Source: an uncultured Flavobacteriaceae bacterium
GTDB taxonomy: Bacteria; Bacteroidota; Bacteroidia; Flavobacteriales; Flavobacteriaceae
Direction: 5' to 3'
Assembly (NCBI GenBank): GCA_947494325.1
Contig: CANLUS010000008.1
Location: 1 to 64,000, forward strand
DNA length: 64,000 nt
In this document: one piece after another, positions 1 to 64,000 of the stretch
Position numbering within the stretch: the first letter of the stretch is position 1
Layout of the letters: every line of letters begins with the position of its first letter
Made by a program: the position numbers and the translations under genes
Notes under the pieces: generated by a model
What the model was told of the DNA's origin: nothing
Database searches by the model: none
The model's input: the letters and a program-made list of their open reading frames with translations, nothing else

Positions 1-121
1 ATCCTTTTTATCAATAATCATTTTGGCGATAATGGAAATAATTTTCACCAAAATAGTTATATATATTTAATTATGTTACTGGTTTATAATCCTTTTTATC
101 AATAATCATTTTGGCGATAAT
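1..121. repeat. 33-bp perfect direct repeat at the end of the acyl-CoA dehydrogenase gene
   Basis: Bases 1-33 and 89-121 are identical. The second copy is inside the 3' end of the acyl-CoA dehydrogenase gene (71-1237, minus), where it encodes the IIAKMIIDKKD region. The first copy lies just past that gene's stop. The sequences differ on the far side of both copies, so only 33 bp are shared. It could be a local duplication of the gene's tail or an artefact of an assembly edge. Confidence 0.9.
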
Positions 122-1237
122 TTCTCTTAAAATTTCTGAGGTACCACCACCTATGGGGCCTAGTCGACTATCGCGTAATAATCGCGCCATAGGATAGTCT
201 TCCATATAACCGTATCCGCCTAATAACTGTAAACAATCATAAGCCACTTGATCGGCAACTTTTGTTGATACTAATTTTGACATGCTGGCTTCTTTTACAA
301 CGTATTCACCATCATTTAATCGTTTAGCAGTCGCATAATTGAATACTTTACAAACTTCAACCTCACTTGCCATATCTGCAACCTTATGACGTAATGCTTG
401 GAACTTATCGATTGTTTTTCCGAAAGCCACTCGCTCACTCATATATTGTAAGACGTACTCAATCGCATATTCAGATCTTGCATGCGCATTGATACCCATT
501 ACTAAACGTTCTAAGGCAAAATGCTGCATGATATACGGAAACCCTTTTCCTTCTTCGCCCATTAAATTTGCCGCAGGAATTTCAACATTATCGAAAGCAA
601 TCTCACCAGTATCCGAGGCGCGCCACCCAAGTTTATCTAGTTTAGTTACTGATATTCCAGCAGTCTTACTATCAATTACAAAAATACTCATGCCTTTATT
701 GCCAAGTTCAGGTTGTGTCTTTGCAGCGACTACCATATAATCGCTATAGACAGCGTTCGTAATAAAGGTTTTCGAGCCATTTAAAATATAAGAATCTCCT
801 TTTTTAATCGCAGTAGTGCGCATACCTGCAACATCAGAGCCACCAAAAGGCTCGCTAATGCATAAGCAACCAATTTTTTCACCTTCGACACTTGGAACTA
901 GATATTCTTTTTTGATACGATCATCGCCCTCTTTGTTCAAGTGAGTCATCGCTAAGTAGGCGTGTGCCCACATAGCCGCGGCAAAACCACCTGAATTAAT
1001 CTTCTGTAATTCTTCTAAGAATATGACCGTATAAAATAAATCAAGATCTAGACCTCCGTACTCTTCTGGAGTATTAAGTCCAAAATAACCCATTTCTCCA
1101 ACTTTCTTCCAGATAAATCGCTCAATAGTTCCTTCTTTTTCCCACTTTTCGATGTGTGGAACAACTTCTTTCTGAAGAAACTCTTTGAAACTTTGTCGGA
1201 AAGATTCATGCTCTTCCGTAAAATACATACTGCTCAT
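71..1237 (-). CDS. acyl-CoA dehydrogenase
   Basis: Flavin-dependent acyl-CoA dehydrogenase (388 aa); the family oxidises an acyl-CoA to the 2,3-enoyl-CoA and passes electrons to ETF. The layout is complete: helical N-terminal domain, the EPFGGSD flavin segment near residue 130, NGSKTFITN near 153, and a C-terminal helical domain ending in LGGYGYMEDYP and GGGTSEI. Short- and medium-chain enzymes carry the catalytic glutamate as YEGTSEI. That position is glycine here, and a glutamate sits instead in the helix G segment ALERLVMG (about residue 243), as in isovaleryl- and long-chain dehydrogenases. The substrate cannot be read. ATG at 1237 is preferred to the TTG at 1243. The HhH gene upstream ends 8 bases before this start, so the two are probably co-transcribed. 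Confidence 0.93.
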   Translation of the reverse strand: MSSMYFTEEHESFRQSFKEFLQKEVVPHIEKWEKEGTIERFIWKKVGEMGYFGLNTPEEYGGLDLDLFYTVIFLEELQKINSGGFAAAMWAHAYLAMTHLNKEGDDRIKKEYLVPSVEGEKIGCLCISEPFGGSDVAGMRTTAIKKGDSYILNGSKTFITNAVYSDYMVVAAKTQPELGNKGMSIFVIDSKTAGISVTKLDKLGWRASDTGEIAFDNVEIPAANLMGEEGKGFPYIMQHFALERLVMGINAHARSEYAIEYVLQYMSERVAFGKTIDKFQALRHKVADMASEVEVCKVFNYATAKRLNDGEYVVKEASMSKLVSTKVADQVAYDCLQLLGGYGYMEDYPMARLLRDSRLGPIGGGTSEILREIIAKMIIDKKDYKPVT

Positions 1238-1245
1238 AAACAAGT

Positions 1246-2118
1246 CTATTTGGCTTTCAAATATAAGGCTATTCTATCAAATTTTTCTAATGGGAAACCC
1301 TCAATTTTTTTCAATTCTTCGAGCGATTGAATTTCAGCAACTTCATCCCTGTAAGCGAATATTTTTTTCGTTAATTGATAGTCGATGTATACGATTGCCA
1401 GCACCTCTTTAAACGTGGCCTCATTCAAGTTTATTTTTTGAATTAAAGGCGGATTTTCAATCTTAAAGCGCTCTAAGATGCGAGTTGCAACCTTACTTTC
1501 AAGACCGTAGACTTCGTACAATTGTTCATTAAGTGAAAAACCACCCAATTTATTTCTATAGTTAATGATTCGATTGCCTAAGACGTTTCCAACTCCGGTA
1601 ACTTTAATTAAATCATTAACAGTGGTTGAGTTAAGAGCCGTTTCATTACTGTTGTTTGTACTTGAGACTTTTATTGCGAAGTTTGTTCTTGTCTTTTTAT
1701 TGTTTACCCAATCTGGAAATTTAAAATGAGGTGAGATAATAGCCAATAGGCTATCTGAAACTTTTGTTATCTGTTGAAATTCACTTATTGAATTAATATA
1801 ATTACCATTAGCTCTATGTTGGAGTAATCTATCAATTTCTTTCGTTGACATACCTAATTGATAACCTTTGAAGTCACTTATAAAACTTGGGTTAAATGGA
1901 AAGATCTTAGGCTTTTTGACTTCTAATTGAATGGCTTTCAATGAGTCAATTTCTTGTTGAAACCGACTAATTTCTTCTGTATTGAAATCAGTAGAATTAT
2001 CATCAGAAAAATCAACAAAAAAATAGAGTAGTTGTAATGTGATTATAATGATGGCCAAAAACAAAACCCCATTTCGTTGGCTTTTGTTATACCAGAAATG
2101 GGATTTAAATTTTGTCAT
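1246..2118 (-). CDS. helix-hairpin-helix (ComEA-like) membrane-anchored protein
   Basis: 290-aa protein with one N-terminal membrane segment (about residues 17-35) and a soluble remainder. It carries at least two, probably three, helix-hairpin-helix units. The clearest contain VTGVGNVLGNRIINYR (about residues 180-195) and a C-terminal unit with KKIEGFPLEKF. Such units bind the DNA backbone in ComEA-type uptake receptors, and Bacteroidota commonly encode this 'helix-hairpin-helix domain-containing protein' with a single anchor. A role in DNA handling at the membrane is inferred. It lies between the symporter and the acyl-CoA dehydrogenase with gaps of about 10 bp, suggesting one transcript. 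Confidence 0.8.
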   Translation of the reverse strand: MTKFKSHFWYNKSQRNGVLFLAIIIITLQLLYFFVDFSDDNSTDFNTEEISRFQQEIDSLKAIQLEVKKPKIFPFNPSFISDFKGYQLGMSTKEIDRLLQHRANGNYINSISEFQQITKVSDSLLAIISPHFKFPDWVNNKKTRTNFAIKVSSTNNSNETALNSTTVNDLIKVTGVGNVLGNRIINYRNKLGGFSLNEQLYEVYGLESKVATRILERFKIENPPLIQKINLNEATFKEVLAIVYIDYQLTKKIFAYRDEVAEIQSLEELKKIEGFPLEKFDRIALYLKAK

Positions 2119-2128
2119 TGAAATATGT

Positions 2129-3733
2129 TTATTCTTTGGCTGCCTTTATAGCATCTAAGTATCTTCTTAATTGTTTCTTGACCACTGGGAACAAGAAATA
2201 CAATCCAACCATATTCGGGAACACCATAGCGAAAATCATGGCGTCAGAGAAAGCCCATATAGACCCCATACTTGCAGAAGCACCAATTACGATAAACGTT
2301 AAGAACAAAAATTTATATGTCAAATCGGCTGCTTTGCCGCGACCAAATAAGAATTTCCAAGATTGTAAACCGTAATATGACCATGATATCATGGTTGATA
2401 CTGCGAATAAAAATACAGCTATGGTCAAGAATATATTAGAATAAGGGATGTATTCTGCGAATGCTTTAGCAGTAATACCAGCACCTTCATAAGCGACACC
2501 ATCGATTAAGACTGCTCCAGAACCGTCTCCTCCGTATTCAAAGAAACCTCCAAAATTAAAAATGATAATAACCAAAGCGGTCATTGTACAAATTACAACT
2601 GTATCAATAAATGGTTCTAAAAGTGCTACTAAACCTTCAGAGGCTGAATATTTCGTTTTTACAGCAGAGTGCGCAATAGATGCCGAACCTGCTCCCGCTT
2701 CATTTGAGAAAGCTGCACGTTGAAAACCAACGAGTAAAACTCCAATTACACCACCAACACCAATCGCTCTTGGATTAAACGCCTCGCTGAAAATTAATCC
2801 AAAGGCATCATCGATAAAAGAAAAATTACTTAAGATGATGTACAAACAAGCAATTAAATAAAGAACAGCCATGAATGGTACAACTTTTTCAGTTACAGAT
2901 GCAATTCTTTTAATTCCACCAATAATAATAATACCTACTAAAACTGCAATGGCTATTCCAATCCAGAAACCTGCGGCCGAACTTTCTAACGACATCAATT
3001 CTTTTAATACAATGGTTGCTTGATTCGATTGTGCCGCATTACCACCACCAAACGAACCTCCAATACAAAAGATTGCAAATAATACAGCAGCAATTTTTCC
3101 TAAGGTTACAAATCCTTTTTCTTTGAGTCCTTTACTGATGTAATACATAGGTCCACCATAAACGGTACCATCTTCTCCTACATCACGATATTGCACACCT
3201 AAGGTACATTCTACAAATTTTGTTGACATACCTAATAATCCACACACAATCATCCAAAAAGTAGCTCCGGGTCCACCCAGTGCAATAGCTAGCGCAACAC
3301 CCGCGATATTTCCATTACCAACGGTACCTGAAACGGCTGTGGCCAAGGCTTGAAAATGTGTTACCTCACCTTCCTTATCTTCGTCTCTTATTGTTTCAAT
3401 TGAATCTCCTCCAGGAGTAACATCTCCATAAGCAGGTTCTACAACTGCATGATCAACATCATCATATTTACCTCTTACTACATTTATGGAAGTCATGAAG
3501 TGACGAACATTTGGGAAACCAAAATAAATTGTAAAAAATGCAGCACTACCAACTAATAATACTAATACAAAAGGAATATCTGGATCGTGCCAAACATTAA
3601 AAAATATGACTTTACTAAAAAAGTCTGATACGGGTTGAAACGCTTCATCAATTTTTTGATCTAACCCTTTTTCTTGGGCAAAGGTTAGTATTGGTGCTAT
3701 TAATAATAGCATTGAAAGCAGTTTTTTCTTCAT
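2129..3733 (-). CDS. sodium:alanine/glycine-type symporter (AGCS family)
   Basis: 534-aa polytopic inner-membrane carrier of the alanine or glycine:cation symporter family, which couples Na+ entry to small amino acid uptake. Family signatures are GNGNIAG (139-145) and FSNEAGAGS (342-350). The N-terminus looks like a cleavable signal (first about 20 residues, ending TFAQ) followed by a periplasmic stretch before the first transport helix. This form occurs in Bacteroidota, but E. coli-type members lack it. An acidic loop of about 30 residues (88-120) is inserted before the GNGN motif. The substrate within alanine, glycine or serine cannot be decided. First gene of a minus-strand run of three. 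Confidence 0.92.
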   Translation of the reverse strand: MKKKLLSMLLLIAPILTFAQEKGLDQKIDEAFQPVSDFFSKVIFFNVWHDPDIPFVLVLLVGSAAFFTIYFGFPNVRHFMTSINVVRGKYDDVDHAVVEPAYGDVTPGGDSIETIRDEDKEGEVTHFQALATAVSGTVGNGNIAGVALAIALGGPGATFWMIVCGLLGMSTKFVECTLGVQYRDVGEDGTVYGGPMYYISKGLKEKGFVTLGKIAAVLFAIFCIGGSFGGGNAAQSNQATIVLKELMSLESSAAGFWIGIAIAVLVGIIIIGGIKRIASVTEKVVPFMAVLYLIACLYIILSNFSFIDDAFGLIFSEAFNPRAIGVGGVIGVLLVGFQRAAFSNEAGAGSASIAHSAVKTKYSASEGLVALLEPFIDTVVICTMTALVIIIFNFGGFFEYGGDGSGAVLIDGVAYEGAGITAKAFAEYIPYSNIFLTIAVFLFAVSTMISWSYYGLQSWKFLFGRGKAADLTYKFLFLTFIVIGASASMGSIWAFSDAMIFAMVFPNMVGLYFLFPVVKKQLRRYLDAIKAAKE

Positions 3734-3839
3734 AATTAATTGAGTTAATTTTTTATTGGGAGCTGCAATATCCTAAAAAAAAGGAGTTACCACAAATTTT
3801 GTGTGCTAAATGTTGGTAGATAAATGAAGTAAAAAACAT

Positions 3840-3875
3840 AAAACCCTCCATCAGATTCACCGAATAGAGGGTTTT
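3840..3875. other. hairpin with 9-bp stem in a divergent intergenic region
   Basis: AAAACCCTC (3840-3848) pairs with GAGGGTTTT (3867-3875) around an 18-base loop. It looks like an intrinsic terminator, and on the minus strand a T-rich stretch follows it. However, both flanking genes (start 3733 minus, start 3999 plus) point away from it, so it ends neither of them. It could end a small untranslated transcript or form a leader structure for the symporter mRNA. Confidence 0.5.
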
Positions 3876-3953
3876 AAAAACCAAAATGAGATTGTATAAA
3901 TTTTAAAAACCCAATGTCTTTTATCATACAACATTCATATGACGTGGGCTTCG

Positions 3954-3961
3954 TATATTTG
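3954..3961 (+). promoter_or_regulatory. -7 promoter element TATATTTG for the CoA-binding gene
   Basis: TATATTTG matches the Bacteroidota -7 consensus TAnnTTTG and lies 37 bases before the ATG at 3999. I could not find a clear TTTG -33 partner at the usual spacing. Confidence 0.5.
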
Positions 3962-3998
3962 TAACAGTGATTAACAAATGATTAACAGACTTTAACAA

Positions 3999-4361
3999 AT
4001 GTCAAAAAATACATTAGTAATTGGAGCTTCCTTAAAAGGACATAGATATTCAAATATCGCCATTAAAAGATTGGTTACAAAAGGTCATAATGTCATGGCT
4101 ATAGGTTTAAGAGAAGGAAAAATTGCAGGTGTAGAAATTGTTGATGAAAAACTAAATTTTAAAAATATTGATACTGTGACGCTATATTTAAATCCAAGTC
4201 GACAGGCGGTCTACTATGAATATATCTTGTCGTTGAATCCTCAACGTGTAATTTTTAACCCAGGCACAGAGAATCCAGCGTTTGTCGAGCTCTTGAGAAA
4301 GCAGGATATCCATGCTGAGGTTGCTTGTACGCTTGTATTGTTATCTACCGATCAGTATTAA
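3999..4361 (+). CDS. CoA-binding domain protein (CoA_binding_2 type)
   Basis: Small soluble 120-aa protein with a single Rossmann-like fold. The glycine-rich turn VIGASLKGHRYSN opens the protein, and NPGTENPAFVELL follows near residue 89. This matches short stand-alone CoA-binding proteins (YccU-like family) related to the succinyl-CoA synthetase alpha N-domain. The physiological partner of such proteins is unknown. Single-gene unit preceded by a TAnnTTTG element. It converges on the GT-C gene, and the two coding regions overlap by 4 bp (4358-4361). Confidence 0.85.
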   Translation: MSKNTLVIGASLKGHRYSNIAIKRLVTKGHNVMAIGLREGKIAGVEIVDEKLNFKNIDTVTLYLNPSRQAVYYEYILSLNPQRVIFNPGTENPAFVELLRKQDIHAEVACTLVLLSTDQY

Positions 4362-5755
4362 TCTAATAACAGTTTGGGTTTTTTCTTAAAAACTTCCCAT
4401 AGCAAAACGCCATAAACAACAATATATTCAAAGGCGATAATCCATAAGTTTTCAGTGTTATTAGTATTCGCATAGGCGAGATAGCTAATGATAATAATTA
4501 GGCTCCACACTAATGGGAACTTATATCGGGTAAAAATGGATAAAATAAGAGGTGTTGCCAAATACCATGGATGTACTGTTGTTGCTGTAAAGTAATAAAA
4601 CGTGAGTACAAATAACATGGCCGTTATTAATTGAACGGATGTTTTGTTTTTTCTAAAAAAGGTCACCAGAAGGGTAAAGCTTAGAACGACAATCGGGATT
4701 ATTTTTCCGATAACTGCAATTTCATTGAAACCTCTAAAGGTATACCCATAAGCACGCGCGAGATAATAAATACTAGCGTTAAATTCAAAATTTCGAAACC
4801 ATAGACCAACTGTTTCACTATAGTTACTAATAAATTTTGTAGAAAGAAATGGCAAAAACAAAATTACTACTACTAGAAGTATGATAAGGTAAAAACTGGT
4901 TAATCTGAGCAATCTTGAAATCAAAGTTCCTGATGTAATCTGATCATTTGAAAATGGATGCTTTTTTTGAATGAAATATTGAAAAAATACTGGTAAAAAT
5001 ATCAAGGGGATCAGTTTGACAGAGATGGATAATGCAAATATTGCGGCGGCTAGTTTCCACCTACCTTTTTGAAGTAAGTACAGTGCCCAAATCAAAAAGA
5101 ATATCATGACCGCTTCGAAATGTAAGTTGCCCGTTAACTCAATAATTATGAAGGGATTTAATAGATACCAAAATATATGATGTACTGGTAGATTTAAATT
5201 GGCAAGTAATTTCTTGCCGAAAAAGAGAATGCCTATATCGGCAATGATAATGAGCAAACGCATTACTACAACAGATCCTAAGATGTTGTTACCTGAAAAT
5301 AGACCGGCTATTACAAAACAAAGTTGATTAATAGGAGGGTAGTTTGTATAATGACTAGCACTAAGTGCTCCCATACCTTCGTGCAATTCTATAGCTTGAT
5401 TTACAGGGAGCTGAGCATTTTGTATAAATGAATCGACCGTATAGAGATATGGGTTAAATCCTTCTAGTATCATGCGTCCATCCCAAATGAATCGATAAAA
5501 ATCTTGCGACAAATTTGGGATCGAAAACAAAAACAATACCCTAAATAGTATTGTGAGAAATACTAAAAACTTAAAGTCATTTTTAACTAATTGGAGGAGC
5601 TTGTAAAATAAAAAGAAAAGTCCTCCATAAAGTAAAATTAACTTGGAATAATCCGTGCGTTGTAAGTCATAAGCAAAAGAAGTATAGAAAACAGCACTAA
5701 CTAACCCCAGTAAAATGGGTATTCGGATACTTTTTAAATACGAAATAGTTGGCAT
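4358..5755 (-). CDS. polytopic GT-C type glycosyltransferase (mannosyltransferase-like)
   Basis: 465-aa membrane protein with about ten hydrophobic helices and a short acidic motif in an early loop (YRFIWDGRMILEGFNPY, about residues 87-103). This is typical of GT-C enzymes that use a polyprenyl-phosphate sugar, including DUF2029/mannosyltransferase proteins. Further family-like points are TNYPPINQ (about 137-144) and HPWYLATP near residue 395. It probably adds a hexose to a lipid-linked or cell-surface glycan from the periplasmic face. It is the last gene of the minus-strand operon whose upstream members are two GT2 enzymes, so one of these could charge the lipid donor it uses. The exact sugar cannot be read. 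Confidence 0.75.
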   Translation of the reverse strand: MPTISYLKSIRIPILLGLVSAVFYTSFAYDLQRTDYSKLILLYGGLFFLFYKLLQLVKNDFKFLVFLTILFRVLFLFSIPNLSQDFYRFIWDGRMILEGFNPYLYTVDSFIQNAQLPVNQAIELHEGMGALSASHYTNYPPINQLCFVIAGLFSGNNILGSVVVMRLLIIIADIGILFFGKKLLANLNLPVHHIFWYLLNPFIIIELTGNLHFEAVMIFFLIWALYLLQKGRWKLAAAIFALSISVKLIPLIFLPVFFQYFIQKKHPFSNDQITSGTLISRLLRLTSFYLIILLVVVILFLPFLSTKFISNYSETVGLWFRNFEFNASIYYLARAYGYTFRGFNEIAVIGKIIPIVVLSFTLLVTFFRKNKTSVQLITAMLFVLTFYYFTATTVHPWYLATPLILSIFTRYKFPLVWSLIIIISYLAYANTNNTENLWIIAFEYIVVYGVLLWEVFKKKPKLLLD

Positions 5756-5818
5756 TACTTTTAATGGATAACAACGATTACTCAGTCAATCGCTAAATTT
5801 AATAAAATAGGATGTTTA

Positions 5819-7309
5819 TTACGCTTTCGAAGTTAATGATTTGAAGAATACATATCCAAATCCTAAGAACAACATAAGATGAAAAGGGAACAATGCGAAA
5901 TCACCTCCAGCGTCTCCTACTATAAAGGCACTATACATCCCAAATGCAAAATAAACTGCTAATAATCCTTCAAAAATGACATTTAAAGAAATCTTTTTTC
6001 GCAAATATTTGTTGCCTTTCCAAGTATCGGTTAAAGAACTAATGTTGAATTTAGGAGTACGTACAAATTCACTTTTTTTACCGAAATGTCCTTCTATAAC
6101 AGCGATAGAATTATGTAATGAAAACCCCATGGCAATAGAGAAAAAAGTAAAAAACATACCAATATATCGAATGAAACTTTTAAAACCACCACCATATTTA
6201 CTTTTGTACATAAACCAATAACAGATGAAGAAAATAATGGTACTTATTACAAAAAAGCTCATCACGAAAAAGTAAACTTTTAAATGAGTATATTCATTTT
6301 TGATATAGAGCATAGGAATACTTAGCACACCAACTATTAGAACATTCAAAAACATCGTACTATTTAGTAGGTGTAAAATACCATGCACTTTTGTTTTTGG
6401 CGAAATACTTTTGTTTTTGAGAACTTTCCAAAGCATTTTTTTAAAATTTTCGGCACCGCCCTTATTCCATCTAAATTGTTGCGTACGAGCCGCACTTATA
6501 ACGACTGGAAGTTCTGCAGGTGTTTCAACATCTTCTAAATATTTGAATTTCCAATTTTTTAATTGCGCGCGGTAACTGAGGTCCAAATCTTCTGTTAAGG
6601 TATCGCCTTCCCAATTTCCTGCGTCGATGATACACTCTTTTCGCCAAACACCCGCTGTACCATTGAAATTTATAAAATGCCCTTTACTATTACGACCAAC
6701 TTGTTCTAAGGTAAAATGAGCATCCAAGGCAAATGCCTGAATTCTAGTGAGAATAGAATAATCTCTATTGATATGCCCCCAACGTGTTTGAACTACCCCA
6801 ATTTCAGCATCCTTGAAATAAGGAATGGTATTTATTAGCCAGTCTTTTTTTGGTAAAAAATCGGCATCAAAAATGGCAATGAATTCTCCCTTTGCGATTT
6901 CTAACCCTTCCTTTAGCGCTCCTGCTTTAAATCCTTGACGATTCTCTCTACAAATATGAATAATATCTAAGCCTTGTTCTTTTAGTTGTTGTATTTGGGC
7001 TGCTGTAGTTTTTACCGTTTCGTCGGTTGAGTCGTCTAACACCTGAATCTCAAGTCGATTCTTAGGGTAGTCAAGGAGAGCAATATTATCAAGTAAGCGC
7101 TGCATGACATACATCTCGTTAAAAACGGGTAGTTGAATAGTCACATATGGTACTTCATCTTTATTTGTTAAATCATATTTTAGCGCGGTATCATTCTTTT
7201 TCTGAGCAGCGATATAATTAAACAACAGATTCAATTGCGCTAATGCATACATAAAAATAAGCAATAAGGCGACTGAATAAATTCCGATAATTATACTTTC
7301 TAGAATCAT
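5819..7309 (-). CDS. cellulose-synthase-like family 2 glycosyltransferase
   Basis: 496-aa processive-type GT2 membrane enzyme. It has one N-terminal helix, a cytosolic GT-A domain and about four C-terminal helices. All catalytic motifs are present: LDDSTDET (91-98), the metal-binding DAD (148-150), TED (239-241) and QQFRW (277-281). This set is shared by CsbB/CESA-like and glucomannan-synthase-like enzymes that polymerise or add beta-linked sugars at the membrane. It lacks a PilZ domain, so no cyclic-di-GMP control is visible. It directly abuts the DPM1-like gene (stop to start without a gap), implying coupled expression. The product glycan is unknown. Confidence 0.88.
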   Translation of the reverse strand: MILESIIIGIYSVALLLIFMYALAQLNLLFNYIAAQKKNDTALKYDLTNKDEVPYVTIQLPVFNEMYVMQRLLDNIALLDYPKNRLEIQVLDDSTDETVKTTAAQIQQLKEQGLDIIHICRENRQGFKAGALKEGLEIAKGEFIAIFDADFLPKKDWLINTIPYFKDAEIGVVQTRWGHINRDYSILTRIQAFALDAHFTLEQVGRNSKGHFINFNGTAGVWRKECIIDAGNWEGDTLTEDLDLSYRAQLKNWKFKYLEDVETPAELPVVISAARTQQFRWNKGGAENFKKMLWKVLKNKSISPKTKVHGILHLLNSTMFLNVLIVGVLSIPMLYIKNEYTHLKVYFFVMSFFVISTIIFFICYWFMYKSKYGGGFKSFIRYIGMFFTFFSIAMGFSLHNSIAVIEGHFGKKSEFVRTPKFNISSLTDTWKGNKYLRKKISLNVIFEGLLAVYFAFGMYSAFIVGDAGGDFALFPFHLMLFLGFGYVFFKSLTSKA

Positions 7310-8011
7310 TTATTTAAAACTATATTTAAAAATCCAACCTAAAATTTTTACGCCTGCCATTACCGATCCTTTCACCGTTCCTGATACTTTTGAAACTCCA
7401 ATTCTATTTCTATATTTCATTGGTATTTCTGTATATGATAACTTTTGCTTTAGTGCTTTTAATTGCATTTCAACAGTCCATCCATAGGTTTTATCTTCCA
7501 TTTTAAGACCGAGTAATTTATCATATTTTATGGCTCTAAAAGGACCTAAATCGGTAAATCTAGCATTGAAAAATAATTTCATCAAAAATGTAGCTAACCA
7601 ATTTCCGAAAACTTGTTGCGGAGTCATAGAACCCTGTTCACGTAGTCGTTTAACTCTCGCTCCAATTACAAAATCTAAGCCTTGTTTTTCAATTGGAGCT
7701 ATAAGTTCTATTAATTGTTCGGGATAATCTGAATAGTCGCCATCTAAAAAAACAATGATGTCAGGCTTTTTTTCAATGTTTTGGGATTGCTTGGCAATGT
7801 ATTCCATACCCTTTAAACACGCGTATCCATAACCCTTTTGAGGTTCTTTTAAAACCGTCGCTCCTGCATTTTCAGCATATTGTTCGGTGTTGTCAGTAGA
7901 ATTATTGCTTACAACAACAACTTCTTGAACGACTGAGGGAATATCAAGGATAACATTTGCGATAGACGCTTCCTCATTATAGGCTGGAATGATAACTTTA
8001 ATAACGCTCAT
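7310..8011 (-). CDS. family 2 glycosyltransferase, DPM1/polyprenyl-phosphate type
   Basis: 233-aa soluble GT-A enzyme. PAYNEE (9-14), VSNNSTDNT (34-42) and the metal-binding DGD (90-92) are intact, and GPFRAIKYDKL follows the acceptor region. Length and motifs fit dolichyl/polyprenyl-phosphate mannose or glucose synthases, which charge a lipid carrier with one sugar. There is no C-terminal membrane segment, unlike many bacterial relatives, so it may act with the neighbouring membrane enzymes. It overlaps the MORN-like gene upstream by 4 bp (8008-8011), and the cellulose-synthase-like gene follows at once. Confidence 0.87.
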   Translation of the reverse strand: MSVIKVIIPAYNEEASIANVILDIPSVVQEVVVVSNNSTDNTEQYAENAGATVLKEPQKGYGYACLKGMEYIAKQSQNIEKKPDIIVFLDGDYSDYPEQLIELIAPIEKQGLDFVIGARVKRLREQGSMTPQQVFGNWLATFLMKLFFNARFTDLGPFRAIKYDKLLGLKMEDKTYGWTVEMQLKALKQKLSYTEIPMKYRNRIGVSKVSGTVKGSVMAGVKILGWIFKYSFK

Positions 8012-8484
8012 CTGAGATCTGACATTTTATTTTCTTTTCTGAAGGATTTTAAATCGGTCCATTCTTTTATCTTTTTGTTGTTACTATATTTTTCAGCTTT
8101 CACCAGTTTTTTATGTTTGTAAATGAGGCAGTAACCATTTTTTTTGTTGTTTTTAAACTGACATTTCATATCTATAATACTACCTCTATCATAAAATACC
8201 CACCAGTTACTTTTAATACCTTTCTCAAAATGTCCGGCTTCTTTCTTCTCTCCATTTCGCGTGTAAAAATACCAGTATTTTATTGGTTTTCCTTTATGGT
8301 AACGACCTTCTTTTTTAATAGTTCCATTAGGATTATAGAATTTCCAATAATCAATTTTTATACTATTTTGTTGCCACCCTTCTTCTTTTAAAACACCATT
8401 CTTGTAATATGACTTATGGTATTTTTTTTGTGCAGCAAGAGAAATACTTAACATTAATAGAAACACGAAGAGTTTATTTTGCAT
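8008..8484 (-). CDS. secreted MORN-like / YwqK-type repeat protein
   Basis: 158 aa with a signal peptide (first about 18 residues, ending SLAAQ). The rest is built from about five repeats of the pattern 'Y..G..K.EG....G...YW.FY', which is the MORN-like variant seen in YwqK-type proteins. Such repeats form small beta sheets. The annotation 'toxin-antitoxin YwqK family antitoxin' is often applied to them in Bacteroidota, but no toxin lies nearby. Function unknown; it is probably periplasmic or surface-exposed. It overlaps the polyferredoxin gene by 11 bp and the DPM1-like gene by 4 bp, so it is firmly inside this operon. Confidence 0.8.
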   Translation of the reverse strand: MQNKLFVFLLMLSISLAAQKKYHKSYYKNGVLKEEGWQQNSIKIDYWKFYNPNGTIKKEGRYHKGKPIKYWYFYTRNGEKKEAGHFEKGIKSNWWVFYDRGSIIDMKCQFKNNKKNGYCLIYKHKKLVKAEKYSNNKKIKEWTDLKSFRKENKMSDLR

Positions 8485-10105
8485 TGTTCTGATTTACCAA
8501 TGCCATCAAGTCTACGTCATTGCCCAGTAATATCTCAGTCGGATTGATTCGTCCGGCTTCCGGACCGTTTTCAAGCTTTAACACACCTCTTGGACAAACA
8601 GCCGAGCAAATACCGCAACCGACGCAACTAGAACGAATAATGTTTTCACCTTTTTGAGCGTAAGCTCGTACGTCTATACCTTGTTCACAATACGTAGAGC
8701 AATTTCCACATGAAATACATTGTCCTCCGTTGGTAGTAATTCTAAAGCGGGATTTAAAACGCTGCACCAGACCGAGGTAAGCTGCAAGTGGACATCCAAA
8801 ACGACACCATACACGATTTCCGAAAATTGGATAAAAACCAGTTCCAATAACCCCTGCAAACCATGCGCCAATTAAGAAGCTATATGTGTCTTTAATCCAT
8901 TGAGATTTAATTCCTAAAAACGATTCAGTTCCGGTAAAATAGCAATATAAGGTAACCAAAGTCATGATTAAAGAAAATACAAGAACCGAATGGATCAACC
9001 ATCTTTCTAATTTCCATGACACTAATTTTTTACTAGAATGCTGTCTGTAAGGGTCTCCAAGTGTTTCTGCAAGACCACCACAACCACAAACCCATGAGCA
9101 ATACCATCTCTTTCCGAAAAAGTAAACCATTACAGGAACGATGATTAAAGTGAGTACAATTCCCCAAACGAGAATAAATAGCCCAATGGCTCCGCTATCT
9201 CGTAAACTATCTAGATTCCATTCAAAAAAGAAGTCATAATCTAGCGGGAATGCATTTTTGAAATCATAACCAGGCATGTTCAAACTTGTCATAATTTCTG
9301 GTATCAAAAAGGCAAATACGATTTGAAAGAAAAGTACCGATGTCGTACGTATTACTTGATACTTATTATGTCGATATTTTATATACATTCGGGCTGCCAT
9401 AACGATCATTATGACACAGTACAAGAAACCATAGACAAACCATTGACTGGCTTCCCCACCATTTAAAGATTTGCTTATCGGATCTAAAATGTAGGTCCAA
9501 TTCACGGCATAATCCGGCATGAAATAGAGTACAAGATAAAAGGTTACCAGATAAACAAGCACCAACCATGCAATCCAACCTCTGTTGGTGCTCGATTCAT
9601 GATAAATACCGTTATTTTTAATACCTTCTTTACCTAGCAAAACAATGTTTGGCAGAATAAATAGCAAGGCGCCAACAATTGCCAATCCAAAAGTTAACCA
9701 CCATAAAAGTCCGGCATTGTCCTTTACAAAACCTGAACCTGCTATCTTGGCAACTTCGTAACTTAAGGTATGTGATTTTCCATAAATTTTATATTGAAAT
9801 TGCGCTCCTTTTTTATCCCAATTTTTTTCAGCATCGTACCTCGCGATTAGAGCATCATAATGATCATTTGATGCTTTGTAAGCTTCTCTAACACGACTCG
9901 AAAATTGGAAAATATTTAAACTTTCGTCTGTAACAATAGCTTTTGTAAGTTTTTCTTTGATGATTTCACTTTTATAACCTTTCGACTCGACAAAGGCCAC
10001 CACTTCTTGTTCTGATAAACTAAAAGATCCTGTGAATAAACTTCCCGTGAAAATGGCTAAGCCTATAAGGAAAAAGACCAAACCTATATTTTTTATTGCT
10101 TTCAT
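8474..10105 (-). CDS. membrane-bound 4Fe-4S polyferredoxin (NapH/NosR-like)
   Basis: About 540 aa. An N-terminal helix is followed by a periplasmic domain of roughly 100 residues, then about seven more membrane helices. Cysteine motifs of the NapH/NosR/CcoG type (WYCSWVCGCGG and WCRFGCPLAAYLG) lie between helices. The C-terminus carries two ferredoxin motifs, CISCGNCSTYC and CVGCGICSAVC. Proteins of this layout pass electrons across or along the membrane. ATG at 10105 is preferred to the TTG at 10135, which would overlap the upstream FAD oxidoreductase gene by 8 bp. The tight pairing suggests the FAD protein feeds or receives electrons here. The terminal acceptor is not encoded nearby, and NosR itself is excluded by the missing NosZ context. 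Confidence 0.82.
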   Translation of the reverse strand: MKAIKNIGLVFFLIGLAIFTGSLFTGSFSLSEQEVVAFVESKGYKSEIIKEKLTKAIVTDESLNIFQFSSRVREAYKASNDHYDALIARYDAEKNWDKKGAQFQYKIYGKSHTLSYEVAKIAGSGFVKDNAGLLWWLTFGLAIVGALLFILPNIVLLGKEGIKNNGIYHESSTNRGWIAWLVLVYLVTFYLVLYFMPDYAVNWTYILDPISKSLNGGEASQWFVYGFLYCVIMIVMAARMYIKYRHNKYQVIRTTSVLFFQIVFAFLIPEIMTSLNMPGYDFKNAFPLDYDFFFEWNLDSLRDSGAIGLFILVWGIVLTLIIVPVMVYFFGKRWYCSWVCGCGGLAETLGDPYRQHSSKKLVSWKLERWLIHSVLVFSLIMTLVTLYCYFTGTESFLGIKSQWIKDTYSFLIGAWFAGVIGTGFYPIFGNRVWCRFGCPLAAYLGLVQRFKSRFRITTNGGQCISCGNCSTYCEQGIDVRAYAQKGENIIRSSCVGCGICSAVCPRGVLKLENGPEAGRINPTEILLGNDVDLMALVNQNNAK

Positions 10106-10127
10106 TGTAGTTGCTGTTTTGTTTGGC

Positions 10128-11465
10128 TTATGCAAAAATGCGTTTCCAACTTTTCTTTTTTAACTGAATATTTGTTCCGTTTTCTTGGTTGAATTTGCTA
10201 ACAATTTCTCGTTCGTATAGTTTGTAAAATTCTGGATCGAAATTCGCATCGGCTAGATGCTCTAGAACATGCTCAACTGATTGTTTTTCAGTTAAAACCT
10301 TATCAAAAAATTGATGGCGCATTCTGATTCCGAAAGTATTAATTCCGATAAACGTCCGTGAGTTTTTATCGTAATTGATGTGAATGCACTTAGTACCGTC
10401 TTCGTGTTCCCAATAGAATCGTGATTCATTTTCTTTTTGTTGTGCCCACACCCAACCATAAGTTTGATATTCAATATCAATAAATTTTGCCGAGTTAAAC
10501 CAATGACCTGGTTTATATTCAATTCTGTTACCACATATTGTTTGAGCGACGGTTTCTCCCATCATACGTCCGGTATACCAAACGGCTTCAATAGGCCGTC
10601 TACTTCCGATTGCCTCATGCTGCTCGGCACAATCACCAATGGCATAAATATCTTGCACATTCGTTTCTAAAAAACGATTTACTTTCACACCTCTACCAAT
10701 TTCTATATCACTTTCTTTAATAAAATCTACATTTGGAGAAACACCCGCTGTTAGACCAACTACATCACATTGAATTTCTTCACCTGTCTCTGCAATTGTA
10801 ATCGATGTAACTTTGCCATTAGTATTTCCTTTTATTTCTTTTAAGTTTACACCTAGCCTTAAATCAATATTGCTTCTTAAGATTTCTCTATTGATCATTG
10901 CCGATTCACCTTCAGGTAATACACCATTCCAAAAGCTATTTTCACGTACCAAAAACGTTACTGGTATATGTCTAGAATGTAACATTTCTGCAAGTTCTAT
11001 ACCGATGAGTCCGCCGCCAACAATGACAGCGCGTTTACAAACATTCTTATTTGGAGCATACTTTTCCAGGTTATCTAAATCTTGTTTGTGATACATACCC
11101 ATAACGCCATTAAGATCTTGACCCGGCCAACCAAATTTATTGGGTTTAGAACCGGTAGCAATAATTAATTTATCATAGCTTAAGGTATCTCCTTCGGCAA
11201 AATTTAAAGACTTGTTATTACTATCAATGGCTGTTACATATCCTTTTTTTAATTCGATACGATTCTTTTTCCAAAACCAATTTTCATATGGCTGTGTATG
11301 TTCAAACTTCATATGACCCATGTAAACATACATAAGCGCCGTTCTAGAAAAAAAGTAATCAGTTTCTGCCGATACAATGGTAATTTTTTTATCAGAAAGT
11401 TTACGAATATGTCTAGCCGCTGTAACCCCAGAAATACCATTTCCTATAATAACAATGTGCTCCAT
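10128..11465 (-). CDS. NAD(P)/FAD-dependent oxidoreductase
   Basis: 445-aa two-dinucleotide-fold flavoprotein. The FAD site is IIGNGISGVTAA at the N-terminus and the NAD(P) site is VIVGGGLIGIELAE (about residue 147). The IYAIGDCAEQ motif near residue 290 closes the FAD domain. It resembles the NirB N-terminal part and rubredoxin/ferredoxin reductases. There is no CxxxxC redox disulfide, so it is not a mercuric or dihydrolipoamide reductase. About 120 residues follow the last FAD motif. First gene of the minus-strand operon, followed with near overlap by the polyferredoxin, which is its most likely redox partner. Confidence 0.88.
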   Translation of the reverse strand: MEHIVIIGNGISGVTAARHIRKLSDKKITIVSAETDYFFSRTALMYVYMGHMKFEHTQPYENWFWKKNRIELKKGYVTAIDSNNKSLNFAEGDTLSYDKLIIATGSKPNKFGWPGQDLNGVMGMYHKQDLDNLEKYAPNKNVCKRAVIVGGGLIGIELAEMLHSRHIPVTFLVRENSFWNGVLPEGESAMINREILRSNIDLRLGVNLKEIKGNTNGKVTSITIAETGEEIQCDVVGLTAGVSPNVDFIKESDIEIGRGVKVNRFLETNVQDIYAIGDCAEQHEAIGSRRPIEAVWYTGRMMGETVAQTICGNRIEYKPGHWFNSAKFIDIEYQTYGWVWAQQKENESRFYWEHEDGTKCIHINYDKNSRTFIGINTFGIRMRHQFFDKVLTEKQSVEHVLEHLADANFDPEFYKLYEREIVSKFNQENGTNIQLKKKSWKRIFA

Positions 11466-11669
11466 AATTTTAAGTTGTTGAAGGGTGAGTCGTATTAATT
11501 TTCAAATACTTAATTCCAAAATAGAATTTAGAATAATTATAAATAGTGATTCGAAAAATAATTTTTAAAACTGTAAGGTAACGTTTTTTTTACTGACTTA
11601 GAGGGTAGTATTTTTATCATGATATTGAAAATAATTAAAAAAATAAGACACAAAATAAAATTGAATAAG

Positions 11670-12383
11670 ATGTTAAACAAGTTAAAAATCATTATCCTAG
11701 TATTAAGTTTCAATATGGGATTTTCTCAGGCTCCAAATACTTTTTTTACAAAGGCAGATGTTTTTTTTAAAGCAAATGTTGCCAATGGCAAAGTAAATTA
11801 TTCGGGTATTCATAAGAATCAAGAGCAATTAAATGAACTACTAAGCCTAGCTACTACGGTAAGAGTTTCTAAAAGTGATGCTCAAAATTATCAGGCTTTT
11901 TGGATCAACGCTTATAATGTATCTGTGATTAAAGGAATAATCGATAATTATCCTATAAAATCACCATTAGATAAGGCTGGTTTTTTTGACAAAACAACCT
12001 ACAAACTAGGTGGAAAATCTATTACACTTAATGATATAGAGCATAAGTTGTTAAGAGCACAGTTTAAAGATGCTAGATTCCATTTTGTGTTGGTTTGTGG
12101 GGCAATTGGTTGTCCTCCTTTAATTAATAAAGCATACCTGCCTTCTACTTTGGAAGCACAATTAGAAAAACAAACTAAAATTGCATTAAACGGTACATTT
12201 TTACAAGTAAACACTAAAAAGAAACGTGTTGCAGGATCAGAAATTCTAAAATGGTATAAAGAAGATTTTACCATGAATGGAACATCTGAAATTGACTATA
12301 TAAACAAATATAGAACTGAAAAAATACCTAGCAATTTCAAACTAAGCTATTTTACTTATAACTGGAATTTAAACAAGCAATAA
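11670..12383 (+). CDS. DUF547 domain protein, secreted
   Basis: 237 aa from the ATG at 11670, which gives a clean signal peptide ending MGFSQ; an ATG at 11619 would add 17 basic residues. A near-match to the -7 box (TATTTTTA, 11609-11616) also argues for the inner start. DUF547 hallmarks are AFWINAYNVSVIKGII and HFVLVCGAIGCPPL, with the conserved His and two Cys. The domain's biochemical role is not established. A second DUF547 protein lies at 18405-19277 in the arsenosugar locus and shares the HF..VC....CP.LIN.AY motif. It is followed after 29 bp by a barrel gene, so the two are probably one transcript. Confidence 0.85.
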   Translation: MLNKLKIIILVLSFNMGFSQAPNTFFTKADVFFKANVANGKVNYSGIHKNQEQLNELLSLATTVRVSKSDAQNYQAFWINAYNVSVIKGIIDNYPIKSPLDKAGFFDKTTYKLGGKSITLNDIEHKLLRAQFKDARFHFVLVCGAIGCPPLINKAYLPSTLEAQLEKQTKIALNGTFLQVNTKKKRVAGSEILKWYKEDFTMNGTSEIDYINKYRTEKIPSNFKLSYFTYNWNLNKQ

Positions 12384-12412
12384 TTAAATAAGAACATCAT
12401 AAATCACATATA

Positions 12413-13324
12413 ATGAAAAAAATAATTGGACTCTTAGTCCTTACATTCGTAACATTTTCGGCTTTTTCTCAAGAAGAAAATGATAATCAAGATGCACCAC
12501 AAAAGAGCAATATTCAAACATATACTCCGTCAAAATTATTAAGTAAAGGACAGTGGGACATCAAATGGTTTAATAACTTATATACGCAGACCAAAAGTAC
12601 TTTCACGAATGGCAAAGAACCACGTCAAACGTTTTTTACTTCGAGTGTAGATATATTTACAGGAGTTTCAGAAAGTAGTTCTTTCAATGTTGGTTTATTA
12701 TTAGAGTTTAGATCTAATGTTATAGGAGGCAGAGATGCATTAGATGTTTTTAGTTTTGATGGAGAAAATGGAACAGCACGTTCTGGATTTACATCGTTCG
12801 CTCCTGCTGTAAAGTTTAATCCATTCAAGAATGTTTCAAATTTTACGGTTCAAACCGCTATTCATATTCCATTAATAGATCAAGAAACTGACGGGGGCGT
12901 GTTTTTAGATCAGAAAGGTTTTATTTTTCAGAATAGATTCTTTTACGATTATACCTTTCCCGGAGATAAGTGGCAGCTATTTACGGAGCTAAATGCTGAG
13001 TATAATTTCGGTAAAAAGGCCGTGAGAGATGCGAATTTTGATACTGTAGAAGGTAGTTTTGCAAATAATAGTTTGAATTTAACACCTGGGGTGTTTTTAA
13101 GTTATTTTCCGAGTCAGAAATTTACAGTGTTAGGATTAGTACAACATTCTCAACGGTTTGATTTAGGAAATGATTTTAGCCAAGATTTTACTGCAGTGGG
13201 AGGCGGAGCAAAGTATCAGCTGAACAAAACCTTGAATATTGAAGCTCTTTATACCAATTTTGTGAGAGGTAATGACACTGGTTTAGGACAAACCTTTAAT
13301 CTTGGACTGAGAGCTTTGTTTTAA
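12413..13324 (+). CDS. outer-membrane beta-barrel protein of unknown function
   Basis: 303 aa with a signal peptide ending AFSQ at about residue 20. The mature part has alternating hydrophobic and polar strands with many aromatic residues and ends in a barrel-like strand (TFNLGLRALF). This is the pattern of a 12-14-strand outer-membrane barrel, similar to Bacteroidota proteins annotated as transporters. I recognise no family motif. It lies 29 bp after the DUF547 gene and is followed by a strong hairpin terminator, so these two genes form one unit. Confidence 0.72.
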   Translation: MKKIIGLLVLTFVTFSAFSQEENDNQDAPQKSNIQTYTPSKLLSKGQWDIKWFNNLYTQTKSTFTNGKEPRQTFFTSSVDIFTGVSESSSFNVGLLLEFRSNVIGGRDALDVFSFDGENGTARSGFTSFAPAVKFNPFKNVSNFTVQTAIHIPLIDQETDGGVFLDQKGFIFQNRFFYDYTFPGDKWQLFTELNAEYNFGKKAVRDANFDTVEGSFANNSLNLTPGVFLSYFPSQKFTVLGLVQHSQRFDLGNDFSQDFTAVGGGAKYQLNKTLNIEALYTNFVRGNDTGLGQTFNLGLRALF

Positions 13325-13338
13325 GATAAAATAGTGAT

Positions 13339-13371
13339 AATACCAGTTAAATTTTAGATCTAACTGGTATT
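13339..13371 (+). terminator. intrinsic terminator after the barrel gene
   Basis: AATACCAGTTA (13339-13349) pairs perfectly with TAACTGGTATT (13361-13371) over 11 bp with an 11-base loop, followed by a moderately T-rich tail. It lies 14 bases after the barrel gene's stop and separates that unit from the GH113-like gene. Confidence 0.75.
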
Positions 13372-13409
13372 ATTCTTATAAAATCCTTTACTTGAACAAA
13401 AAATATAAA

Positions 13410-14411
13410 ATGAAGGTTTTTAAAGTCTTATTGTGTCTAGTTCTATTGCAATCCTGTGAAGGTCAGCGACCTAAAATAAACGGGTTAAGCCTGGTATCTT
13501 CTAGAGAGCCGATTAACCAGTCGCACATAAAACCAATTATTGATGTACATGCAAATTATGTGGCTATCATTCCTTTTGGTTTTATCAGAGATTTGAAGCA
13601 GCCTGAAGTACGATTTAATACCGAAAGACAGTGGTTTGGAGAAACGAAAGATGGGGTAACTCAATATACAGATCAGTTGCGGAAAGAAAATATCAAGGTG
13701 ATGTTGAAACCACAAATTTGGGTTTGGAGAGGACAGTATACGGGTTTTATAGAAATGGAAACTGAAGAAGATTGGAAGGTTTTTGAAAAGACATATGGGT
13801 CCTATATTTTAGAATATGCGAAGTTGGCGACGGAATTAAAGGCGGATATTTTTTGTATTGGAACAGAACTGGAAAAATTTGTTGAAAATCGTCCGGAATA
13901 CTGGTTTGACTTGATTGAAAAAGTGAAGAAAGTTTATAAAGGAAAGATAACATACGCTGCAAACTGGGATGAATTTAAACAGACTCCATTTTGGGAAAAA
14001 TTGAATTTTATTGGAGTAAATGCATACTTTCCTGTTGATACTATTAAAACACCTACGATAAACGGCAGTAGAAAAGGATGGAAGCCTCATAAACAACTAA
14101 TGAAAGAGATTTCTAAAAAGTATGACAGACCGATATTATTTACGGAATTTGGCTACAGAAGTGTTGATTATACCGCTAAAGAACCGTGGAAATCAGATCG
14201 AAGTATGACGAGTGTTAATTTGCAAGGACAAGCCAATGCAACACAAGCGATATTCGAAGAGTTTTGGGACGAAAAATGGTTTGGTGGTGGATTTTTATGG
14301 AAATGGTTTCATAATCATGATGAAGTAGGAGGGGTGCAGAATTCAAGATTCACACCTCAAAATAAACCAGCAGAAGAAATTGTTAGAAGATTTTATAAAG
14401 AAATACGTTGA
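13410..14411 (+). CDS. GH113-like glycoside hydrolase lipoprotein
   Basis: 333 aa from the ATG at 13410; the TTG at 13392 would spoil the lipoprotein signal. The signal has a lipobox Cys at residue 16 (LLQSC). The body is a TIM-barrel resembling GH113 beta-mannanases. FCIGTELEKF supplies the likely acid/base Glu (about E153) and PILFTEFGYRS the likely nucleophile (about E246), with NFIGVNAYFP between. It should act on a beta-linked glycan from the outer or periplasmic face. There is no SusC/SusD pair nearby, so it does not look like a classic polysaccharide utilisation locus. The next gene's TTG start overlaps its stop. Confidence 0.82.
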   Translation: MKVFKVLLCLVLLQSCEGQRPKINGLSLVSSREPINQSHIKPIIDVHANYVAIIPFGFIRDLKQPEVRFNTERQWFGETKDGVTQYTDQLRKENIKVMLKPQIWVWRGQYTGFIEMETEEDWKVFEKTYGSYILEYAKLATELKADIFCIGTELEKFVENRPEYWFDLIEKVKKVYKGKITYAANWDEFKQTPFWEKLNFIGVNAYFPVDTIKTPTINGSRKGWKPHKQLMKEISKKYDRPILFTEFGYRSVDYTAKEPWKSDRSMTSVNLQGQANATQAIFEEFWDEKWFGGGFLWKWFHNHDEVGGVQNSRFTPQNKPAEEIVRRFYKEIR

Positions 14412-15136
14412 AACATATAGTCTACATTTTGATAACAATGCTGCTTATTTCTTGTACGAAGGATAGTATTGACGATGACGCTATTTTATCTAGCTATGTA
14501 CTTGATAGAACAATTGAAAAAGGTGCTGTCATAGCGTGCGCGGGCAGCAGTGAAAATACTTCAACAGTGTTGGTTTTTCAATATCCTGTTAATGGGGCAA
14601 TAAACACCAAATTGTACGAAACTGAAACTATTAATGTTGATGAAAATGACTTTTCTAACTATGCGAAAGTTGCGATTGAAGCCAGTCCTTTTTTCAATGG
14701 ATATCTTCAACAATTTGATAGAAATCTCGATGTCGAAAAATGGATTATTATAACGCATGAACTAAATGGTGAAGTTAAAATATCAAACCCGATTCGTACC
14801 AAACAACATTCGAAAGTATCGAAATGGACAGATGCAGTCGAAATTGATCAACAAACATCTATGATGCCTAACTTCACTTGGGAAAAGAATCAATTTGGTG
14901 ACAATGCAATTTATTTTCAAGTGATTTCGGATGCTGAAAACAACTTATTATCGGGTACCTATACAATAGAGAATACTTTTCAATATTATGACACTTCAAA
15001 TGTCGTTCTAAATATAACAACAGAAACACCGCCAATACTTTCTATTGGTGCTGAATACAACTTTTCTTTGATGGATGTAAGTGAAGATAATTGGGTAAAC
15101 TTATTTATCCTAAACAAAAAATTTATAGTTGAATGA
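14408..15136 (+). CDS. lipoprotein of unknown function
   Basis: 242 aa starting at TTG (14408), which overlaps the TGA of the hydrolase gene. No ATG gives a better signal peptide. The signal ends at lipobox Cys16 (MLLISC). The mature part is rich in beta-type sequence, with WIIITHE and VSKWTDAVE, which recalls fibronectin-like or DUF4249-like modules. I do not recognise the family. Its own stop overlaps the next gene's ATG (ATGA, 15133-15136), so translation of hydrolase, lipoprotein and the first mini-Omp85 is probably coupled. It might help the barrel protein or bind the hydrolase's substrate; this is inference from position. Confidence 0.7.
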   Translation: MKHIVYILITMLLISCTKDSIDDDAILSSYVLDRTIEKGAVIACAGSSENTSTVLVFQYPVNGAINTKLYETETINVDENDFSNYAKVAIEASPFFNGYLQQFDRNLDVEKWIIITHELNGEVKISNPIRTKQHSKVSKWTDAVEIDQQTSMMPNFTWEKNQFGDNAIYFQVISDAENNLLSGTYTIENTFQYYDTSNVVLNITTETPPILSIGAEYNFSLMDVSEDNWVNLFILNKKFIVE

Positions 15137-16401
15137 AAAAGGTAATAGTGGTGTTACTACTATCAATCATGGCGAATACGAGTGCGTTCTCGCAAGAACA
15201 ACTAATTGCCAATTTTAAGATTGAAGGGTATAAGAAAACGAAAAAATCGTTTGTTGAAAAAATTGCACTGGTCGATGCTGGACAGATGTTAGATTCCGTA
15301 AAAATAGAAGAAGATATACAACGTCTCAAACGTTTGGCTTCTTTTGCGAATGTGACGTACAAAGTGATTGAATTAAATGATGGAACCTTTGACGTAATTT
15401 ACAATGTAGAAGAAAATTTCACTATTATTCCGGGCTTAGATATTTTTACCGCAACGAATGGTGAGTTCGCTTTTAGAGCCGCTATTTTCGAATTTAATTT
15501 TCTAGGTAGAAATCAGATCGTCGGCGGTTTTTATCGACGTAATGTATTTGACTCGTACGGAGCATATTGGGAAGCACCATATCTATTTAGTCGAAAATTT
15601 GGCTTGGGTGTTAATTATAAAAAATTAGTCTCAGAAGAGCCTATCTTTCTACAAGATAATGACGATGTTGACTATAGATTTGATAACGATGCATTTGAGT
15701 TGTATTTTATTTATGAGCATAACTTTCATAACCGTTTTGAACTTGGAGTTAATATTGCTAGAGAAGATTATGAATTTTTGCGAGGGGATATTCCAGCAAA
15801 TCTTCCTAGAACTTTGAGTGCTAATAAAACAGCAATTATTGGAGAGTATGAGTACAATAATATAGATATAGATTACCAATATCAAGAAGGTTTTAGAAGT
15901 ATATTAAATGTTAGATTACAAACTGGAGGAAATGAATTTTTAAGAAATTCGTTTATTGGAACGAATGATTTTGAGTATTTCAAGAAAATTGGACCCAATG
16001 GAAACTGGGCAAATCGATTACGTTTTGCATATGCCACGAATGATACAACTCCGTTCGCACCTTTTTCTGTCGATAATCAATTAAATATTCGCGGAGTTGG
16101 AAATGTTATTGATAGAGGTACAGCCTCGATTGTTTTAAATACTGAGTATAGACATACATTGTATGAAAAGGGTTGGTTTGTTATACAGAGTAACGCCTTC
16201 ATAGATACCGGTACATGGAGAAAACCTGGAGGCAATTTTGGAGAGTTATTTGATGGGAGTACTGTTCGGTTTTATCCAGGAGCAGGTATCCGATTTATTC
16301 ATAAGAGAATTTTTAACGCTGTTTTTAGATTAGATTATGGTTATGGTATCGGGAGTAACGCTTCTAGGGGTATTGTTTTCGGAATAGGGCAATACTTTTA
16401 A
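15133..16401 (+). CDS. mini-Omp85 (BamA/TamA family) outer-membrane protein, copy 1
   Basis: 422 aa with a signal peptide ending SAFSQ. A single POTRA-like segment (about residues 23-95; FKIEGYKKTKKSFVE, IQRLKRLASF) leads through EENFTIIP into a barrel. The Omp85 loop-6 signature appears as NIRGVGN with R320, followed by DRGT and NTEYRHTLYEKGW. BamA has five POTRAs and TamA three; one POTRA with a 300-residue barrel is unusually small. The Omp85 family inserts or exports proteins or lipids at the outer membrane. It is followed by an equal-length paralogue after 35 bp and coupled to the lipoprotein upstream. Confidence 0.83.
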   Translation: MKKVIVVLLLSIMANTSAFSQEQLIANFKIEGYKKTKKSFVEKIALVDAGQMLDSVKIEEDIQRLKRLASFANVTYKVIELNDGTFDVIYNVEENFTIIPGLDIFTATNGEFAFRAAIFEFNFLGRNQIVGGFYRRNVFDSYGAYWEAPYLFSRKFGLGVNYKKLVSEEPIFLQDNDDVDYRFDNDAFELYFIYEHNFHNRFELGVNIAREDYEFLRGDIPANLPRTLSANKTAIIGEYEYNNIDIDYQYQEGFRSILNVRLQTGGNEFLRNSFIGTNDFEYFKKIGPNGNWANRLRFAYATNDTTPFAPFSVDNQLNIRGVGNVIDRGTASIVLNTEYRHTLYEKGWFVIQSNAFIDTGTWRKPGGNFGELFDGSTVRFYPGAGIRFIHKRIFNAVFRLDYGYGIGSNASRGIVFGIGQYF

Positions 16402-16436
16402 GGGAGAATATGTTATATTGGTAGAATTGCTTTAAT

Positions 16437-17705
16437 ATGCGGTTATTAAAAATAGTAGGAATCATTTTAATTATCTTGAAAGGCTTTAGTTGCGATGCTC
16501 AAGAGAATCGCGTGGCCGATCTAAAAATTAGAGGGAATAAAAAATTAAAAGCAAGCTTCATAAAGAAAATTACCAAAGTAGAAGTTGGTAGTAGATTAGA
16601 CTCCCTGCTGTTAGAAGAAGATATTAGACGTTTAAAGCGCTTGCCATCGGTAGCACATGCCTATTATCAAGTGTTTCCTTCGACCAATAATGAATACAAT
16701 GTATTCTATTCAGTTGAAGAAAACTTTACCATTATTCCATTGGCAAATGTATATACTACAAATGATGATGAATTTGCCTTCAGAATAGGAGCTTATGAAT
16801 ATAATTTACTAGGTCGAAATATCACTTTTGGAGGTTTTTTTCAACGTGATATTTATAATTCTTATGGAATTAATTTTAGGGCTCCTAATCTTTTTAGTAG
16901 ACAATTTGGACTTGCACTAAATCATCAAAATTTAACAACCGAAGAGCCTGTTTTTTTAAGTACAGCCACGGCCAATTATAGATATAATAATAAATCATAT
17001 GAGGTTTTGGGTTTGTATCAGATTGATTTTAAGCATCGAGTAGAGCTCGGAATTAATTATTTTACCGAAGATTATCAGTATTTATCGGGTGCGACAGACC
17101 CTGCTATTCCGTTAGATTTGAACGTTAAAAAACTACTCTATAAGTTTGTATATGATTATGATAATCTAGATTATTACTACCAGTATGTATCTGGATTTAA
17201 AAGTATTCTCAATTTTCAATATGTAACCTCTAGAGATATCGCTTTACCTGAATTCGCTATCGGTTGGAATGATTTTTTATATTTTAAACGAATTGGTGAA
17301 AAAGGAAACTTAGCAAATAGATTACGTTTAGGGATATCATCGAATGACGATTCACCATTCGCACCATTTTCTGTAGATAATAATCTAAATATTCGAGGTG
17401 TTGGGAATACCATTGATAGAGGAACAGGAGTGATAATTTTGAATACCGAATATCGACACACGTTGTATGAAAAGGACTGGTTTATTTTGCAATCAAATGC
17501 TTTTATAGATGCAGGTTCTTGGAGAAACCCTGGAGGTGATTTTGGGGACTTTGGTGATACTCAAAATTTACGGGTTTATCCAGGTGTAGGATTGAGATTT
17601 ATTAGTAAGAAGATATATAACGCAACCTTTAGAATTGATTATGGCGTAGGGATTACCAAAGATGCTACCAACGGCTTCGTTTTTGGAATTGGTCAGTATT
17701 TTTAA
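16437..17705 (+). CDS. mini-Omp85 (BamA/TamA family) outer-membrane protein, copy 2
   Basis: 422 aa, the same length as copy 1. The matching motifs fall at the same positions: one POTRA segment (LKIRGNKKLKASF), EENFTIIP, and loop-6 NIRGVGN with R320. The signal peptide ends near SCDAQ. The paralogues are clearly related throughout but diverged, so the duplication is old rather than recent. The pair may form two versions of one exporter or a heteromeric device. The 3' end converges on the GT2 gene at 17702-18412 with a 4-bp overlap, so no room is left for a separate terminator. Confidence 0.83.
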   Translation: MRLLKIVGIILIILKGFSCDAQENRVADLKIRGNKKLKASFIKKITKVEVGSRLDSLLLEEDIRRLKRLPSVAHAYYQVFPSTNNEYNVFYSVEENFTIIPLANVYTTNDDEFAFRIGAYEYNLLGRNITFGGFFQRDIYNSYGINFRAPNLFSRQFGLALNHQNLTTEEPVFLSTATANYRYNNKSYEVLGLYQIDFKHRVELGINYFTEDYQYLSGATDPAIPLDLNVKKLLYKFVYDYDNLDYYYQYVSGFKSILNFQYVTSRDIALPEFAIGWNDFLYFKRIGEKGNLANRLRLGISSNDDSPFAPFSVDNNLNIRGVGNTIDRGTGVIILNTEYRHTLYEKDWFILQSNAFIDAGSWRNPGGDFGDFGDTQNLRVYPGVGLRFISKKIYNATFRIDYGVGITKDATNGFVFGIGQYF

Positions 17706-18412
17706 GTCGTAATATGTTGCTTATAGTAGCTATGTAATTCTTCCGCAGAAGCTCCAAACCATTTTTTTATATAGATCATTAAAAAATGATATTGTAATTT
17801 CCATATACCATTTTTGATATAGGCTCTAGAAGATGAAATGAGGGTCTCTTGAATCACCGTAAACTCTTTTCGAGCATATAATTTATTAATAAAGTCATTG
17901 TCTTCATATATGATGAAACGCTCATCAAAACCTCCAATTTCATTGAATAACTGTTTTGTTACGAACTGACTTTGATCACCTCCTCTACAAGCGCGCCAGC
18001 TAAATTGGGTAAACCAACTAACTAAGTACAACCACCAATGTCGATGGTTGAATTGCATTTTGAAACAACCTGCAGCATTCCCTTTTTTTATTTCATTTAT
18101 GATAAGGCGATCATAATTTTTTGGAGGGAAGGAATCGGCATGTAAGAAATAAAGAATATTTCCTGTAGCTTCTTGCGCACCAGCATTCATTTGTTTTGCA
18201 CGGCCTTTTTTAGAATATATTTGTTTGAAGAGATCTGAAGAATTAGCGATTATACGATTAACAATATCTTGTGAACTATCGGTACTGCCACCATCCACGA
18301 CAATAATTTCGGCTAAATTTTTTCTTGTTGCATTATCTTTTAAATGTGTGAGTAGATTCAGAATATTATCTGCCTCATTTAAAACTGGAATGATTACGGA
18401 GATTTTATTCAT
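17702..18412 (-). CDS. TIGR04283-type glycosyltransferase of the arsenosugar locus
   Basis: 236-aa soluble GT2 enzyme. VIIPVLNEADNI (6-17), VDGGSTDSS, KQMNAGA and LHADSFPP give the GT-A donor site. CRGGDQSQFV and GGFDERFIIYEDND match the TIGR04283 subgroup, which is associated with arsenosugar gene sets. It is expected to transfer a (possibly arsenic-bearing) sugar, but its donor and acceptor have not been defined as far as I know. It is the last gene of the minus-strand locus and overlaps the DUF547 gene upstream by 8 bp. Confidence 0.85.
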   Translation of the reverse strand: MNKISVIIPVLNEADNILNLLTHLKDNATRKNLAEIIVVDGGSTDSSQDIVNRIIANSSDLFKQIYSKKGRAKQMNAGAQEATGNILYFLHADSFPPKNYDRLIINEIKKGNAAGCFKMQFNHRHWWLYLVSWFTQFSWRACRGGDQSQFVTKQLFNEIGGFDERFIIYEDNDFINKLYARKEFTVIQETLISSSRAYIKNGIWKLQYHFLMIYIKKWFGASAEELHSYYKQHITT

Positions 18413-19277
18413 TTAAGTCCCAGTTGTAATCCAAAAAGGATTTCTTAGCATTTTTAGAAATACTTATGTCAGTGTACTTATTTAAAAAATCGATAATTGT
18501 ACCGTCTCTTTTAAAATCTTTTGCGAACCATTTAAATATTTTTGAGAGCTTGATTGACTTTTCAGAAATAATATTTCTTTCAGGATTTTTTAAAAAATCT
18601 TTGGTGACCTTAGTCAATTGTGCTTCTAAATTGTCGGCTGTATACGCCTCATTTATTAATTTAGGACAAGAATAAGAGGCACAAACAATACCAAAATGAA
18701 TTCTTGGTTCATTCATTTTTCTCAAAATTTGATGTTCAATTTCATTCAATGTATACCATTTACTCCCCAATTGCCAAAGAAGCTGATCCCAAGGATTTTT
18801 AATATCCTTAATGCTCTTTAGAGGATAATTTCTTATAATAAGATCTACTGTTAAGGCATTATAAGCATTGATCCAATAGGCTAATTTATCTTCTCTGCTC
18901 CATGCATCGGAAGGGATGTTTTTATTGAGATTTTCAATATATTTATTCAATTCGTTCTGATCTTTGGCAAATCCTTTGTAGTTCACATTTCCCTTATCAG
19001 ATACATGTTTTTGCAAAAGTTGATGCCAAACTTTATGACTGATAACATTAGATGCTGAAATCAAATCTATTTCAATATGTTCTATGATATCACCTGGTTT
19101 TGGTTCTAAAGCGGTCTCTTCAACTTCAATTTCGCTATTCGCTATCGGAGTTTTAGTTGCCTTTGTTACAATATCGGTAACGGTTTTTTTTTGTACAGAT
19201 GATCTATTCGTAGTTTGTTTAGCTCCGAAACAAGAAGACATGACATAGATTGCTATAATCGCATAGATATATTTCAT
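18405..19277 (-). CDS. DUF547 domain lipoprotein
   Basis: 290 aa with a lipoprotein signal (MSSC, Cys16), then a Ser/Thr/Glu-rich linker to about residue 70 and a DUF547 domain. The domain carries LAYWINAYNALTVDLII, HFGIVCASYSCPKLINEAY and a C-terminal LDYNWDLNE. The conserved histidine and cysteines match those in the other DUF547 protein of the window (11670-12383), but this copy is lipid-anchored. Function unknown. It sits between the sterol-desaturase-like gene and the TIGR04283 glycosyltransferase, overlapping the latter by 8 bp, so it probably belongs to the same envelope-related step. Confidence 0.85.
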   Translation of the reverse strand: MKYIYAIIAIYVMSSCFGAKQTTNRSSVQKKTVTDIVTKATKTPIANSEIEVEETALEPKPGDIIEHIEIDLISASNVISHKVWHQLLQKHVSDKGNVNYKGFAKDQNELNKYIENLNKNIPSDAWSREDKLAYWINAYNALTVDLIIRNYPLKSIKDIKNPWDQLLWQLGSKWYTLNEIEHQILRKMNEPRIHFGIVCASYSCPKLINEAYTADNLEAQLTKVTKDFLKNPERNIISEKSIKLSKIFKWFAKDFKRDGTIIDFLNKYTDISISKNAKKSFLDYNWDLNE

Positions 19278-19325
19278 AAGATCTAACTATTTTTTAAGTA
19301 TTTCGAAAAATCATGCCAAAGAGGC

Positions 19326-20204
19326 CTAATCTTTATGGAGAGGATACAATTCTTGTTGGATAAAATTCTGAGGAAAATTTTCATCCCCTTCAAAACCAAG
19401 CTCAATATCTCTTCCGTCGTGCGGAATGTAATTTGTTTTAAAAATATAATCCCATACACTTAAGGTAAGTCCGAAATTCACACCATACCTTACAGGAAGT
19501 TCTTTGCTATGATGCCAAATATGCATTTTAGGATTATTGAAAAGATATTTTAACGGGCCATAGCTCCAACCTAAGTTGGCATGATTCAAATGACCGATAG
19601 CAATACTGAAAAAATATACAATCGCAACATCTTGCGCATCAAATCCGCCAATAACTGCCATTGGAATATAAAGTAATGATTTATAAACCACAGGTTCCAT
19701 CCAGTGGTATCTTAAATGCGCTGCAAATCCCATTTGTTTGACACTGTGATGCACTTTGTGAAAATTCCATAGAAATTCCACGCGATGAAGCAAGCGATGT
19801 GTATTCCATTGCACAAAATCTGAAACAAGAAAAAAGATCAATAGGCCAAGCCATTTTGGTAAATCATCAACATCAAATAGCTGAAAACTACCGATAGAGA
19901 TTCCAATAGTACTCAAAAGGTCATCGAAAAATTGTGCTACCGTATTTGACAGTGCAATTAATACAATCAAGTTAAGTAAAAAGAAATTGAAAAACATGTA
20001 GAAGGTATCTAACCAAAAATCTTTCCTAAAAATGGACTGATTTTTCCGCCAAGGAAACACAATTTCTAATAGCCAAACGATTAGAGAAATGGCAATTAAA
20101 CCATAGAAATAATTATCCCAATGATTTTGAAATAATAGTTCTTGCTTCAAGTAATTCCAATACCCTGAATACGAATTTTTAATAATGTCTAGGTATTTTT
20201 CCAT
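19326..20204 (-). CDS. sterol desaturase / fatty acid hydroxylase superfamily membrane protein
   Basis: 292 aa with about five membrane helices. All histidine boxes of the di-iron superfamily are present: H136xxxH140, H149xxHH153, H205xxH208 and H228xxHH232. Known members hydroxylate or desaturate lipids (C4 sterol, fatty acid or alkylglycerol), so a lipid substrate in the inner membrane is likely. It lies downstream of arsM, past a strong terminator-like hairpin, and a weak promoter core (TATCTTTA, minus strand, 20212-20219) sits just before its ATG. It may therefore be transcribed separately or by read-through. A link to arsenic-containing lipids is speculation from position. Confidence 0.83.
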   Translation of the reverse strand: MEKYLDIIKNSYSGYWNYLKQELLFQNHWDNYFYGLIAISLIVWLLEIVFPWRKNQSIFRKDFWLDTFYMFFNFFLLNLIVLIALSNTVAQFFDDLLSTIGISIGSFQLFDVDDLPKWLGLLIFFLVSDFVQWNTHRLLHRVEFLWNFHKVHHSVKQMGFAAHLRYHWMEPVVYKSLLYIPMAVIGGFDAQDVAIVYFFSIAIGHLNHANLGWSYGPLKYLFNNPKMHIWHHSKELPVRYGVNFGLTLSVWDYIFKTNYIPHDGRDIELGFEGDENFPQNFIQQELYPLHKD

Positions 20205-20230
20205 CTCGATATAAAGATACTATATTTCAT

Positions 20231-20263
20231 AAAAAAAAGAGATACTCGTCGAGTGTCTCTTTT
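20231..20263 (-). terminator. intrinsic terminator after arsM
   Basis: On the minus strand AAAGAGACACTC pairs with GAGTATCTCTTT (12 bp with one wobble, 20236-20262) across a very short loop, followed by a run of eight T. It starts about 20 bases past the arsM stop and should end the AhpD-to-ArsM transcript. Confidence 0.85.
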
Positions 20264-20282
20264 ATCATTTCTAATGTTGTTG

Positions 20283-21251
20283 TTAACAGCAGCCGCCTCC
20301 ATCATAATGGAAAGTAGATTCTGAAAAGTATATATCATCTCTTCCTAAAGCTTGTAATGCTCCAGCGGTTTTATCACAAATAGCCAACGGTTGATTTTTC
20401 AACAATGTGTGTCCGAGGCCGTCGTCGAAATAATCCTCATCACCATAATAAATAGCTGCTTTCCCAGTAAAAATACAAGGACCATCTTCGGGCATAGGAT
20501 CTTTAATAGCGGCTACCTCTATCGATTCAATATATATCAATTCATCTGTAGGATAGTTCTTAGGATCTAATATTCGATAAGGCTTTCGCGCTCTAATTTC
20601 TATCGTTCCGAAACCAGCATCAGTAAGTGCCTTGACGTAATCAGCAATAGACAAACTTCCGCTAAGGCAAAGAGCCCTTAAACGTTCGTCATTGCGCAAT
20701 TCATCATTCATTGGCTGCTCGCACGTAGGATCACTCATTACCAATCGGCCATGAGGTTTTAACACACGATACATTTCGGCAATTGCCTTTTTTAAATCAT
20801 CAGATTTAAAGATGTTAAACAAGCAATTTTGTGCGGCTACATCTATTGAATTATCTTCGACAGGTAAATTCATCGCATCTCCTTTGCGAAGATCAACAAA
20901 ATCACTTTTGAACCATGGATTCATCGCTTCTGCCTCTTTAAAATTGATACGCGAAGCTTCGAGCATTTCGTCAACAACATCTAAACCAATCACGCCGCCT
21001 TTATTTCTGTTGAAATAAGCAAATTGTAATAATTCCATACCACCTCCAACACCAACATATAACATTTTTGGATTATTGGTCAAATCACGCGCATGCACTG
21101 TACTCCCGCATCCGTAGTTCATTTCTTGCATAATCTTAGGAATCTTCAACCCTGGAAGCTCCCAAATTGGATTAGTTGTGCAACATAAGCCAACATCAGG
21201 TGTTAGAGCAGCTTCTTTATATACATTATGCGTTGTTTCTAAATAGCTCAT
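20283..21251 (-). CDS. arsM: arsenite methyltransferase of the arsenosugar type
   Basis: 322-aa SAM-dependent methyltransferase that should convert As(III) to methylated species, the dimethyl form feeding arsenosugar synthesis. The SAM site is LYVGVGGGMELLQFAY (64-79). Cysteines stand where ArsM enzymes bind arsenic: C48 in NYGCGST, C143 in AQNCLFNIF and C195 in CLSGSL. Extra pairs are C23-C24 and the very C-terminal C321-C322. MSDPTCEQP follows the Rossmann core. The arsenosugar subtype is recognised from the N-terminal CC and the adjacent arsS set. It lies 6 bp after the nucleoside phosphorylase gene and is followed by a strong terminator. Confidence 0.88.
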   Translation of the reverse strand: MSYLETTHNVYKEAALTPDVGLCCTTNPIWELPGLKIPKIMQEMNYGCGSTVHARDLTNNPKMLYVGVGGGMELLQFAYFNRNKGGVIGLDVVDEMLEASRINFKEAEAMNPWFKSDFVDLRKGDAMNLPVEDNSIDVAAQNCLFNIFKSDDLKKAIAEMYRVLKPHGRLVMSDPTCEQPMNDELRNDERLRALCLSGSLSIADYVKALTDAGFGTIEIRARKPYRILDPKNYPTDELIYIESIEVAAIKDPMPEDGPCIFTGKAAIYYGDEDYFDDGLGHTLLKNQPLAICDKTAGALQALGRDDIYFSESTFHYDGGGCC

Positions 21252-21257
21252 AAATAA

Positions 21258-22073
21258 TCAAATAGATTGTATTAATTCTTTAAACAATAGTATCATTTTT
21301 GGTTCAGCTTTTCCGGCGATCGCTATGATTTCTTCAATATTTACAGGCTGTAAATTTTTAGGATCACATTCATCCGTTAATACTGAAATGGCACTACATG
21401 GCAAGTTTAAATGTTTTGCAACAATTACCTCAGGAACAGTACTCATACCTACAGCATCAGCTTCTAATATTTGTAGCATCCGATATTCTGCTCTTGTCTC
21501 TAATTGTGGCCCTACCACACTAGCATAGACACCTTCTTTCAAGTCTATGTCGTTGCTTTTAGCAATAGCTTTCAGTTTATTGTTTAATTTTTTTGAATAG
21601 GGTTCGAGCATATCGGCAAATAACTCGCCGAAATTACCAGCCCCTTTAAAGGCTAAGGGCGAACTACCTTGTAAATTAATATGATCATCAATGAGCATCA
21701 AATCTCCTTTTTTATACGTCAAATTGATAGCTCCTGCAGCATTCGAAATCAATAAATGCTGGATGCCGAGTTCATGCATTATGCGAACACCATAAGTTAC
21801 TTCCCATAGATCGTAGCCTTCATATAAATGAAATCGCCCCGACATGACAACTACTTTTTTACCAGACAGCGTTCCGTAAATAAGCTTACCAGAATGAAAT
21901 TCTACCGTTGCCGTTGGAAAATTTGGAATGTCTGAGTATAATAATTCACTTTCGATAATTATTTCATCTACTAATTTCCCCAGGCCAGTACCTAATACAA
22001 TACCAACTTCAGGATTCAAGAAGCCTTGAGATGTTAGAAAATCATGGGTTTCTTTCAGTTGTACTTTCTTCAT
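21258..22073 (-). CDS. purine nucleoside phosphorylase, trimeric type
   Basis: 271-aa PNP-I enzyme that splits purine nucleosides with phosphate into base and (deoxy)ribose-1-phosphate. Signatures: VLGTGLGK (phosphate loop), MSGRFHLYEGYDLW, ISNAAGAINLTYKKGD, the MSTVPEV loop and VLTDECDP. The gene is wedged between arsM and the DUF2064 gene, overlapping the latter by 4 bp. In this context it could phosphorolyse the ArsS product (a 5'-dimethylarsinoyl adenosine) to an arsenoribose-1-phosphate. That use is my inference; the enzyme may equally serve purine salvage. Confidence 0.9.
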   Translation of the reverse strand: MKKVQLKETHDFLTSQGFLNPEVGIVLGTGLGKLVDEIIIESELLYSDIPNFPTATVEFHSGKLIYGTLSGKKVVVMSGRFHLYEGYDLWEVTYGVRIMHELGIQHLLISNAAGAINLTYKKGDLMLIDDHINLQGSSPLAFKGAGNFGELFADMLEPYSKKLNNKLKAIAKSNDIDLKEGVYASVVGPQLETRAEYRMLQILEADAVGMSTVPEVIVAKHLNLPCSAISVLTDECDPKNLQPVNIEEIIAIAGKAEPKMILLFKELIQSI

Positions 22074-22702
22074 TGATTGACAATTTGTTTGGTCATTTTT
22101 TGAATGTGTAGATTTCTCTTGTAAAAATCAGATGCAATTAAATCTTCAAAGGTATCGATATCATTCAAACTTTGCAGCAAAGAAAATTTTGCATTTTTTG
22201 TCGTCAATTCTTCTAAGGTAGTTTCCAATAAATGTGATTGACTCCAAGGTTTATTTTCAAAGACACCTGTGTTCATTTTAGTTTGTCCAATTAAATAATA
22301 ACCACCGTCATCTGCGGGACCAAAAACGAGTTCATTTTGCGATAGTTGTTTAAAAGCATCACGAATAATGGTTTCTGAAATTTCGGGTAGATCAGAACCT
22401 ATGAGCACAATTTTTTCATAGCCATCAGCAAAACCATCCATGAAAGCGTTTTTCATACGTTCACCTAAATCGGCACCTTGCTGGACAGTTTTAAATGTAT
22501 TCGGCCATTTATAATCAATCACGACATCAGAAAAATAGATGCGTTTTTCAACAGGTAAATTGGTGGTGATAGTTTCAGTGATTTTAAAAAGTTCTTTATA
22601 TATTTCAAAAGCTCCCTGATCACCAATAGTTTTCGCTAATCGTGTTTTTACTTTTCCTAGTTTTATGTTTTTTACGAAAACAATCAATAATTCTTTATTC
22701 AT
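22070..22702 (-). CDS. TIGR04282 / DUF2064 protein of the arsenosugar locus
   Basis: 210 aa from the ATG at 22702; the GTG at 22714 would add four residues. Motifs are KNIKLGKVKTRLAK near the N-terminus, GADLGERM, GSDLPEI and FGPADDGGYYLIG. This is the DUF2064/TIGR04282 group, called an arsenosugar biosynthesis glycosyltransferase by annotation. Its fold is that of a GT-A or nucleotidyltransferase (CofC-like), so it may activate a sugar phosphate rather than transfer a sugar. The start overlaps the rhodanese gene's end by 8 bp and the stop overlaps the phosphorylase start by 4 bp. Confidence 0.85.
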   Translation of the reverse strand: MNKELLIVFVKNIKLGKVKTRLAKTIGDQGAFEIYKELFKITETITTNLPVEKRIYFSDVVIDYKWPNTFKTVQQGADLGERMKNAFMDGFADGYEKIVLIGSDLPEISETIIRDAFKQLSQNELVFGPADDGGYYLIGQTKMNTGVFENKPWSQSHLLETTLEELTTKNAKFSLLQSLNDIDTFEDLIASDFYKRNLHIQKMTKQIVNQ

Positions 22703-23192
22703 AAACCTTCTCACCTTTTAGTAACCATACCCCCCATTCTTTAGAGTATGCATGTACTTTATTGGTTTCTACACCTTTTGTAAAAACTTTATTTCCTTCA
22801 TTCTTCCATTCAAAAATTCCTCCAAACAGGTTATAGATGTTGGTATAACCCTTGCTTTTTAATTGTTCAGCAATATCTTCAGAACGAACCCCTAAAGAAC
22901 AATATACTATTATTTTAGCGTCTTTCTGAGGTAATTTTTTGATGGTTTTCTGAATGTCAAACTTTTCATAGCCCACAAACAACGCATTTTTTAAATGACT
23001 TACATTATACTCATTTTTTTCACGAGCATCTAATAAAACAATATTAGAATCTGTAGCTTTTAGTTTATTTACTGTGATATATGGGATGTTTTCGGTGTTG
23101 TACTTTTTTAATACTTCAGCCAATGTTTTTTGCCCGTATGAATTTGACACACCTGAAAAAAGCAAGATTAATATAAACACTATTTTTTTCAT
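22695..23192 (-). CDS. secreted rhodanese-like domain protein
   Basis: 165 aa with a signal peptide (VSNSYG, about residue 20) and one rhodanese domain. LLDAREKNEYNVSHLKNA and the active-site loop IVYCSLGVRSED (Cys near residue 98) are intact. Rhodaneses move sulfane sulfur or bind oxyanions. The predicted export suggests periplasmic action. Inside an arsenosugar operon it could supply sulfur for thio-arsenicals or handle arsenic oxyanions, but I see no direct evidence. It starts 12 bp after arsS ends, which favours co-transcription. Confidence 0.83.
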   Translation of the reverse strand: MKKIVFILILLFSGVSNSYGQKTLAEVLKKYNTENIPYITVNKLKATDSNIVLLDAREKNEYNVSHLKNALFVGYEKFDIQKTIKKLPQKDAKIIVYCSLGVRSEDIAEQLKSKGYTNIYNLFGGIFEWKNEGNKVFTKGVETNKVHAYSKEWGVWLLKGEKVYE

Positions 23193-23204
23193 ATAACTAT
23201 GCCT

Positions 23205-24260
23205 TTAAGCAACAACACCTTGACAGCTGCTACCAGCGCCCGCAGTGCAGCCATAACAATGTTGATTAATGATAATATTTCTGTCTTGTAATACCTCTTC
23301 GTTATATTTCGAAATATGTTTGATTTTACTGTTTACTTTTAAATTCAACATTTGATTAAAGTCACAATCATATAACCAGCCATCCCAGCTAATAGAAATA
23401 GTATTCGTGCACATCACATTCTCAACAGCGGCTGGATTATAAGCATCTACTAAGGCAAACATATAGTCTTCGTAATTTTCGGAGGCAATTAAATAATCTA
23501 GGAATCTACTAATGGGCAAGTTCGTAATGGCGAAGAGACTATTAAATTCAATATTAAAATCATCTTTTAGAGCCTTTTTAAAGTCTTGTTCTAAGGCCAT
23601 TTGATCTCCAGGTAAATAGGCTCCAGAAGGGTTGTAAACTAAGTCTAATTTCAAATTGCTATCTGGCATGCCGTAACCAACTGCATTTAATTCTTGTAAA
23701 GCTTTTATTGATTTATCAAAAACTCCATTTCCGCGTTGTTTGTCGGTCTTTCCACGAGTCCAATGGGGCATTGACGAAACAACATGCACATTATACTTTT
23801 TGAAAAATTCGGGTAAGTCATAATATTTTTTGTTTGCTCGAATAATGGTTAAGTTAGATCGAACAATAAAATCTTTAATTCCGGCTTTAGAAGCTTCTTC
23901 GACAAACCATCTAAAGTTTGGGTTCATTTCTGGGGCTCCACCGGTGAGATCTAGGGTATGTGCACCTGTTTTTTCAATAACTTCCAAACACTGTTTCATA
24001 GTTTCTGTAGTCATGATTTCTTTACGGTCAGGGCCAGCATCTACGTGGCAATGGGCACATACCTGATTACACATGTATCCTAAGTTTATTTGAAGAATTT
24101 CCAATTTTTTTGGACGAAGTGGAAACTGATTTGTTTCCTTTATTTTTTTTGCAAACGTTGGCAATTCACCATTTGCAAAAATTCCGTTAGACAAAATTTC
24201 AAGCTGTCGCTCGGTATTTGCTAAATCATTATTTCTCGCTAAAAGAGATTTTTTCGACAT
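23205..24260 (-). CDS. arsS: arsenosugar biosynthesis radical SAM protein
   Basis: 351 aa. The N-terminal radical SAM domain has the cluster motif C64xxxC68xxC71 (GYMCNQVCAHCH). The C-terminal DUF3641 domain ends in CYGCTAGAGSSCQG with C335, C338 and C346. Some family members carry selenocysteine in this C-terminal motif; all are cysteine codons here. ArsS joins a 5'-deoxyadenosyl group to dimethylarsenic, giving the precursor of arsenosugars, after ArsM. It lies downstream of the AhpD-like gene across an 85-bp gap with a perfect inverted repeat (24312-24344) and upstream of the rhodanese gene. Confidence 0.9.
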   Translation of the reverse strand: MSKKSLLARNNDLANTERQLEILSNGIFANGELPTFAKKIKETNQFPLRPKKLEILQINLGYMCNQVCAHCHVDAGPDRKEIMTTETMKQCLEVIEKTGAHTLDLTGGAPEMNPNFRWFVEEASKAGIKDFIVRSNLTIIRANKKYYDLPEFFKKYNVHVVSSMPHWTRGKTDKQRGNGVFDKSIKALQELNAVGYGMPDSNLKLDLVYNPSGAYLPGDQMALEQDFKKALKDDFNIEFNSLFAITNLPISRFLDYLIASENYEDYMFALVDAYNPAAVENVMCTNTISISWDGWLYDCDFNQMLNLKVNSKIKHISKYNEEVLQDRNIIINQHCYGCTAGAGSSCQGVVA

Positions 24261-24311
24261 TTAAAATCTAGTATTATTTAAGATCCTTTAGTTTAGGAAA
24301 GGATTAACCAA

Positions 24312-24344
24312 CAATCACAATTTTGATTTTCAAAATTGTGATTG
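24312..24344. promoter_or_regulatory. perfect 14-bp inverted repeat between the AhpD-like gene and arsS
   Basis: CAATCACAATTTTG (24312-24325) and CAAAATTGTGATTG (24331-24344) are exact complements around a 5-base loop. It touches the AhpD-like stop codon (24346) and lies about 50 bases before the arsS ATG. No T-run follows on the minus strand, so it is not a canonical terminator. It could attenuate read-through, stabilise the upstream mRNA 3' end, or be a protein-binding palindrome. Confidence 0.7.
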
Positions 24345-24345
24345 T

Positions 24346-24681
24346 TTACATTTCTAATTTATTTACTTTATTCATCATTTGAACTCCATGAACCAGCGTA
24401 GCACCACTTTTAATCGCGGCTCCTACATGTACTGCTTCCATCATTTCTTCTTTGGTTATACCGCGTTGTAAACCATCTTTAGTATAGGCATCAATACAAT
24501 AAGGGCATTGTTCTGTATGTGAAACCGCCAAGGCGATTAAGGATTTTTCTCTAGCAGTAAGTGCTCCTTCTTCAAAGACCTTTCCATAATATTCAAAAAA
24601 TGAATCACCTAACTCTTTATTCCAATCAGAAATATTTCCAAATTTTCGTAAGTCTGCTGGATCATAATATGTTTTTGACAT
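24346..24681 (-). CDS. AhpD/carboxymuconolactone decarboxylase-like protein of the arsenosugar locus
   Basis: 111-aa protein of the AhpD-like fold. The redox motif CPYC lies in HTEQCPYCIDAYTK (about residues 56-69), and EAVHVGAAIKSGATLVHG follows. Proteins of this size next to arsS are annotated 'arsenosugar biosynthesis-associated peroxidase-like protein'. The CxxC suggests thiol-disulfide or peroxidase chemistry, perhaps keeping arsenic as As(III); that role is inferred. It appears to be the first gene of the locus, with a palindromic candidate operator 33 bp upstream of its ATG. Confidence 0.87.
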   Translation of the reverse strand: MSKTYYDPADLRKFGNISDWNKELGDSFFEYYGKVFEEGALTAREKSLIALAVSHTEQCPYCIDAYTKDGLQRGITKEEMMEAVHVGAAIKSGATLVHGVQMMNKVNKLEM

Positions 24682-24713
24682 AGTTATTGGTGTTATTTAT
24701 CTATAGATTAGTA

Positions 24714-24734
24714 TTAGTACGTGAAAAGTACTAA
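24714..24734 (-). promoter_or_regulatory. palindromic candidate operator of the arsenosugar operon
   Basis: TTAGTAC-N7-GTACTAA is a perfect 7-bp inverted repeat. On the minus strand it contains TACTTTTC, a one-mismatch version of the Bacteroidota -7 box. A bound regulator would block a promoter here. Its position, 33 bp before the first gene's start, is right for an operator. No ArsR-type or other regulator gene is present in the window, so the binding protein is unknown. Confidence 0.5.
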
Positions 24735-24823
24735 AGTTTACGGAAACCTAGTAAAAATTGCGATGTAAAATGTGTAGAAGAAAAAAAGGAGGGTAAGAGC
24801 AAGCCGAATTTATACCACTTTAT

Positions 24824-25780
24824 TTAGTTTTGATGCGCAATGGCCAGTTCTTTCTCGATAGAAGCTCCCACTTCAATAATCTTTCCTTCTTTTCCCAAAA
24901 TGACATTCGGGAAAATGAGTTTCGCCTCTTCCTTGAAAAGTGATAAGTCATTATATCGACTAGAATAATGACCTAATATTAATTGTCCAACATTGGCTTG
25001 TTGTGCTATTTGAGCGGCTTGACCTGCCGTCGAATGTTTCGTGTGCTCGGTAAGATCAATTTTATCATTTAAAAAAGTGGATTCGTGGTATAACAAATCG
25101 ACATTTTTAATAAGAGGAACAATAGATGGTTTATAAACGGTATCACTACAGTAGGCATAACTTTTTGGCTTCGTTGGATTAAGCGTTAGGTCAGCGTTAT
25201 AAATGATATCGCCATTTTCTAAAGTGAAATCTCTTCCATTTTTCAGGTTTTGATAGTCACAAATCTCAATTTCATTGTGCTGCTCAATAGCAGTCATGTT
25301 CAATTTTCGGGCTCCTATTTTTTCTTTGAATAGAAAGCCATTGGTATAAACTCTATGTTCTAATGGAATGGTATGTACTTCAACTTTGTCATCTTCGAAA
25401 ATAAGTTCACTTTCAGTATGCTCTAATTCGTGAAAGTGTAGTTGAAATTTCAGCCAACTGTTTGACATCTTCAATTGAAGTTGGATAATTTCTTTAATGC
25501 CTTTTGGTCCATAAATATGCAAATCATTTTGTCTATTCAACAAGCCAAACGTTGATATAAGGCCAATTAAACCAAAAAAATGGTCTCCATGTAAATGAGA
25601 AATAAAGACGCGATCAATTTTAGAAAATTTCACTTTGTATTTTCTTAATTGAACTTGAGTTCCTTCTCCACAATCTATTAAAAAAGAACGATTGTTAATT
25701 TCTAAATATTGAGACGTTGGATGAGCAAATGTCCTTGGAGTTGCCGAATGACAACCTAATATGGTCAATTTTAGACTCAT
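24824..25780 (-). CDS. rnz: ribonuclease Z
   Basis: 318-aa metallo-beta-lactamase-fold endonuclease that trims the 3' end of tRNA precursors. The zinc motif SHLHGDH is at residues 61-67, preceded by LIDCGEGTQ. Further His/Asp ligands appear in SDTVYK, HST, HTKHSTAGQAA and LGHYSSRY. Length matches bacterial RNase Z (about 305-320). Its ATG overlaps the stop of the T9SS-domain gene by 4 bp, and it is the last gene of the pyrR-pyrB minus-strand operon. Confidence 0.95.
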   Translation of the reverse strand: MSLKLTILGCHSATPRTFAHPTSQYLEINNRSFLIDCGEGTQVQLRKYKVKFSKIDRVFISHLHGDHFFGLIGLISTFGLLNRQNDLHIYGPKGIKEIIQLQLKMSNSWLKFQLHFHELEHTESELIFEDDKVEVHTIPLEHRVYTNGFLFKEKIGARKLNMTAIEQHNEIEICDYQNLKNGRDFTLENGDIIYNADLTLNPTKPKSYAYCSDTVYKPSIVPLIKNVDLLYHESTFLNDKIDLTEHTKHSTAGQAAQIAQQANVGQLILGHYSSRYNDLSLFKEEAKLIFPNVILGKEGKIIEVGASIEKELAIAHQN

Positions 25781-26130
25781 TTAATGACGATCCGTTTAGA
25801 AACAACTTCAGTGTTCGTTTTAATAGAATAAATATATATTCCAGAATCTAACTTATCCCGGTAGAATGGAATATAATTTGCCCCTTTTTTTGTAGTATAT
25901 TTCTTGAAATAAACGGTGTTGCCAATAAGATCTTTAACAGAGAATTCAAGTTCAAATGATCGGTAGGCAAGAAACTTTATTTTAGTAGTTACGCTAAAAG
26001 GGTTAGGAGATGCTACAATATCCTTTAACACCATTGTCGTGTCTTTTGCAATGGTATTAGACTCTTCTTGTTGTGCAAAAACAGTAGTTGAGAGTGTAAC
26101 AATAAATATAAATAGTAGTTTTTTAACCAT
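25777..26130 (-). CDS. small secreted protein consisting mainly of a T9SS-type sorting domain
   Basis: 117 aa from the ATG at 26130; the TTG at 26136 is less likely. A signal peptide ending VFAQ is followed by a short linker and then about 80 residues resembling a type A C-terminal sorting domain. SPNPF opens the domain, LIGNTVYFKK and LDSGIYIYSIKT follow, and it ends in a basic strand. Such domains normally steer a large passenger through the type IX system. Here there is essentially no passenger. It may be a periplasmic decoy, a small surface protein, or a domain reused for structure. It lies between the STAS-like gene and rnz. Confidence 0.72.
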   Translation of the reverse strand: MVKKLLFIFIVTLSTTVFAQQEESNTIAKDTTMVLKDIVASPNPFSVTTKIKFLAYRSFELEFSVKDLIGNTVYFKKYTTKKGANYIPFYRDKLDSGIYIYSIKTNTEVVSKRIVIK

Positions 26131-26146
26131 AAGCAATTTTAGTTCA

Positions 26147-26479
26147 TTAAAATCCTAAATCTCGTTCAATTTTTTCCATTTCGATAATATCTTTTGCTTC
26201 CTGCAACGTTGGAACAATCATAATTTCGTCAGGTATACTGTTGAAATTTATTCCATTAACAACTACTACAAAAGATGTGCCATCGTTTCTGTGCTTTTCT
26301 GAAAATTCTAAAAAAAGTGATATGTTTTCTGTGTTCACCCCTTTTAAACCAGAAAAGTCTATTATAACGTTAGCGCCCTCAAAATTACTATATTTTTCTC
26401 TAAATACAATAAAAAACTCTGAAACCGATGTTTCGTTGCACTTTAATATGCTAATATCATCTTTTTTTTCAATAATCAT
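26147..26479 (-). CDS. STAS-like small cytosolic protein
   Basis: 110 aa, no signal. The pattern of alternating strands and helices with VIIDFSGLKGVNTENISLF recalls STAS/anti-sigma-antagonist domains, but the Ser/Thr phosphorylation site is not clear. Homologues beside rnz in flavobacteria are sometimes mislabelled ribonuclease Z; nothing here resembles a metallo-beta-lactamase. Possible role: a regulatory switch domain. It sits 18 bp after pyrB and 16 bp before the T9SS-domain gene. Confidence 0.6.
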   Translation of the reverse strand: MIIEKKDDISILKCNETSVSEFFIVFREKYSNFEGANVIIDFSGLKGVNTENISLFLEFSEKHRNDGTSFVVVVNGINFNSIPDEIMIVPTLQEAKDIIEMEKIERDLGF

Positions 26480-26497
26480 TCGTCCTATGTCCTATCT

Positions 26498-27430
26498 TTA
26501 ATTTGGTTTAATTTGCTGCGCTAATAAATAAATTACTGCCATTCTAATGGCCACACCATTTTCAACTTGATTCAAAATAATCGATTGTTTCGAATCGGCT
26601 ACATCACTCGTGATCTCAACCCCTCGATTTATCGGCCCTGGATGCATAATTACAATTTCCTTGCCAAGACTATCTAATAGCTCACGATTAATACCAAACA
26701 GTTGCGTATATTCTCGAATTGATGGGAAATAATTTATATCCATACGTTCATGCTGTACGCGTAAAACATTGGCAACATCACACCATTGTAATGCCTTTTT
26801 AAGATTGGTTTCAACCAAAACACCTAAGCTAGCTATATGTTTCGGAATTAATGTGGTAGGGCCGCAAACCATCACTTTTGCTCCTTGTAATTGTAAGGCG
26901 TATATGTTTGACAAAGCTACCCGAGAATGTAAGATATCTCCTACGATAACTACCTTTTTTCCTTTTACAGATCCTAAGTTTTCTTTAATCGAATAACTGT
27001 CTAATAAGGCCTGTGTAGGATGCTCATGGGCGCCATCACCTGCATTAATTATTTTGGCATCTATATGTTTAGAAAGAAATACACCTGCACCTACATTTGG
27101 ATGTCTCATCACCACAATATCAACTTTCATAGATAAAATGTTATTCACCGTATCAATGAGAGTTTCCCCTTTCTTTACAGAAGATTGCGATGCAGAAAAA
27201 TTAATAACATCGGCGGAAAGTCTTTTTTCTGCTAATTCAAAAGATAATTTTGTACGTGTACTATTTTCAAAAAATAGATTTGCGATTGTTATATCGCGTA
27301 AAGAAGGTACTTTTTTTATAGGTCTATTAATAACTTCTTTAAAGTGATTGGCAGTTTCAAATAATAGGTCGATATCTCGAAGATTAAGATATTTAATACC
27401 CAATAAATGTTGTACGCTTAAATGCTTCAT
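26498..27430 (-). CDS. pyrB: aspartate carbamoyltransferase catalytic subunit
   Basis: 310-aa ATCase that makes N-carbamoyl-aspartate from carbamoyl phosphate and aspartate in pyrimidine synthesis. The carbamoyl-phosphate motif STRT is at 57-60 (FFENSTRTKLSFE), HPTQ at 137-140, and MHPGPINRGVE lies near residue 275. Length is normal for a class without a PyrI regulatory subunit, and no pyrI is adjacent. It starts directly after the pyrR stop (27431), as is usual for PyrR-controlled operons. Confidence 0.97.
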   Translation of the reverse strand: MKHLSVQHLLGIKYLNLRDIDLLFETANHFKEVINRPIKKVPSLRDITIANLFFENSTRTKLSFELAEKRLSADVINFSASQSSVKKGETLIDTVNNILSMKVDIVVMRHPNVGAGVFLSKHIDAKIINAGDGAHEHPTQALLDSYSIKENLGSVKGKKVVIVGDILHSRVALSNIYALQLQGAKVMVCGPTTLIPKHIASLGVLVETNLKKALQWCDVANVLRVQHERMDINYFPSIREYTQLFGINRELLDSLGKEIVIMHPGPINRGVEITSDVADSKQSIILNQVENGVAIRMAVIYLLAQQIKPN

Positions 27431-27973
27431 TTAGTTATTGTTTATAATATAGACGGCATCTTTTTTATCATTTTCTTTCCAGATAACCTTTACTTTTTCT
27501 GAATTAATAACATCGACTTGTCGTCCTTTATAATTAGGTTGTATAGGTAGATGTCTACTAAAACGTCTATCAATTAAGACCAATAATTCTATCGAATCAG
27601 GTCTTCCAAAAGATTGAATAGCTGTTAAAGCCGAACGAATGCTGCGTCCCGAAAATAGCACATCATCGATAAGTACGACTTTTTTGTCTTCTATCGTAAA
27701 ATTTAAATTTGTTGAGTTTGCTTCCAACGGCGCTGTCCGTCTTCTAAAATCATCTCGAAAAAAAGTGATGTCTAGTTGTCCAAGATGAAGGTTCTTGATA
27801 TTATATTCTTCGTTTAAAATTTTAGCTATTCTATTAGCCAAAAAAGTGCCACGAGGTTGTAAACCTACTAAAACTGTATTTGTAAAATCAATGTGGTTTT
27901 CGAGTAATTGACAGGCTAATCGATGAAGAATGATATGAATATCTTTCGAATTTAGTAATGTCTTTTGAGCCAT
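27431..27973 (-). CDS. pyrR: bifunctional pyr operon regulator / uracil phosphoribosyltransferase
   Basis: 180 aa from the ATG at 27973 (MAQKTLLN), the usual PyrR length; the TTG at 28003 would add ten residues. The PRPP-binding site is VVLIDDVLFSGRS (99-111), with the VGLQPRGTFLANRI loop near 36. In Firmicutes PyrR attenuates pyr mRNA by binding a leader. I find no convincing anti-terminator/terminator pair in the 158-bp upstream gap, so its regulatory mode here is open. It is the first gene of the pyrR-pyrB-STAS-T9SS-rnz run. Confidence 0.95.
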   Translation of the reverse strand: MAQKTLLNSKDIHIILHRLACQLLENHIDFTNTVLVGLQPRGTFLANRIAKILNEEYNIKNLHLGQLDITFFRDDFRRRTAPLEANSTNLNFTIEDKKVVLIDDVLFSGRSIRSALTAIQSFGRPDSIELLVLIDRRFSRHLPIQPNYKGRQVDVINSEKVKVIWKENDKKDAVYIINNN

Positions 27974-28131
27974 GTTACTATCCAAACGTTGTTTGGAAGG
28001 CAAAGTTACATTATTTTTTTAAAAATGAGATTTATGTGCTGTTAATTAAATTGTTAAAAACATTTCGACAGTTTAGTGATTGAAAAAGAGACTTGGTTTA
28101 CTTTTAGAACAAGTAACCGAAAGCTTTATAT

Positions 28132-29535
28132 ATGCATCATTTACCAGGCAGTAGTGGCGATTTACCTTTGACAAAGTTCGAATCAATGCTCAAAACAAAT
28201 GATGTATATTTCTTCGATTCGACCGAATTTGAAGAGATAGTTTCGCATTATATGGACGTTGGTAAAATTTCTTTGGCAAAAAAAGCTATAGAATTAGGTC
28301 TAAAACAACATCCGACTTCAGTTTCCTTAAAACTGGTTTCCGTAGAATTGTTGATTTTTGAAGATAAGTTGGATGTCGCAGAAAAATTGCTAAACCAATT
28401 AGAGCAAATTGAGCCATCAAATGACCAACTCTATTTACAAAAAGCATCATTACTTTCAAAGAAAGACATGCACGTAGAGGCGATTAATGCTTTACATCAG
28501 GCGTTGTTATATACCGAGGATGAAGTAGACATTTTGTCGATGATCGGTATGGAGTATTTATTTTTAGATGATTATGATACCGCACGTTTGAATTTTGCCA
28601 AATGCTTAGAAGTAGAATATGATGACTACTCATCGTTATACAATGTTATTTACTGTTACGATATGCAGCATCAGCATATGGAAGCCATTGACTATTTACA
28701 CAATTATATTGAGAAAGATCCATATTGCGAGATAGCCTGGCATCAATTGGGGCGTCAATTTTATATCATTGAAAAATATGAAGATGCTTTGAGTGCTTTT
28801 GATTATTCTATTTTAATAGATGAGTATTTTATCGGTGCTTATCTCGAAAAGGCAAAAACTTTAGAAGCTTTAGAAAGGTATGAAGATGCAATTGCTAATT
28901 ATAATTTAACTACTCAATTAGAAGATGGTACTCCTTTCACCTATTTACGTATGGGTAAATGCTACGAGAAGCTGGGAGAGAAGAAATTGGCATTGAAATA
29001 TTATAATCTTACCGTAAAAGAAGACCCACTTCTAGATAAGGGTTGGTTGGCTTTGACAAATTTATATATAGAGCAAAAGAATTATCAAAAGGCTTTATAT
29101 TTTGTCAATAAAGCCTTGCAGATAAATGATGAAAATCCAATGTATTGGGCACATTTTGCTCAGATTAATTTAAAATTAAATCTTTTCGAAGAGGCGGCAA
29201 TAGCATTTCAAAAATGCATTGACCTTGAAGATTATAGACTAGATATTTTTGTGGCCCTGGTAGATGTTTTACACTTTTTAGGTGAATTCAAAGATGCTTT
29301 AAAAGTCTTGAATAAGGCGAAAAAAATGTATAGCGATTTTGCCGAAATCGAATATCGTTTAAGTGGAATCAGCTTTTTGCTAGAAAGAAATACCAAAGGA
29401 TTCAACTACTTTAAAAATGCGCTAAAATTTGATTTTGAATATCATTTTGTAATGAAAGAATTGTATCCAACAGTTTTTGATAGAACTGAAGTACAACAAT
29501 TTCTCAAAAAAGCATTCGATAATAGATCAAGTTAA
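28132..29535 (+). CDS. tetratricopeptide repeat protein
   Basis: 467 aa, cytosolic, composed almost entirely of TPR-like helical pairs from residue 30 to the end. Repeats such as AFDYSILIDEYFIGAYLEKA and YYNLTVKEDPLLDKGW are visible. The N-terminus (PLTKFESMLKTND, FFDSTEFEEIV) is characteristic of a flavobacterial family without known function. TPR arrays serve as protein-binding scaffolds. It is transcribed divergently from pyrR and precedes the DUF368 pair by 87 bp. Confidence 0.87.
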   Translation: MHHLPGSSGDLPLTKFESMLKTNDVYFFDSTEFEEIVSHYMDVGKISLAKKAIELGLKQHPTSVSLKLVSVELLIFEDKLDVAEKLLNQLEQIEPSNDQLYLQKASLLSKKDMHVEAINALHQALLYTEDEVDILSMIGMEYLFLDDYDTARLNFAKCLEVEYDDYSSLYNVIYCYDMQHQHMEAIDYLHNYIEKDPYCEIAWHQLGRQFYIIEKYEDALSAFDYSILIDEYFIGAYLEKAKTLEALERYEDAIANYNLTTQLEDGTPFTYLRMGKCYEKLGEKKLALKYYNLTVKEDPLLDKGWLALTNLYIEQKNYQKALYFVNKALQINDENPMYWAHFAQINLKLNLFEEAAIAFQKCIDLEDYRLDIFVALVDVLHFLGEFKDALKVLNKAKKMYSDFAEIEYRLSGISFLLERNTKGFNYFKNALKFDFEYHFVMKELYPTVFDRTEVQQFLKKAFDNRSS

Positions 29536-29567
29536 CTTCACTATCGCCTAAATTAAAATTAATTTAT

Positions 29568-29601
29568 TTTGCCATCTTAATCACATTGATGGTTATATTT
29601 G
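29568..29601 (+). promoter_or_regulatory. promoter of the DUF368 pair
   Basis: TTTG at 29568-29571 and TATATTTG at 29594-29601 with a 22-bp spacer match the Bacteroidota housekeeping promoter (TTTG ... TAnnTTTG). The start codon at 29623 lies 21 bases after the box. Confidence 0.65.
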
Positions 29602-29622
29602 ACGAGCTAATTTTTTATTTTA

Positions 29623-30555
29623 ATGAAACGATCACTTTTTGATTATATCATCATCTCTTTAAAAGGAATTGCTATGGGAGCCGCAGACGTGGTTCCAGGA
29701 GTTTCTGGAGGTACCATTGCATTTATTTCAGGAATATATGAAGAACTAATAGAAACCATAAATAAAATAAGTCTTAATACGATAAAAGTACTTCGCAAAG
29801 AAGGATTTAAAAGTGCTTGGCAATCCATTAATGGTAATTTTTTATTGTCATTATTTGTTGGGATGCTTATAAGTATCCTATCGTTAGCAAGAGTTGTTAA
29901 ATGGCTTTTAGAGAATAAGCCGATTTTACTGTGGGCATTTTTCTTCGGACTCGTACTAGCAAGTGTTATTTTCATTGCTAAGCAAATTAAAAAGTGGAGC
30001 CCTGTTACGATCATCATGTTAATCTTGGGGTCTGCATTGGGTTATTATATCACCATTTTGCCTCCAATGTCGGCGACTGCCTCTTCAAGTTGGTTTTTAT
30101 TTTTTGCAGGGAGTCTAGCAATTTGTGCTATGATTTTACCAGGTATTTCTGGAGGTTTTATACTCTTATTGTTAGGAGCCTATAAACCTGCTTTGGACGC
30201 ATTACACGATAGAGATTTTAAAACAATATTCTTATTAATGGCTGGGGCAATTGTAGGTTTGCTTACTTTTTCACGTCTCTTAAAGTGGATGTTCGATCGT
30301 TTTAAAAATGCAACACTTGCCATTCTAACAGGTTTCGTCATTGGTTCCTTGAATAAAGTTTGGCCATGGAAGAAAGTTTTACAATCTGAAATAATCAATG
30401 GAAAGCTTAAAATATTGAAAGAGAAGAGCATCTCTCCATTTAGTTTTGACGGCGATAATCAATTAATGCTCGCAGTTGTATTTGGAATTATCGGTTTTTT
30501 AGTAATTATAGTGTTAGAAAAAACAGCAACAAAGCAACTAGATTCAAAAGTATAA
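29623..30555 (+). CDS. DUF368 polyprenyl-phosphate translocase family protein, copy 1
   Basis: 310-aa polytopic membrane protein. The two family motifs form a pseudo-repeat: GAADVVPGVSGGT (19-31) and LPGISGGFILLLLG near residue 172. DUF368 (PopT) proteins help return undecaprenyl phosphate to the inner face of the membrane so that wall and glycan synthesis can continue. A second copy follows with stop and start sharing one base (30555). This gene has its own well-placed promoter. Confidence 0.85.
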   Translation: MKRSLFDYIIISLKGIAMGAADVVPGVSGGTIAFISGIYEELIETINKISLNTIKVLRKEGFKSAWQSINGNFLLSLFVGMLISILSLARVVKWLLENKPILLWAFFFGLVLASVIFIAKQIKKWSPVTIIMLILGSALGYYITILPPMSATASSSWFLFFAGSLAICAMILPGISGGFILLLLGAYKPALDALHDRDFKTIFLLMAGAIVGLLTFSRLLKWMFDRFKNATLAILTGFVIGSLNKVWPWKKVLQSEIINGKLKILKEKSISPFSFDGDNQLMLAVVFGIIGFLVIIVLEKTATKQLDSKV

Positions 30556-31574
30556 TGTATAAACTGGAAACATTAACAGATAAGGTGTATTTGTTTTTAA
30601 AAGGTTTGGCAATGGGTGCAGCGAATAAGGTGCCCGGTGTATCTGGTGGTACAGTGGCTTTCGTAGGAGGTTTTTATGAGCAATTAATTTATTCATTACA
30701 AAAGATTAATGGTAAAGCGTTTAAACTTTTCGTAAATGGCCGATTTAAGAGTTTCTATAGATATGTAAATGGTCCTTTTATTGTCATACTTTTTGCCGGT
30801 AGCATCTTTAGCTATTTTAGCGTGTCACAAGTATTAGATTATTTGATTCGTAATTATGAATTGTATGTTTGGAGTGCTTTTTTCGGAATGATCGTAGGCT
30901 CTATTTACTACATATCTAAAGATTTTAAAGATTGGCGCTTTCAAAACATTGTAGCAATTGTTATCGGTATTTCGTGTGGGGTAGCTATTAGTTTTATGAA
31001 TCCAGCCAAAGAAAATGACAACTTATGGTTCGTTTTTCTTTGTGGAATCATTGGTGTTTCAGGGATGACTTTACCTGGTTTATCAGGATCTTTTATTTTA
31101 ATTTTACTAGGTAACTATGTGTTGCTATTAGTAGATTCTGTGAATATGCTGTATAAGTCTATAGTGGATGTATTTTCGGGTGATTTTGATTTTTTAAAGG
31201 ATCCTATTAGAATACGATATTTAAAAATTATTGCAACTTTTGGGATTGGTTCTGCCTTTGGTTTGGTAGTGACATCTCATATCCTCGGATATGTTTTAAA
31301 ACGTTGGCATCAAATAGTAACTGCTCTTATTATTGGGTTTATTTCGGGTTCCCTAGGAATCGTTTGGCCTTGGAAAGAAGAAGTATACAAAGTTAATGAT
31401 GTAGGGGTGTTTTTGATAGATTCAAAAGGAAATCAAATAATTGAAAATTATCAGAGATTTATTCCGAATTTTTCAGATGCTGAAACTTGGATCGCCCTCT
31501 TTTATATTCTTATAGGAATTGGTATTATTTTAGCGATTGATTATTATGGAAAAAAATCCAAAAAGTATGTTTAG
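30555..31574 (+). CDS. DUF368 polyprenyl-phosphate translocase family protein, copy 2
   Basis: 339 aa, a paralogue of copy 1. The first motif is GAANKVPGVSGGT and the second LPGLSGSFILILLG. Two positions that are D and G in copy 1 (AAD, SGG) are N and S here. The C-terminal extension (about 30 residues longer) ends in a membrane helix and a Lys-rich tail. The tandem arrangement suggests two carriers for different lipid phosphates or a heteromer. The 3' end overlaps the aroE start by 8 bp. Confidence 0.85.
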   Translation: MYKLETLTDKVYLFLKGLAMGAANKVPGVSGGTVAFVGGFYEQLIYSLQKINGKAFKLFVNGRFKSFYRYVNGPFIVILFAGSIFSYFSVSQVLDYLIRNYELYVWSAFFGMIVGSIYYISKDFKDWRFQNIVAIVIGISCGVAISFMNPAKENDNLWFVFLCGIIGVSGMTLPGLSGSFILILLGNYVLLLVDSVNMLYKSIVDVFSGDFDFLKDPIRIRYLKIIATFGIGSAFGLVVTSHILGYVLKRWHQIVTALIIGFISGSLGIVWPWKEEVYKVNDVGVFLIDSKGNQIIENYQRFIPNFSDAETWIALFYILIGIGIILAIDYYGKKSKKYV

Positions 31575-32304
31575 ATTCGGTTTACTCGGCAAGGATATAT
31601 CCTATTCTTTTTCACAGCAGTATTTTTCAACAAAGTTTGAATCGCTGCAACTAGAAAATTATGAGTATAAAAATTTTGATATTGCCACGATTGAATCTTT
31701 TGCTGGCCTAGTTTCTAAAACTGATGAATTGGCTGGAATGAATGTTACCATACCCTACAAAGAGGTGATTTTACCTTATCTAGATGAAATAGACGAGGAA
31801 GCTTTGAAGATAGGTGCTGTAAATACTATAAAAATTCTGGAAAACGGAAAATTGAAAGGGTACAATACAGATGTATATGGTTTTGAAGAATCGTTACTTC
31901 CTTTACTAAAGAAACATCACAAAAAGGCTTTAATTCTAGGAACCGGAGGCGCATCGAAAGCCGTTAAATATGTACTAGAGAAGAATAATATTGGGTTCTT
32001 ATTCGTTTCGAGGTTTCCTGAAAATGAAAATGAAATATCGTATGAAAATGTATCTAAATCAATATTAGATGAACATGCTGTTCTTGTGAATTGTACGCCT
32101 TTAGGTACCTATCCTGAGGTTGAGGCATATCCAAACCTTCCTTACATCTATCTTAACGATAAACATTTATTATTTGATTTAATTTATAACCCTTCTCGCA
32201 CAGTTTTTCTTAAAAAAGGAATGGAAAAAGGCGCAATTGTAGCTAACGGGCTGAAAATGTTAGAACTACAAGCTGAGAAATCTTGGGAGATTTGGAATCA
32301 GTAA
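31567..32304 (+). CDS. aroE: shikimate dehydrogenase
   Basis: 245-aa enzyme reducing 3-dehydroshikimate with NADPH in chorismate synthesis. Features: FGLLGKDISYSFS at the start, the NVTIPYKE lysine motif, GAVNTI, NTDVYGF, and the GTGGASKAV cofactor loop. ATG at 31567 is chosen because the family starts right at the FGLLG strand; ATGs at 31537 and 31546 would lie deeper inside the DUF368 gene. Co-transcribed with the DUF368 pair. Confidence 0.93.
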   Translation: MFRFGLLGKDISYSFSQQYFSTKFESLQLENYEYKNFDIATIESFAGLVSKTDELAGMNVTIPYKEVILPYLDEIDEEALKIGAVNTIKILENGKLKGYNTDVYGFEESLLPLLKKHHKKALILGTGGASKAVKYVLEKNNIGFLFVSRFPENENEISYENVSKSILDEHAVLVNCTPLGTYPEVEAYPNLPYIYLNDKHLLFDLIYNPSRTVFLKKGMEKGAIVANGLKMLELQAEKSWEIWNQ

Positions 32305-32439
32305 AAATATCTAAATAATAGAAGCAACTATTTCACAACTCTCGCATCTAAACTGAGTAAATCAGTTTGGTTTCTGTAGGCTAATAAGTATCTTTAGAGA
32401 CTTTTATTGATTAAAAGAGGAACCTTAAACATTTGTGAT

Positions 32440-34359
32440 ATGTTGGACGAGAATATTGAAAATAAACCTGCCGAAGAAGTTGAGAATACAAGTACTTCTG
32501 AAAATCTAAAAGAAGAGAAAGTAATTAAAAATGAAGAATCTGAGTCTGCATTAGACGAATCTCCAGAAGAAATAACGGAAGAAAAGGAGGCCGAATTACC
32601 TGTTAAAAGTAAGGAGAAACCTGATTCGAAGAAAGAAGAAATTCCAGCCGTAAACTATACCGAACTAAAGTTAGAAGAATTAGTCGTCGCGCTTCAAAAA
32701 CTATTGAAGAGGGATCAATTACATTTAATTAAAAATGATGTTGAGCAAATAAAAACGAATTTTAACTTGAAATTTGGAGGACTCTTACAAGAAAAGAAGA
32801 AAGCCTTTTTAGCCGATGGAGGAAACGAAATAGATTTTCAATATCATAATCCGTTAAAATCTCAATACAACGATTTACTTTTTGAATATAAGATAAAACG
32901 CGAAAAATATTATAAACAACAAAAGGAAGAGCAGCAAGAGAATTTAACTAAAAGACTAACACTAATAGAAGACGTTAAGACGTTGATTGATACTGCTGAG
33001 CCTTCTAGTATGTATAAACAGTTTAGAGAACTGCAGGTAAAGTGGCAAGCTATTGGGAAGATTCCACATGCCAATTACAATGATGTTTGGAGAACGTATC
33101 ATCATCATGTAGAGCGTTTTTACGATTTACTCCATCTGAATAATGACTTTAGGGATTTAGATTTTAAACACAATTTAGACGAAAAGTTAAAATTAGTTGA
33201 ACGTGCTGAGGCTTTGACTATTGAGCCAGATATTAATAAAGCTTTCAAAGAATTACAGATTTTACATCGATTATGGAAAGAGGATATTGGTCCGGTTGCC
33301 AAAGAGCATAGAGAAGATGTTTGGGGTAAATTTAGTGCAGCAACAAAAATAATTCATAATAAACGACATGACTTTCAGAAGAATTTAGAATCAAAATATG
33401 AAGATAATGTTGCCCTAAAAGAAGCGGTAATTGCGAAAATATTAAATCTGGTTGGGGAAGAAAAGATAACCTCACATGCAATATGGCAACAAAAAATTAA
33501 AGAACTTGAAGGAATGCGTCAGCAGTTCTTTAAAATTGGAAAAGTACCACGAGCAAAAAATGAAGAGATTTGGGACGCATTTAAAAAAGCCACTGCCAAT
33601 TTTAACAGGGTTAAAAACGCATTCTATAAAGATGTAAAAAAAGTCCAGCAAACCAACTTAGACAAAAAAAGAAAACTGGTTGAAAAAGCAACGTCGCTGA
33701 AAGAAAGTACCGATTGGGATGTGACGACACCTATTATGAAGCAAATACAAGCGGAATGGAAATCAATTGGGCATGTGCCAAGAAAATATTCCGATTCGAT
33801 TTGGAAAAGTTTTAAGGATGCTTGTAATTATTATTTTGATAAGTTGCACAATGTACAAGATGAGGCCAATAAAGACCAAATAGAAATTTTTAATAAAAAG
33901 AAAAACATGCTTGACGGTTTAAAAAGTCAGGCAGAAACGAATGATGCTTTGTCTTTAGATTTGATAGCATCATATGTTGACGATTGGAAGATTTTAGGAG
34001 AAGTACCCTATAACATGCGTCATATAGAGTCAAAGTTCAATAAGTTCGTGGATCGTTTGTATGATAAATTAGACTTAGGTAAAAATGAAGTTGCAATGCT
34101 ACGTTTTAAAAATCTGATATCGAATTATCTGGCACAGAAAAACTATAGAAAAGTAGATGACGAACAACTTTATATTAGAAAAAAGATTGATGAAATCAAT
34201 AAAGAAATTCAGCAGTTAGAAAATAATATTAGTTTTATTTCAAGTGCTACTGATGATAATCCACTGCTTAAGAACGTGCGCAATACAATAGACAAACACA
34301 CTGATAGCTTGGTTATTTGGAAAGAAAAACTCGGTTATCTCAATAAGTTAGACTACTAA
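32440..34359 (+). CDS. DUF349 repeat protein
   Basis: 639 aa from the ATG at 32440; the TTG at 32407 is not convincing. An acidic, disordered N-terminus (residues 1-75, rich in E, S and K) precedes about six helical DUF349 modules. Each carries a W.xIG..P.. element (KWQAIGKIPH, EWKSIGHVPR, DWKILGEVPY). A C-terminal coiled coil ends the protein. DUF349 proteins are common in Bacteroidota and their function is not established; RNA or ribosome binding has been suggested for the fold. A bidirectional terminator follows at once. Confidence 0.87.
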   Translation: MLDENIENKPAEEVENTSTSENLKEEKVIKNEESESALDESPEEITEEKEAELPVKSKEKPDSKKEEIPAVNYTELKLEELVVALQKLLKRDQLHLIKNDVEQIKTNFNLKFGGLLQEKKKAFLADGGNEIDFQYHNPLKSQYNDLLFEYKIKREKYYKQQKEEQQENLTKRLTLIEDVKTLIDTAEPSSMYKQFRELQVKWQAIGKIPHANYNDVWRTYHHHVERFYDLLHLNNDFRDLDFKHNLDEKLKLVERAEALTIEPDINKAFKELQILHRLWKEDIGPVAKEHREDVWGKFSAATKIIHNKRHDFQKNLESKYEDNVALKEAVIAKILNLVGEEKITSHAIWQQKIKELEGMRQQFFKIGKVPRAKNEEIWDAFKKATANFNRVKNAFYKDVKKVQQTNLDKKRKLVEKATSLKESTDWDVTTPIMKQIQAEWKSIGHVPRKYSDSIWKSFKDACNYYFDKLHNVQDEANKDQIEIFNKKKNMLDGLKSQAETNDALSLDLIASYVDDWKILGEVPYNMRHIESKFNKFVDRLYDKLDLGKNEVAMLRFKNLISNYLAQKNYRKVDDEQLYIRKKIDEINKEIQQLENNISFISSATDDNPLLKNVRNTIDKHTDSLVIWKEKLGYLNKLDY

Positions 34360-34360
34360 A

Positions 34361-34384
34361 AAAAGGGCTCCATTGAGCCCTTTT
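34361..34384. terminator. bidirectional intrinsic terminator between the DUF349 gene and fabH
   Basis: AAAAGGGCTC (34361-34370) and GAGCCCTTTT (34375-34384) form a perfect 10-bp stem with a 4-base loop, flanked by A and T runs. It serves both convergent genes. Confidence 0.9.
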
Positions 34385-34391
34385 CTGTTTT

Positions 34392-35399
34392 TTACCATCT
34401 AATGATTACGCTTCCCCATGTGAAGCCGCTACCAAATGCAGCAAGAACTACAAGATCGTTATCTTTTATTTTACCCAGTTCCCAAGCTTCTGTTAAGGCG
34501 ATGATGACCGAGGCCGCTGTCGTATTACCATATTTCATAATGTTATTATGAACTTGATCATTACTCAATCCAAATTTTTTCTGTACAAATTGGGAAATTC
34601 TCAAGTTTGCTTGATGCGGAATGAGCATATCAATATCTGTAGCCTCTAAATTATTCGTTTGTAAACCTTCTATAATGGCTTCAGAAAACCGAACAACTGC
34701 ATGTTTGAATACGAATTGACCATTCATATGTGGATAATAGGAAACATCATTAGGATCGTTTTCTTTAATAATTTCCGGAACCCATCGACCAGTAGCTGGA
34801 CCTTCTAACGCTAATTCTTTTGCATGTTTCCCTTCCGAATGCAAATGAGATGATAAAATTCCTTTACCTTTTTCTTCAGATCTACTCAAAACAGCGGCTC
34901 CCGCACCATCACCAAAAATGACTGTGACACCTCTTCCTCTCGTAGATCGTTCTAAACCACCAGAGTGATTTTCACTTCCAATAACAAGAATATTTTTATA
35001 CATGCCAGTTTTGATAAACTGATCGGCCACAGATAACGAATAGATAAAACCAGAACATTGATTTCTTACATCTAAAGCACCAATTGTCGGCATATCTAGC
35101 ATATCTTGAACACGTACTCCTCCACCAGGAAAATACATGTCCGGACTTAAAGTTGCGAAAATGATAAAATCAATATCATCTTTGGTCAAACCTGCACGTT
35201 CGATGGCAATCCGTGCCGCTTTGGCACCCATATTAGAGGTATTATCACCTGTTTTTGGATCAATCCAACGACGTTCTTTGATACCCGTTCTTTCTTGAAT
35301 CCATTCATCATTCGTATCCATCCATTCAGTTAGATCGTTGTTGGTGACAACATTTTCGGGCACATAGTAGCCAAGGCCAGTAATTTTAGAATTATACAT
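34392..35399 (-). CDS. fabH: beta-ketoacyl-ACP synthase III
   Basis: 335-aa condensing enzyme that starts fatty acid synthesis from acyl-CoA and malonyl-ACP. The catalytic triad is complete: C115 (VRNQCSGF), H262 (IPHQANLRI) and N292 (KYGNTTAAS). The last catalytic asparagine motif and the GxxxFTWGS terminal strand are normal. It stands alone rather than with plsX/rpmF, as is common for extra FabH copies in Bacteroidota; a role in secondary lipid synthesis cannot be excluded. Promoter core at 35432-35439. Confidence 0.92.
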   Translation of the reverse strand: MYNSKITGLGYYVPENVVTNNDLTEWMDTNDEWIQERTGIKERRWIDPKTGDNTSNMGAKAARIAIERAGLTKDDIDFIIFATLSPDMYFPGGGVRVQDMLDMPTIGALDVRNQCSGFIYSLSVADQFIKTGMYKNILVIGSENHSGGLERSTRGRGVTVIFGDGAGAAVLSRSEEKGKGILSSHLHSEGKHAKELALEGPATGRWVPEIIKENDPNDVSYYPHMNGQFVFKHAVVRFSEAIIEGLQTNNLEATDIDMLIPHQANLRISQFVQKKFGLSNDQVHNNIMKYGNTTAASVIIALTEAWELGKIKDNDLVVLAAFGSGFTWGSVIIRW

Positions 35400-35431
35400 A
35401 GTTCGTTAATTGGGTCATAGTTTTCTAAATC

Positions 35432-35439
35432 CAAATATA
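35432..35439 (-). promoter_or_regulatory. -7 promoter element TATATTTG for fabH
   Basis: Read on the minus strand the bases are TATATTTG, a perfect TAnnTTTG match, 33 bases before the fabH ATG. No clear -33 element was found. Confidence 0.5.
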
Positions 35440-35576
35440 GAGAAATTTACTATGCATAGAATAATAAATTTAGCACTTCTGTTAAATTAACGTAAAGAAG
35501 GTTAAATGGAGTTAATTAACAATTTATTTCGACTGGCCGCTACTAATTTAGGCGTTAATTTTAAAACCAAACACTT

Positions 35577-36116
35577 ATGAAAAAATTAGTACTTATTAGT
35601 TTTGTATTTACCATTACTTCTGTCAGTTTATCGGCTCAAACAGATTATGGTATAAGAGCAGGATTTTTTAATTCCAAAAGAAATACAAATATTAGATTTG
35701 GTAATGATGGGCTCAGAGATGGCAGAAATTATAATGAAGGTGTTTATCTTGGAGGTTTTATCGGGTTTAAGTTGTCTGAAAAGTTCAGCTTACAACCAGA
35801 AATTAACTATGCCTATGTCAAAAATGATTTTGATCAACTACACATTCCTGTATTAGGAAGATATCGAATTGGAAAGAAATTTACCGTTTTTCTCGGTCCA
35901 AATTTTGGGTTTCTTCTAACGGATAATGAAAATTTTAATAAGATTAACTTCGGAGCTACAATAGGAGTGTCATATGAAATAACGAAGAAACTATTGATCG
36001 AGGCCAGGCACTATTCTGTTTTTACCGAGTCTCTTAAGGATAGGTCACTTGGATCATTCAATCCAACAACAAAGTTTAATAATTTTCAGGTAGGACTTGT
36101 ATATAGATTCGACTAA
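35577..36116 (+). CDS. PorT-like small outer-membrane beta-barrel protein
   Basis: 179 aa with a signal peptide ending LSAQ near residue 21. It has an eight-strand barrel pattern: opening YGIRAGFF, central FIGFKLSEKFSLQPEINY, closing FQVGLVYRF with the terminal aromatic residue typical of outer-membrane proteins. This is the size of the PorT/OmpW-like 'outer membrane beta-barrel' group of Bacteroidota. Function unknown. Divergent from fabH; 135 bp separate it from htpG. Confidence 0.8.
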   Translation: MKKLVLISFVFTITSVSLSAQTDYGIRAGFFNSKRNTNIRFGNDGLRDGRNYNEGVYLGGFIGFKLSEKFSLQPEINYAYVKNDFDQLHIPVLGRYRIGKKFTVFLGPNFGFLLTDNENFNKINFGATIGVSYEITKKLLIEARHYSVFTESLKDRSLGSFNPTTKFNNFQVGLVYRFD

Positions 36117-36251
36117 TTGAACAGACTTCTATTTCACGGTCAGAATACAATATTAATAAGGTATATCTGTCATCTTGTCATTTAATTCGTTTTGGTACTT
36201 TTTTTGACTACTATTACATCAGTTAAACAACATCAAAAAAACAAACAAATT

Positions 36252-38180
36252 ATGGCAAAAGGAACGATTAATGTTTCGGTTGAAAACATATTTCCATTGA
36301 TAAAGAAGTTCTTGTATTCTGATCATGAGATCTTTTTACGCGAGCTTATTTCGAACGCAACCGATGCGACATTAAAGTTAAAACATTTAGCAACGATTGG
36401 TGAGACGAAAGTTGATTATGACAATCCCCAACTAGAAATAAAGATTGATAAAGAAAGTAAGAAATTACATGTTATTGATCATGGTGTAGGGATGTCTAAA
36501 GAAGAGGTTGGTAAGTATATCAACGAAGTTGCATTTTCTGGAGCGGAAGAATTTCTAGAAAAGTATAAAGATTCGGCAAAAGATTCAGGAATCATCGGGC
36601 ATTTTGGTCTTGGTTTCTATTCAGCTTTTATGGTGGCTGATAAAGTAGAGATTATTACAAAATCTCATGTTGAAGAAGAAGGTGCAGTTCATTGGACCTG
36701 TGATGGTTCACCAGAATTCACATTAGATAAGTCGGATAAAAAAGAAAGAGGTACCGAAATCATCTTGCATATCGCCGAAGATTCGACAGAGTTTTTAGAA
36801 GAGCATAGAATTACTGAATTGTTATTAAAGTATAATAAATTCATGCCTGTGCCAATTAAATTTGGTACGAAAGAAGTAAATGATCCATCTCATACGCCGA
36901 AAACTACTAAAGACAAAGACGGTAAAGAGACTACGGAGCCTCAGAAAAAAATGACAGTTGATAATATCATCAACAACCCATCACCGGCTTGGACAAAGCA
37001 ACCATCTGAATTGAAAGGTGAGGACTACACTGCCTTTTACAGAGAGTTGTATCCTATGCAATTTGAAGAGCCTTTATTTAATATTCATCTAAACGTTGAT
37101 TATCCATTTAATTTAACCGGAATTCTATACTTCCCTAAATTAACAACCAACTTAGATGTTCAAAAGGATAGAATACAATTATACCAAAATCAAGTATTTG
37201 TTACCGATAATGTAGAAGGCATTGTGCCAGAATTTTTACAAATGTTGAGAGGTGTTATTGATTCACCAGATATTCCTTTAAATGTATCTCGTAGCTATTT
37301 ACAAGCAGATGGTGCCGTAAAGAAAATTGCTAGTTATATTACCAAAAAGGTTGGAGATAAGTTGCAGTCATTATTTAAAAATGACCGTGAAGGTTTCGAG
37401 AAGAAATGGAATGATATCAAGATCGTAATTGAATACGGAATGTTATCTGAACCAAAGTTCTTTGAGAAGGCTCAAAAGTTTGCTTTATTTCCAACAGTAG
37501 ATGATACATATTTTACTTTTGAAGAGCTAAAAGAAAAATTAAAACCGATTCAAACAGATAAGGATAAGAATTTAGTCTTATTGTATGCAACAAATGCAAA
37601 AGAACAGCATAGTTATATACAAGATGCTAAAGAGAAAGGTTATGAAGTATTGTTATTAGACTCTCCAATTGTTTCTCACTTAATTCAGAAATTAGAAGGA
37701 GAGAATGCTGAACTTTCTGATGCGAAGCAACCAATAAAATTTGCGCGTGTAGATTCTGATTTTATAGAAAATTTAATTAAAAAAGATGAGGAACAAATCT
37801 CTAAGTTGAGTGATGATGAAAAGACAAAGTTAAAAGAGATTGTAGAAGGAATTGTACCAAAAGAAAATTATACAGTACAGTTAGAGGCTCTTGATTCAAA
37901 ATCAAATCCGTTTGTAATTACCATTCCGGAATTTATGCGTAGAATGAAGGAAATGAGTGCGACCGGAGGCGGTGGTATGATGGGAATGAATAATTTTCCA
38001 GACATGTATAATTTGGTAGTAAATACCAATAATGATCTGATGCAAAAAATTCTAAAGGCAAAAGGAAAGCGTGAAGAATATGTAAATCAAGCTTTGGACC
38101 TAGCGAAATTATCTCAAAATCTATTACAAGGAGAGGAGTTGACGAATTTCATTAAACGTAGTTATGAACTGATGAAATAA
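36252..38180 (+). CDS. htpG: molecular chaperone HtpG (Hsp90)
   Basis: 642-aa bacterial Hsp90. The start ATG at 36252 gives the expected MAKGTINVSVEN; the upstream TTG at 36192 would add 20 unrelated residues. GHKL ATPase motifs: LRELISNATDA (E and N of the ATP site), IDHGVGM, and GHFGLGFYS. The middle and C-terminal domains are complete and the protein ends YELMK without an MEEVD tail, as expected. A 30-residue charged segment near 215-240 is an ordinary loop. A terminator follows at 38221-38246. Confidence 0.97.
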   Translation: MAKGTINVSVENIFPLIKKFLYSDHEIFLRELISNATDATLKLKHLATIGETKVDYDNPQLEIKIDKESKKLHVIDHGVGMSKEEVGKYINEVAFSGAEEFLEKYKDSAKDSGIIGHFGLGFYSAFMVADKVEIITKSHVEEEGAVHWTCDGSPEFTLDKSDKKERGTEIILHIAEDSTEFLEEHRITELLLKYNKFMPVPIKFGTKEVNDPSHTPKTTKDKDGKETTEPQKKMTVDNIINNPSPAWTKQPSELKGEDYTAFYRELYPMQFEEPLFNIHLNVDYPFNLTGILYFPKLTTNLDVQKDRIQLYQNQVFVTDNVEGIVPEFLQMLRGVIDSPDIPLNVSRSYLQADGAVKKIASYITKKVGDKLQSLFKNDREGFEKKWNDIKIVIEYGMLSEPKFFEKAQKFALFPTVDDTYFTFEELKEKLKPIQTDKDKNLVLLYATNAKEQHSYIQDAKEKGYEVLLLDSPIVSHLIQKLEGENAELSDAKQPIKFARVDSDFIENLIKKDEEQISKLSDDEKTKLKEIVEGIVPKENYTVQLEALDSKSNPFVITIPEFMRRMKEMSATGGGGMMGMNNFPDMYNLVVNTNNDLMQKILKAKGKREEYVNQALDLAKLSQNLLQGEELTNFIKRSYELMK

Positions 38181-38220
38181 GTAGCTCGTAAAATATAAAA
38201 TAGGTTTCGAACCTTAAATG

Positions 38221-38246
38221 AACCACTTTGTGAAAGCGAAGTGGTT
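38221..38246 (+). terminator. intrinsic terminator after htpG
   Basis: AACCACTT (38221-38228) pairs with AAGTGGTT (38239-38246), followed by TTTCTTTT. It lies 40 bases after the htpG stop. Confidence 0.78.
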
Positions 38247-38371
38247 TTTCTTTTAAAAATAGTATCTTGCTTTTAAACGGGATTTATAGTACTAAGATCT
38301 TTTTAATTTAAAAGTAAACTCGTAATATTTTCAGTGTTTCATAAAATAAATAATTATTCATTCTTTCATAT

Positions 38372-40486
38372 ATGTTAAAATCAATTATCAAAATAACATT
38401 AATTTTTATTCTATTATTTTTTCAGAAAGTATCTTATGCGCAATTGGAATACCCTAAAACTGCAAAGCAAGAAGTTGTTAATTGGTATCATGGTACTGAA
38501 GTTAAGGATGAATATCAATGGCTAGAACAGTCAGGTGATAAACGCGTTGATGATTGGATAAAAGAACAAAATAGAATTGCGACGGGTTATTTGAGAAAAA
38601 CAGTTCGATCTTTGAGGATTGAAGGAGAAATGGATCGGTATATGTTCTCTGATGTGGGTGGATCTGGCGAAGAAATTGATGATAGAATTTTTAAGAATAA
38701 ATACTATTACAGAATCATGTATCCCGGTGTCAGTTCGTCGCCAGCAGTGTATTTTAAAAAGGGTACAAGGGGTAGCTACGAGCGACTCATTAGTGGAGAT
38801 CTCATTTCTAAAAAAGATTTTATCTATATAAATAATTATAAACCTTCAAGAGGTGATGATTTTTTAGCATATCAATATAGTCGTAATGGAAGTGATCGAA
38901 ATGAGATTAAAATTGTAGGAATAAAAAAACGAAAATTTTTTAAAGAAATATTAAAGGATACTTATAGCACCGGTATTTTTTGGAAAGGGCAAGGCTTTTT
39001 TTACACCAAATTTCCTTATGACGCAAGTTCCGGAAAAGCAGCATTACCAAGAGTTATGTATCATAAATTAGATACAGATCAAAAAGAAGATAAGTTGGTA
39101 TTTGAGGGAGAAAATGTCGGTGAATATATAAGACTTTTTGGATCGAGCAAAGAGGATTTTTATATTTTAAAGAAAGAAGATTCAAAGAAAAAGACGTTCA
39201 GTTACTATTATGTATCGGATAATAAATTATCCTTAGAATTTAAACCATTGCTGTTAGATATTAAATATGATTTAGCGATATTAAAATATGATAATGGAAC
39301 AGTATTCGTTCAAACAATATTCAATAATAGAAAACAACTTATTTCCTTTCCTGCTGATGCACCGAAAAAATGGAGAGTATTATCTCCAAAATATGCAGGT
39401 GCTGTATTAACGGATTATGAATTTGTAAATGACAACATATTTTTGACATATCATACTCAGAAAAATGGTTTTATAACATCTATAGATCATCAAGGAACTG
39501 TTTTAAATGAATTAAAATTACCAGATGGTTTATCCGTTAGAGGATTGAGTTTTGTGCGAGAATTCAATAAACTGTATTTTACTATGCAATCTTATACGAT
39601 ACCTCCAGTACAATGTAAATTTGATTTAGAAGAGTTTACTTATGAAATCACAGATAAAACCGGAGTCAATTTTGATTATAAAAAATACAAGTTTATCCAA
39701 GAGGAATTTGTCTCTCACGATGGTGTGAAGGTGCCTATATTTATTGTTTTTAAAGATTCAATTTCAAGAAATAGCAATACTCCATTTTTAATGAAGGCAT
39801 ATGGTGGTTATGGAACTATTGGTTTGCCGTCTTTTGATCCTGGCATCATATATTTTTTAGAAAACGGTGGAGCTTTCGCCTATGTTAATGTTCGTGGAGG
39901 AGGATTGTTAGGTCAAAAGTGGAGAGAGGAAGGTCGTAAACTAAAGAAAACAAACGCCATTTATGACTTTGTTCATGGAGCTGAATTTTTAGTTAAACAG
40001 GGCTATACAAAACCAAAAAAAATAGCAGCCATGGGTAGCTCTCATGGGGGGTTGGTAATAGCAAGTTCTGTTCTGAAAAAGCCATCTTTATTTGGTGCTG
40101 CTGTTGTGAATGTAGGTGTCTTAGATATGCTAAGATTTGAAAATTTTACAATTGGTACTACTACCTTAAATCTTAATGAATTTGGTTCTGTTAAAAATGA
40201 AATTGATTTTAAAAACCTTTATTCCTATTCGCCATACCATAATATCAAAAACACGATTAATTACCCATCAATTTTAATTGTAACTGGAACCGATGATGAC
40301 CGTGTTTCTCCTTTGCATTCATTTAAATTCGCTGCTCGAATGCAAGCTAATCCGGCTCAAAAGAATCCAATTATTTTATGGACACAGAAGAATGCTGGTC
40401 ATTTTGGCGCAAGGAAAATTTATGATCGATTGAAAGAAAATAACTTCAAGTATGGTTTCTTGTTCAATGAATTAAGTAAGAATTAA
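38372..40486 (+). CDS. prolyl oligopeptidase family (S9) serine peptidase
   Basis: 704 aa with a signal peptide ending YAQ (about residue 23). A seven-blade propeller spans roughly 75-430 and an alpha/beta hydrolase domain follows. The nucleophile is S557 in MGSSHGG, the acid is in TDDDRVSP, and the base is in AGHFGAR. These place it in S9A, which cleaves after proline in short peptides. The exported location suggests peptide scavenging in the periplasm. Some loops are shorter than in characterised enzymes, but the catalytic domain is intact. Confidence 0.9.
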   Translation: MLKSIIKITLIFILLFFQKVSYAQLEYPKTAKQEVVNWYHGTEVKDEYQWLEQSGDKRVDDWIKEQNRIATGYLRKTVRSLRIEGEMDRYMFSDVGGSGEEIDDRIFKNKYYYRIMYPGVSSSPAVYFKKGTRGSYERLISGDLISKKDFIYINNYKPSRGDDFLAYQYSRNGSDRNEIKIVGIKKRKFFKEILKDTYSTGIFWKGQGFFYTKFPYDASSGKAALPRVMYHKLDTDQKEDKLVFEGENVGEYIRLFGSSKEDFYILKKEDSKKKTFSYYYVSDNKLSLEFKPLLLDIKYDLAILKYDNGTVFVQTIFNNRKQLISFPADAPKKWRVLSPKYAGAVLTDYEFVNDNIFLTYHTQKNGFITSIDHQGTVLNELKLPDGLSVRGLSFVREFNKLYFTMQSYTIPPVQCKFDLEEFTYEITDKTGVNFDYKKYKFIQEEFVSHDGVKVPIFIVFKDSISRNSNTPFLMKAYGGYGTIGLPSFDPGIIYFLENGGAFAYVNVRGGGLLGQKWREEGRKLKKTNAIYDFVHGAEFLVKQGYTKPKKIAAMGSSHGGLVIASSVLKKPSLFGAAVVNVGVLDMLRFENFTIGTTTLNLNEFGSVKNEIDFKNLYSYSPYHNIKNTINYPSILIVTGTDDDRVSPLHSFKFAARMQANPAQKNPIILWTQKNAGHFGARKIYDRLKENNFKYGFLFNELSKN

Positions 40487-40526
40487 TTTAGAACATTAAT
40501 GGAGTCAATTTTATTTCTTAAATTTC

Positions 40527-40534
40527 TATATTTG
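40527..40534 (+). promoter_or_regulatory. -7 promoter element TATATTTG before the TTG-started esterase gene
   Basis: A perfect TAnnTTTG box only 16 bases before the TTG at 40551. If used, the mRNA would have a leader of about ten bases. No -33 element is obvious. Confidence 0.45.
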
Positions 40535-40550
40535 GTAGAAGTAAATAGTT

Positions 40551-41201
40551 TTGTCAGAGCAACAAATTTCATATACACATAGCAATACCTACAGCACTTT
40601 AAATAGACTGTCTAAAAAAACCAAGAATGTATGGATGGCATTTCACGGTATGGGGCACTTATCTCGTTATTTCATCAAACATTTTGAATGTTTAAATGCC
40701 GAGGAAAATTATATTATCGCTCCACAAGCACCCAGTAAGTATTATCAAGATAAACGTTTTAAATATGTAGGTGCAAGTTGGCTCACTAAAGAGAACACGG
40801 CTATAGAAAAAGAGAATGTATTAAGATATATTGATGCCGTTTGGGAGCATGAAAAAAAACAATGGCAAGGTTTAAATATAAAAGTAATTTTGATAGGATA
40901 TTCTCAAGGAGTTTCAATTGTCAGTCGCTGGGCTGCCAAGAGAAAAATACAATGTGAACAACTCGTATTACATTCTGGTGGAATTCCAGTAGAACTGACT
41001 CCAGCGCATTTTAATTATTTAAATACATCGACAAAAGTGCTCTATCTTTACGGAAATAAAGATCAATACTTTAATGAAGCTAGAAATACCGAGGAACAAT
41101 TAAAAGGAAATCGATTATTCGGAGATCGCTTAGCAGTAAAAGTATTCAATGGAATCCATGAGGTGAGTGAAGCTGAGATTCAAAACTTAGTGACTAGTTA
41201 A
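40551..41201 (+). CDS. alpha/beta hydrolase (phospholipase/carboxylesterase-like)
   Basis: 216 aa starting at TTG (40551); the codons encode SEQQISYTHSN and no ATG fits before the conserved AFHGMGHLSRYF strand. The nucleophile elbow is GYSQG (LIGYSQGVSIVSRW), with YGNKDQYF near the acid position and GIHEVSE giving the histidine. It matches the short carboxylesterase/phospholipase group. Cytosolic. The substrate is unknown. The DUF1801 gene follows after 57 bp. Confidence 0.78.
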   Translation: MSEQQISYTHSNTYSTLNRLSKKTKNVWMAFHGMGHLSRYFIKHFECLNAEENYIIAPQAPSKYYQDKRFKYVGASWLTKENTAIEKENVLRYIDAVWEHEKKQWQGLNIKVILIGYSQGVSIVSRWAAKRKIQCEQLVLHSGGIPVELTPAHFNYLNTSTKVLYLYGNKDQYFNEARNTEEQLKGNRLFGDRLAVKVFNGIHEVSEAEIQNLVTS

Positions 41202-41258
41202 TTATTGGGTGGCGTTAAGTGTTCAATTATCAAGACAGAATTTAAATCAACGTTGAGA

Positions 41259-41708
41259 ATGAATAGTATATATGTTGAAACAAATCCGGATGTAATGGAG
41301 GTATTTAAAAAGTATCCGAAAGTGATTCGACCTAAAATAGAACAGTTGAGGAAACTTATTATTGAAACGGCTGAAGAAATTGATGGTATTGATAAAATAC
41401 AGGAAACCTTGAAATGGGGAGAACCTAGTTATTTAGTAAAAAAGGGGAGCACGTTAAGAATAGATTGGAAAGATAAAAAACCAAATCAGTATGCCATGTA
41501 TTTCAAGTGCACAAGCAAGCTAGTGGAAACTTTCAAAGTTATTTTTAAAGACCTTTTTATATTTGAAAATAACAGAGCTATTATCTTTAAAATGGATGAT
41601 AACATTCCAGAGACTGAATTGAAACAGTGTATTGCAGTTACATTAACTTACCATACTATTAAGCATTTGCCTCTGTTGGGATTACAGCATAAAAAAACCG
41701 CTCATTAA
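41259..41708 (+). CDS. DUF1801 (YdhG/YjbR-like) domain protein
   Basis: 149 aa from the ATG at 41259; the upstream TTG at 41205 adds 18 poorly conserved-looking residues. Motifs KWGEPSYL, RIDWK and YAMYFKC match the DUF1801/YdhG fold, a small cytosolic domain with no agreed function. The stop codon lies inside the loop of the following terminator, so the gene ends abruptly at the hairpin. Confidence 0.8.
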   Translation: MNSIYVETNPDVMEVFKKYPKVIRPKIEQLRKLIIETAEEIDGIDKIQETLKWGEPSYLVKKGSTLRIDWKDKKPNQYAMYFKCTSKLVETFKVIFKDLFIFENNRAIIFKMDDNIPETELKQCIAVTLTYHTIKHLPLLGLQHKKTAH

Positions 41709-41716
41709 GCGGTTTT
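41694..41716. terminator. bidirectional intrinsic terminator at the DUF1801 gene end
   Basis: AAAACCGCT (41694-41702) pairs with AGCGGTTTT (41708-41716) around a 5-base loop, with A-rich and T-rich flanks. It overlaps the DUF1801 stop and precedes the convergent VanX-like gene's stop at 41721. Confidence 0.87.
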
Positions 41717-41720
41717 ATTT

Positions 41721-42419
41721 TTATTCTACTTCGAATTCGAAGTATTTTTTTGGATAAGGTTCTTTGGCCAATGTATAATGCCACCATTCTTTAGAATGTG
41801 ATTTAAAACCATGTTTTTCCATGCGTCTTTTTAATAGCAAACGAACAGCTCGCTGGTTTCTCGTGATATTTGGGTAATCGGTTGCTGATTTATCATCAAA
41901 TAAATCATAAGGACTTCCCATATCTAAAATATGACCAGTAGTTAAAGAAACGATTGTCAAATCTACCGTACTACCTCTTGAATGTCCTGATCTTTTGGCG
42001 ATATATTCTTTCGTAAATAGATCCTTTTTATCGACGTTTGGATAGAATTTACTTTTCATAATCGTATCTGTAGGATCTTCAGCCCATTTTACAAATTGAT
42101 CCGAAGCCTTTTGCGGACGATATGCATCATATATTAATAATCCAAATCCTAACCTTCCAAGTTCATCTTGTACTTTTTTTAGTGCTTCAGCTGCTTTTTT
42201 AGTCAAAATACACTTAGGCTTAATATACCCGTCTATAGGTTTACCTACAAAGTTATTCGATGAATAGTATCTCAAATCAGATCTTAAGTTTGGAATAACC
42301 TCTTTAGCATACACAAAATCTTCCGGCAATTGAGCAAGTGCTTGCTGAGAAAATGTAAATGTACTCAGGCAAACAAAGGCTACAACCGTAAAGAATTTCA
42401 AAGAGTAAGTATTTTTCAT
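41721..42419 (-). CDS. D-alanyl-D-alanine dipeptidase (M15D, VanX-like), exported
   Basis: 232 aa from the ATG at 42419, which gives a signal peptide (MKNTYSLKFF ... TFSQQ); the ORF extends upstream to 42482 but lacks a signal there. The zinc site is HSRGSTVDLT (H and D) and EWWHYTL (catalytic E and the third ligand H), with YDAYRPQKA before them. VanX-type enzymes split D-Ala-D-Ala. In an exported non-resistance context they probably recycle wall dipeptides. A TATTTTTG box lies 22 bases upstream. Confidence 0.9.
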   Translation of the reverse strand: MKNTYSLKFFTVVAFVCLSTFTFSQQALAQLPEDFVYAKEVIPNLRSDLRYYSSNNFVGKPIDGYIKPKCILTKKAAEALKKVQDELGRLGFGLLIYDAYRPQKASDQFVKWAEDPTDTIMKSKFYPNVDKKDLFTKEYIAKRSGHSRGSTVDLTIVSLTTGHILDMGSPYDLFDDKSATDYPNITRNQRAVRLLLKRRMEKHGFKSHSKEWWHYTLAKEPYPKKYFEFEVE

Positions 42420-42440
42420 AGAACTACGTTTAGTACACTG

Positions 42441-42448
42441 CAAAAATA
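42441..42448 (-). promoter_or_regulatory. -7 promoter element TATTTTTG for the VanX-like gene
   Basis: Minus-strand TATTTTTG fits TAnnTTTG, 22 bases before the ATG at 42419. It makes the longer ORF start at 42482 unlikely, since that would lie upstream of the transcription start. Confidence 0.5.
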
Positions 42449-42687
42449 AGAATGTTTTTCTAATTGATGAATGTTGCGACAAATTTAAGCCATAAAAATA
42501 CTAAAAATTGTTTAATATCTCAGGGAATTCAATCGAAGGTAAATAAGGCAGCTTGTTTTTAGTGTTCTAAATTGCTCTAATGAGATGTAAAGTCAATCAC
42601 TAGAATTAAATATCTGATAAAAAATAATAACAAAAATTTTGAATGTGTTAAAAACGTCTATACCGAAAGAACTTACTAGAGTCGTTT

Positions 42688-42719
42688 TTTGTTTTATGGG
42701 TTAAATGATAGTACCTTTA
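42688..42719 (+). promoter_or_regulatory. candidate promoter of the kinase-like / pyruvate carboxylase unit
   Basis: TTTG (42688-42691) and TACCTTTA (42712-42719, one mismatch to TAnnTTTG) are 20 bp apart. The expected start near 42725 favours ATG 42741 or 42756 over 42705. Confidence 0.45.
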
Positions 42720-42755
42720 AACGTTTTTTTAAGTGTTCTTATGAATGAGAAGTTA

Positions 42756-43802
42756 ATGTCAAAAAAGAAACCTGCTTATCCAATTACGCAGCAGCTTTCA
42801 GATTATTTGACTCAACATAGTAGAAACATTAAAATTCCTATTTATTATGATGACCTTTTACGTTTCCAAGGAGCAGTAGAAATTCATGATGAAAAAGGGA
42901 ATGATACTCTATGGATTCGAACATATTTTGCAGAACACGAACGCGAAGAGATTGAAATGAGCCTCAAGCGCATGTATACGATTCTTCATGCAGATGGAAG
43001 TGATTCAGCGCTACCATTTTTGAATATTGATGCCATAGACTTTTGCACATTTGGAAATTCAAAGCCCTTTCGAATTAAAGTGCGAAACATATTAAACGAT
43101 AATTATATTTATTTATATATCAAAAAAGCCGATGCATCTCGGATTTATGGCTTGGAATTAGAACACCTATTATCGCCAAATCATATAAATTTTTTGGTAC
43201 ATAAAGATACCTTGATAGAAGAACATATTTCGGGTATTCCTGGAGATATATTTATTGAAGATGATTTGGAAGCCTGTTCTGAACAAACCAAAAAAGCGAT
43301 TGCAAAAGAGTTTGTTAAATTTAATGAACGATGTTTTACGAGACTCTTGGGCGATATGCGATCGTATAATTACGTCATGGTTTTAACCCATGATTTTGAT
43401 AGTATACAGTATAGAATTCGAGCCATTGATTTTGATCAGCAGAGCTTTGAGGGGAATGCAAAAGTATACAAACCCCAATTCTTAAAAGAAAACAATAAAC
43501 TTGTAGAAATGACCCTAGAGTTATTACAAGAAGCGTCAATAGAACAATATAAAATCGAGGAAAGGTCGTTACTGGCGAAAAGAGCTTCAAGTGAGCATGA
43601 GCGTTTGGGAGATCTATTAGGTTGTATGCGAAATGATACAATCTCAACGCCCGAAAAAGTTATAGAACTTAAAAAAGGGTTGTTCGATTTAACTGGAGAT
43701 GTGAATTTTAAAAAAACCAAAAACATGGGAGATATATTAAATTGTGGACTAGAATTTATAGTAAGGAACTACAAAAATGTAAATCCCTATATCATTAAAT
43801 AA
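42756..43802 (+). CDS. protein with kinase-like (APH/protein-kinase fold) motifs, unknown function
   Basis: 348 aa from the ATG at 42756 (42741 adds five residues). Not assigned to a named family. The order of motifs resembles a kinase: YIKKAD (K123/K124, candidate beta-3 lysine), LELEH (E134/E136, candidate helix-C glutamate), HISGIPGD as a hinge, GDMRSYN with D200 and N205 five residues apart (as in HxDxxxxN), and IDFDQ (D225 or D227, DFG-like). About 120 mostly helical residues follow. Cytosolic. It is separated from the pyruvate carboxylase gene by only 20 bp, so the two are probably co-transcribed and may be functionally tied. The kinase idea is inference from motif spacing. Confidence 0.6.
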   Translation: MSKKKPAYPITQQLSDYLTQHSRNIKIPIYYDDLLRFQGAVEIHDEKGNDTLWIRTYFAEHEREEIEMSLKRMYTILHADGSDSALPFLNIDAIDFCTFGNSKPFRIKVRNILNDNYIYLYIKKADASRIYGLELEHLLSPNHINFLVHKDTLIEEHISGIPGDIFIEDDLEACSEQTKKAIAKEFVKFNERCFTRLLGDMRSYNYVMVLTHDFDSIQYRIRAIDFDQQSFEGNAKVYKPQFLKENNKLVEMTLELLQEASIEQYKIEERSLLAKRASSEHERLGDLLGCMRNDTISTPEKVIELKKGLFDLTGDVNFKKTKNMGDILNCGLEFIVRNYKNVNPYIIK

Positions 43803-43822
43803 AGCAACCAAATAAAAAAACA

Positions 43823-46800
43823 ATGAAAATTAAAAAGATACTTGTTGCAAATAGAAGCGAGATAGCAATACGCGTGTTAAGAGCTTGTAACGAATTGAAT
43901 ATTAGTACTGTTGCTGTATATACTTATGAGGATAGGTATTCGCAGCATAGGTATAAGGCAGATGAGTCTTATCAGATAGGAGAAAATGATCAGCCTCTTA
44001 AACCGTATTTAGACATAGATGAAATCATCAAATTAGCAAAAGCTAAGAATGTCGATGCTATTCATCCTGGGTATGGTTTTTTATCCGAGAATTCAGATTT
44101 TGCACGTGCTTGTGCGGCCAACGATATTGTTTTTATTGGTCCAGATCCGGAAGTGATGGATGCACTCGGTGATAAAATTACTGCAAAAAAGATTGCAGTT
44201 AAATGTAAAGTGCCAATTATTGAGAGTAACAAAAAGAAATTAAGCTCACTAAAAGTGGCTCTGTCTGAGGCAGACTCCATCGGATATCCCTTGATGCTGA
44301 AAGCAGCTTCTGGTGGTGGCGGTAGGGGAATGCGTGTTGTGAGAAATTCGGAAGATTTAGAAGCTACCTTTGATTCTGCGCGTAACGAATCATTGAATGC
44401 ATTTGGTGATGACACTATGTTTCTAGAGAAATACGTTGAAGATCCGAAACATATTGAAGTTCAAATTGTTGCAGATAGACATGGTAATATTCGTCATCTA
44501 TTTGAAAGAGATTGTTCTGTGCAACGTCGTCATCAAAAAGTTGTGGAGGTAGCGCCATCTTATAATGTAAATGAACAGGTAAAACAAGATTTGTATGCAT
44601 ATGCTGTGCGGATAGCTGAAGAAGTTTCTTATAACAATATAGGTACCGTAGAATTTTTGTTAGATAAAGAAGATAATATCTATTTTATAGAGGTAAATCC
44701 TAGAATTCAGGTGGAACATACTGTCACCGAAATGGTAACAGGTATTGACTTGGTGAAAACACAAATTTTTGTAGCAGGTGGATATAAGTTATCTGATAAA
44801 CAGATTAAAATCTACGACCAAGAATCTTTAGCGACTTATGGTTTTGCGCTACAATGTCGATTAACTACCGAAGATCCTGAGAATAATTTCACCCCGGATT
44901 ATGGTACTGTTACGACGTATCGTAGTGCCTCTGGTATGGGTATTCGTTTAGATGCGGGGAGTATTTATCAATCGTATAGTGTGAGCCCGTTTTTCGATTC
45001 TATGTTGGTAAAAGTTTCTGCTCAAGGACGTACCTTGGATGGTGCGATACGTAAAATGAATCGTGCATTGAAGGAGTTTCGTATTAGAGGTGTTAAAACA
45101 AACATCCATTTTCTCCAAAATGTTATACAACATAAAACATTTAAAGAAGGAAAAGTAACAGTGAATTTTATTCAAAACACACCTTCCTTATTTAAAATTA
45201 AACTTCCACAAGATCGTACAACTAAAATTACCAAATATCTTGGTGAGATTATTGTAAATGGTAATTCTGATGTAAAGTTTAAAGACGACACAAAAATATT
45301 CAGAACAGCAAAAGTCCCTAAATTTAATATGGAAGATTACCCCAAAGGAACGAAAGATCTTTTGACGGAATTAGGGCCTGAAAAATTTTGTAATTGGCTT
45401 CAAAAAGAAAAGAAAATTCATTTTACGGATACTACAATGCGTGATGCGCATCAGTCATTATTAGCTACGCGTATGCGTACATATGATATGCTGAAAGTGG
45501 CTGAGAGTTTCGCTAAAAACCATCCAAATACTTTCAGTATGGAGGTTTGGGGAGGTGCTACTTTTGACGTTTGTTTGCGCTTTTTACATGAAAATCCATG
45601 GGCTCGTTTGCGAGAAATACGTAAGGCTGTACCGAATATCTTGTTGCAAATGCTCTTAAGAGGATCGAATGGTGTCGGTTATAAGGCATATCCAGATAAT
45701 TTGATTGAAAAGTTTGTAGAGAAATCTTGGGAAAACGGAATTGATATTTTTAGAATTTTTGATTCCTTAAATTGGGTAAAAGCAATGGAACCAAGTATGA
45801 AATATGTCAGAGAGAAAACTGGCGGAATTGCAGAAGCTGCTATCAGTTATACTGGCGATATTTTAGACGTTAACCAAACCAAATATAACCTTGCATATTA
45901 TACACAATTGGCGAAAGATTTAGAGAATGCAGGTGCTCATATGATCGCTATTAAAGATATGGCTGGTTTGCTTAAGCCGTATGCGGCGACAGAATTAGTA
46001 AAAGCATTAAAGGATACTGTAAATCTGCCAATACATTTACATACGCATGACACGTCATCTTTACAAACGGCTTCGTATTTAAAAGCTATTGAAGCTGGAG
46101 TTGATGTAGTAGATGTTGCCTTGGGCGGATTGTCAGGCTTAACGTCACAACCGAATTTCAATGCGGTGGTTGAAATGATGAAGTATGACAAAAGAGCGAA
46201 TGACTTTGATATTCATAAATTAAATGAGTTTTCTAACTATTGGGAAGATACGAGAGAATTATATTATCCATTTGAATCTGGTTTAAAAGCTGGTACGGCC
46301 GAAGTATTTCAACATGAAATTCCAGGTGGACAGTATTCAAATTTACGTCCTCAGGCGACTGCTTTAGGTTTAGGTGATCGTTTTGATGAGGTTAAGAAAA
46401 TGTATGCTGAGGTCAATACAATGTTCGGTAATTTAGTAAAAGTGACACCTAGCTCCAAAGTAGTTGGAGATATGGCAATTTTTATGGTGACAAATGATCT
46501 GACTCCAGAAGATGTGATGCAACGAGGAGATGAAATTTCATTCCCTGAATCAGTTATTAATTTTTTTAAGGGAGATTTAGGACAGCCCACTGGAGGCTTC
46601 CCTAAAAAATTACAAAAGATCATTTTAAAGAATAAAAAAGCATATAAAAATAGACCAAATGCTCATTTAGAACCTATTGACTTTGATGTAGAATATGAAG
46701 CGTTTCGAAAGAAATTTCAAAAAGGATTTACCAGAGATATTGAGTTTGAAGACTTTTTATCATATAGTTTATATCCTAAAGTTTTCGAACAAGCGCACGA

Positions 46801-47272
46801 AAAACACAAGTTATATGGAAGCTTGGCAACCATACCAACTGAGAATTTCTTCTACGGAATTAAGCGACGTCAAGAGGCACTTATTGAGTTACAGCCAGGA
46901 AAGACGATAGTCGTGAAGCTACTTTCAGTAAGTAGTGCCAATGAAGAAGGTATTCGAATCGTATTTTTCAAAGTAAATGGAGAAAATAGATATGTTGAGA
47001 TTAAAGACAAATCTCTTAAAATTAAATCGATAGAACATGTCAAAGCCGATGTCGAAGATGTGAATCAAGTGGGAGCACCGCTGCAAGGATCACTGTATAA
47101 AGTGCTGGTGAAAAAAGGAGATAAAATTCAAGAAAACGATCCGCTTTTTATCATTGAGGCCATGAAAATGGAGACAACGGTAACAGCAGTAAAGGCAGGA
47201 AAGGTGAAATCAGTAAACCTTATGGCCGGCGTTATGGTAAAACAAGATGATTTGATTTTGACCTTAGAATAG
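43823..47272 (+). CDS. pyc: pyruvate carboxylase
   Basis: 1149-aa single-chain biotin enzyme making oxaloacetate from pyruvate and bicarbonate. Domains in order: biotin carboxylase (1-450, with ATP-grasp GGGGRGMRVV), carboxyltransferase (about 530-830, DTTMRDAHQSLLATRMRT with metal ligands, HLHTHDT), the allosteric/PC-OADA region, and BCCP with biotinyl K1115 in EAMKMETT. Full length for the class. It is the second gene after the kinase-like protein. A bidirectional terminator follows at 47306-47344. Confidence 0.97.
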   Translation: MKIKKILVANRSEIAIRVLRACNELNISTVAVYTYEDRYSQHRYKADESYQIGENDQPLKPYLDIDEIIKLAKAKNVDAIHPGYGFLSENSDFARACAANDIVFIGPDPEVMDALGDKITAKKIAVKCKVPIIESNKKKLSSLKVALSEADSIGYPLMLKAASGGGGRGMRVVRNSEDLEATFDSARNESLNAFGDDTMFLEKYVEDPKHIEVQIVADRHGNIRHLFERDCSVQRRHQKVVEVAPSYNVNEQVKQDLYAYAVRIAEEVSYNNIGTVEFLLDKEDNIYFIEVNPRIQVEHTVTEMVTGIDLVKTQIFVAGGYKLSDKQIKIYDQESLATYGFALQCRLTTEDPENNFTPDYGTVTTYRSASGMGIRLDAGSIYQSYSVSPFFDSMLVKVSAQGRTLDGAIRKMNRALKEFRIRGVKTNIHFLQNVIQHKTFKEGKVTVNFIQNTPSLFKIKLPQDRTTKITKYLGEIIVNGNSDVKFKDDTKIFRTAKVPKFNMEDYPKGTKDLLTELGPEKFCNWLQKEKKIHFTDTTMRDAHQSLLATRMRTYDMLKVAESFAKNHPNTFSMEVWGGATFDVCLRFLHENPWARLREIRKAVPNILLQMLLRGSNGVGYKAYPDNLIEKFVEKSWENGIDIFRIFDSLNWVKAMEPSMKYVREKTGGIAEAAISYTGDILDVNQTKYNLAYYTQLAKDLENAGAHMIAIKDMAGLLKPYAATELVKALKDTVNLPIHLHTHDTSSLQTASYLKAIEAGVDVVDVALGGLSGLTSQPNFNAVVEMMKYDKRANDFDIHKLNEFSNYWEDTRELYYPFESGLKAGTAEVFQHEIPGGQYSNLRPQATALGLGDRFDEVKKMYAEVNTMFGNLVKVTPSSKVVGDMAIFMVTNDLTPEDVMQRGDEISFPESVINFFKGDLGQPTGGFPKKLQKIILKNKKAYKNRPNAHLEPIDFDVEYEAFRKKFQKGFTRDIEFEDFLSYSLYPKVFEQAHEKHKLYGSLATIPTENFFYGIKRRQEALIELQPGKTIVVKLLSVSSANEEGIRIVFFKVNGENRYVEIKDKSLKIKSIEHVKADVEDVNQVGAPLQGSLYKVLVKKGDKIQENDPLFIIEAMKMETTVTAVKAGKVKSVNLMAGVMVKQDDLILTLE

Positions 47273-47305
47273 CTTGGTATTTTTCAAGTAGACTACACTA
47301 ATCGA

Positions 47306-47344
47306 AAAAATAGCTTACCAGAATATTCTAGTAAGCTATTTTTT
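47306..47344. terminator. bidirectional intrinsic terminator after pyc
   Basis: AAATAGCTTAC and GTAAGCTATTT form an 11-bp stem (47308-47318 with 47331-47341) with A and T runs outside. It serves pyc and the convergent S1/P1 nuclease gene. Confidence 0.87.
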
Positions 47345-48125
47345 ATCCAAAAATATCGTTTAAAAGCTTTGCAAGTCTAATACCACCTTTTTGTAGTTGT
47401 GTTCTTACCGTATCAAAGTGATCATAAGAATATTTATAGCGTAAATTTTCACCCACTTTCACAGATTCATATGTCTTTTTCGTTAATGTTCGGGTGTCAT
47501 TTACCCAGTCAATAATACTTCCTTTTTGGATCGCCTTTACTTGTTCTTTAGATAAGTCTTCGGCATTATTTGCTAGTTCAACATAACTCATTTTCCATTC
47601 CTCAATCATGTTTTCATCCCAAACCCTATGTAAATTGGTGCCTTTGCCAAACCATTGTACTTGGATAGTATTACCGCCTTTATCTTCGGCTCTTCCGATA
47701 TGCATCGGTTGATGTAAGTCACCTAAAAAATGCACCAACATTTTGAGAAAAAAGACTTTATCTTCAGTAGAACTAGTTTTACTTTTTAAAACGTCGAGGC
47801 ATTTTTGAATTCCAGTAATAATATCACCTTTCGGGTTTTTCTCTGATTCTTCATAACTCACGTCGAAGGGCATATTCACATAATGCCAGGAATAATATTT
47901 GTCATACTTTCGATCAGATTTAATTTGATCTGCAAACGTAGACACGAAAGCAAGACTTTCTCCTTTCAATAATTTGTCAATCTTTTTCTTCGCTTTTTTC
48001 GTCAAATGCATTTCAGCAATTTTACCCGTAGTTCGATGCCCGGTAGGTCCCCAAAAGGGTTTGGCATTCGTCAAAGGAGTTACGTTTAAAAATCCGATAA
48101 GAAGTAATACAATAGTAACTTTCAT
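47343..48125 (-). CDS. S1/P1 nuclease family protein, exported
   Basis: 260-aa zinc nuclease (class I, three Zn) cutting single-stranded DNA/RNA or nucleotide 3'-phosphates. The signal peptide ends near TNA and the mature protein begins KPFWGPTGHR; the tryptophan is normally a zinc ligand through its amino terminus. Further ligands: STFADQI, SWHYVN, HFLGDLHQPMHIG and NLHRVWD. All expected His and Asp residues appear. In marine flavobacteria such enzymes likely scavenge phosphate and bases from nucleic acids. Divergent from the SPFH operon. Confidence 0.92.
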   Translation of the reverse strand: MKVTIVLLLIGFLNVTPLTNAKPFWGPTGHRTTGKIAEMHLTKKAKKKIDKLLKGESLAFVSTFADQIKSDRKYDKYYSWHYVNMPFDVSYEESEKNPKGDIITGIQKCLDVLKSKTSSTEDKVFFLKMLVHFLGDLHQPMHIGRAEDKGGNTIQVQWFGKGTNLHRVWDENMIEEWKMSYVELANNAEDLSKEQVKAIQKGSIIDWVNDTRTLTKKTYESVKVGENLRYKYSYDHFDTVRTQLQKGGIRLAKLLNDIFG

Positions 48126-48168
48126 TTATTTATTTTTTGCTAAAATATAAAATATGTTTGTTAAAATA

Positions 48169-48201
48169 TTTGGAAATCTAAAAAAAAATGTTATATCTTT
48201 G
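48169..48201 (+). promoter_or_regulatory. promoter of the SPFH operon
   Basis: TTTG (48169-48172) and TATCTTTG (48194-48201) with a 21-bp spacer match the Bacteroidota promoter. A run of nine A lies in the spacer, which might affect strength. The first ATG is at 48256. Confidence 0.65.
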
Positions 48202-48255
48202 TGATATCAAAATAATATCATTATAATTCATTAATCAAATTTAAAACTAACTATC

Positions 48256-49116
48256 ATGAAACAAGAAAACACAATTGTCCCTGCAAATGGTTATTCAATG
48301 CTATTTCTATTTTTGATCTTATTCTTTGGCGGTATTGCTGCTTTAATAGTAGTGCGCATGCCAATATTTGTTTTGTCAATTCTTTTTGCATTAGTAATGG
48401 CTCCAGGGTTTATTATGGTTCAGCCAAATAACTCAAGAGTACTATTACTTTTTGGAAAATACATTGGTACTGTTAAGAAAAATGGCTTTTACTGGGTAAA
48501 TCCTTTTTACACAAAAAAGAAAGTATCGTTAAGAGCAAGTAACTTCGATAGTGAACGATTAAAAGTAAACGATAAATTAGGAAACCCTATTATGATAAGT
48601 ACCATTTTAGTTTGGAAAGTATTAGATACCTATAAGGCAGCCTTTGACGTTGATAATTACGAAAACTTTGTACGTGTTCAAACCGACGCTGCAGTACGAA
48701 AATTAGCGAGTATGTATCCATATGATAATTTTGCTGATGAAGGCCATGAAGAAGATATTACCTTGCGCTCTAGTGTGAATGAAGTGAGTGAGGCTCTTGA
48801 AAAAGAATTGGAAGAACGATTGTCTATTGCAGGAATTCAGGTATTAGAAGCGCGGATTGGTTACTTGGCCTATGCACAAGAAATTGCGAACGCTATGTTA
48901 AAACGTCAGCAAGCTACAGCAATTGTTGCGGCCAGACATAAAATTGTAGAAGGAGCAGTAAGTATGGTAGAAATGGCACTCGAAGAATTGGGAAAGAAAG
49001 ATATTATCGAGTTAGATGAAGAACGTAAGGCTGCAATGGTAAGTAATTTAATGGTAATACTATGTGGAGATAAAGATGCTTCCCCTGTACTAAATACCGG
49101 AACCTTAAATCAATAA
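48256..49116 (+). CDS. SPFH (stomatin/prohibitin-like) domain membrane protein
   Basis: 286 aa with two N-terminal hydrophobic segments (about 13-32 and 34-52), then an SPFH domain (FIMVQPNNSRVLLLFGKYIG onward to about 200). A helical coiled region follows (LEKELEERLSIAGIQVLEARIGYLAYAQEIANA). SPFH proteins form membrane rings that scaffold proteases and lipid domains. No NfeD partner is adjacent, unlike many slipin operons. The short C-terminus suggests a cytosolic cap. It heads an operon of very small genes and is followed after 2 bp by the 59-codon gene. Confidence 0.88.
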   Translation: MKQENTIVPANGYSMLFLFLILFFGGIAALIVVRMPIFVLSILFALVMAPGFIMVQPNNSRVLLLFGKYIGTVKKNGFYWVNPFYTKKKVSLRASNFDSERLKVNDKLGNPIMISTILVWKVLDTYKAAFDVDNYENFVRVQTDAAVRKLASMYPYDNFADEGHEEDITLRSSVNEVSEALEKELEERLSIAGIQVLEARIGYLAYAQEIANAMLKRQQATAIVAARHKIVEGAVSMVEMALEELGKKDIIELDEERKAAMVSNLMVILCGDKDASPVLNTGTLNQ

Positions 49117-49118
49117 AT

Positions 49119-49298
49119 ATGAACGATAATCAAATAAAAGCAATTGCAATTGGTTCGGCCTTAGGAACCAGTTTTGGCTCGACGATTGGAGTGATTTTTG
49201 GAGATATTGTAATGGGAGTCACCTTCGGCGGTATCATCGGATTAATTATTGGAGTGCTGATAAGTACGTTTGTTTTGAACGATAAAGACGAGAAATGA
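49119..49298 (+). CDS. 59-aa glycine-zipper membrane protein
   Basis: It begins MNDNQIKAIAIGSALG and ends FVLNDKDEK, with two hydrophobic glycine-rich stretches of about 20 residues each and a charged tail (positions approximate). Starts 2 bp after the SPFH stop; its TGA overlaps the next ATG (ATGA, 49295-49298). The glycine spacing suggests helix packing and possible oligomer formation. Function unknown. The tight coupling on both sides supports a real gene. Confidence 0.75.
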   Translation: MNDNQIKAIAIGSALGTSFGSTIGVIFGDIVMGVTFGGIIGLIIGVLISTFVLNDKDEK

Positions 49299-49759
49299 AA
49301 GATAAGTTTCAATTTGTAAATGGTCATGTGACGCTGTCAAATGATATTCTTGAAGTTGACAAGTCATTTCGAATAAAAGAAGATAATATGTTGTTTTACG
49401 GTGTTGCATCAATTTCAATAGTCGCAACTTTTGTGGATAAGGTTATCAATTTCAATTCGATTGTTGGCCTTTGGGGATATTTAAAATTAGGCCTTTATGG
49501 AATGGCAATATTATTCATATTGTATTCGGTTTATAATTTAATTTTTAAGAAGCATTGGTCAAATAAAATTGAAATAAATGAAATTTCTATTGTTGATGTA
49601 GATAACGACGAGGAAAACAAGTTTGTAACAGAAATCACAATATCAACAAATACAAAGAGGGAAAAAGTAATAAAATTTAGAAAACTTGAAAACCAAGTTG
49701 AACCGTTTTTACAGTCTTTGAAAAGAAGAAATGCTAGAATAGAAGTAAAATATCATTAA
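49295..49759 (+). CDS. small two-helix membrane protein of unknown function
   Basis: 154 aa. A polar N-terminus of about 25 residues is followed by two hydrophobic helices (about 29-46 and 60-82) and a hydrophilic C-terminal half with NEISIVDVDNDEEN and a basic end. It resembles bacterial PH-like or DUF-type two-helix proteins, but I do not recognise the family. Translationally coupled to the 59-codon gene and followed by the DUF4177-like gene 1 bp later. Confidence 0.75.
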   Translation: MKDKFQFVNGHVTLSNDILEVDKSFRIKEDNMLFYGVASISIVATFVDKVINFNSIVGLWGYLKLGLYGMAILFILYSVYNLIFKKHWSNKIEINEISIVDVDNDEENKFVTEITISTNTKREKVIKFRKLENQVEPFLQSLKRRNARIEVKYH

Positions 49760-49760
49760 A

Positions 49761-49928
49761 ATGAAAGAATATAAAGTAGTAAAACCTAAATTAGGTTGGA
49801 GAAATACCACAGAGAAATTAGAGGAAATCTTAAATAAGTATGCGAAAGAAGGTTGGGCGTTGAATGCCATTGTATCAAACCAGCATGTAATAGCGCATAT
49901 CGTTCTTGAGAGAAATAAAAACAGGTAG
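49761..49928 (+). CDS. 55-aa DUF4177-like protein
   Basis: Begins MKEYKVVKPKLGW; LEEILNKYAKEGWALNAI follows, which is the core of DUF4177 (a small 'Y.V' strand plus 'L...GW.L' helix-strand pattern). Starts one base after the preceding stop. Proteins of this domain are small, cytosolic and of unknown function. Confidence 0.75.
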   Translation: MKEYKVVKPKLGWRNTTEKLEEILNKYAKEGWALNAIVSNQHVIAHIVLERNKNR

Positions 49929-49964
49929 AGGACTAGTGCCTTTCACAAATAATAAACAAAATAA

Positions 49965-50027
49965 ATGATTATAGTAATAATAATAACAGTTACAACGGCA
50001 ATTGGGTTACTTCTTAATTTTTTGTAA
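49965..50027 (+). CDS. possible 20-aa hydrophobic micropeptide
   Basis: ATG at 49965, TAA at 50025-50027, immediately followed by the ATG of the next gene (50028). All but a few residues are hydrophobic (MIIVIIIT...LLLNFL), which would span the membrane once. It lies in a 99-bp gap of an otherwise tightly packed operon. It may only couple translation of the next gene. Shown as tentative. Confidence 0.35.
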   Translation: MIIVIIITVTTAIGLLLNFL

Positions 50028-50546
50028 ATGAGAATATTTAAGGAAGAACAACGATTTACACAACTATGGCTACATATATTGCTGGTAGTGAGCTTCATTG
50101 TGCCAATAGTTTTGGTTGTAAATGAATATGTAAAACGGGAACATAAAGATACAGAAGCATCACTAGGACTAATCGTTGTTATGATTTCAATTTTATTGGT
50201 TTACGGACTTATTTTTTCCTTGAAATTAAAAACTAAAATTGATGAATTAGGAATTCATTTTAGATTTGTACCCTTCCATTTTAAAAAAAGAACGATTAGT
50301 TGGTCGGCTATTGAAAAAGCTTATATTAGAAATTATGAACCTATTTCAGAATATGGAGGATGGGGAATGAAAGGCGGTAAATTGTGGAATAAAGATAAAG
50401 GATTAGCTTACAATGTAAAAGGAGATATTGGTTTGCAACTAGAGTTAAAAAGCGGTAAAAAAATACTGATTGGTACTCAAAAACAAGAAGAAATGAAAAG
50501 GGTATTGCAAACGTATAATAGTAAATTTGTGAATTCAATTGAATAA
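50028..50546 (+). CDS. membrane protein with PH-like C-terminal domain
   Basis: 172 aa. Two hydrophobic helices (about 13-33 and 45-65) precede a soluble domain. KLKTKIDELGIHFRF, TISWSAIEKAYI and a closing KKILIGTQKQEEM form the strand-helix pattern of bacterial PH-like (bPH/DUF6141-type) domains. Such domains are membrane-peripheral and of unknown ligand. The stop overlaps the next ATG by one base. Confidence 0.75.
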   Translation: MRIFKEEQRFTQLWLHILLVVSFIVPIVLVVNEYVKREHKDTEASLGLIVVMISILLVYGLIFSLKLKTKIDELGIHFRFVPFHFKKRTISWSAIEKAYIRNYEPISEYGGWGMKGGKLWNKDKGLAYNVKGDIGLQLELKSGKKILIGTQKQEEMKRVLQTYNSKFVNSIE

Positions 50547-50722
50547 TGGCAAAGAAAAAGGCATTTGCATTACGGATTAATGAAGATATGCTCAAAGCTA
50601 TCGAAAAATGGGCTGCGGACGAGTTTCGCAGTACCAATGGACAGTTAGAATGGATGCTAAATCAAAGTTTGAAAGACGCGAAACGTCTACCAAAAAACAA
50701 GGATAATAACGAAAAAAATTAA
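50546..50722 (+). CDS. Arc-type ribbon-helix-helix DNA-binding protein
   Basis: 58 aa, MAKKKAFALRINEDML then helix AIEKWAADEFRS and NGQLEWMLNQSLKDA. The short basic beta strand followed by two helices is the RHH fold of Arc/MetJ-like proteins; residues in FALRIN would contact DNA in a dimer. RHH genes behind SPFH genes are recurrent in Bacteroidota. It may autoregulate this operon; I did not identify an operator. Confidence 0.8.
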   Translation: MAKKKAFALRINEDMLKAIEKWAADEFRSTNGQLEWMLNQSLKDAKRLPKNKDNNEKN

Positions 50723-50746
50723 GAGAATTTTCACATATTTTTATTC

Positions 50747-50754
50747 TATATTTG
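50747..50754 (+). promoter_or_regulatory. -7 promoter element TATATTTG for the DUF5916 gene
   Basis: A perfect TAnnTTTG box 18 bases before the ATG at 50773. It overlaps the alternative TTG start at 50752, which is therefore rejected. Confidence 0.55.
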
Positions 50755-50772
50755 ATCCAGTCAACTAGTGGA

Positions 50773-52992
50773 ATGAAAAACACCCTTACCCTACTATATG
50801 TAGCCTTTTTTGTAGTGGCTTATTCAGCAGCGCAAAACAAAACATTTACTGTAAAATATATCAATACTCCTATTAAGGTCGATGGAACATTAGACGAAAC
50901 TCCTTGGAATTCGGCAGAACCTGCAAAAGATTTTTGGCAATATTTTCCATCCGATGATAGACAAGCAAAACAGCAAGCAATCATTAAAATGTTGTTTGAT
51001 GATAAAACCTTGTATGTTGGTATAAAAGTAAATTCCTCCGGTAAAGATTATGTTATTCCTTCATTACGTCGTGACTTTAGAGCTGGTGGCAGTGATAATA
51101 TTACCCTCATGTTTGATACTTTTAATGATGGAAATAATGCCTTTCTTTTTGGTACCAACTCGTACGGAGTATTACGTGAAGCCCTTGTGTCTGGCGGAGG
51201 TACGAATTTGAGAGGTTTTGATACCAGTTGGGACACAAAATGGATCGGTGAGAGTAAAGTATATGATGGTTATTATATTGCTGAATGGGCCATACCTTTA
51301 TCTGCATTTAAATATAAAGAAGGTGAGACTAAATGGCGTTTTAATAGTTATCATTTTGATACCCAAGATAACGAGCGTAATACGTGGATGAATATTCCTC
51401 AAAATCAATTTATTTTTAATCTGGCCTACATGGGTGATATGATTTTCGAAAAGCCACTAGGAAAATCAAAATCCCCAATTTCTTTAATTCCATATATTAA
51501 TACTGGAAGTTTTAAAGACTTTGAAAATAATACAAGTGAGACGCCTTTTAAAGTAGGTGGAGATGCTAAATTCACCATAGGAAATAGCCTCAATTTAGAT
51601 GTCACTTTTAATCCGGATTTTTCGCAAGTTGAAGTCGATCAGCAGGTCACTAATCTTACTCGGTTTAGTATTGCCTTACCAGAAAGACGTCAGTTTTTTG
51701 TTGAAAATAGTGATCTATTTGGTGACTTTGGAGACAATAGAGACTCGAGAACCTTTTTCTCTAGACGTATTGGAATTGCTGAAGATGTTGATGGAAATAC
51801 CATAGAAAATGACATCATTGCTGGAGCTCGCTTAAGCGGAAAATTAAATAATAATTTTCGAGTAGGTTTATTAAATATTCAAACCGAAGAAGATGAGTTA
51901 AATGAAATTGCAGCGACGAATAATACAGTATTGGCATTACAACATAAATTATTTAGTCGCTCGAATTTGAGTTTTTTATTCATTAATAAACAAGCCACTA
52001 AAGACTACGATTTTTTGAATGATGACGATGACGAAGATGATAATAATACCTATAATAGAGTTATTGGTTTAGATTATAATTTAGCTTCGAGAGATAATAC
52101 CTGGACCGGGAAGTATTTTATACATAAGTCTTTTTCACCTAACTTAAATGACAACGATTATTCTTTAGGACATTCAACGCAGTACAATAGTAGATTCTTT
52201 AATGCAAGATTAAGCAATGTGTACGTTGGAGAAGATTTTAATTCGGAATTGGGTTTCGTTAGACGAACGGATATCTTTAAGGCAGTCTTAGATCTAGAAT
52301 TGAATTTTTGGCCAAAAAAAGGAAGTTTTAATAGACATAGTCTTTCTTTCTTACCAATTGTTATTTTAAGTCCGAATGGCTTAAACGGAGGTGTGACTGA
52401 TAGATTAAATGTTTTAAGGTGGCAGAGTAATTTCAAAAACCAAGCACAATTATCGGCAAGAATTGCGCATCGATACACATTTCTTTTCGATAGAGATTTT
52501 GATCCGACAAGCACAGATGATGCCTTGGCATTACCATTAGGATCTAAATATGATTATACAGATTTTCAGGTTGAATATCAGTCTGATATGCGTAAAAAAC
52601 TCTTTTATACATTGGAAACTTCTTATGGAGATTTTTATAACGGAACAAAGTTTTCTTTTGAAGGCCAATTTAGATACAGAGTGCAGCCTTACTTTTTTGC
52701 ATCTGCTCAAGTGAATTATGATCAAATAGATTTACCCAACCCTTTTCCAGATGCTTCAATATGGTTAATAGGTCCTAGATTCGATGTAACTTTCAACAAA
52801 AAAATATTTTGGACCACCTTTGTACAATACAGTAACCAACGAGATAATTTGGGCGTGAATGCGAGATTACAATGGCGTTTCAAACCATTATCCGATTTAT
52901 TCATAGTCTATAACGATAATTATTTTGTCAACGAGTTCTCACCGAGAAGTAGGTCACTCGCATTAAAGTTAACCTATTGGCTTAGTATTTAA
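50773..52992 (+). CDS. DUF5916 outer-membrane protein with carbohydrate-binding-like N-terminus
   Basis: 739 aa from the ATG at 50773. Signal peptide ending YSAAQ. Residues about 30-200 resemble a family 9 carbohydrate-binding module (VDGTLDETPWNSAEPAKDF, TLYVGIKV, WDTKWIGE). The remaining 500 residues form the DUF5916 outer-membrane barrel, opening with FNPDFSQVEVDQQVTNLTRF and ending LALKLTYWLSI. An acidic loop (residues about 418-426, DDDDEDD) is inserted in the barrel. Function unknown; often linked to polymer degradation in marine Bacteroidota. The M14 peptidase gene follows after 28 bp. Confidence 0.88.
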   Translation: MKNTLTLLYVAFFVVAYSAAQNKTFTVKYINTPIKVDGTLDETPWNSAEPAKDFWQYFPSDDRQAKQQAIIKMLFDDKTLYVGIKVNSSGKDYVIPSLRRDFRAGGSDNITLMFDTFNDGNNAFLFGTNSYGVLREALVSGGGTNLRGFDTSWDTKWIGESKVYDGYYIAEWAIPLSAFKYKEGETKWRFNSYHFDTQDNERNTWMNIPQNQFIFNLAYMGDMIFEKPLGKSKSPISLIPYINTGSFKDFENNTSETPFKVGGDAKFTIGNSLNLDVTFNPDFSQVEVDQQVTNLTRFSIALPERRQFFVENSDLFGDFGDNRDSRTFFSRRIGIAEDVDGNTIENDIIAGARLSGKLNNNFRVGLLNIQTEEDELNEIAATNNTVLALQHKLFSRSNLSFLFINKQATKDYDFLNDDDDEDDNNTYNRVIGLDYNLASRDNTWTGKYFIHKSFSPNLNDNDYSLGHSTQYNSRFFNARLSNVYVGEDFNSELGFVRRTDIFKAVLDLELNFWPKKGSFNRHSLSFLPIVILSPNGLNGGVTDRLNVLRWQSNFKNQAQLSARIAHRYTFLFDRDFDPTSTDDALALPLGSKYDYTDFQVEYQSDMRKKLFYTLETSYGDFYNGTKFSFEGQFRYRVQPYFFASAQVNYDQIDLPNPFPDASIWLIGPRFDVTFNKKIFWTTFVQYSNQRDNLGVNARLQWRFKPLSDLFIVYNDNYFVNEFSPRSRSLALKLTYWLSI

Positions 52993-53020
52993 TATATTTA
53001 TATTCTCAAATCAATATACA

Positions 53021-55564
53021 ATGAAAAAAAGTTTCTCTTTTTACACGCTATTTGCGTTTTTGATAGTAGCAGCTGCTGCTTTTTCTCAATCAAAATCTCC
53101 TAAGGAATTTCTAGGATACGAACTAGGTGATCATTTTACTAGACATGATAAAGTAGTTTCTTACTTTGAGCATATCGCAAATGAAAATGCAAATGTAAAG
53201 TTAATCAAGTATGGTGAAACTTATGAAAGAAGACCATTACATTTAGCTTTTATTACTGCTCCAAAGAATTTTGAGAAACTAGAAGATTTACGCTTAAATC
53301 ATTTAAAAACTGCAGGTGTTGTGAAAGGTGATGCTGGTGAGGATATTCCGATTGTATGGTTAAGTTACAACGTACATGGAAATGAAGCTTCGAGTACCGA
53401 AGCATCGATGAAAACATTATATGCTTTGGTTGATCCTTCCAATCAGAAAACTAAAACTTGGCTAGAAAATACAATTGTTATTATTGATCCTTGTATCAAC
53501 CCAGATGGTAGAGACCGTTATGTGAATTGGTATAACGAAACAGCTAATGTACCATACAATAAAAATCCAGATGCCAAAGAACATCATGAACCATGGCCAG
53601 GAGGTAGAGCGAATCACTATTTGTTTGATTTAAACAGAGATTGGGCATGGACAACCCAGATAGAATCGCAATATCGAATAGCCCAATACAATAAATGGAT
53701 GCCAAATATTCATGTAGATTTTCACGAACAGGGTGTTGATAATCCTTATTATTTTGCGCCTGCTGCAGAACCGTATCATGAAGTAATTACTAAGTTTCAG
53801 CGTGATTTTCAAGTGACTATTGGTAAAAATCATGCTAAATATTTTGACAAAAATGGGTGGTTATACTTTACCAAAGAATGGTTCGATTTATTATATCCTA
53901 GTTATGGAGATACCTATCCAACATATAATGGTGCGATAGGAATGACCTATGAACAAGCTGGTCATGGAAGAGCTGGTTTAGGAATAGAAACCTCTGACGA
54001 TGATGTCTTAACATTGACAGATCGAGTAGCTCATCACTATACCACAGGCCTTTCAACTATAGAAATAGCTTCCATGAATGCTGAGAAACTAAAAAAAGAA
54101 TACAAAGCGTATTTTAATAAGGCAATAAACAATCCGATAGGAAAGTATAAAAGCTATGTTATTCGTGGTTCGAACGATGCCGATAAAATAAATAGCCTAC
54201 GAGTTTTATTGGATAGGCATGAAATAAAATACGGACTTTCAAATTCATCAAGTAGTACAAAAGGTTTTAGTTATAGGGCTAATAAGCAAACTTCTGTAAA
54301 ACTATCATCCAATGATATCGTTGTGAATACGAATCAACCTAAATCTAATTTAATCAAAGCCTTATTTGAACCAGATACTAAAATATCCGATTCGTTAACC
54401 TATGATATTACAGCTTGGGCTTTACCACATAGTAGAGGGTTGGATGCCTATGCAATGGGTTCAACTATTGCGACAAAAGAGGCACCTAAAATGTCGTCAG
54501 GAGGAAGTTTAACAGGTGCCGAAAAACCGTATGCGTATCTTTCAAAATGGAACAGTACCGAGGATGTTAGCTTCTTGGGGTATTTATTGCAAAACAAAGT
54601 TAAAGTGCGATTTTCTAAGGCAAATTTTTCCGTAGAAGGTAAAAGTTACAAGGCAGGTACTTTGGTGGTAACAAGAAGAGGAAATGAAAAACTAGGCGAT
54701 AAATTTGATGCTATTATTAAAAAGGCTACAGAAAAATTTAATAGGAATGTAACCGGTGTTTCAACTGGATTTGTAAGTTCTGGTAAAGATTTTGGATCAA
54801 GTACAGTGACCTACTTAAAACCTCCTAAAATTGCGCTTTTATCTGGTCAAGGAGTTTCTTCATTGAGTTTCGGGTCGTTATGGCATTTTTTTGAGCAACA
54901 AATTAACTATCCGGTTACAGTTATAGATACTGACTACTTTAGTGGCGTGAATTTGGCCAAGTACGATGTGTTGATTTTACCAAGCGGCTGGTACGGCAGT
55001 GTTTTAGGAAAAACATCTATGAAAAAAGTAAAAGATTGGGTACAAGCTGGAGGTAGATTGATTGTAATTGATAGGGCCCTGAGTACCTTTGCAAGTAGCA
55101 AGGAGTTCGACTTATCAAATTTTAAAAGTGATGAGGAGAAAAAGAAAAGCGAAAAAGAAGCTAAAGCTCGAAAAGAAAAGTTAGAACTGGAAGCTTTTGA
55201 CAATTTAGAACGTAAATCTGTGTCTAATTTAATAACTGGTAGTGTCTTTAAGGCAACAATGGATAATACGCATCCATTAGGATTCGGTTTTGATAAACAA
55301 TATCAAACGTTGCGCTTAAGCGGAAATAAATACGCTTATTTGAAGAATGGCGTCAATGTAAGCGTGATTAAAAGTAAAAAGGATCAGATTAGTGGTTTCG
55401 CAGGAGCGAATGCTTTAAAAAATATTGATAATTCATTAGTCTTTGGCGTAGAATCTAAGGGTAGTGGTGAGGTCGTTTATTTAGTCGATGATCCTCTATT
55501 TAGAAGTTTTTGGGAAAACGGTAAACTCGTATTTTGTAACGCTGTATTTTTAGTAGGACAGTAA
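53021..55564 (+). CDS. M14-type zinc carboxypeptidase with C-terminal flavodoxin/DJ-1-like domain
   Basis: 847 aa with a signal peptide ending AFSQ. The M14 domain (about 25-380) has the zinc HGNE motif at H119 and E122, the third ligand in NIHVDFHEQG, and the catalytic glutamate in AGLGIETSDDD. A second alpha/beta domain (about 600-720, IALLSGQGVSS and ILPSGWYG) resembles a class I glutamine-amidotransferase/DJ-1 fold, as in related large M14 members. A Lys/Glu-rich stretch near 700-730 is a likely linker. Periplasmic or surface peptide hydrolysis is expected. Confidence 0.85.
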   Translation: MKKSFSFYTLFAFLIVAAAAFSQSKSPKEFLGYELGDHFTRHDKVVSYFEHIANENANVKLIKYGETYERRPLHLAFITAPKNFEKLEDLRLNHLKTAGVVKGDAGEDIPIVWLSYNVHGNEASSTEASMKTLYALVDPSNQKTKTWLENTIVIIDPCINPDGRDRYVNWYNETANVPYNKNPDAKEHHEPWPGGRANHYLFDLNRDWAWTTQIESQYRIAQYNKWMPNIHVDFHEQGVDNPYYFAPAAEPYHEVITKFQRDFQVTIGKNHAKYFDKNGWLYFTKEWFDLLYPSYGDTYPTYNGAIGMTYEQAGHGRAGLGIETSDDDVLTLTDRVAHHYTTGLSTIEIASMNAEKLKKEYKAYFNKAINNPIGKYKSYVIRGSNDADKINSLRVLLDRHEIKYGLSNSSSSTKGFSYRANKQTSVKLSSNDIVVNTNQPKSNLIKALFEPDTKISDSLTYDITAWALPHSRGLDAYAMGSTIATKEAPKMSSGGSLTGAEKPYAYLSKWNSTEDVSFLGYLLQNKVKVRFSKANFSVEGKSYKAGTLVVTRRGNEKLGDKFDAIIKKATEKFNRNVTGVSTGFVSSGKDFGSSTVTYLKPPKIALLSGQGVSSLSFGSLWHFFEQQINYPVTVIDTDYFSGVNLAKYDVLILPSGWYGSVLGKTSMKKVKDWVQAGGRLIVIDRALSTFASSKEFDLSNFKSDEEKKKSEKEAKARKEKLELEAFDNLERKSVSNLITGSVFKATMDNTHPLGFGFDKQYQTLRLSGNKYAYLKNGVNVSVIKSKKDQISGFAGANALKNIDNSLVFGVESKGSGEVVYLVDDPLFRSFWENGKLVFCNAVFLVGQ

Positions 55565-55574
55565 AATTATTGAG

Positions 55575-56885
55575 ATGGATACAGCACCACTATTTACAAA
55601 TGATACGATTGTGTTTGGACTTTTAATGATAGTCCTAGGAGTTATTTTTTATACCTCTTCAATAAAAGAAGGGTTTTGGAAAAAATTCTATAGCGTAGTT
55701 CCTTCCATATTTCTTGCTTATATGATTCCCGCTTTATTTACAACAATGGGGTTTATCGCTCCAGATTGGGAAACAATAAACGAAGCAGGAGAAACAGTAA
55801 AGCATAGCTCAAATTTATACTACATGTCTAGCCGATATTTATTACCAGCGGCCTTGGTATTAATGACTTTAAGTATTGATCTGAAGGCTGTGTATAATTT
55901 AGGATGGAGAGCACTAGCGATGTTTTTCACTGGCACGTTGGGGATTGTAATTGGAGGCCCCATTGCGATCTTATTAATTTCAATGGTTTCTCCTGAAACT
56001 GTTGGAGGTGCTGGTCCTGATGCTGTTTGGAGGGGATTGTCTACCATTGCCGGAAGTTGGATTGGTGGAGGTGCCAACCAAGCAGCAATGCTAGAAATTT
56101 ATGGATATAATCAGAAATTATTTGGTGGAATGGTATTTGTCGATATCGTGGTTGCCAATATCTGGATGGCCATTATTCTGATAGGTATTGGTAAATCTGC
56201 CAAAATCGATAAATGGTTAAAAGCCGACACCACTTCGATAGAAGAATTAAAAGAAAAAGTGTCTACCTATGCAAAAAAAGTAGAACGAAGAGCCAGCTTC
56301 ACAGATATTACCATTATCGCTGCAATTGCTTTTGGAACTGTTGGTGTATCACATTTTGGCGCAGGTCATTTGAGTTCCTTTTTTGGAAGTATTGTCGCGG
56401 GAATTGAATCGACTACGATAAAGAATATGTTTACTTTTTTAGACTCACAATTCTTTTGGATGGTGAGTATTGCCACAATTATCGCCATCCTGTTATCGTT
56501 TACAAAAGCGAAAAGTTATGAAGGTGCAGGCGCAAGTCAAATAGGAAGCCTTTTTATCTATATTTTAGTAGCTTCAATAGGTATGAAAATGGATCTCACA
56601 TTAATCTTTGACAATCTTGGTTTAGTGGCAATTGGTGCTGTTTGGATGACAATTCATGCTTTACTGATGATACTCGTTGCCAAACTGATCAAGGCCCCAT
56701 ATTTCTTTTTAGCTGTTGCTAGCCAAGCAAATGTAGGTGGTGCTGCTTCTGCTCCTGTGGTCGCTGCCGCGTTCCACCCGTCGTTGGCGACAGTTGGTGT
56801 TTTATTAGCTGTATTGGGTTATGCGGTAGGTACTATAGCTGCAATTGGTTGTACCATTTTGATGCAAATAGCTTCTGGAGGATAG
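55575..56885 (+). CDS. DUF819 family membrane protein
   Basis: 436 aa, about twelve hydrophobic helices. Features: an early FTTMGFIAPDW segment, SIDLKAVYNLGWRA, GPIAILL, GGGANQAAM and a C-terminal NVGGAASAPVVAAAFH repeat of that element. This two-fold glycine-rich element is typical of DUF819 (YjcL-like) carriers. The substrate is unknown. It starts 10 bp after the M14 peptidase gene, so peptide or amino acid uptake is a natural guess only. Confidence 0.85.
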   Translation: MDTAPLFTNDTIVFGLLMIVLGVIFYTSSIKEGFWKKFYSVVPSIFLAYMIPALFTTMGFIAPDWETINEAGETVKHSSNLYYMSSRYLLPAALVLMTLSIDLKAVYNLGWRALAMFFTGTLGIVIGGPIAILLISMVSPETVGGAGPDAVWRGLSTIAGSWIGGGANQAAMLEIYGYNQKLFGGMVFVDIVVANIWMAIILIGIGKSAKIDKWLKADTTSIEELKEKVSTYAKKVERRASFTDITIIAAIAFGTVGVSHFGAGHLSSFFGSIVAGIESTTIKNMFTFLDSQFFWMVSIATIIAILLSFTKAKSYEGAGASQIGSLFIYILVASIGMKMDLTLIFDNLGLVAIGAVWMTIHALLMILVAKLIKAPYFFLAVASQANVGGAASAPVVAAAFHPSLATVGVLLAVLGYAVGTIAAIGCTILMQIASGG

Positions 56886-56957
56886 CATGATAAAGGAGCA
56901 ATTTATTGCTGTCGACAATTATTAAATTCCATATATTCGCATCCGTAAAAATAAGTA

Positions 56958-57650
56958 ATGAAAAATATCGTAATTAGTATTTGTGCTGCTTTGATCTTGG
57001 TAGCCTGTGGAGATGAAAAAAAAGGATCAATGTTGGTGGTCGGTGAAATAAAAGGTCTGAAAAAAGGAACATTGTATCTGCAAAAAATGAAGGATACACT
57101 GTTAGTATCAGTAGATTCCGTAAGTTTAGATGGAGAGACAACATTTACATTATCTGATGAATTAGAAAGTCCAGAAATTTATTTTTTAAATTTAGATAAC
57201 TTCAAGGATAAGCAGATTACGTTCTTTGGAGATAAAGGAACGATAGAAATTCAAACGAAATTAGATAAATTTGGTTTCAAAGCGGTCATTCAAGGTCAAA
57301 AAAATCAAGAACTTTTAAACGAATACAAAGAGATGATCACAAAGTTCAGAGATAAGAATTTAGATTTTATAAAAGCCGAATTCGAAACAAAAGGAGATAC
57401 TGCCAAGATAGATTCAGTGCAGAAACTAGCTAATAATTTATTGAGACGTCGCTATTTTTATACTACTAATTTTGCAGTAAATAATAGTGATGCCGAAGTC
57501 GCGCCGTATTTGGCATTAACCGAACTATATAATGCGAATATTAAATTATTAGACACTATCAATAATTCGTTAACTGAAGAAGTCAAAGCTTCTAAATATG
57601 GTAAAAGATTAAAAGAATTTATTGAAGAGATAAAAAATAAGGATAAATAA
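56958..57650 (+). CDS. DUF4369 domain lipoprotein
   Basis: 230 aa with a lipoprotein signal (ALILVAC, Cys17). A DUF4369 beta domain (about 25-110, GEIKGLKKGTLYLQKM, VDSVSLDGETTFTL) is followed by a helical part (residues 115-230) and a charged end. DUF4369 usually fronts a TlpA-like thioredoxin domain, which is absent here, so this is the stand-alone type. A weak -7 box (TATATTCG, 56932-56939) precedes it and a terminator follows. Confidence 0.83.
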   Translation: MKNIVISICAALILVACGDEKKGSMLVVGEIKGLKKGTLYLQKMKDTLLVSVDSVSLDGETTFTLSDELESPEIYFLNLDNFKDKQITFFGDKGTIEIQTKLDKFGFKAVIQGQKNQELLNEYKEMITKFRDKNLDFIKAEFETKGDTAKIDSVQKLANNLLRRRYFYTTNFAVNNSDAEVAPYLALTELYNANIKLLDTINNSLTEEVKASKYGKRLKEFIEEIKNKDK

Positions 57651-57678
57651 AAAAAAGCGGCTTTAAAGCCGCTTTTTT
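57651..57678. terminator. bidirectional intrinsic terminator after the DUF4369 gene
   Basis: A perfect palindrome: AAAAAAGCGGCTTT (57651-57664) followed by its exact complement (57665-57678). A GC-rich core with A and T runs on both sides serves the DUF4369 gene and the convergent TIGR00266 gene. Confidence 0.92.
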
Positions 57679-57687
57679 TTATGTTGA

Positions 57688-58488
57688 TTAAAACCTATTG
57701 TCTCCGTCTAGAATGTCGCCAATTCCACCTAAGATACTGCCTTCTCCTCGGCTTTTTCCACCAGTTCTCGGTACAGATGCAATAATACGACCCGCTAACC
57801 TACTAAATGGCAATGACTGAATATATACGGTTCCTGGACCTTGAAGTGTTGCAAAGAACAATCCTTCTCCTCCGAAAACAGTATTTTTAATACCACCTAC
57901 AAATTCAATATCATAGTTTACTGTTTGGTCAAAGCCAACAATACATCCGGTATCTACTTTTAGAATCTCTCCAGCCTGTAATTCTTTTTTAGCAACCGTA
58001 CCACCAACATGCATAAATGCCATACCATCACCCTCCAATTTTTGCATGATAAACCCTTCACCACCGAAAAGCCCGCGACCTAATTTTTTAGAAAACTCAA
58101 TTCCAACAGAAACACCTTTTGCTGCACATAAAAAAGCATCTTTTTGGCAAATGAATTTACCTCTAAAATTGGTCAAATCTATAGGAATGATTTTTCCCGG
58201 ATAAGGAGAAGCAAATGATACTTTCTTTTTGCCAGCGCCTTCATTCAAAAAGGCAGTCATAAATAAACTTTCACCCGTTAGTAAGCGCTTACCCGCAGAG
58301 AAAATTTTACCTAAAACACTCTGAGTTTGCCCAGAACCATCGCCAAATATGGTATTCATTTTTATACCATTATCCATCATCATAAAACTGCCGGATTCTG
58401 CAACAACCGCTTCTTGCGGATCTAGTTCTATTTCTACATATTGCATTTCTTCTCCGTAAATTGTATAATCTATTTCGTGTGCTGTCAT
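57688..58488 (-). CDS. TIGR00266 / AIM24 family protein
   Basis: 266-aa soluble beta protein. GSFMMMDNGIKMN, GEGFIMQKLEGDG and VGGIKNTVFGGEGLF match the TIGR00266/AIM24 fold (two stacked beta prisms). The C-terminal Gly-rich tail (GGKSRGEGSILGGIGDIL) is common in the family. Bacterial role unknown; yeast Aim24 supports mitochondrial inner-membrane architecture. Last gene of a minus-strand run; overlaps the TPR-like gene by 4 bp. Confidence 0.87.
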   Translation of the reverse strand: MTAHEIDYTIYGEEMQYVEIELDPQEAVVAESGSFMMMDNGIKMNTIFGDGSGQTQSVLGKIFSAGKRLLTGESLFMTAFLNEGAGKKKVSFASPYPGKIIPIDLTNFRGKFICQKDAFLCAAKGVSVGIEFSKKLGRGLFGGEGFIMQKLEGDGMAFMHVGGTVAKKELQAGEILKVDTGCIVGFDQTVNYDIEFVGGIKNTVFGGEGLFFATLQGPGTVYIQSLPFSRLAGRIIASVPRTGGKSRGEGSILGGIGDILDGDNRF

Positions 58489-59144
58489 TTTTTTAAGGTT
58501 TTATTAATATTCTTGTTTGTTGTTTTGTGATTTTTTTTCTGCTGAAATGCGACCTTTAAATTAATCAAATTTAGTTCATCAGGGTGATACTTCAGTAATT
58601 TCTCCGTTAATTTCTCTCCTTGAATGCAGCTTTTATTTTTAAACTCACAATTGTATTTGTAGGCTAGTGCAAGTCTATAATTGGCTTCATAACTACTTGG
58701 AAATAGTTTTACGGCCTGCTCATAGCGGTAGATAGCGTTATTCCATCGTCTTTTTTGAATCCATTGGTCACCATCATCAATTAAAAAACTAAATTCATTG
58801 ATATTCTCAGACAAGAAATTATCTTGAGATATCCCTTCAGGTTGGATTTTTTTCGGAGTTGTAAAATCAACCGAGTTCACTATAATAATAAGTGCAATGA
58901 CGCTGAGTGTAATTAGAAGAGTCAACTGTTTCGTTTTATCTTTTTTTATGCTTTTACGAATGTTAGATTTGATCTTGGCCAATTCTTTTTTAGAGACGTC
59001 AGGAAAATCAAAAGCTTTTACCTTGCTGTATCCATTAGGAAAGACTAACTTTTTCTTCTTACGTAAATGTGCCGCGCGTCTAGCCGCTTTCGCAGCTTCG
59101 TTGCGCTTCAATTGACGTAACATGGCAGAAAAATCGGCTGGCAT
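58485..59144 (-). CDS. single-pass membrane protein with TPR-like C-terminus
   Basis: 219 aa. A strongly basic N-terminus (AKAARRAAHLRKKKK), one membrane helix (about 75-95) and a C-terminal region with a TPR-like unit (WNNAIYRYEQAVKLFPSSYEANYRLALAYKY) form its parts. Two Cys near residue 170 (NCEFKNKSCIQG) could form a disulfide. Function unknown. Coupled to the TIGR00266 gene by ATGA overlap, suggesting a joint membrane task. Confidence 0.75.
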   Translation of the reverse strand: MPADFSAMLRQLKRNEAAKAARRAAHLRKKKKLVFPNGYSKVKAFDFPDVSKKELAKIKSNIRKSIKKDKTKQLTLLITLSVIALIIIVNSVDFTTPKKIQPEGISQDNFLSENINEFSFLIDDGDQWIQKRRWNNAIYRYEQAVKLFPSSYEANYRLALAYKYNCEFKNKSCIQGEKLTEKLLKYHPDELNLINLKVAFQQKKNHKTTNKNINKTLKK

Positions 59145-59151
59145 AAGTACT

Positions 59152-59502
59152 TTATTTAATTAAAATTTCCATGAGATCTAAGAAATAATGGTTCATAAAG
59201 TATAAGAATGACATGGCAAAACCAATCATAAAACATAGAATGATAATGTTTCGATTTCTTTCTTTTTTAAATTGTTCTTTAAGACGATACCGTATTTCTT
59301 TTTTCTGTCGGGCTAATAATTGGTTTGATTTTAGAACAACTTTGGGTCTTTCAAATTTGAAACGTTCTAACGTTTCTCCATAGACCTCTTTTATTCTACT
59401 AAATGCAGGTCTTCTATTATAAGAGTATGTATTAGAATGATTCATAATAGCTCCTTTGTATCCAAAGCTTGGTCTCATTCTTCGACTTGTATATGTTTTC
59501 AT
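59152..59502 (-). CDS. single-pass membrane protein of unknown function
   Basis: 116 aa. A Tyr/Arg-rich N-terminus with MRPSFGYKG is followed by a charged helical segment (KKEIRYRLKEQFKKERNRN) and one membrane helix (about 88-108). No family recognised. It lies 7 bp before the TPR-like gene in the same operon. Confidence 0.7.
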   Translation of the reverse strand: MKTYTSRRMRPSFGYKGAIMNHSNTYSYNRRPAFSRIKEVYGETLERFKFERPKVVLKSNQLLARQKKEIRYRLKEQFKKERNRNIIILCFMIGFAMSFLYFMNHYFLDLMEILIK

Positions 59503-59512
59503 AGAGATAAAT

Positions 59513-59638
59513 TTAATTATCTCGCTCTTCGAAATTTTCTTTTTCTTTTAGTTGAACTCTTCGAATAATAAGATAAATGAGAATAATAGCAATAACTATC
59601 CAGAATAATGTGTAAAATAAAATAGCCATAGTTTGCAT
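59513..59638 (-). CDS. 41-aa single-pass membrane protein
   Basis: MQTMAILFYTLF then a run of Ile/Leu/Val and a basic/acidic tail (RRVQLKEKEN...). One membrane helix (about 5-26) with a charged cytosolic tail. It is in frame with good spacing: 10 bases before the 116-aa gene and directly after the YbjQ-like gene stop. CcoQ-like in size, but no cytochrome oxidase genes are near. Likely real given the operon. Confidence 0.65.
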   Translation of the reverse strand: MQTMAILFYTLFWIVIAIILIYLIIRRVQLKEKENFEERDN

Positions 59639-59639
59639 A

Positions 59640-59954
59640 TTAAGAAAGTTTAACGGCGGTGCCATAGGCTAAAATTTCGGCGCATCCTTGCATGACCATG
59701 GCAGTAGTTAACCGAACATTTACGATCGCATCTGCTCCCATTTTATGAGCATCTTCTATCATACGTTGCATGGCTTGCTCACGTGCATGGGCCTGAAGCT
59801 TGGTATATTCTTCAATTTCACCACCTACAATATTTTTAAGACCGGCAAAAAAGTCGCGCCCAATGTTTCTGGCCCGCACAGTACTACCTCTTGCAACACC
59901 TAAGACTGCTGTTATTTTTTTATCTGGAAGGGTTTCGGTTGTTGAGATAATCAT
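59640..59954 (-). CDS. YbjQ-like (UPF0145) heavy-metal-binding-fold protein
   Basis: 104 aa from the ATG at 59954. The ORF extends to 60026, but the added 24 residues lack the family's start. IISTTETLPDKKI opens the domain, GVARGSTVRARNIGRDFFAGLKN and EGCAEILAYGTAV-like elements follow. The family forms pentamers of unknown function. First gene of the minus-strand run to 57688. I saw no convincing promoter in the 183-bp gap upstream. Confidence 0.87.
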   Translation of the reverse strand: MIISTTETLPDKKITAVLGVARGSTVRARNIGRDFFAGLKNIVGGEIEEYTKLQAHAREQAMQRMIEDAHKMGADAIVNVRLTTAMVMQGCAEILAYGTAVKLS

Positions 59955-60137
59955 GATTTTGGTTTTAAGATTAATGTACTTATAGGTAGCAAAAAGCACA
60001 GTTTTGTTACAACACGAATTTGTCATATACCGAAATGGCGTTCAGTTAGCTAGAATAATTATTTGTTAATTTCTCTTGATTGTCCAGCTTATAAATGAAG
60101 TATTAAAAGCCCTATAGAATACTTAAAAAGATAGAAG

Positions 60138-60596
60138 TTATGACTTTACTTTCAAGCCCCAAGTATATTCGAATTTAGATACTGAATCTCCTCGTTCATC
60201 AAAACCTTCGGCAGTCATCACAATAGTTTCTCCTTCACCAGAAGCAATCGTTTTTTCGATGGCTTCTTTAACTAACGCTACATCTTTACAAACAAAACGA
60301 ATTCTACCAGTAGCCTTTTTCGTAAAAGTACCTTGTTGATGACGCACTAGCATCGAGATTTTTTTTCCGCTATTTGCAATGCCAACCATCACTAAAATAC
60401 CAGTTGCCAACTCTGAAGCCATTCCTTGGGTCGCCCAATATAAAGACTTAAAAGGGTTTTGATTAATCCACCGATGTTTTACCGTTGCTACTGCTTCTTG
60501 TTCATTCATAGAGGCCACTCGAACGCCTGAAAAATAAGCTGAAGGTAATTTAAATAATAAGAATTTATTGATGTTTTTCGGTGTCAGTTTTGCCAT
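60138..60596 (-). CDS. DUF4442 hotdog-fold protein
   Basis: 152 aa. The 4HBT-like fold is suggested by FKSLYWATQGMASELATG and a strand-rich second half (RIRFVCKD, GETIVMTAEGFDERG). DUF4442 proteins are related to acyl-CoA thioesterases, but many lack a clear catalytic residue; here the Glu in MASELATG sits at the usual place. Monocistronic; a weak -7 box (TACATTGC, minus, 60614-60621) precedes it. Confidence 0.83.
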   Translation of the reverse strand: MAKLTPKNINKFLLFKLPSAYFSGVRVASMNEQEAVATVKHRWINQNPFKSLYWATQGMASELATGILVMVGIANSGKKISMLVRHQQGTFTKKATGRIRFVCKDVALVKEAIEKTIASGEGETIVMTAEGFDERGDSVSKFEYTWGLKVKS

Positions 60597-60709
60597 TTAA
60601 CTCTTAATTTTTTGCAATGTACAGAAAATTAACGAGATCATTGATTGTTAGTTTTACCTATAAATAGTGTTAAAATAATGTTAAAATATGTATAATAACA
60701 GTACTTTGT

Positions 60710-60742
60710 ATTGCATAATACCTTTCTTTGTTTATATATTTG
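60710..60742 (+). promoter_or_regulatory. promoter of the DUF4870-PadR-PspC unit
   Basis: ATTG (60710-60713) and a perfect TATATTTG (60735-60742) with a 21-bp spacer; ATG at 60773. Confidence 0.6.
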
Positions 60743-60772
60743 CATAGTCAAGTATTATAAACTACTAATATT

Positions 60773-61219
60773 ATGTTATCACAAAGAGAAACGAATACAG
60801 CATTTTTAACCCATTTATCTGGTTTTGTAAGTTTTGTATTTCCATTAGGCGCTATTCTTGGTCCACTAGTTATGTGGTCTGTCAACAAGGGTAGAAGTGA
60901 GTTTGTTGACGAAAATGGTATAGAGGCAGTCAACTTTAATATTAGTTATGTCTTATATGTTTTTGTACTAGGAGCACTTACTTTTCCATTTGCGATCGGT
61001 ACGTTTTTGAGTCGTATGAGCCATTGGGAAGACTTTGACAATTTACATTTCAATTTCGATTTTAGCCATGGTTTTGGCAACTTGTTCGGAATTTTGAGTG
61101 TTGGCTCTATAATAGGTATTATCTTTTTGATACGGTTTATACTCACTATTGTAGCAGCTGTAAAGGCAAGTAGAGGCGAGTCCTATAAATATCCCTTGAC
61201 AATAAAATTTATAAAATAA
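60773..61219 (+). CDS. DUF4870 small membrane protein
   Basis: 148 aa with about four hydrophobic segments. NTAFLTHLSGF, PLGAILGPLVMW and GIEAVNFNISY are the DUF4870 hallmarks. Members are small inner-membrane proteins of unknown function, often near PspC or PadR genes. Likely co-transcribed with the genes below from the promoter at 60710-60742. Confidence 0.85.
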   Translation: MLSQRETNTAFLTHLSGFVSFVFPLGAILGPLVMWSVNKGRSEFVDENGIEAVNFNISYVLYVFVLGALTFPFAIGTFLSRMSHWEDFDNLHFNFDFSHGFGNLFGILSVGSIIGIIFLIRFILTIVAAVKASRGESYKYPLTIKFIK

Positions 61220-61241
61220 GAATCTTTAATAAACCCCAATT

Positions 61242-61313
61242 ATGATTTCAATACTAACGACTGTTATAGTCTTTGTCATGAATTTGCTGATAGCAATATT
61301 TACAACAAGTTAA
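61242..61313 (+). CDS. possible 23-aa hydrophobic micropeptide
   Basis: ATG at 61242 and TAA at 61311-61313, all hydrophobic except the ends (MISILTTVIVFVMN...). It would span the membrane once. It lies in the gap between the DUF4870 and PadR genes, 22 and 16 bases from them. Similar in nature to the 20-aa peptide at 49965-50027. May be a real regulator or chance. Confidence 0.4.
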   Translation: MISILTTVIVFVMNLLIAIFTTS

Positions 61314-61329
61314 AAGAAACAAGATCATT

Positions 61330-61671
61330 ATGAAGATAGAAAATACAAAAGCACAAATGAGAAAAGGAGTTTTAGAATTCTGTATTCTCTCTATCCTACA
61401 GGGTGGAGATGCATATACTTCTGAAATCTTATCTCATTTGAAATCAGCAAAACTGCTCGTAGTTGAGGGTACTATTTACCCTTTATTAACACGTTTGAAA
61501 AATGCAGGATTGTTGAGCTATAGATGGGAAGAATCAACTTCTGGACCACCAAGAAAATATTATGCATTGACAGAAACAGGTATTCTGTTTTTAAAAGAAT
61601 TAAGTACAACCTGGAATGAACTCACGTCAGCAGTAAAAATTGTAACTAGCAAAAAACCACCAAAAAAATGA
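61330..61671 (+). CDS. PadR family transcriptional regulator
   Basis: 113-aa winged-helix protein. The DNA-binding part (about 15-80) shows LSILQGGDAYTSEILSHL, VVEGTIYPLLTRLKNAGLL and the wing SGPPRKYYALT, all PadR signatures. The C-terminal dimer helix is very short, as in the AphA-independent subgroup. It overlaps the PspC gene start by 4 bp, so it very probably represses this operon; ligand unknown. Confidence 0.92.
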   Translation: MKIENTKAQMRKGVLEFCILSILQGGDAYTSEILSHLKSAKLLVVEGTIYPLLTRLKNAGLLSYRWEESTSGPPRKYYALTETGILFLKELSTTWNELTSAVKIVTSKKPPKK

Positions 61672-63503
61672 ACAAGACAGTTAATATAAATCTAGGAGGA
61701 ATCTTTTTTCATATTGATGAAGTCGCTTATCAAAAACTAAAAAGATATATAGACGCGATCCGAAGATCATTAAGTGATGATCCCAAAGGAAGAGATGAAA
61801 TAATTTCTGATATCGAATTACGTATTGGAGAATTATTGTCTGAACGTGTGAAAGATGTACGTCAAGTGGTGAGCGAATCTGATATTGATGAGGTTATTGG
61901 TGTGATGGGGCAGCCCGAAGATTATCTGGTTGATGAAGAACTCTTTACTGAAGAAACGAAAAGAAGTTACAGAAGTTCATCTAGTAGAAATAAAACGTCT
62001 GGTAAAAAACTATTTAGAGATGGAGATGATAAGTTTTTAGGAGGTGTTGCTTCCGGAATTGCCTACTATTTCGATGTGGATGTTATTTGGATTAGAATTG
62101 CATTGATAGTTGCCGTTTTTGCGGGGTTTGGTTCTGGACTCTTAATCTATATAATTTTATGGATACTATTACCAGAAGCTAAAACAACTGCAGATAAATT
62201 GCAGATGGAAGGCGAACCTGTAAATATTAGCAATATAGAAAAACGTGTACGAGCTGAATTCGAAGATGCTTCTTCTCGCGTTAGAGATGCTGCCAATGAG
62301 GTGAGCACGAAAGTAAAAGAAGGAATGGATAACGTATCAGATTCCTTAAAAAAAAAACGAGTAAGCAGTAGTTCAGCTAAATCAGGTATTCAAGAATTTG
62401 TAGAAGTTATCGGCAATATCATTGTTACCTTTTTCAAAATTATCGGTAAGTTCATTGGAATTATCTTAGTCTTAACAGCAGTAGTAGCTTTAATAGCGCT
62501 AATTATTAGTTTGTTTACAGCAGGAGCCGTCGATTTTATGGGCTTCGAGGGCTTTTTTGATGAAGATTTCTATATCATGAATCCTCTAGGGATATCTGGC
62601 TGGTTAATTTCATTATTAGCACTTGTACTAGGTGGCATTCCATTACTGATGCTCTTCTTTTTAGGACTCTTTATTATTTCTGGCGATTCAAAAACGATTA
62701 GCAGAACAGGTAAATTTGTGTTGCTAGGAATATGGTTAATTGCATTGCTATCAACAATTTATTTAGGATTAAGACAAGGAGCCGAATTTGCTAGAGAAGG
62801 TACGGTGACCGAACAGAAAGATATGAACCTAATTGATTCAGATACCCTCAATATCAAGGTTATTGATGATCGTAATTTTTCAGGTGGAGATAGTATGCAT
62901 AGTAAGTTCGGATTTAGATATGTATATGACGAAAACGACGATAGAAAGTTTTACTATACTGATGTTCGGTTCGATGTACGTGTATCGGATAGTACCGAAA
63001 CATACCTAAAAGTAAGAAAGCGAGGTCAAGGAAGAAATAGAAATAAAGCGAAAGAAAATGCGAGGAGAATTCACTATGATTTTAAAATTAAGGATAATAA
63101 TCTCTTGTTGAATGATTACTTTTTAACAGATACTAGATTCTCATTCATTGATAAAAAATTAGAGGTTATTATTTATGTTCCCAAGAGCAAAGTGGTGCGC
63201 TTCGATGAATCTACCAAAAATTTTATTAGTTATAGAATTAGAACATCCAACAACATGTACAATCGGAACATGGCTGATCAATTATTTGTAATGACAGAAG
63301 ACGGATTGAAATGTTTAGACTGTGAAAAAAATGAAAGCGAAAATGAATGGAAATATGAAGATAATAGTGACGTAAACAATGACGACGATGATGATGACAG
63401 TGATAATGATAATGAAAAAGAGGTTGAAGTCAAGAAGGAAGCGCCTCAAAGCGAAGAGGTACAAAGCGTAAAGGATAGCGTAACAATCGACACTATTAAC
63501 TAG
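61668..63503 (+). CDS. PspC domain membrane protein
   Basis: 611 aa. The N-terminal 100 residues form a helical domain (LKRYIDAIRRSLSDDPKGRDEI, ISDIELRIGELLSE) seen in front of many Bacteroidota PspC proteins. A PspC domain (about 112-170, DKFLGGVASGIAYYFDVD, ILLPE) follows, then an amphipathic segment, more membrane helices (about 255-370), and a soluble strand-rich domain to about 560. The C-terminal tail is very acidic (DDDDDDSDNDNE). A run of ten A inside codons at 62348-62357 is a possible slippage site. PspC responds to membrane stress in other bacteria; here with PadR, likely envelope sensing. Confidence 0.88.
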   Translation: MNKTVNINLGGIFFHIDEVAYQKLKRYIDAIRRSLSDDPKGRDEIISDIELRIGELLSERVKDVRQVVSESDIDEVIGVMGQPEDYLVDEELFTEETKRSYRSSSSRNKTSGKKLFRDGDDKFLGGVASGIAYYFDVDVIWIRIALIVAVFAGFGSGLLIYIILWILLPEAKTTADKLQMEGEPVNISNIEKRVRAEFEDASSRVRDAANEVSTKVKEGMDNVSDSLKKKRVSSSSAKSGIQEFVEVIGNIIVTFFKIIGKFIGIILVLTAVVALIALIISLFTAGAVDFMGFEGFFDEDFYIMNPLGISGWLISLLALVLGGIPLLMLFFLGLFIISGDSKTISRTGKFVLLGIWLIALLSTIYLGLRQGAEFAREGTVTEQKDMNLIDSDTLNIKVIDDRNFSGGDSMHSKFGFRYVYDENDDRKFYYTDVRFDVRVSDSTETYLKVRKRGQGRNRNKAKENARRIHYDFKIKDNNLLLNDYFLTDTRFSFIDKKLEVIIYVPKSKVVRFDESTKNFISYRIRTSNNMYNRNMADQLFVMTEDGLKCLDCEKNESENEWKYEDNSDVNNDDDDDDSDNDNEKEVEVKKEAPQSEEVQSVKDSVTIDTIN

Positions 63504-63560
63504 AGATTAATGAAACGTGCAATAAAGAAGATGCGTCTAACTAGTCTAAAACTAAATCGA

Positions 63561-64000
63561 ATGAAAAGGATACTATTTATTTTTATGCTACTACCTTTTT
63601 TAAGTATGTCTCAAGTTGAGAAATCTTCTAAACTATACAAGATATTAAAGGTTAATGATAGCCTTATTTTTAATGCAAGTTTTAATACCTGTAATTTGGA
63701 TGAACTGAAAACTTTAATTAATGACGATTTGGAATTTTATCATGATAAGGCAGGGCTTATAGAGGGAAAAGATACTTTTATTGAAAACACAAAAAATGGT
63801 TTGTGTAAGTCTCCAAATGAACTTAGGAGAGAGCTGAAGAAAGAAAGTCTCGAGGTATTTGCAATGCATGATAATAAAGGCAAATTATATGCGGCTATTC
63901 AGAAAGGAGTACATAGTTTTTATGAAAATGATAAGAAAGGAAGTACGGCTAAATTTACGCACTTATGGATTTTAAAAAAGGATCGTTGGTTTTTGAAAAG
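63561..64000 (+). CDS. secreted NTF2-like (DUF4440-type) protein, partial at window end
   Basis: Open to the last base, about 146 codons in the window. ATG at 63561 gives a signal peptide ending SMSQ; the ATG at 63510 adds 17 basic residues. The mature part (FNTCNLDELKTLINDDLEFYHDKAG, THLWILKKDRWFLK) has the SnoaL/NTF2-like pattern, where the cone-shaped fold often holds small ligands. Follows the PspC gene by 57 bp. It is probably nearly complete. Confidence 0.75.
   Translation, partial: MKRILFIFMLLPFLSMSQVEKSSKLYKILKVNDSLIFNASFNTCNLDELKTLINDDLEFYHDKAGLIEGKDTFIENTKNGLCKSPNELRRELKKESLEVFAMHDNKGKLYAAIQKGVHSFYENDKKGSTAKFTHLWILKKDRWFLK

Follow-up and report, generated by a model that had tools for sequence, protein, structure and literature searches.

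The window analyzed in this work, a stretch of 64,000 nucleotides from an uncultured Flavobacteriaceae bacterium, contains a group of genes of arsenosugar type, whose coordinates and shared minus-strand orientation, as given in a preliminary description, are borne out by the sequence and by NCBIfam scores:

24346..24681, minus strand: AhpD-like protein, arsenosugar-associated (TIGR04169; NCBIfam 189.9 bits, curated cut-off 120)
24310..24346, strand not applicable: perfect 17-nt inverted repeat in the AhpD-like/arsS intergenic region
23205..24260, minus strand: ArsS, radical SAM (TIGR04167; Radical_SAM and DUF3641; 438.8 bits, cut-off 300)
22695..23192, minus strand: rhodanese-like protein (NF045521, "rhoda_near_glyco"; 204.3 bits, cut-off 145)
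22070..22714, minus strand: DUF2064 protein (TIGR04282), proposed nucleotidyltransferase (190 bits, cut-off 134)
21258..22073, minus strand: PNP, trimeric-type purine nucleoside phosphorylase, "type B" (NF006054, PRK08202; 323.7 bits, cut-off 218)
20283..21251, minus strand: ArsM, arsenosugar-type arsenite methyltransferase (NF038099; 570.7 bits, cut-off 400)
20235..20263, strand not applicable: 14-nt inverted repeat 3' of ArsM, probable terminator (T run on the minus-strand side, by eye)
19326..20204, minus strand: fatty-acid hydroxylase/sterol desaturase family protein (PF04116; domain match)
18405..19277, minus strand: DUF547 protein (domain match)
17702..18412, minus strand: GT2 glycosyltransferase (TIGR04283; 229.7 bits, cut-off 182), proposed to transfer activated arsenoribose

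The locus combines a TIGR04167 ArsS, an NF038099 ArsM and both the TIGR04282 and TIGR04283 partners, and by these markers qualifies as a putative arsenosugar locus; the radical SAM cysteines of ArsS (C-x3-C-x2-C; C87, C91 and C94, first-row numbering) are invariant in all 20 aligned rows. The rhodanese-like protein features a signal-like N-terminal stretch, as judged by eye, and the start codon of DUF2064 is likely the ATG at 22702. PNP lies, as originally described, inside the run with a 4-bp overlap with its neighbor, DUF2064 (22070-22073), and a gap of 6 bp divides it from ArsM. The original picture of one tight run holds for six genes, AhpD-like, ArsS, rhodanese, DUF2064, PNP and ArsM. The hydroxylase and DUF547 genes, neither of which appears in the preliminary description, and the GT2 gene follow beyond ArsM on the minus strand, and are probably separated from the run by the terminator: because of this inverted repeat, GT2 may be on a separate transcript. 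A search of positions 16000-27000 against Rfam gave no match at gathering score, and a tRNA search of the window found none. Several of the accompanying genes recur elsewhere: of 120 ArsS loci (L092-L211), 103 have an AhpD-like gene no more than 6 kb away from ArsS, DUF547 shares the PNP strand in 35 out of 40 loci of the family (L314-L353), and the PF04116 hydroxylase, possibly a lipid-side enzyme, is found in 21 of the same 40, as well as on a Thiodictyon and an Acinetobacter plasmid.

Conservation of the arrangement was evaluated in 149 Flavobacteriaceae genomes, drawn from 148 genera, 119 with and 30 without ArsS. A type-B PNP was found just after DUF2064, on the same strand, in all 119 ArsS-positive genomes, within 1.5 kb in 118 of them and at 1.7 kb in the remaining one. 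PNP adjacency, for which a survey of other ArsS loci had been proposed, is thus conserved with respect to DUF2064 and not confined to one genome; an accident of a single genome is ruled out. The proximity of the two genes (within 3 kb, one strand, 119/119) exceeds chance. A spacing of up to 3 kb on a shared strand is seen for PNP and ArsS in only 78 of the 119, while the tie to DUF2064 is kept in 22 genomes whose PNP is either over 15 kb away from ArsS or on a different contig: PNP tracks DUF2064 more closely than ArsS. In 97 family genomes no more than 15 kb separate PNP from ArsS (96 with both genes on one strand, and additionally G018), and full regions were read for 40 of these (L314-L353), for G030 (L289) and for the window itself. 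NF038099-type ArsM is present in 95 of the 149 genomes, all ArsS-positive, and starts less than 500 bp after PNP in 90 of them.

DUF2064 itself, present in 119/119 ArsS-positive genomes, is found in 6 of the 30 ArsS-negative ones. Five genomes devoid of both ArsS and ArsM retain DUF2064-PNP-GT2, and the ArsS-less G191 retains DUF547-RHO-DUF2064-PNP; part of the linkage is therefore independent of arsenic. Eight ArsS-less genomes hold a type-B PNP by itself, and G016 contains a residual C-terminal fragment of ArsS (54.7 bits). When relatedness is allowed for, 2-3 concordant and no discordant pairs show ArsS and the linkage being lost together, too few to be significant.

Outside the family, a phosphorylase lies within 3 kb of ArsS in 6 out of 112 loci, where about 0.5 would be expected; this set excludes five family loci and three named Flavobacteriaceae (L199, L201 and L210), and may still include some family members, because group codes could not be mapped onto names. 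The neighbor scan of L092-L211 took all open reading frames; a scan restricted to the longest ones misses genes in GC-rich MAGs. No PNP was found near ArsS in 35 regions from non-family Bacteroidota, taken from 91 ArsS-positive genomes of this kind, which rules out PNP linkage in every ArsS clade. In some clusters S-methyl-5'-thioadenosine phosphorylase (MTAP), not PNP, accompanies ArsS: together with TIGR04283/TIGR04282-type genes in a Longimicrobiaceae MAG (Gemmatimonadota), and with GT2 and DUF2064 on plasmids of Burkholderia glumae, Cupriavidus and Acinetobacter. MTAP-containing clusters show at least 3 gene orders; in B. glumae some 6 kb separate the MTAP-TIGR04283-TIGR04282 run from arsS, which is on the opposite strand. 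Plasmid-borne MTAP is rare (73 out of 72,556 records, 47 of which Burkholderia). Among 81 Gemmatimonadota genomes, 9 contain ArsS and 5 an MTAP over the cut-off, and a general MTAP linkage in this phylum is ruled out, the two being adjacent in one of the 9, the Longimicrobiaceae MAG already mentioned. Because the PNP query detects MTAP poorly (36 bits), L092-L211 were rescanned with MTAP queries, which added none beyond L185. Two further PF01048 genes were seen in ArsS loci, neither of them close: in L207 an MTAN-like one about 9.5 kb upstream, and in L176 one at about 7 kb downstream that matches deoD weakly (36 bits).

The window PNP scores below the cut-off of the "inosine and guanosine-specific" family TIGR01700 (277.4 against 293.35 bits) and well below that of the MTAP profile TIGR01694 (92.2 against 274.85), and is therefore at most MTAP-like in action, not an MTAP itself. 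Its specificity positions are L200/D243/I257 (human numbering). The Asn typical of TIGR01700 at position 243 is replaced by Asp in all 44 linked sequences counted, window included. The N243D change makes human PNP about 4,000 times more efficient with adenosine (PMC6128611, available portion), and His257 contacts the 5'-OH of the substrate, according to the accessible parts of PMC3214022 and PMC12648331. The window enzyme thus combines an adenine-permitting Asp with a hydrophobic residue in place of the usual 5'-OH-binding His, and cluster MTAPs align Asp and Val at these two positions. Such residues would permit cleavage of 5'-deoxy-5'-substituted adenosines.

The same L/D/(L,I,V) class is found in 22 out of 31 PNPs from ArsS-less non-family Bacteroidota (the best-scoring one from each of 30 genomes, plus one tandem copy), which rules out an arsenic-specific adaptation of the active site; its presence in 17 out of 19 ArsS-positive non-family genomes accordingly means little. 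Types A and B were divided at a profile score of 360 bits, with residues checked where the sequence was in hand; G127 and G058, with fragmented PNP matches, and G057, with an internal stop, are classed by score. In the three genomes looked at which contain both types (G030, G229 and G357), type B is found with ArsS or DUF2064 and type A elsewhere. In a quick tree built with no mixture model and, on account of its short length, without L344, the linked PNPs make up a portion of a single clade, which makes one ancient linkage possible. The window PNP is the sole PNP-type enzyme of its host genome, 99.39% complete, where the other PF01048 member is nearest to uridine phosphorylase, below the cut-off of that family.

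DUF2064 carries a K-T/S-R-L signature and conserved Asp residues, and K19, R21, D104, D132, D181 and D183 are invariant in all 50 aligned sequences; four of the six DUF2064s from ArsS-less genomes were aligned (L244, L249, L253 and L380), and keep all invariant columns. A Foldseek search with its structure model (pLDDT 95.2) matched FbiD, a CofC-like protein and a 3-PG guanylyltransferase. The top match, 3cgx, is labelled merely "putative nucleotide-diphospho-sugar transferase"; among folds of known function, the closest are nucleotidyltransferases. By fold and signature the protein looks like a nucleotidyltransferase of the CofC/FbiD fold. Fold and invariant residues point to nucleotidyltransferase, not glycosyltransferase, activity for TIGR04282, and suggest that the family is misnamed.

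Taken together, we consider it fairly probable that the locus directs arsenosugar biosynthesis with a phosphorolytic branch, made of phosphorolysis by PNP, activation by DUF2064 and transfer by GT2. Phosphorolysis inverts the beta configuration to alpha, and GT2 inverts it back. Work on other organisms has shown that arsenite is methylated by ArsM, and that ArsS links dimethylarsenic to the 5'-deoxyadenosyl moiety of SAM. PNP would then cleave the ArsS product with phosphate, yielding adenine and 5-deoxy-5-dimethylarsinoyl-alpha-ribose 1-phosphate, which the CofC/FbiD-like DUF2064 would convert to an NDP-sugar; the inverting GT2 would finally attach the arsenoribosyl group to an alcohol (glycerol or a lipid), giving a beta-riboside, the configuration of natural arsenosugars (PMC10456119, accessible part). 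In at least one genome of the Gemmatimonadota, and in some Proteobacteria, this cleavage would fall to MTAP instead of PNP. Adenine removal, activation and transfer had been presented in the preliminary description as a full enzymatic route. MTAP replacement, PNP residues and DUF2064 fold back this chemistry indirectly; the completeness of the route we infer. PNP is unique in its genome and of a class common in the phylum, GT2 may be on a separate transcript, and the scheme leaves out the hydroxylase and DUF547. With no other PNP-type enzyme in the genome, PNP is likely to handle ordinary purine salvage as well. In a wider formulation, to which we would give an even chance, PNP (in the family and near relatives) or MTAP (in some Proteobacteria and Gemmatimonadota) feeds DUF2064, which makes an NDP-ribofuranosyl donor for GT2, and the cassette also serves other 5'-modified adenosines of radical SAM enzymes; this generality would explain why it survives the loss of ArsS.

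Other explanations have to be weighed. PNP might be merely a housekeeping salvage enzyme, trapped in a conserved gene order and devoid of any arsenic role. Its uniqueness in a nearly complete genome, the lone type-B PNPs of eight ArsS-less genomes, the diffusion of its active-site class in the phylum and the possibly single origin of the linkage would all agree with this, but we regard it as unlikely, given the tie to DUF2064 in all ArsS-positive genomes of the family, including the 22 where PNP is away from ArsS, the substitution by a different phosphorylase in some other phyla and the association of type B, not type A, with ArsS or DUF2064 in the three genomes looked at where both types coexist. 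It is rather improbable that PNP eases product inhibition by removing adenosine-type by-products, namely 5'-deoxyadenosine from uncoupled ArsS and adenosine from the S-adenosylhomocysteine of ArsM, without making a pathway intermediate: SAM is used by both ArsS and ArsM, and 5'-deoxyadenosine would suit both MTAP and a PNP of the D243/I257 type, but the phosphorylase follows DUF2064 more closely than ArsS, and in B. glumae it lies with the TIGR04283 and TIGR04282 genes, away from arsS.

We would likewise give little credit to a rhodanese-DUF2064-PNP-GT2 cassette of arsenic-independent origin, converting for example 5'-deoxyadenosine or another 5'-modified adenosine to an activated 5-modified ribose, to which arsenic genes were recruited later. 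The cassettes retained in the five genomes lacking ArsS and ArsM and in G191, and the intact invariant columns of the four aligned ArsS-less DUF2064s, speak in its favor; the distribution of DUF2064 (119/119 against 6/30) is, however, what would be expected if arsenic were the main use and the rest recent losses, and G016 still retains its ArsS fragment. Finally, PNP might act as an arsenate reductase supplying ArsM with arsenite, since the mammalian enzyme can, given a dithiol, reduce arsenate in vitro (PMC12608789, which refers to Gregus and Nemeti 2002; available portion), although the same text gives the occurrence of this reaction in vivo as unknown. Such a role would leave both the DUF2064/GT2 tie and the MTAP replacement unexplained, and is highly improbable. 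The phosphorolysis, activation and transfer route is the best-supported explanation, in which we infer the steps after ArsS.

Arsenosugars and arsenolipids are prominent organic forms of arsenic in the sea and in seaweed. In the literature searched, as far as its accessible portions go, no enzymes are assigned to the steps after ArsS, no turnover data for them were found, and a phosphorolytic relay is not described; an unnamed adenosyl nucleosidase has been proposed for one algal arsenolipid (PMC10456119, a review, available in part). Conserved linkage and non-orthologous exchange of adenine phosphorylases allow concrete enzymes to be named for the late pathway, for which sugar-phosphate and NDP-sugar intermediates are predicted, testable with few purified proteins. 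The PNP-DUF2064 linkage and the MTAP exchange hint at a possible mechanism for the end of arsenosugar synthesis, about which little is known.

The window shares its ArsM and ArsS families with the arsenosugar pathway of Synechocystis (Xue et al. 2019, as reported in the available parts of PMC8552651 and PMC12159101), and adds to it, in one place, DUF2064, PNP, rhodanese, AhpD-like, GT2 and lipid-type genes. No phosphorylase was found within the 10-kb flanks of four cyanobacterial ArsS loci (L138, L139, L142 and L143); in the Leptolyngbya FACHB-8 genome, the single PF01048 match is an MTAP located outside the 10-kb flanks of ArsS. The best solved relative of the window PNP is the PNP I structure 4lna (298.7 bits), of the same type by its Asp and Leu in the two aligned specificity columns, which presumably comes from Spirosoma and for which we know of no arsenic context. 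The CofC/FbiD guanylyltransferases, Rv2983 and MM2497 (the latter, we assume, CofC), are fold neighbors of DUF2064, which scores 35.3 bits against TIGR03552, below the cut-off of 105. Window proteins are members of the NCBIfam arsenosugar families TIGR04169, TIGR04282 and TIGR04283, while PNP belongs to none; TIGR04282 is named there a glycosyltransferase, whereas fold and residues of the window protein suggest a nucleotidyltransferase. MTAP (TIGR01694) resembles the window PNP in reaction type and in the Asp and hydrophobic residue at the specificity positions, and stands in for it in some other ArsS clusters.

The preliminary description placed a purine nucleoside phosphorylase (PNP) inside a tight, single-strand arsenosugar run, an observation confirmed by the gene coordinates, all assigned by profile matches:

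24681-24346, minus strand, AhpD-like protein (TIGR04169)
24260-23205, minus strand, ArsS
23192-22695, minus strand, rhodanese
22714-22070, minus strand, DUF2064 protein (TIGR04282)
22073-21258, minus strand, PNP
21251-20283, minus strand, ArsM (NF038099)
20204-19326, minus strand, fatty-acid hydroxylase
19277-18405, minus strand, DUF547 protein
18412-17702, minus strand, GT2 glycosyltransferase (TIGR04283)

In the stretch from the rhodanese to ArsM, each gene either overlaps the next or is separated from it by 6 bp. Downstream of ArsM there is a 14-nt inverted repeat (20235-20263), which has a T run on its minus-strand side; another inverted repeat, perfect over 17 nt and without a T run, separates the AhpD-like gene from arsS and directly follows the AhpD-like stop codon (24310-24346). 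Convergent with the GT2 gene are two tandem ORFs of 422 aa (15133-17705), which by eye look similar to each other and outer-membrane-like. All nine genes recur in identical order in L210, a locus from a MAG named Flavobacteriaceae, which makes Flavobacteriaceae the probable identity of the family sampled below. The window genome (43 contigs, 99.39% completeness) features two PF01048 matches, the locus PNP and one closest to uridine phosphorylase (90.7 bits, below the cut-off of 280.3); thus, no further PNP-, MTAP- (S-methyl-5'-thioadenosine phosphorylase) or MTAN-type enzyme of this superfamily was found in it.

Within the family of the window organism, 149 genomes from 148 genera were each searched for five protein families, and ArsS was above cut-off in 119. 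In these, PNP lies downstream of ArsS on the same strand within 3 kb in 77 genomes, at 3-5 kb in 3 and at 5-15 kb in 15; it is upstream on the same strand in one, upstream on the opposite strand at 3.9 kb in another, distant on the ArsS contig in 11 and on a separate contig in 11. DUF2064 was found in all 119, always ahead of PNP, the spacing between profile ends being below 200 bp in 109, 200-1500 bp in 9 and 1660 bp in one. The adjacency to ArsS noticed in the window recurs, within 3 kb, in 78 of the 119 genomes, whereas PNP lies within 3 kb of DUF2064 in 119 out of 119, and hence tracks DUF2064 more faithfully than ArsS. Even the 22 loci with a far PNP all have DUF2064 upstream, with ArsM next in 17 and GT2 retained in 20. 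Among 40 adjacent ArsS-PNP loci examined as full regions, some of which stop at contig or region edges, DUF2064 is upstream of PNP in all (in 34 when the distance between midpoints is limited to 1.4 kb), ArsM comes next in 28, GT2 lies within 8 kb in 31, and DUF547 and the hydroxylase are found in 35 and 21, respectively.

ArsM of the NF038099 type was detected in 95 family genomes, every one ArsS-positive, and starts less than 500 bp past PNP in 90 of them. In the 24 ArsS-positive genomes without it (E 1e-60), dimethylarsenic may be supplied by another methyltransferase. A second DUF2064-like gene lies directly 3' of ArsS in eleven loci (L319, L330, L332, L335, L343, L346-L351), where ArsS and PNP are about 9 kb apart (nearer in L351), with transport genes between. 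In L343 the intervening genes encode a TonB-type receptor, a binding protein, two permeases, an ATPase and a radical SAM protein, and in L319 a SusD-like protein and a metallophosphoesterase. The L343 copy scores 102.1 bits, below the cut-off of 134, and the K-T-R-L signature is absent from the five sequences inspected (L319, L332, L343, L346, L351).

No ArsS above cut-off was present in 30 of the 149 genomes. DUF2064-PNP with GT2 is retained in five of them (G001, G016, G034, G089, G113), eight carry a type B PNP (L200-D243-(I,V,L)257, human numbering) by itself, seven only type A (F200-D243-H257), and ten no PNP of this protein family, including G047, which has DUF2064 alone. G016 also contains an ArsS C-terminal remnant (contig C7, 79733-79903; 54.7 bits), perhaps a sign of recent loss, and L380, in an ArsS-less genome of a different family (G191), retains DUF547-rhodanese-DUF2064-PNP. 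ArsS and type B PNP are associated across the family (Fisher p = 1.3e-14, relatedness ignored); a relatedness-aware pair test gave 2-3 pairs in the expected direction and none against, which is not significant. Since the linked PNPs all fall inside one supported 54-row clade of a quick tree, the genes may have become linked once, long ago, in this portion of Bacteroidota, with losses afterwards.

In the phylum sample, ArsS was found in 104 of 247 genomes, 91 of them outside the family. PNP was absent from all 35 non-family Bacteroidota ArsS regions examined (15-20 kb each, from 35 of these 91 genomes). Of such genomes, 19 were checked for a PNP elsewhere, and 18 encode one whose two specificity positions hold Asp and a hydrophobic residue; most ArsS-less genomes do too. 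When the best 80 named ArsS loci from a GTDB genome scan were included, a phosphorylase lay within 3 kb of ArsS in 6 of 112 loci not assigned to the family (L160, L176, L185, L188, L189, L209), against about 0.47 expected by chance at a density of three members of the superfamily in 4 Mb (Poisson p ~1e-5, relatedness ignored). Two of the six, L160 from a Chitinophagales MAG and L188 from a Thermoflavifilum MAG (Chitinophagaceae), differ in gene order. Three loci carry the name Flavobacteriaceae, and two of them (L199 and L201) showed no PNP in the DNA examined.

In some organisms the place of PNP is taken by MTAP. L185, from a Longimicrobiaceae MAG (Gemmatimonadota), reads AhpD-ArsS-MTAP-GT2-DUF2064 on a single strand; its MTAP is above cut-off (276.0 against 274.85 bits), while TIGR04283 and TIGR04282, each the sole match at the threshold used, are below theirs (165.5 against 182 and 124.5 against 134 bits). 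Among 81 Gemmatimonadota genomes, five have MTAP above cut-off and nine ArsS, adjacent in the L185 genome only. ArsS was also found on 52 plasmid records, of which 47 are from Burkholderia. These records represent six kinds of organism, and in three of the six MTAP lies within 10 kb of ArsS. The Burkholderia glumae BGR1 plasmid, the sole Burkholderia record examined, carries an MTAP-TIGR04283-TIGR04282 run 6 kb from arsS; that of Cupriavidus KK10 has ArsM-like and ArsS genes, then TIGR04283-TIGR04282-MTAP; in Acinetobacter portensis, arsS is followed at some distance by DUF547, TIGR04283, TIGR04282, an ArsM-like methyltransferase (below all cut-offs), a phosphate transporter, a reversed mtnP and a fatty-acid hydroxylase. 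The last plasmid (L390, a record named for NDM-1) is typed as mobilizable. MTAP was not found within 6 kb of ArsS on the Pseudanabaena, Hymenobacter and Thiodictyon plasmids. On plasmids in general it occurs in 73 of 72,556 records (E 1e-20), 47 of the 73 being Burkholderia. In the Leptolyngbya genome of L138, the lone PF01048 match is an MTAP gene that lies outside the 10 kb flanking ArsS.

The closest solved relative of the window PNP is 4lna. The window PNP and E. coli XapA were aligned with 109 distinct locus sequences, and positions 200, 243 and 257 were placed by sequence motifs. Three main classes emerged: the canonical Y/F200-N243-H257 class, with 16 N/H rows, type A, with 9 D/H rows, and type B, with 83 rows having Asp and I, V or L; two rows are N/V and one is unreadable. 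All 44 distinct linked PNP sequences counted are L/D/(I,V,L). In an ArsS-less genome (G195), a tandem PNP pair (L378) has Asp in one copy and Asn in the other. According to published work, Asn243 sets 6-oxopurine specificity, N243D raising adenosine efficiency about 4,000-fold (PMC6128611), the human E201Q:N243D enzyme accepts adenosine prodrugs (PMC2799393), and His257 holds the 5'-hydroxyl (PMC3214022, PMC12648331), a group that the ArsS product does not have. These residues permit phosphorolysis of that product and do not prove it, because 22 of 31 PNPs from ArsS-less non-family genomes belong to the same class.

K19, R21, D104, D132, D181 and D183 are kept across 50 DUF2064 sequences. The nearest solved fold to the predicted structure (pLDDT 95.2) is 3cgx, which shares 30% identity and is annotated as a putative nucleotide-diphospho-sugar transferase; FbiD Rv2983, MM2497 and 3-phosphoglycerate guanylyltransferase are also near, and the first characterised glycosyltransferase ranks 17th.

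The pathway is opened by ArsM and ArsS (as cited in PMC8552651 and PMC12159101). The preliminary description had assigned the late steps to PNP, DUF2064 and GT2: PNP would split the ArsS product by phosphorolysis to arsenoribose 1-phosphate, DUF2064 would activate it and GT2 would transfer it. This interpretation, which proposes the enzymatic steps from genomic sequence, is partly supported and is strengthened by the replacement of PNP with MTAP elsewhere. The phosphorylase might instead clear a by-product, but it is tied more closely to DUF2064 than to ArsS, which speaks for a role in making the precursor. Phosphorolysis followed by an inverting GT2 would restore the beta configuration, which natural arsenosugars have (PMC10456119). 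A phosphorylase-arsenosugar link was not found in the literature searched, largely non-subscription papers. For an algal arsenolipid, PMC10456119 carries a prior proposal of an adenosyl nucleosidase; that route would yield a free sugar, whereas the PNP route proposed here would yield a sugar 1-phosphate.
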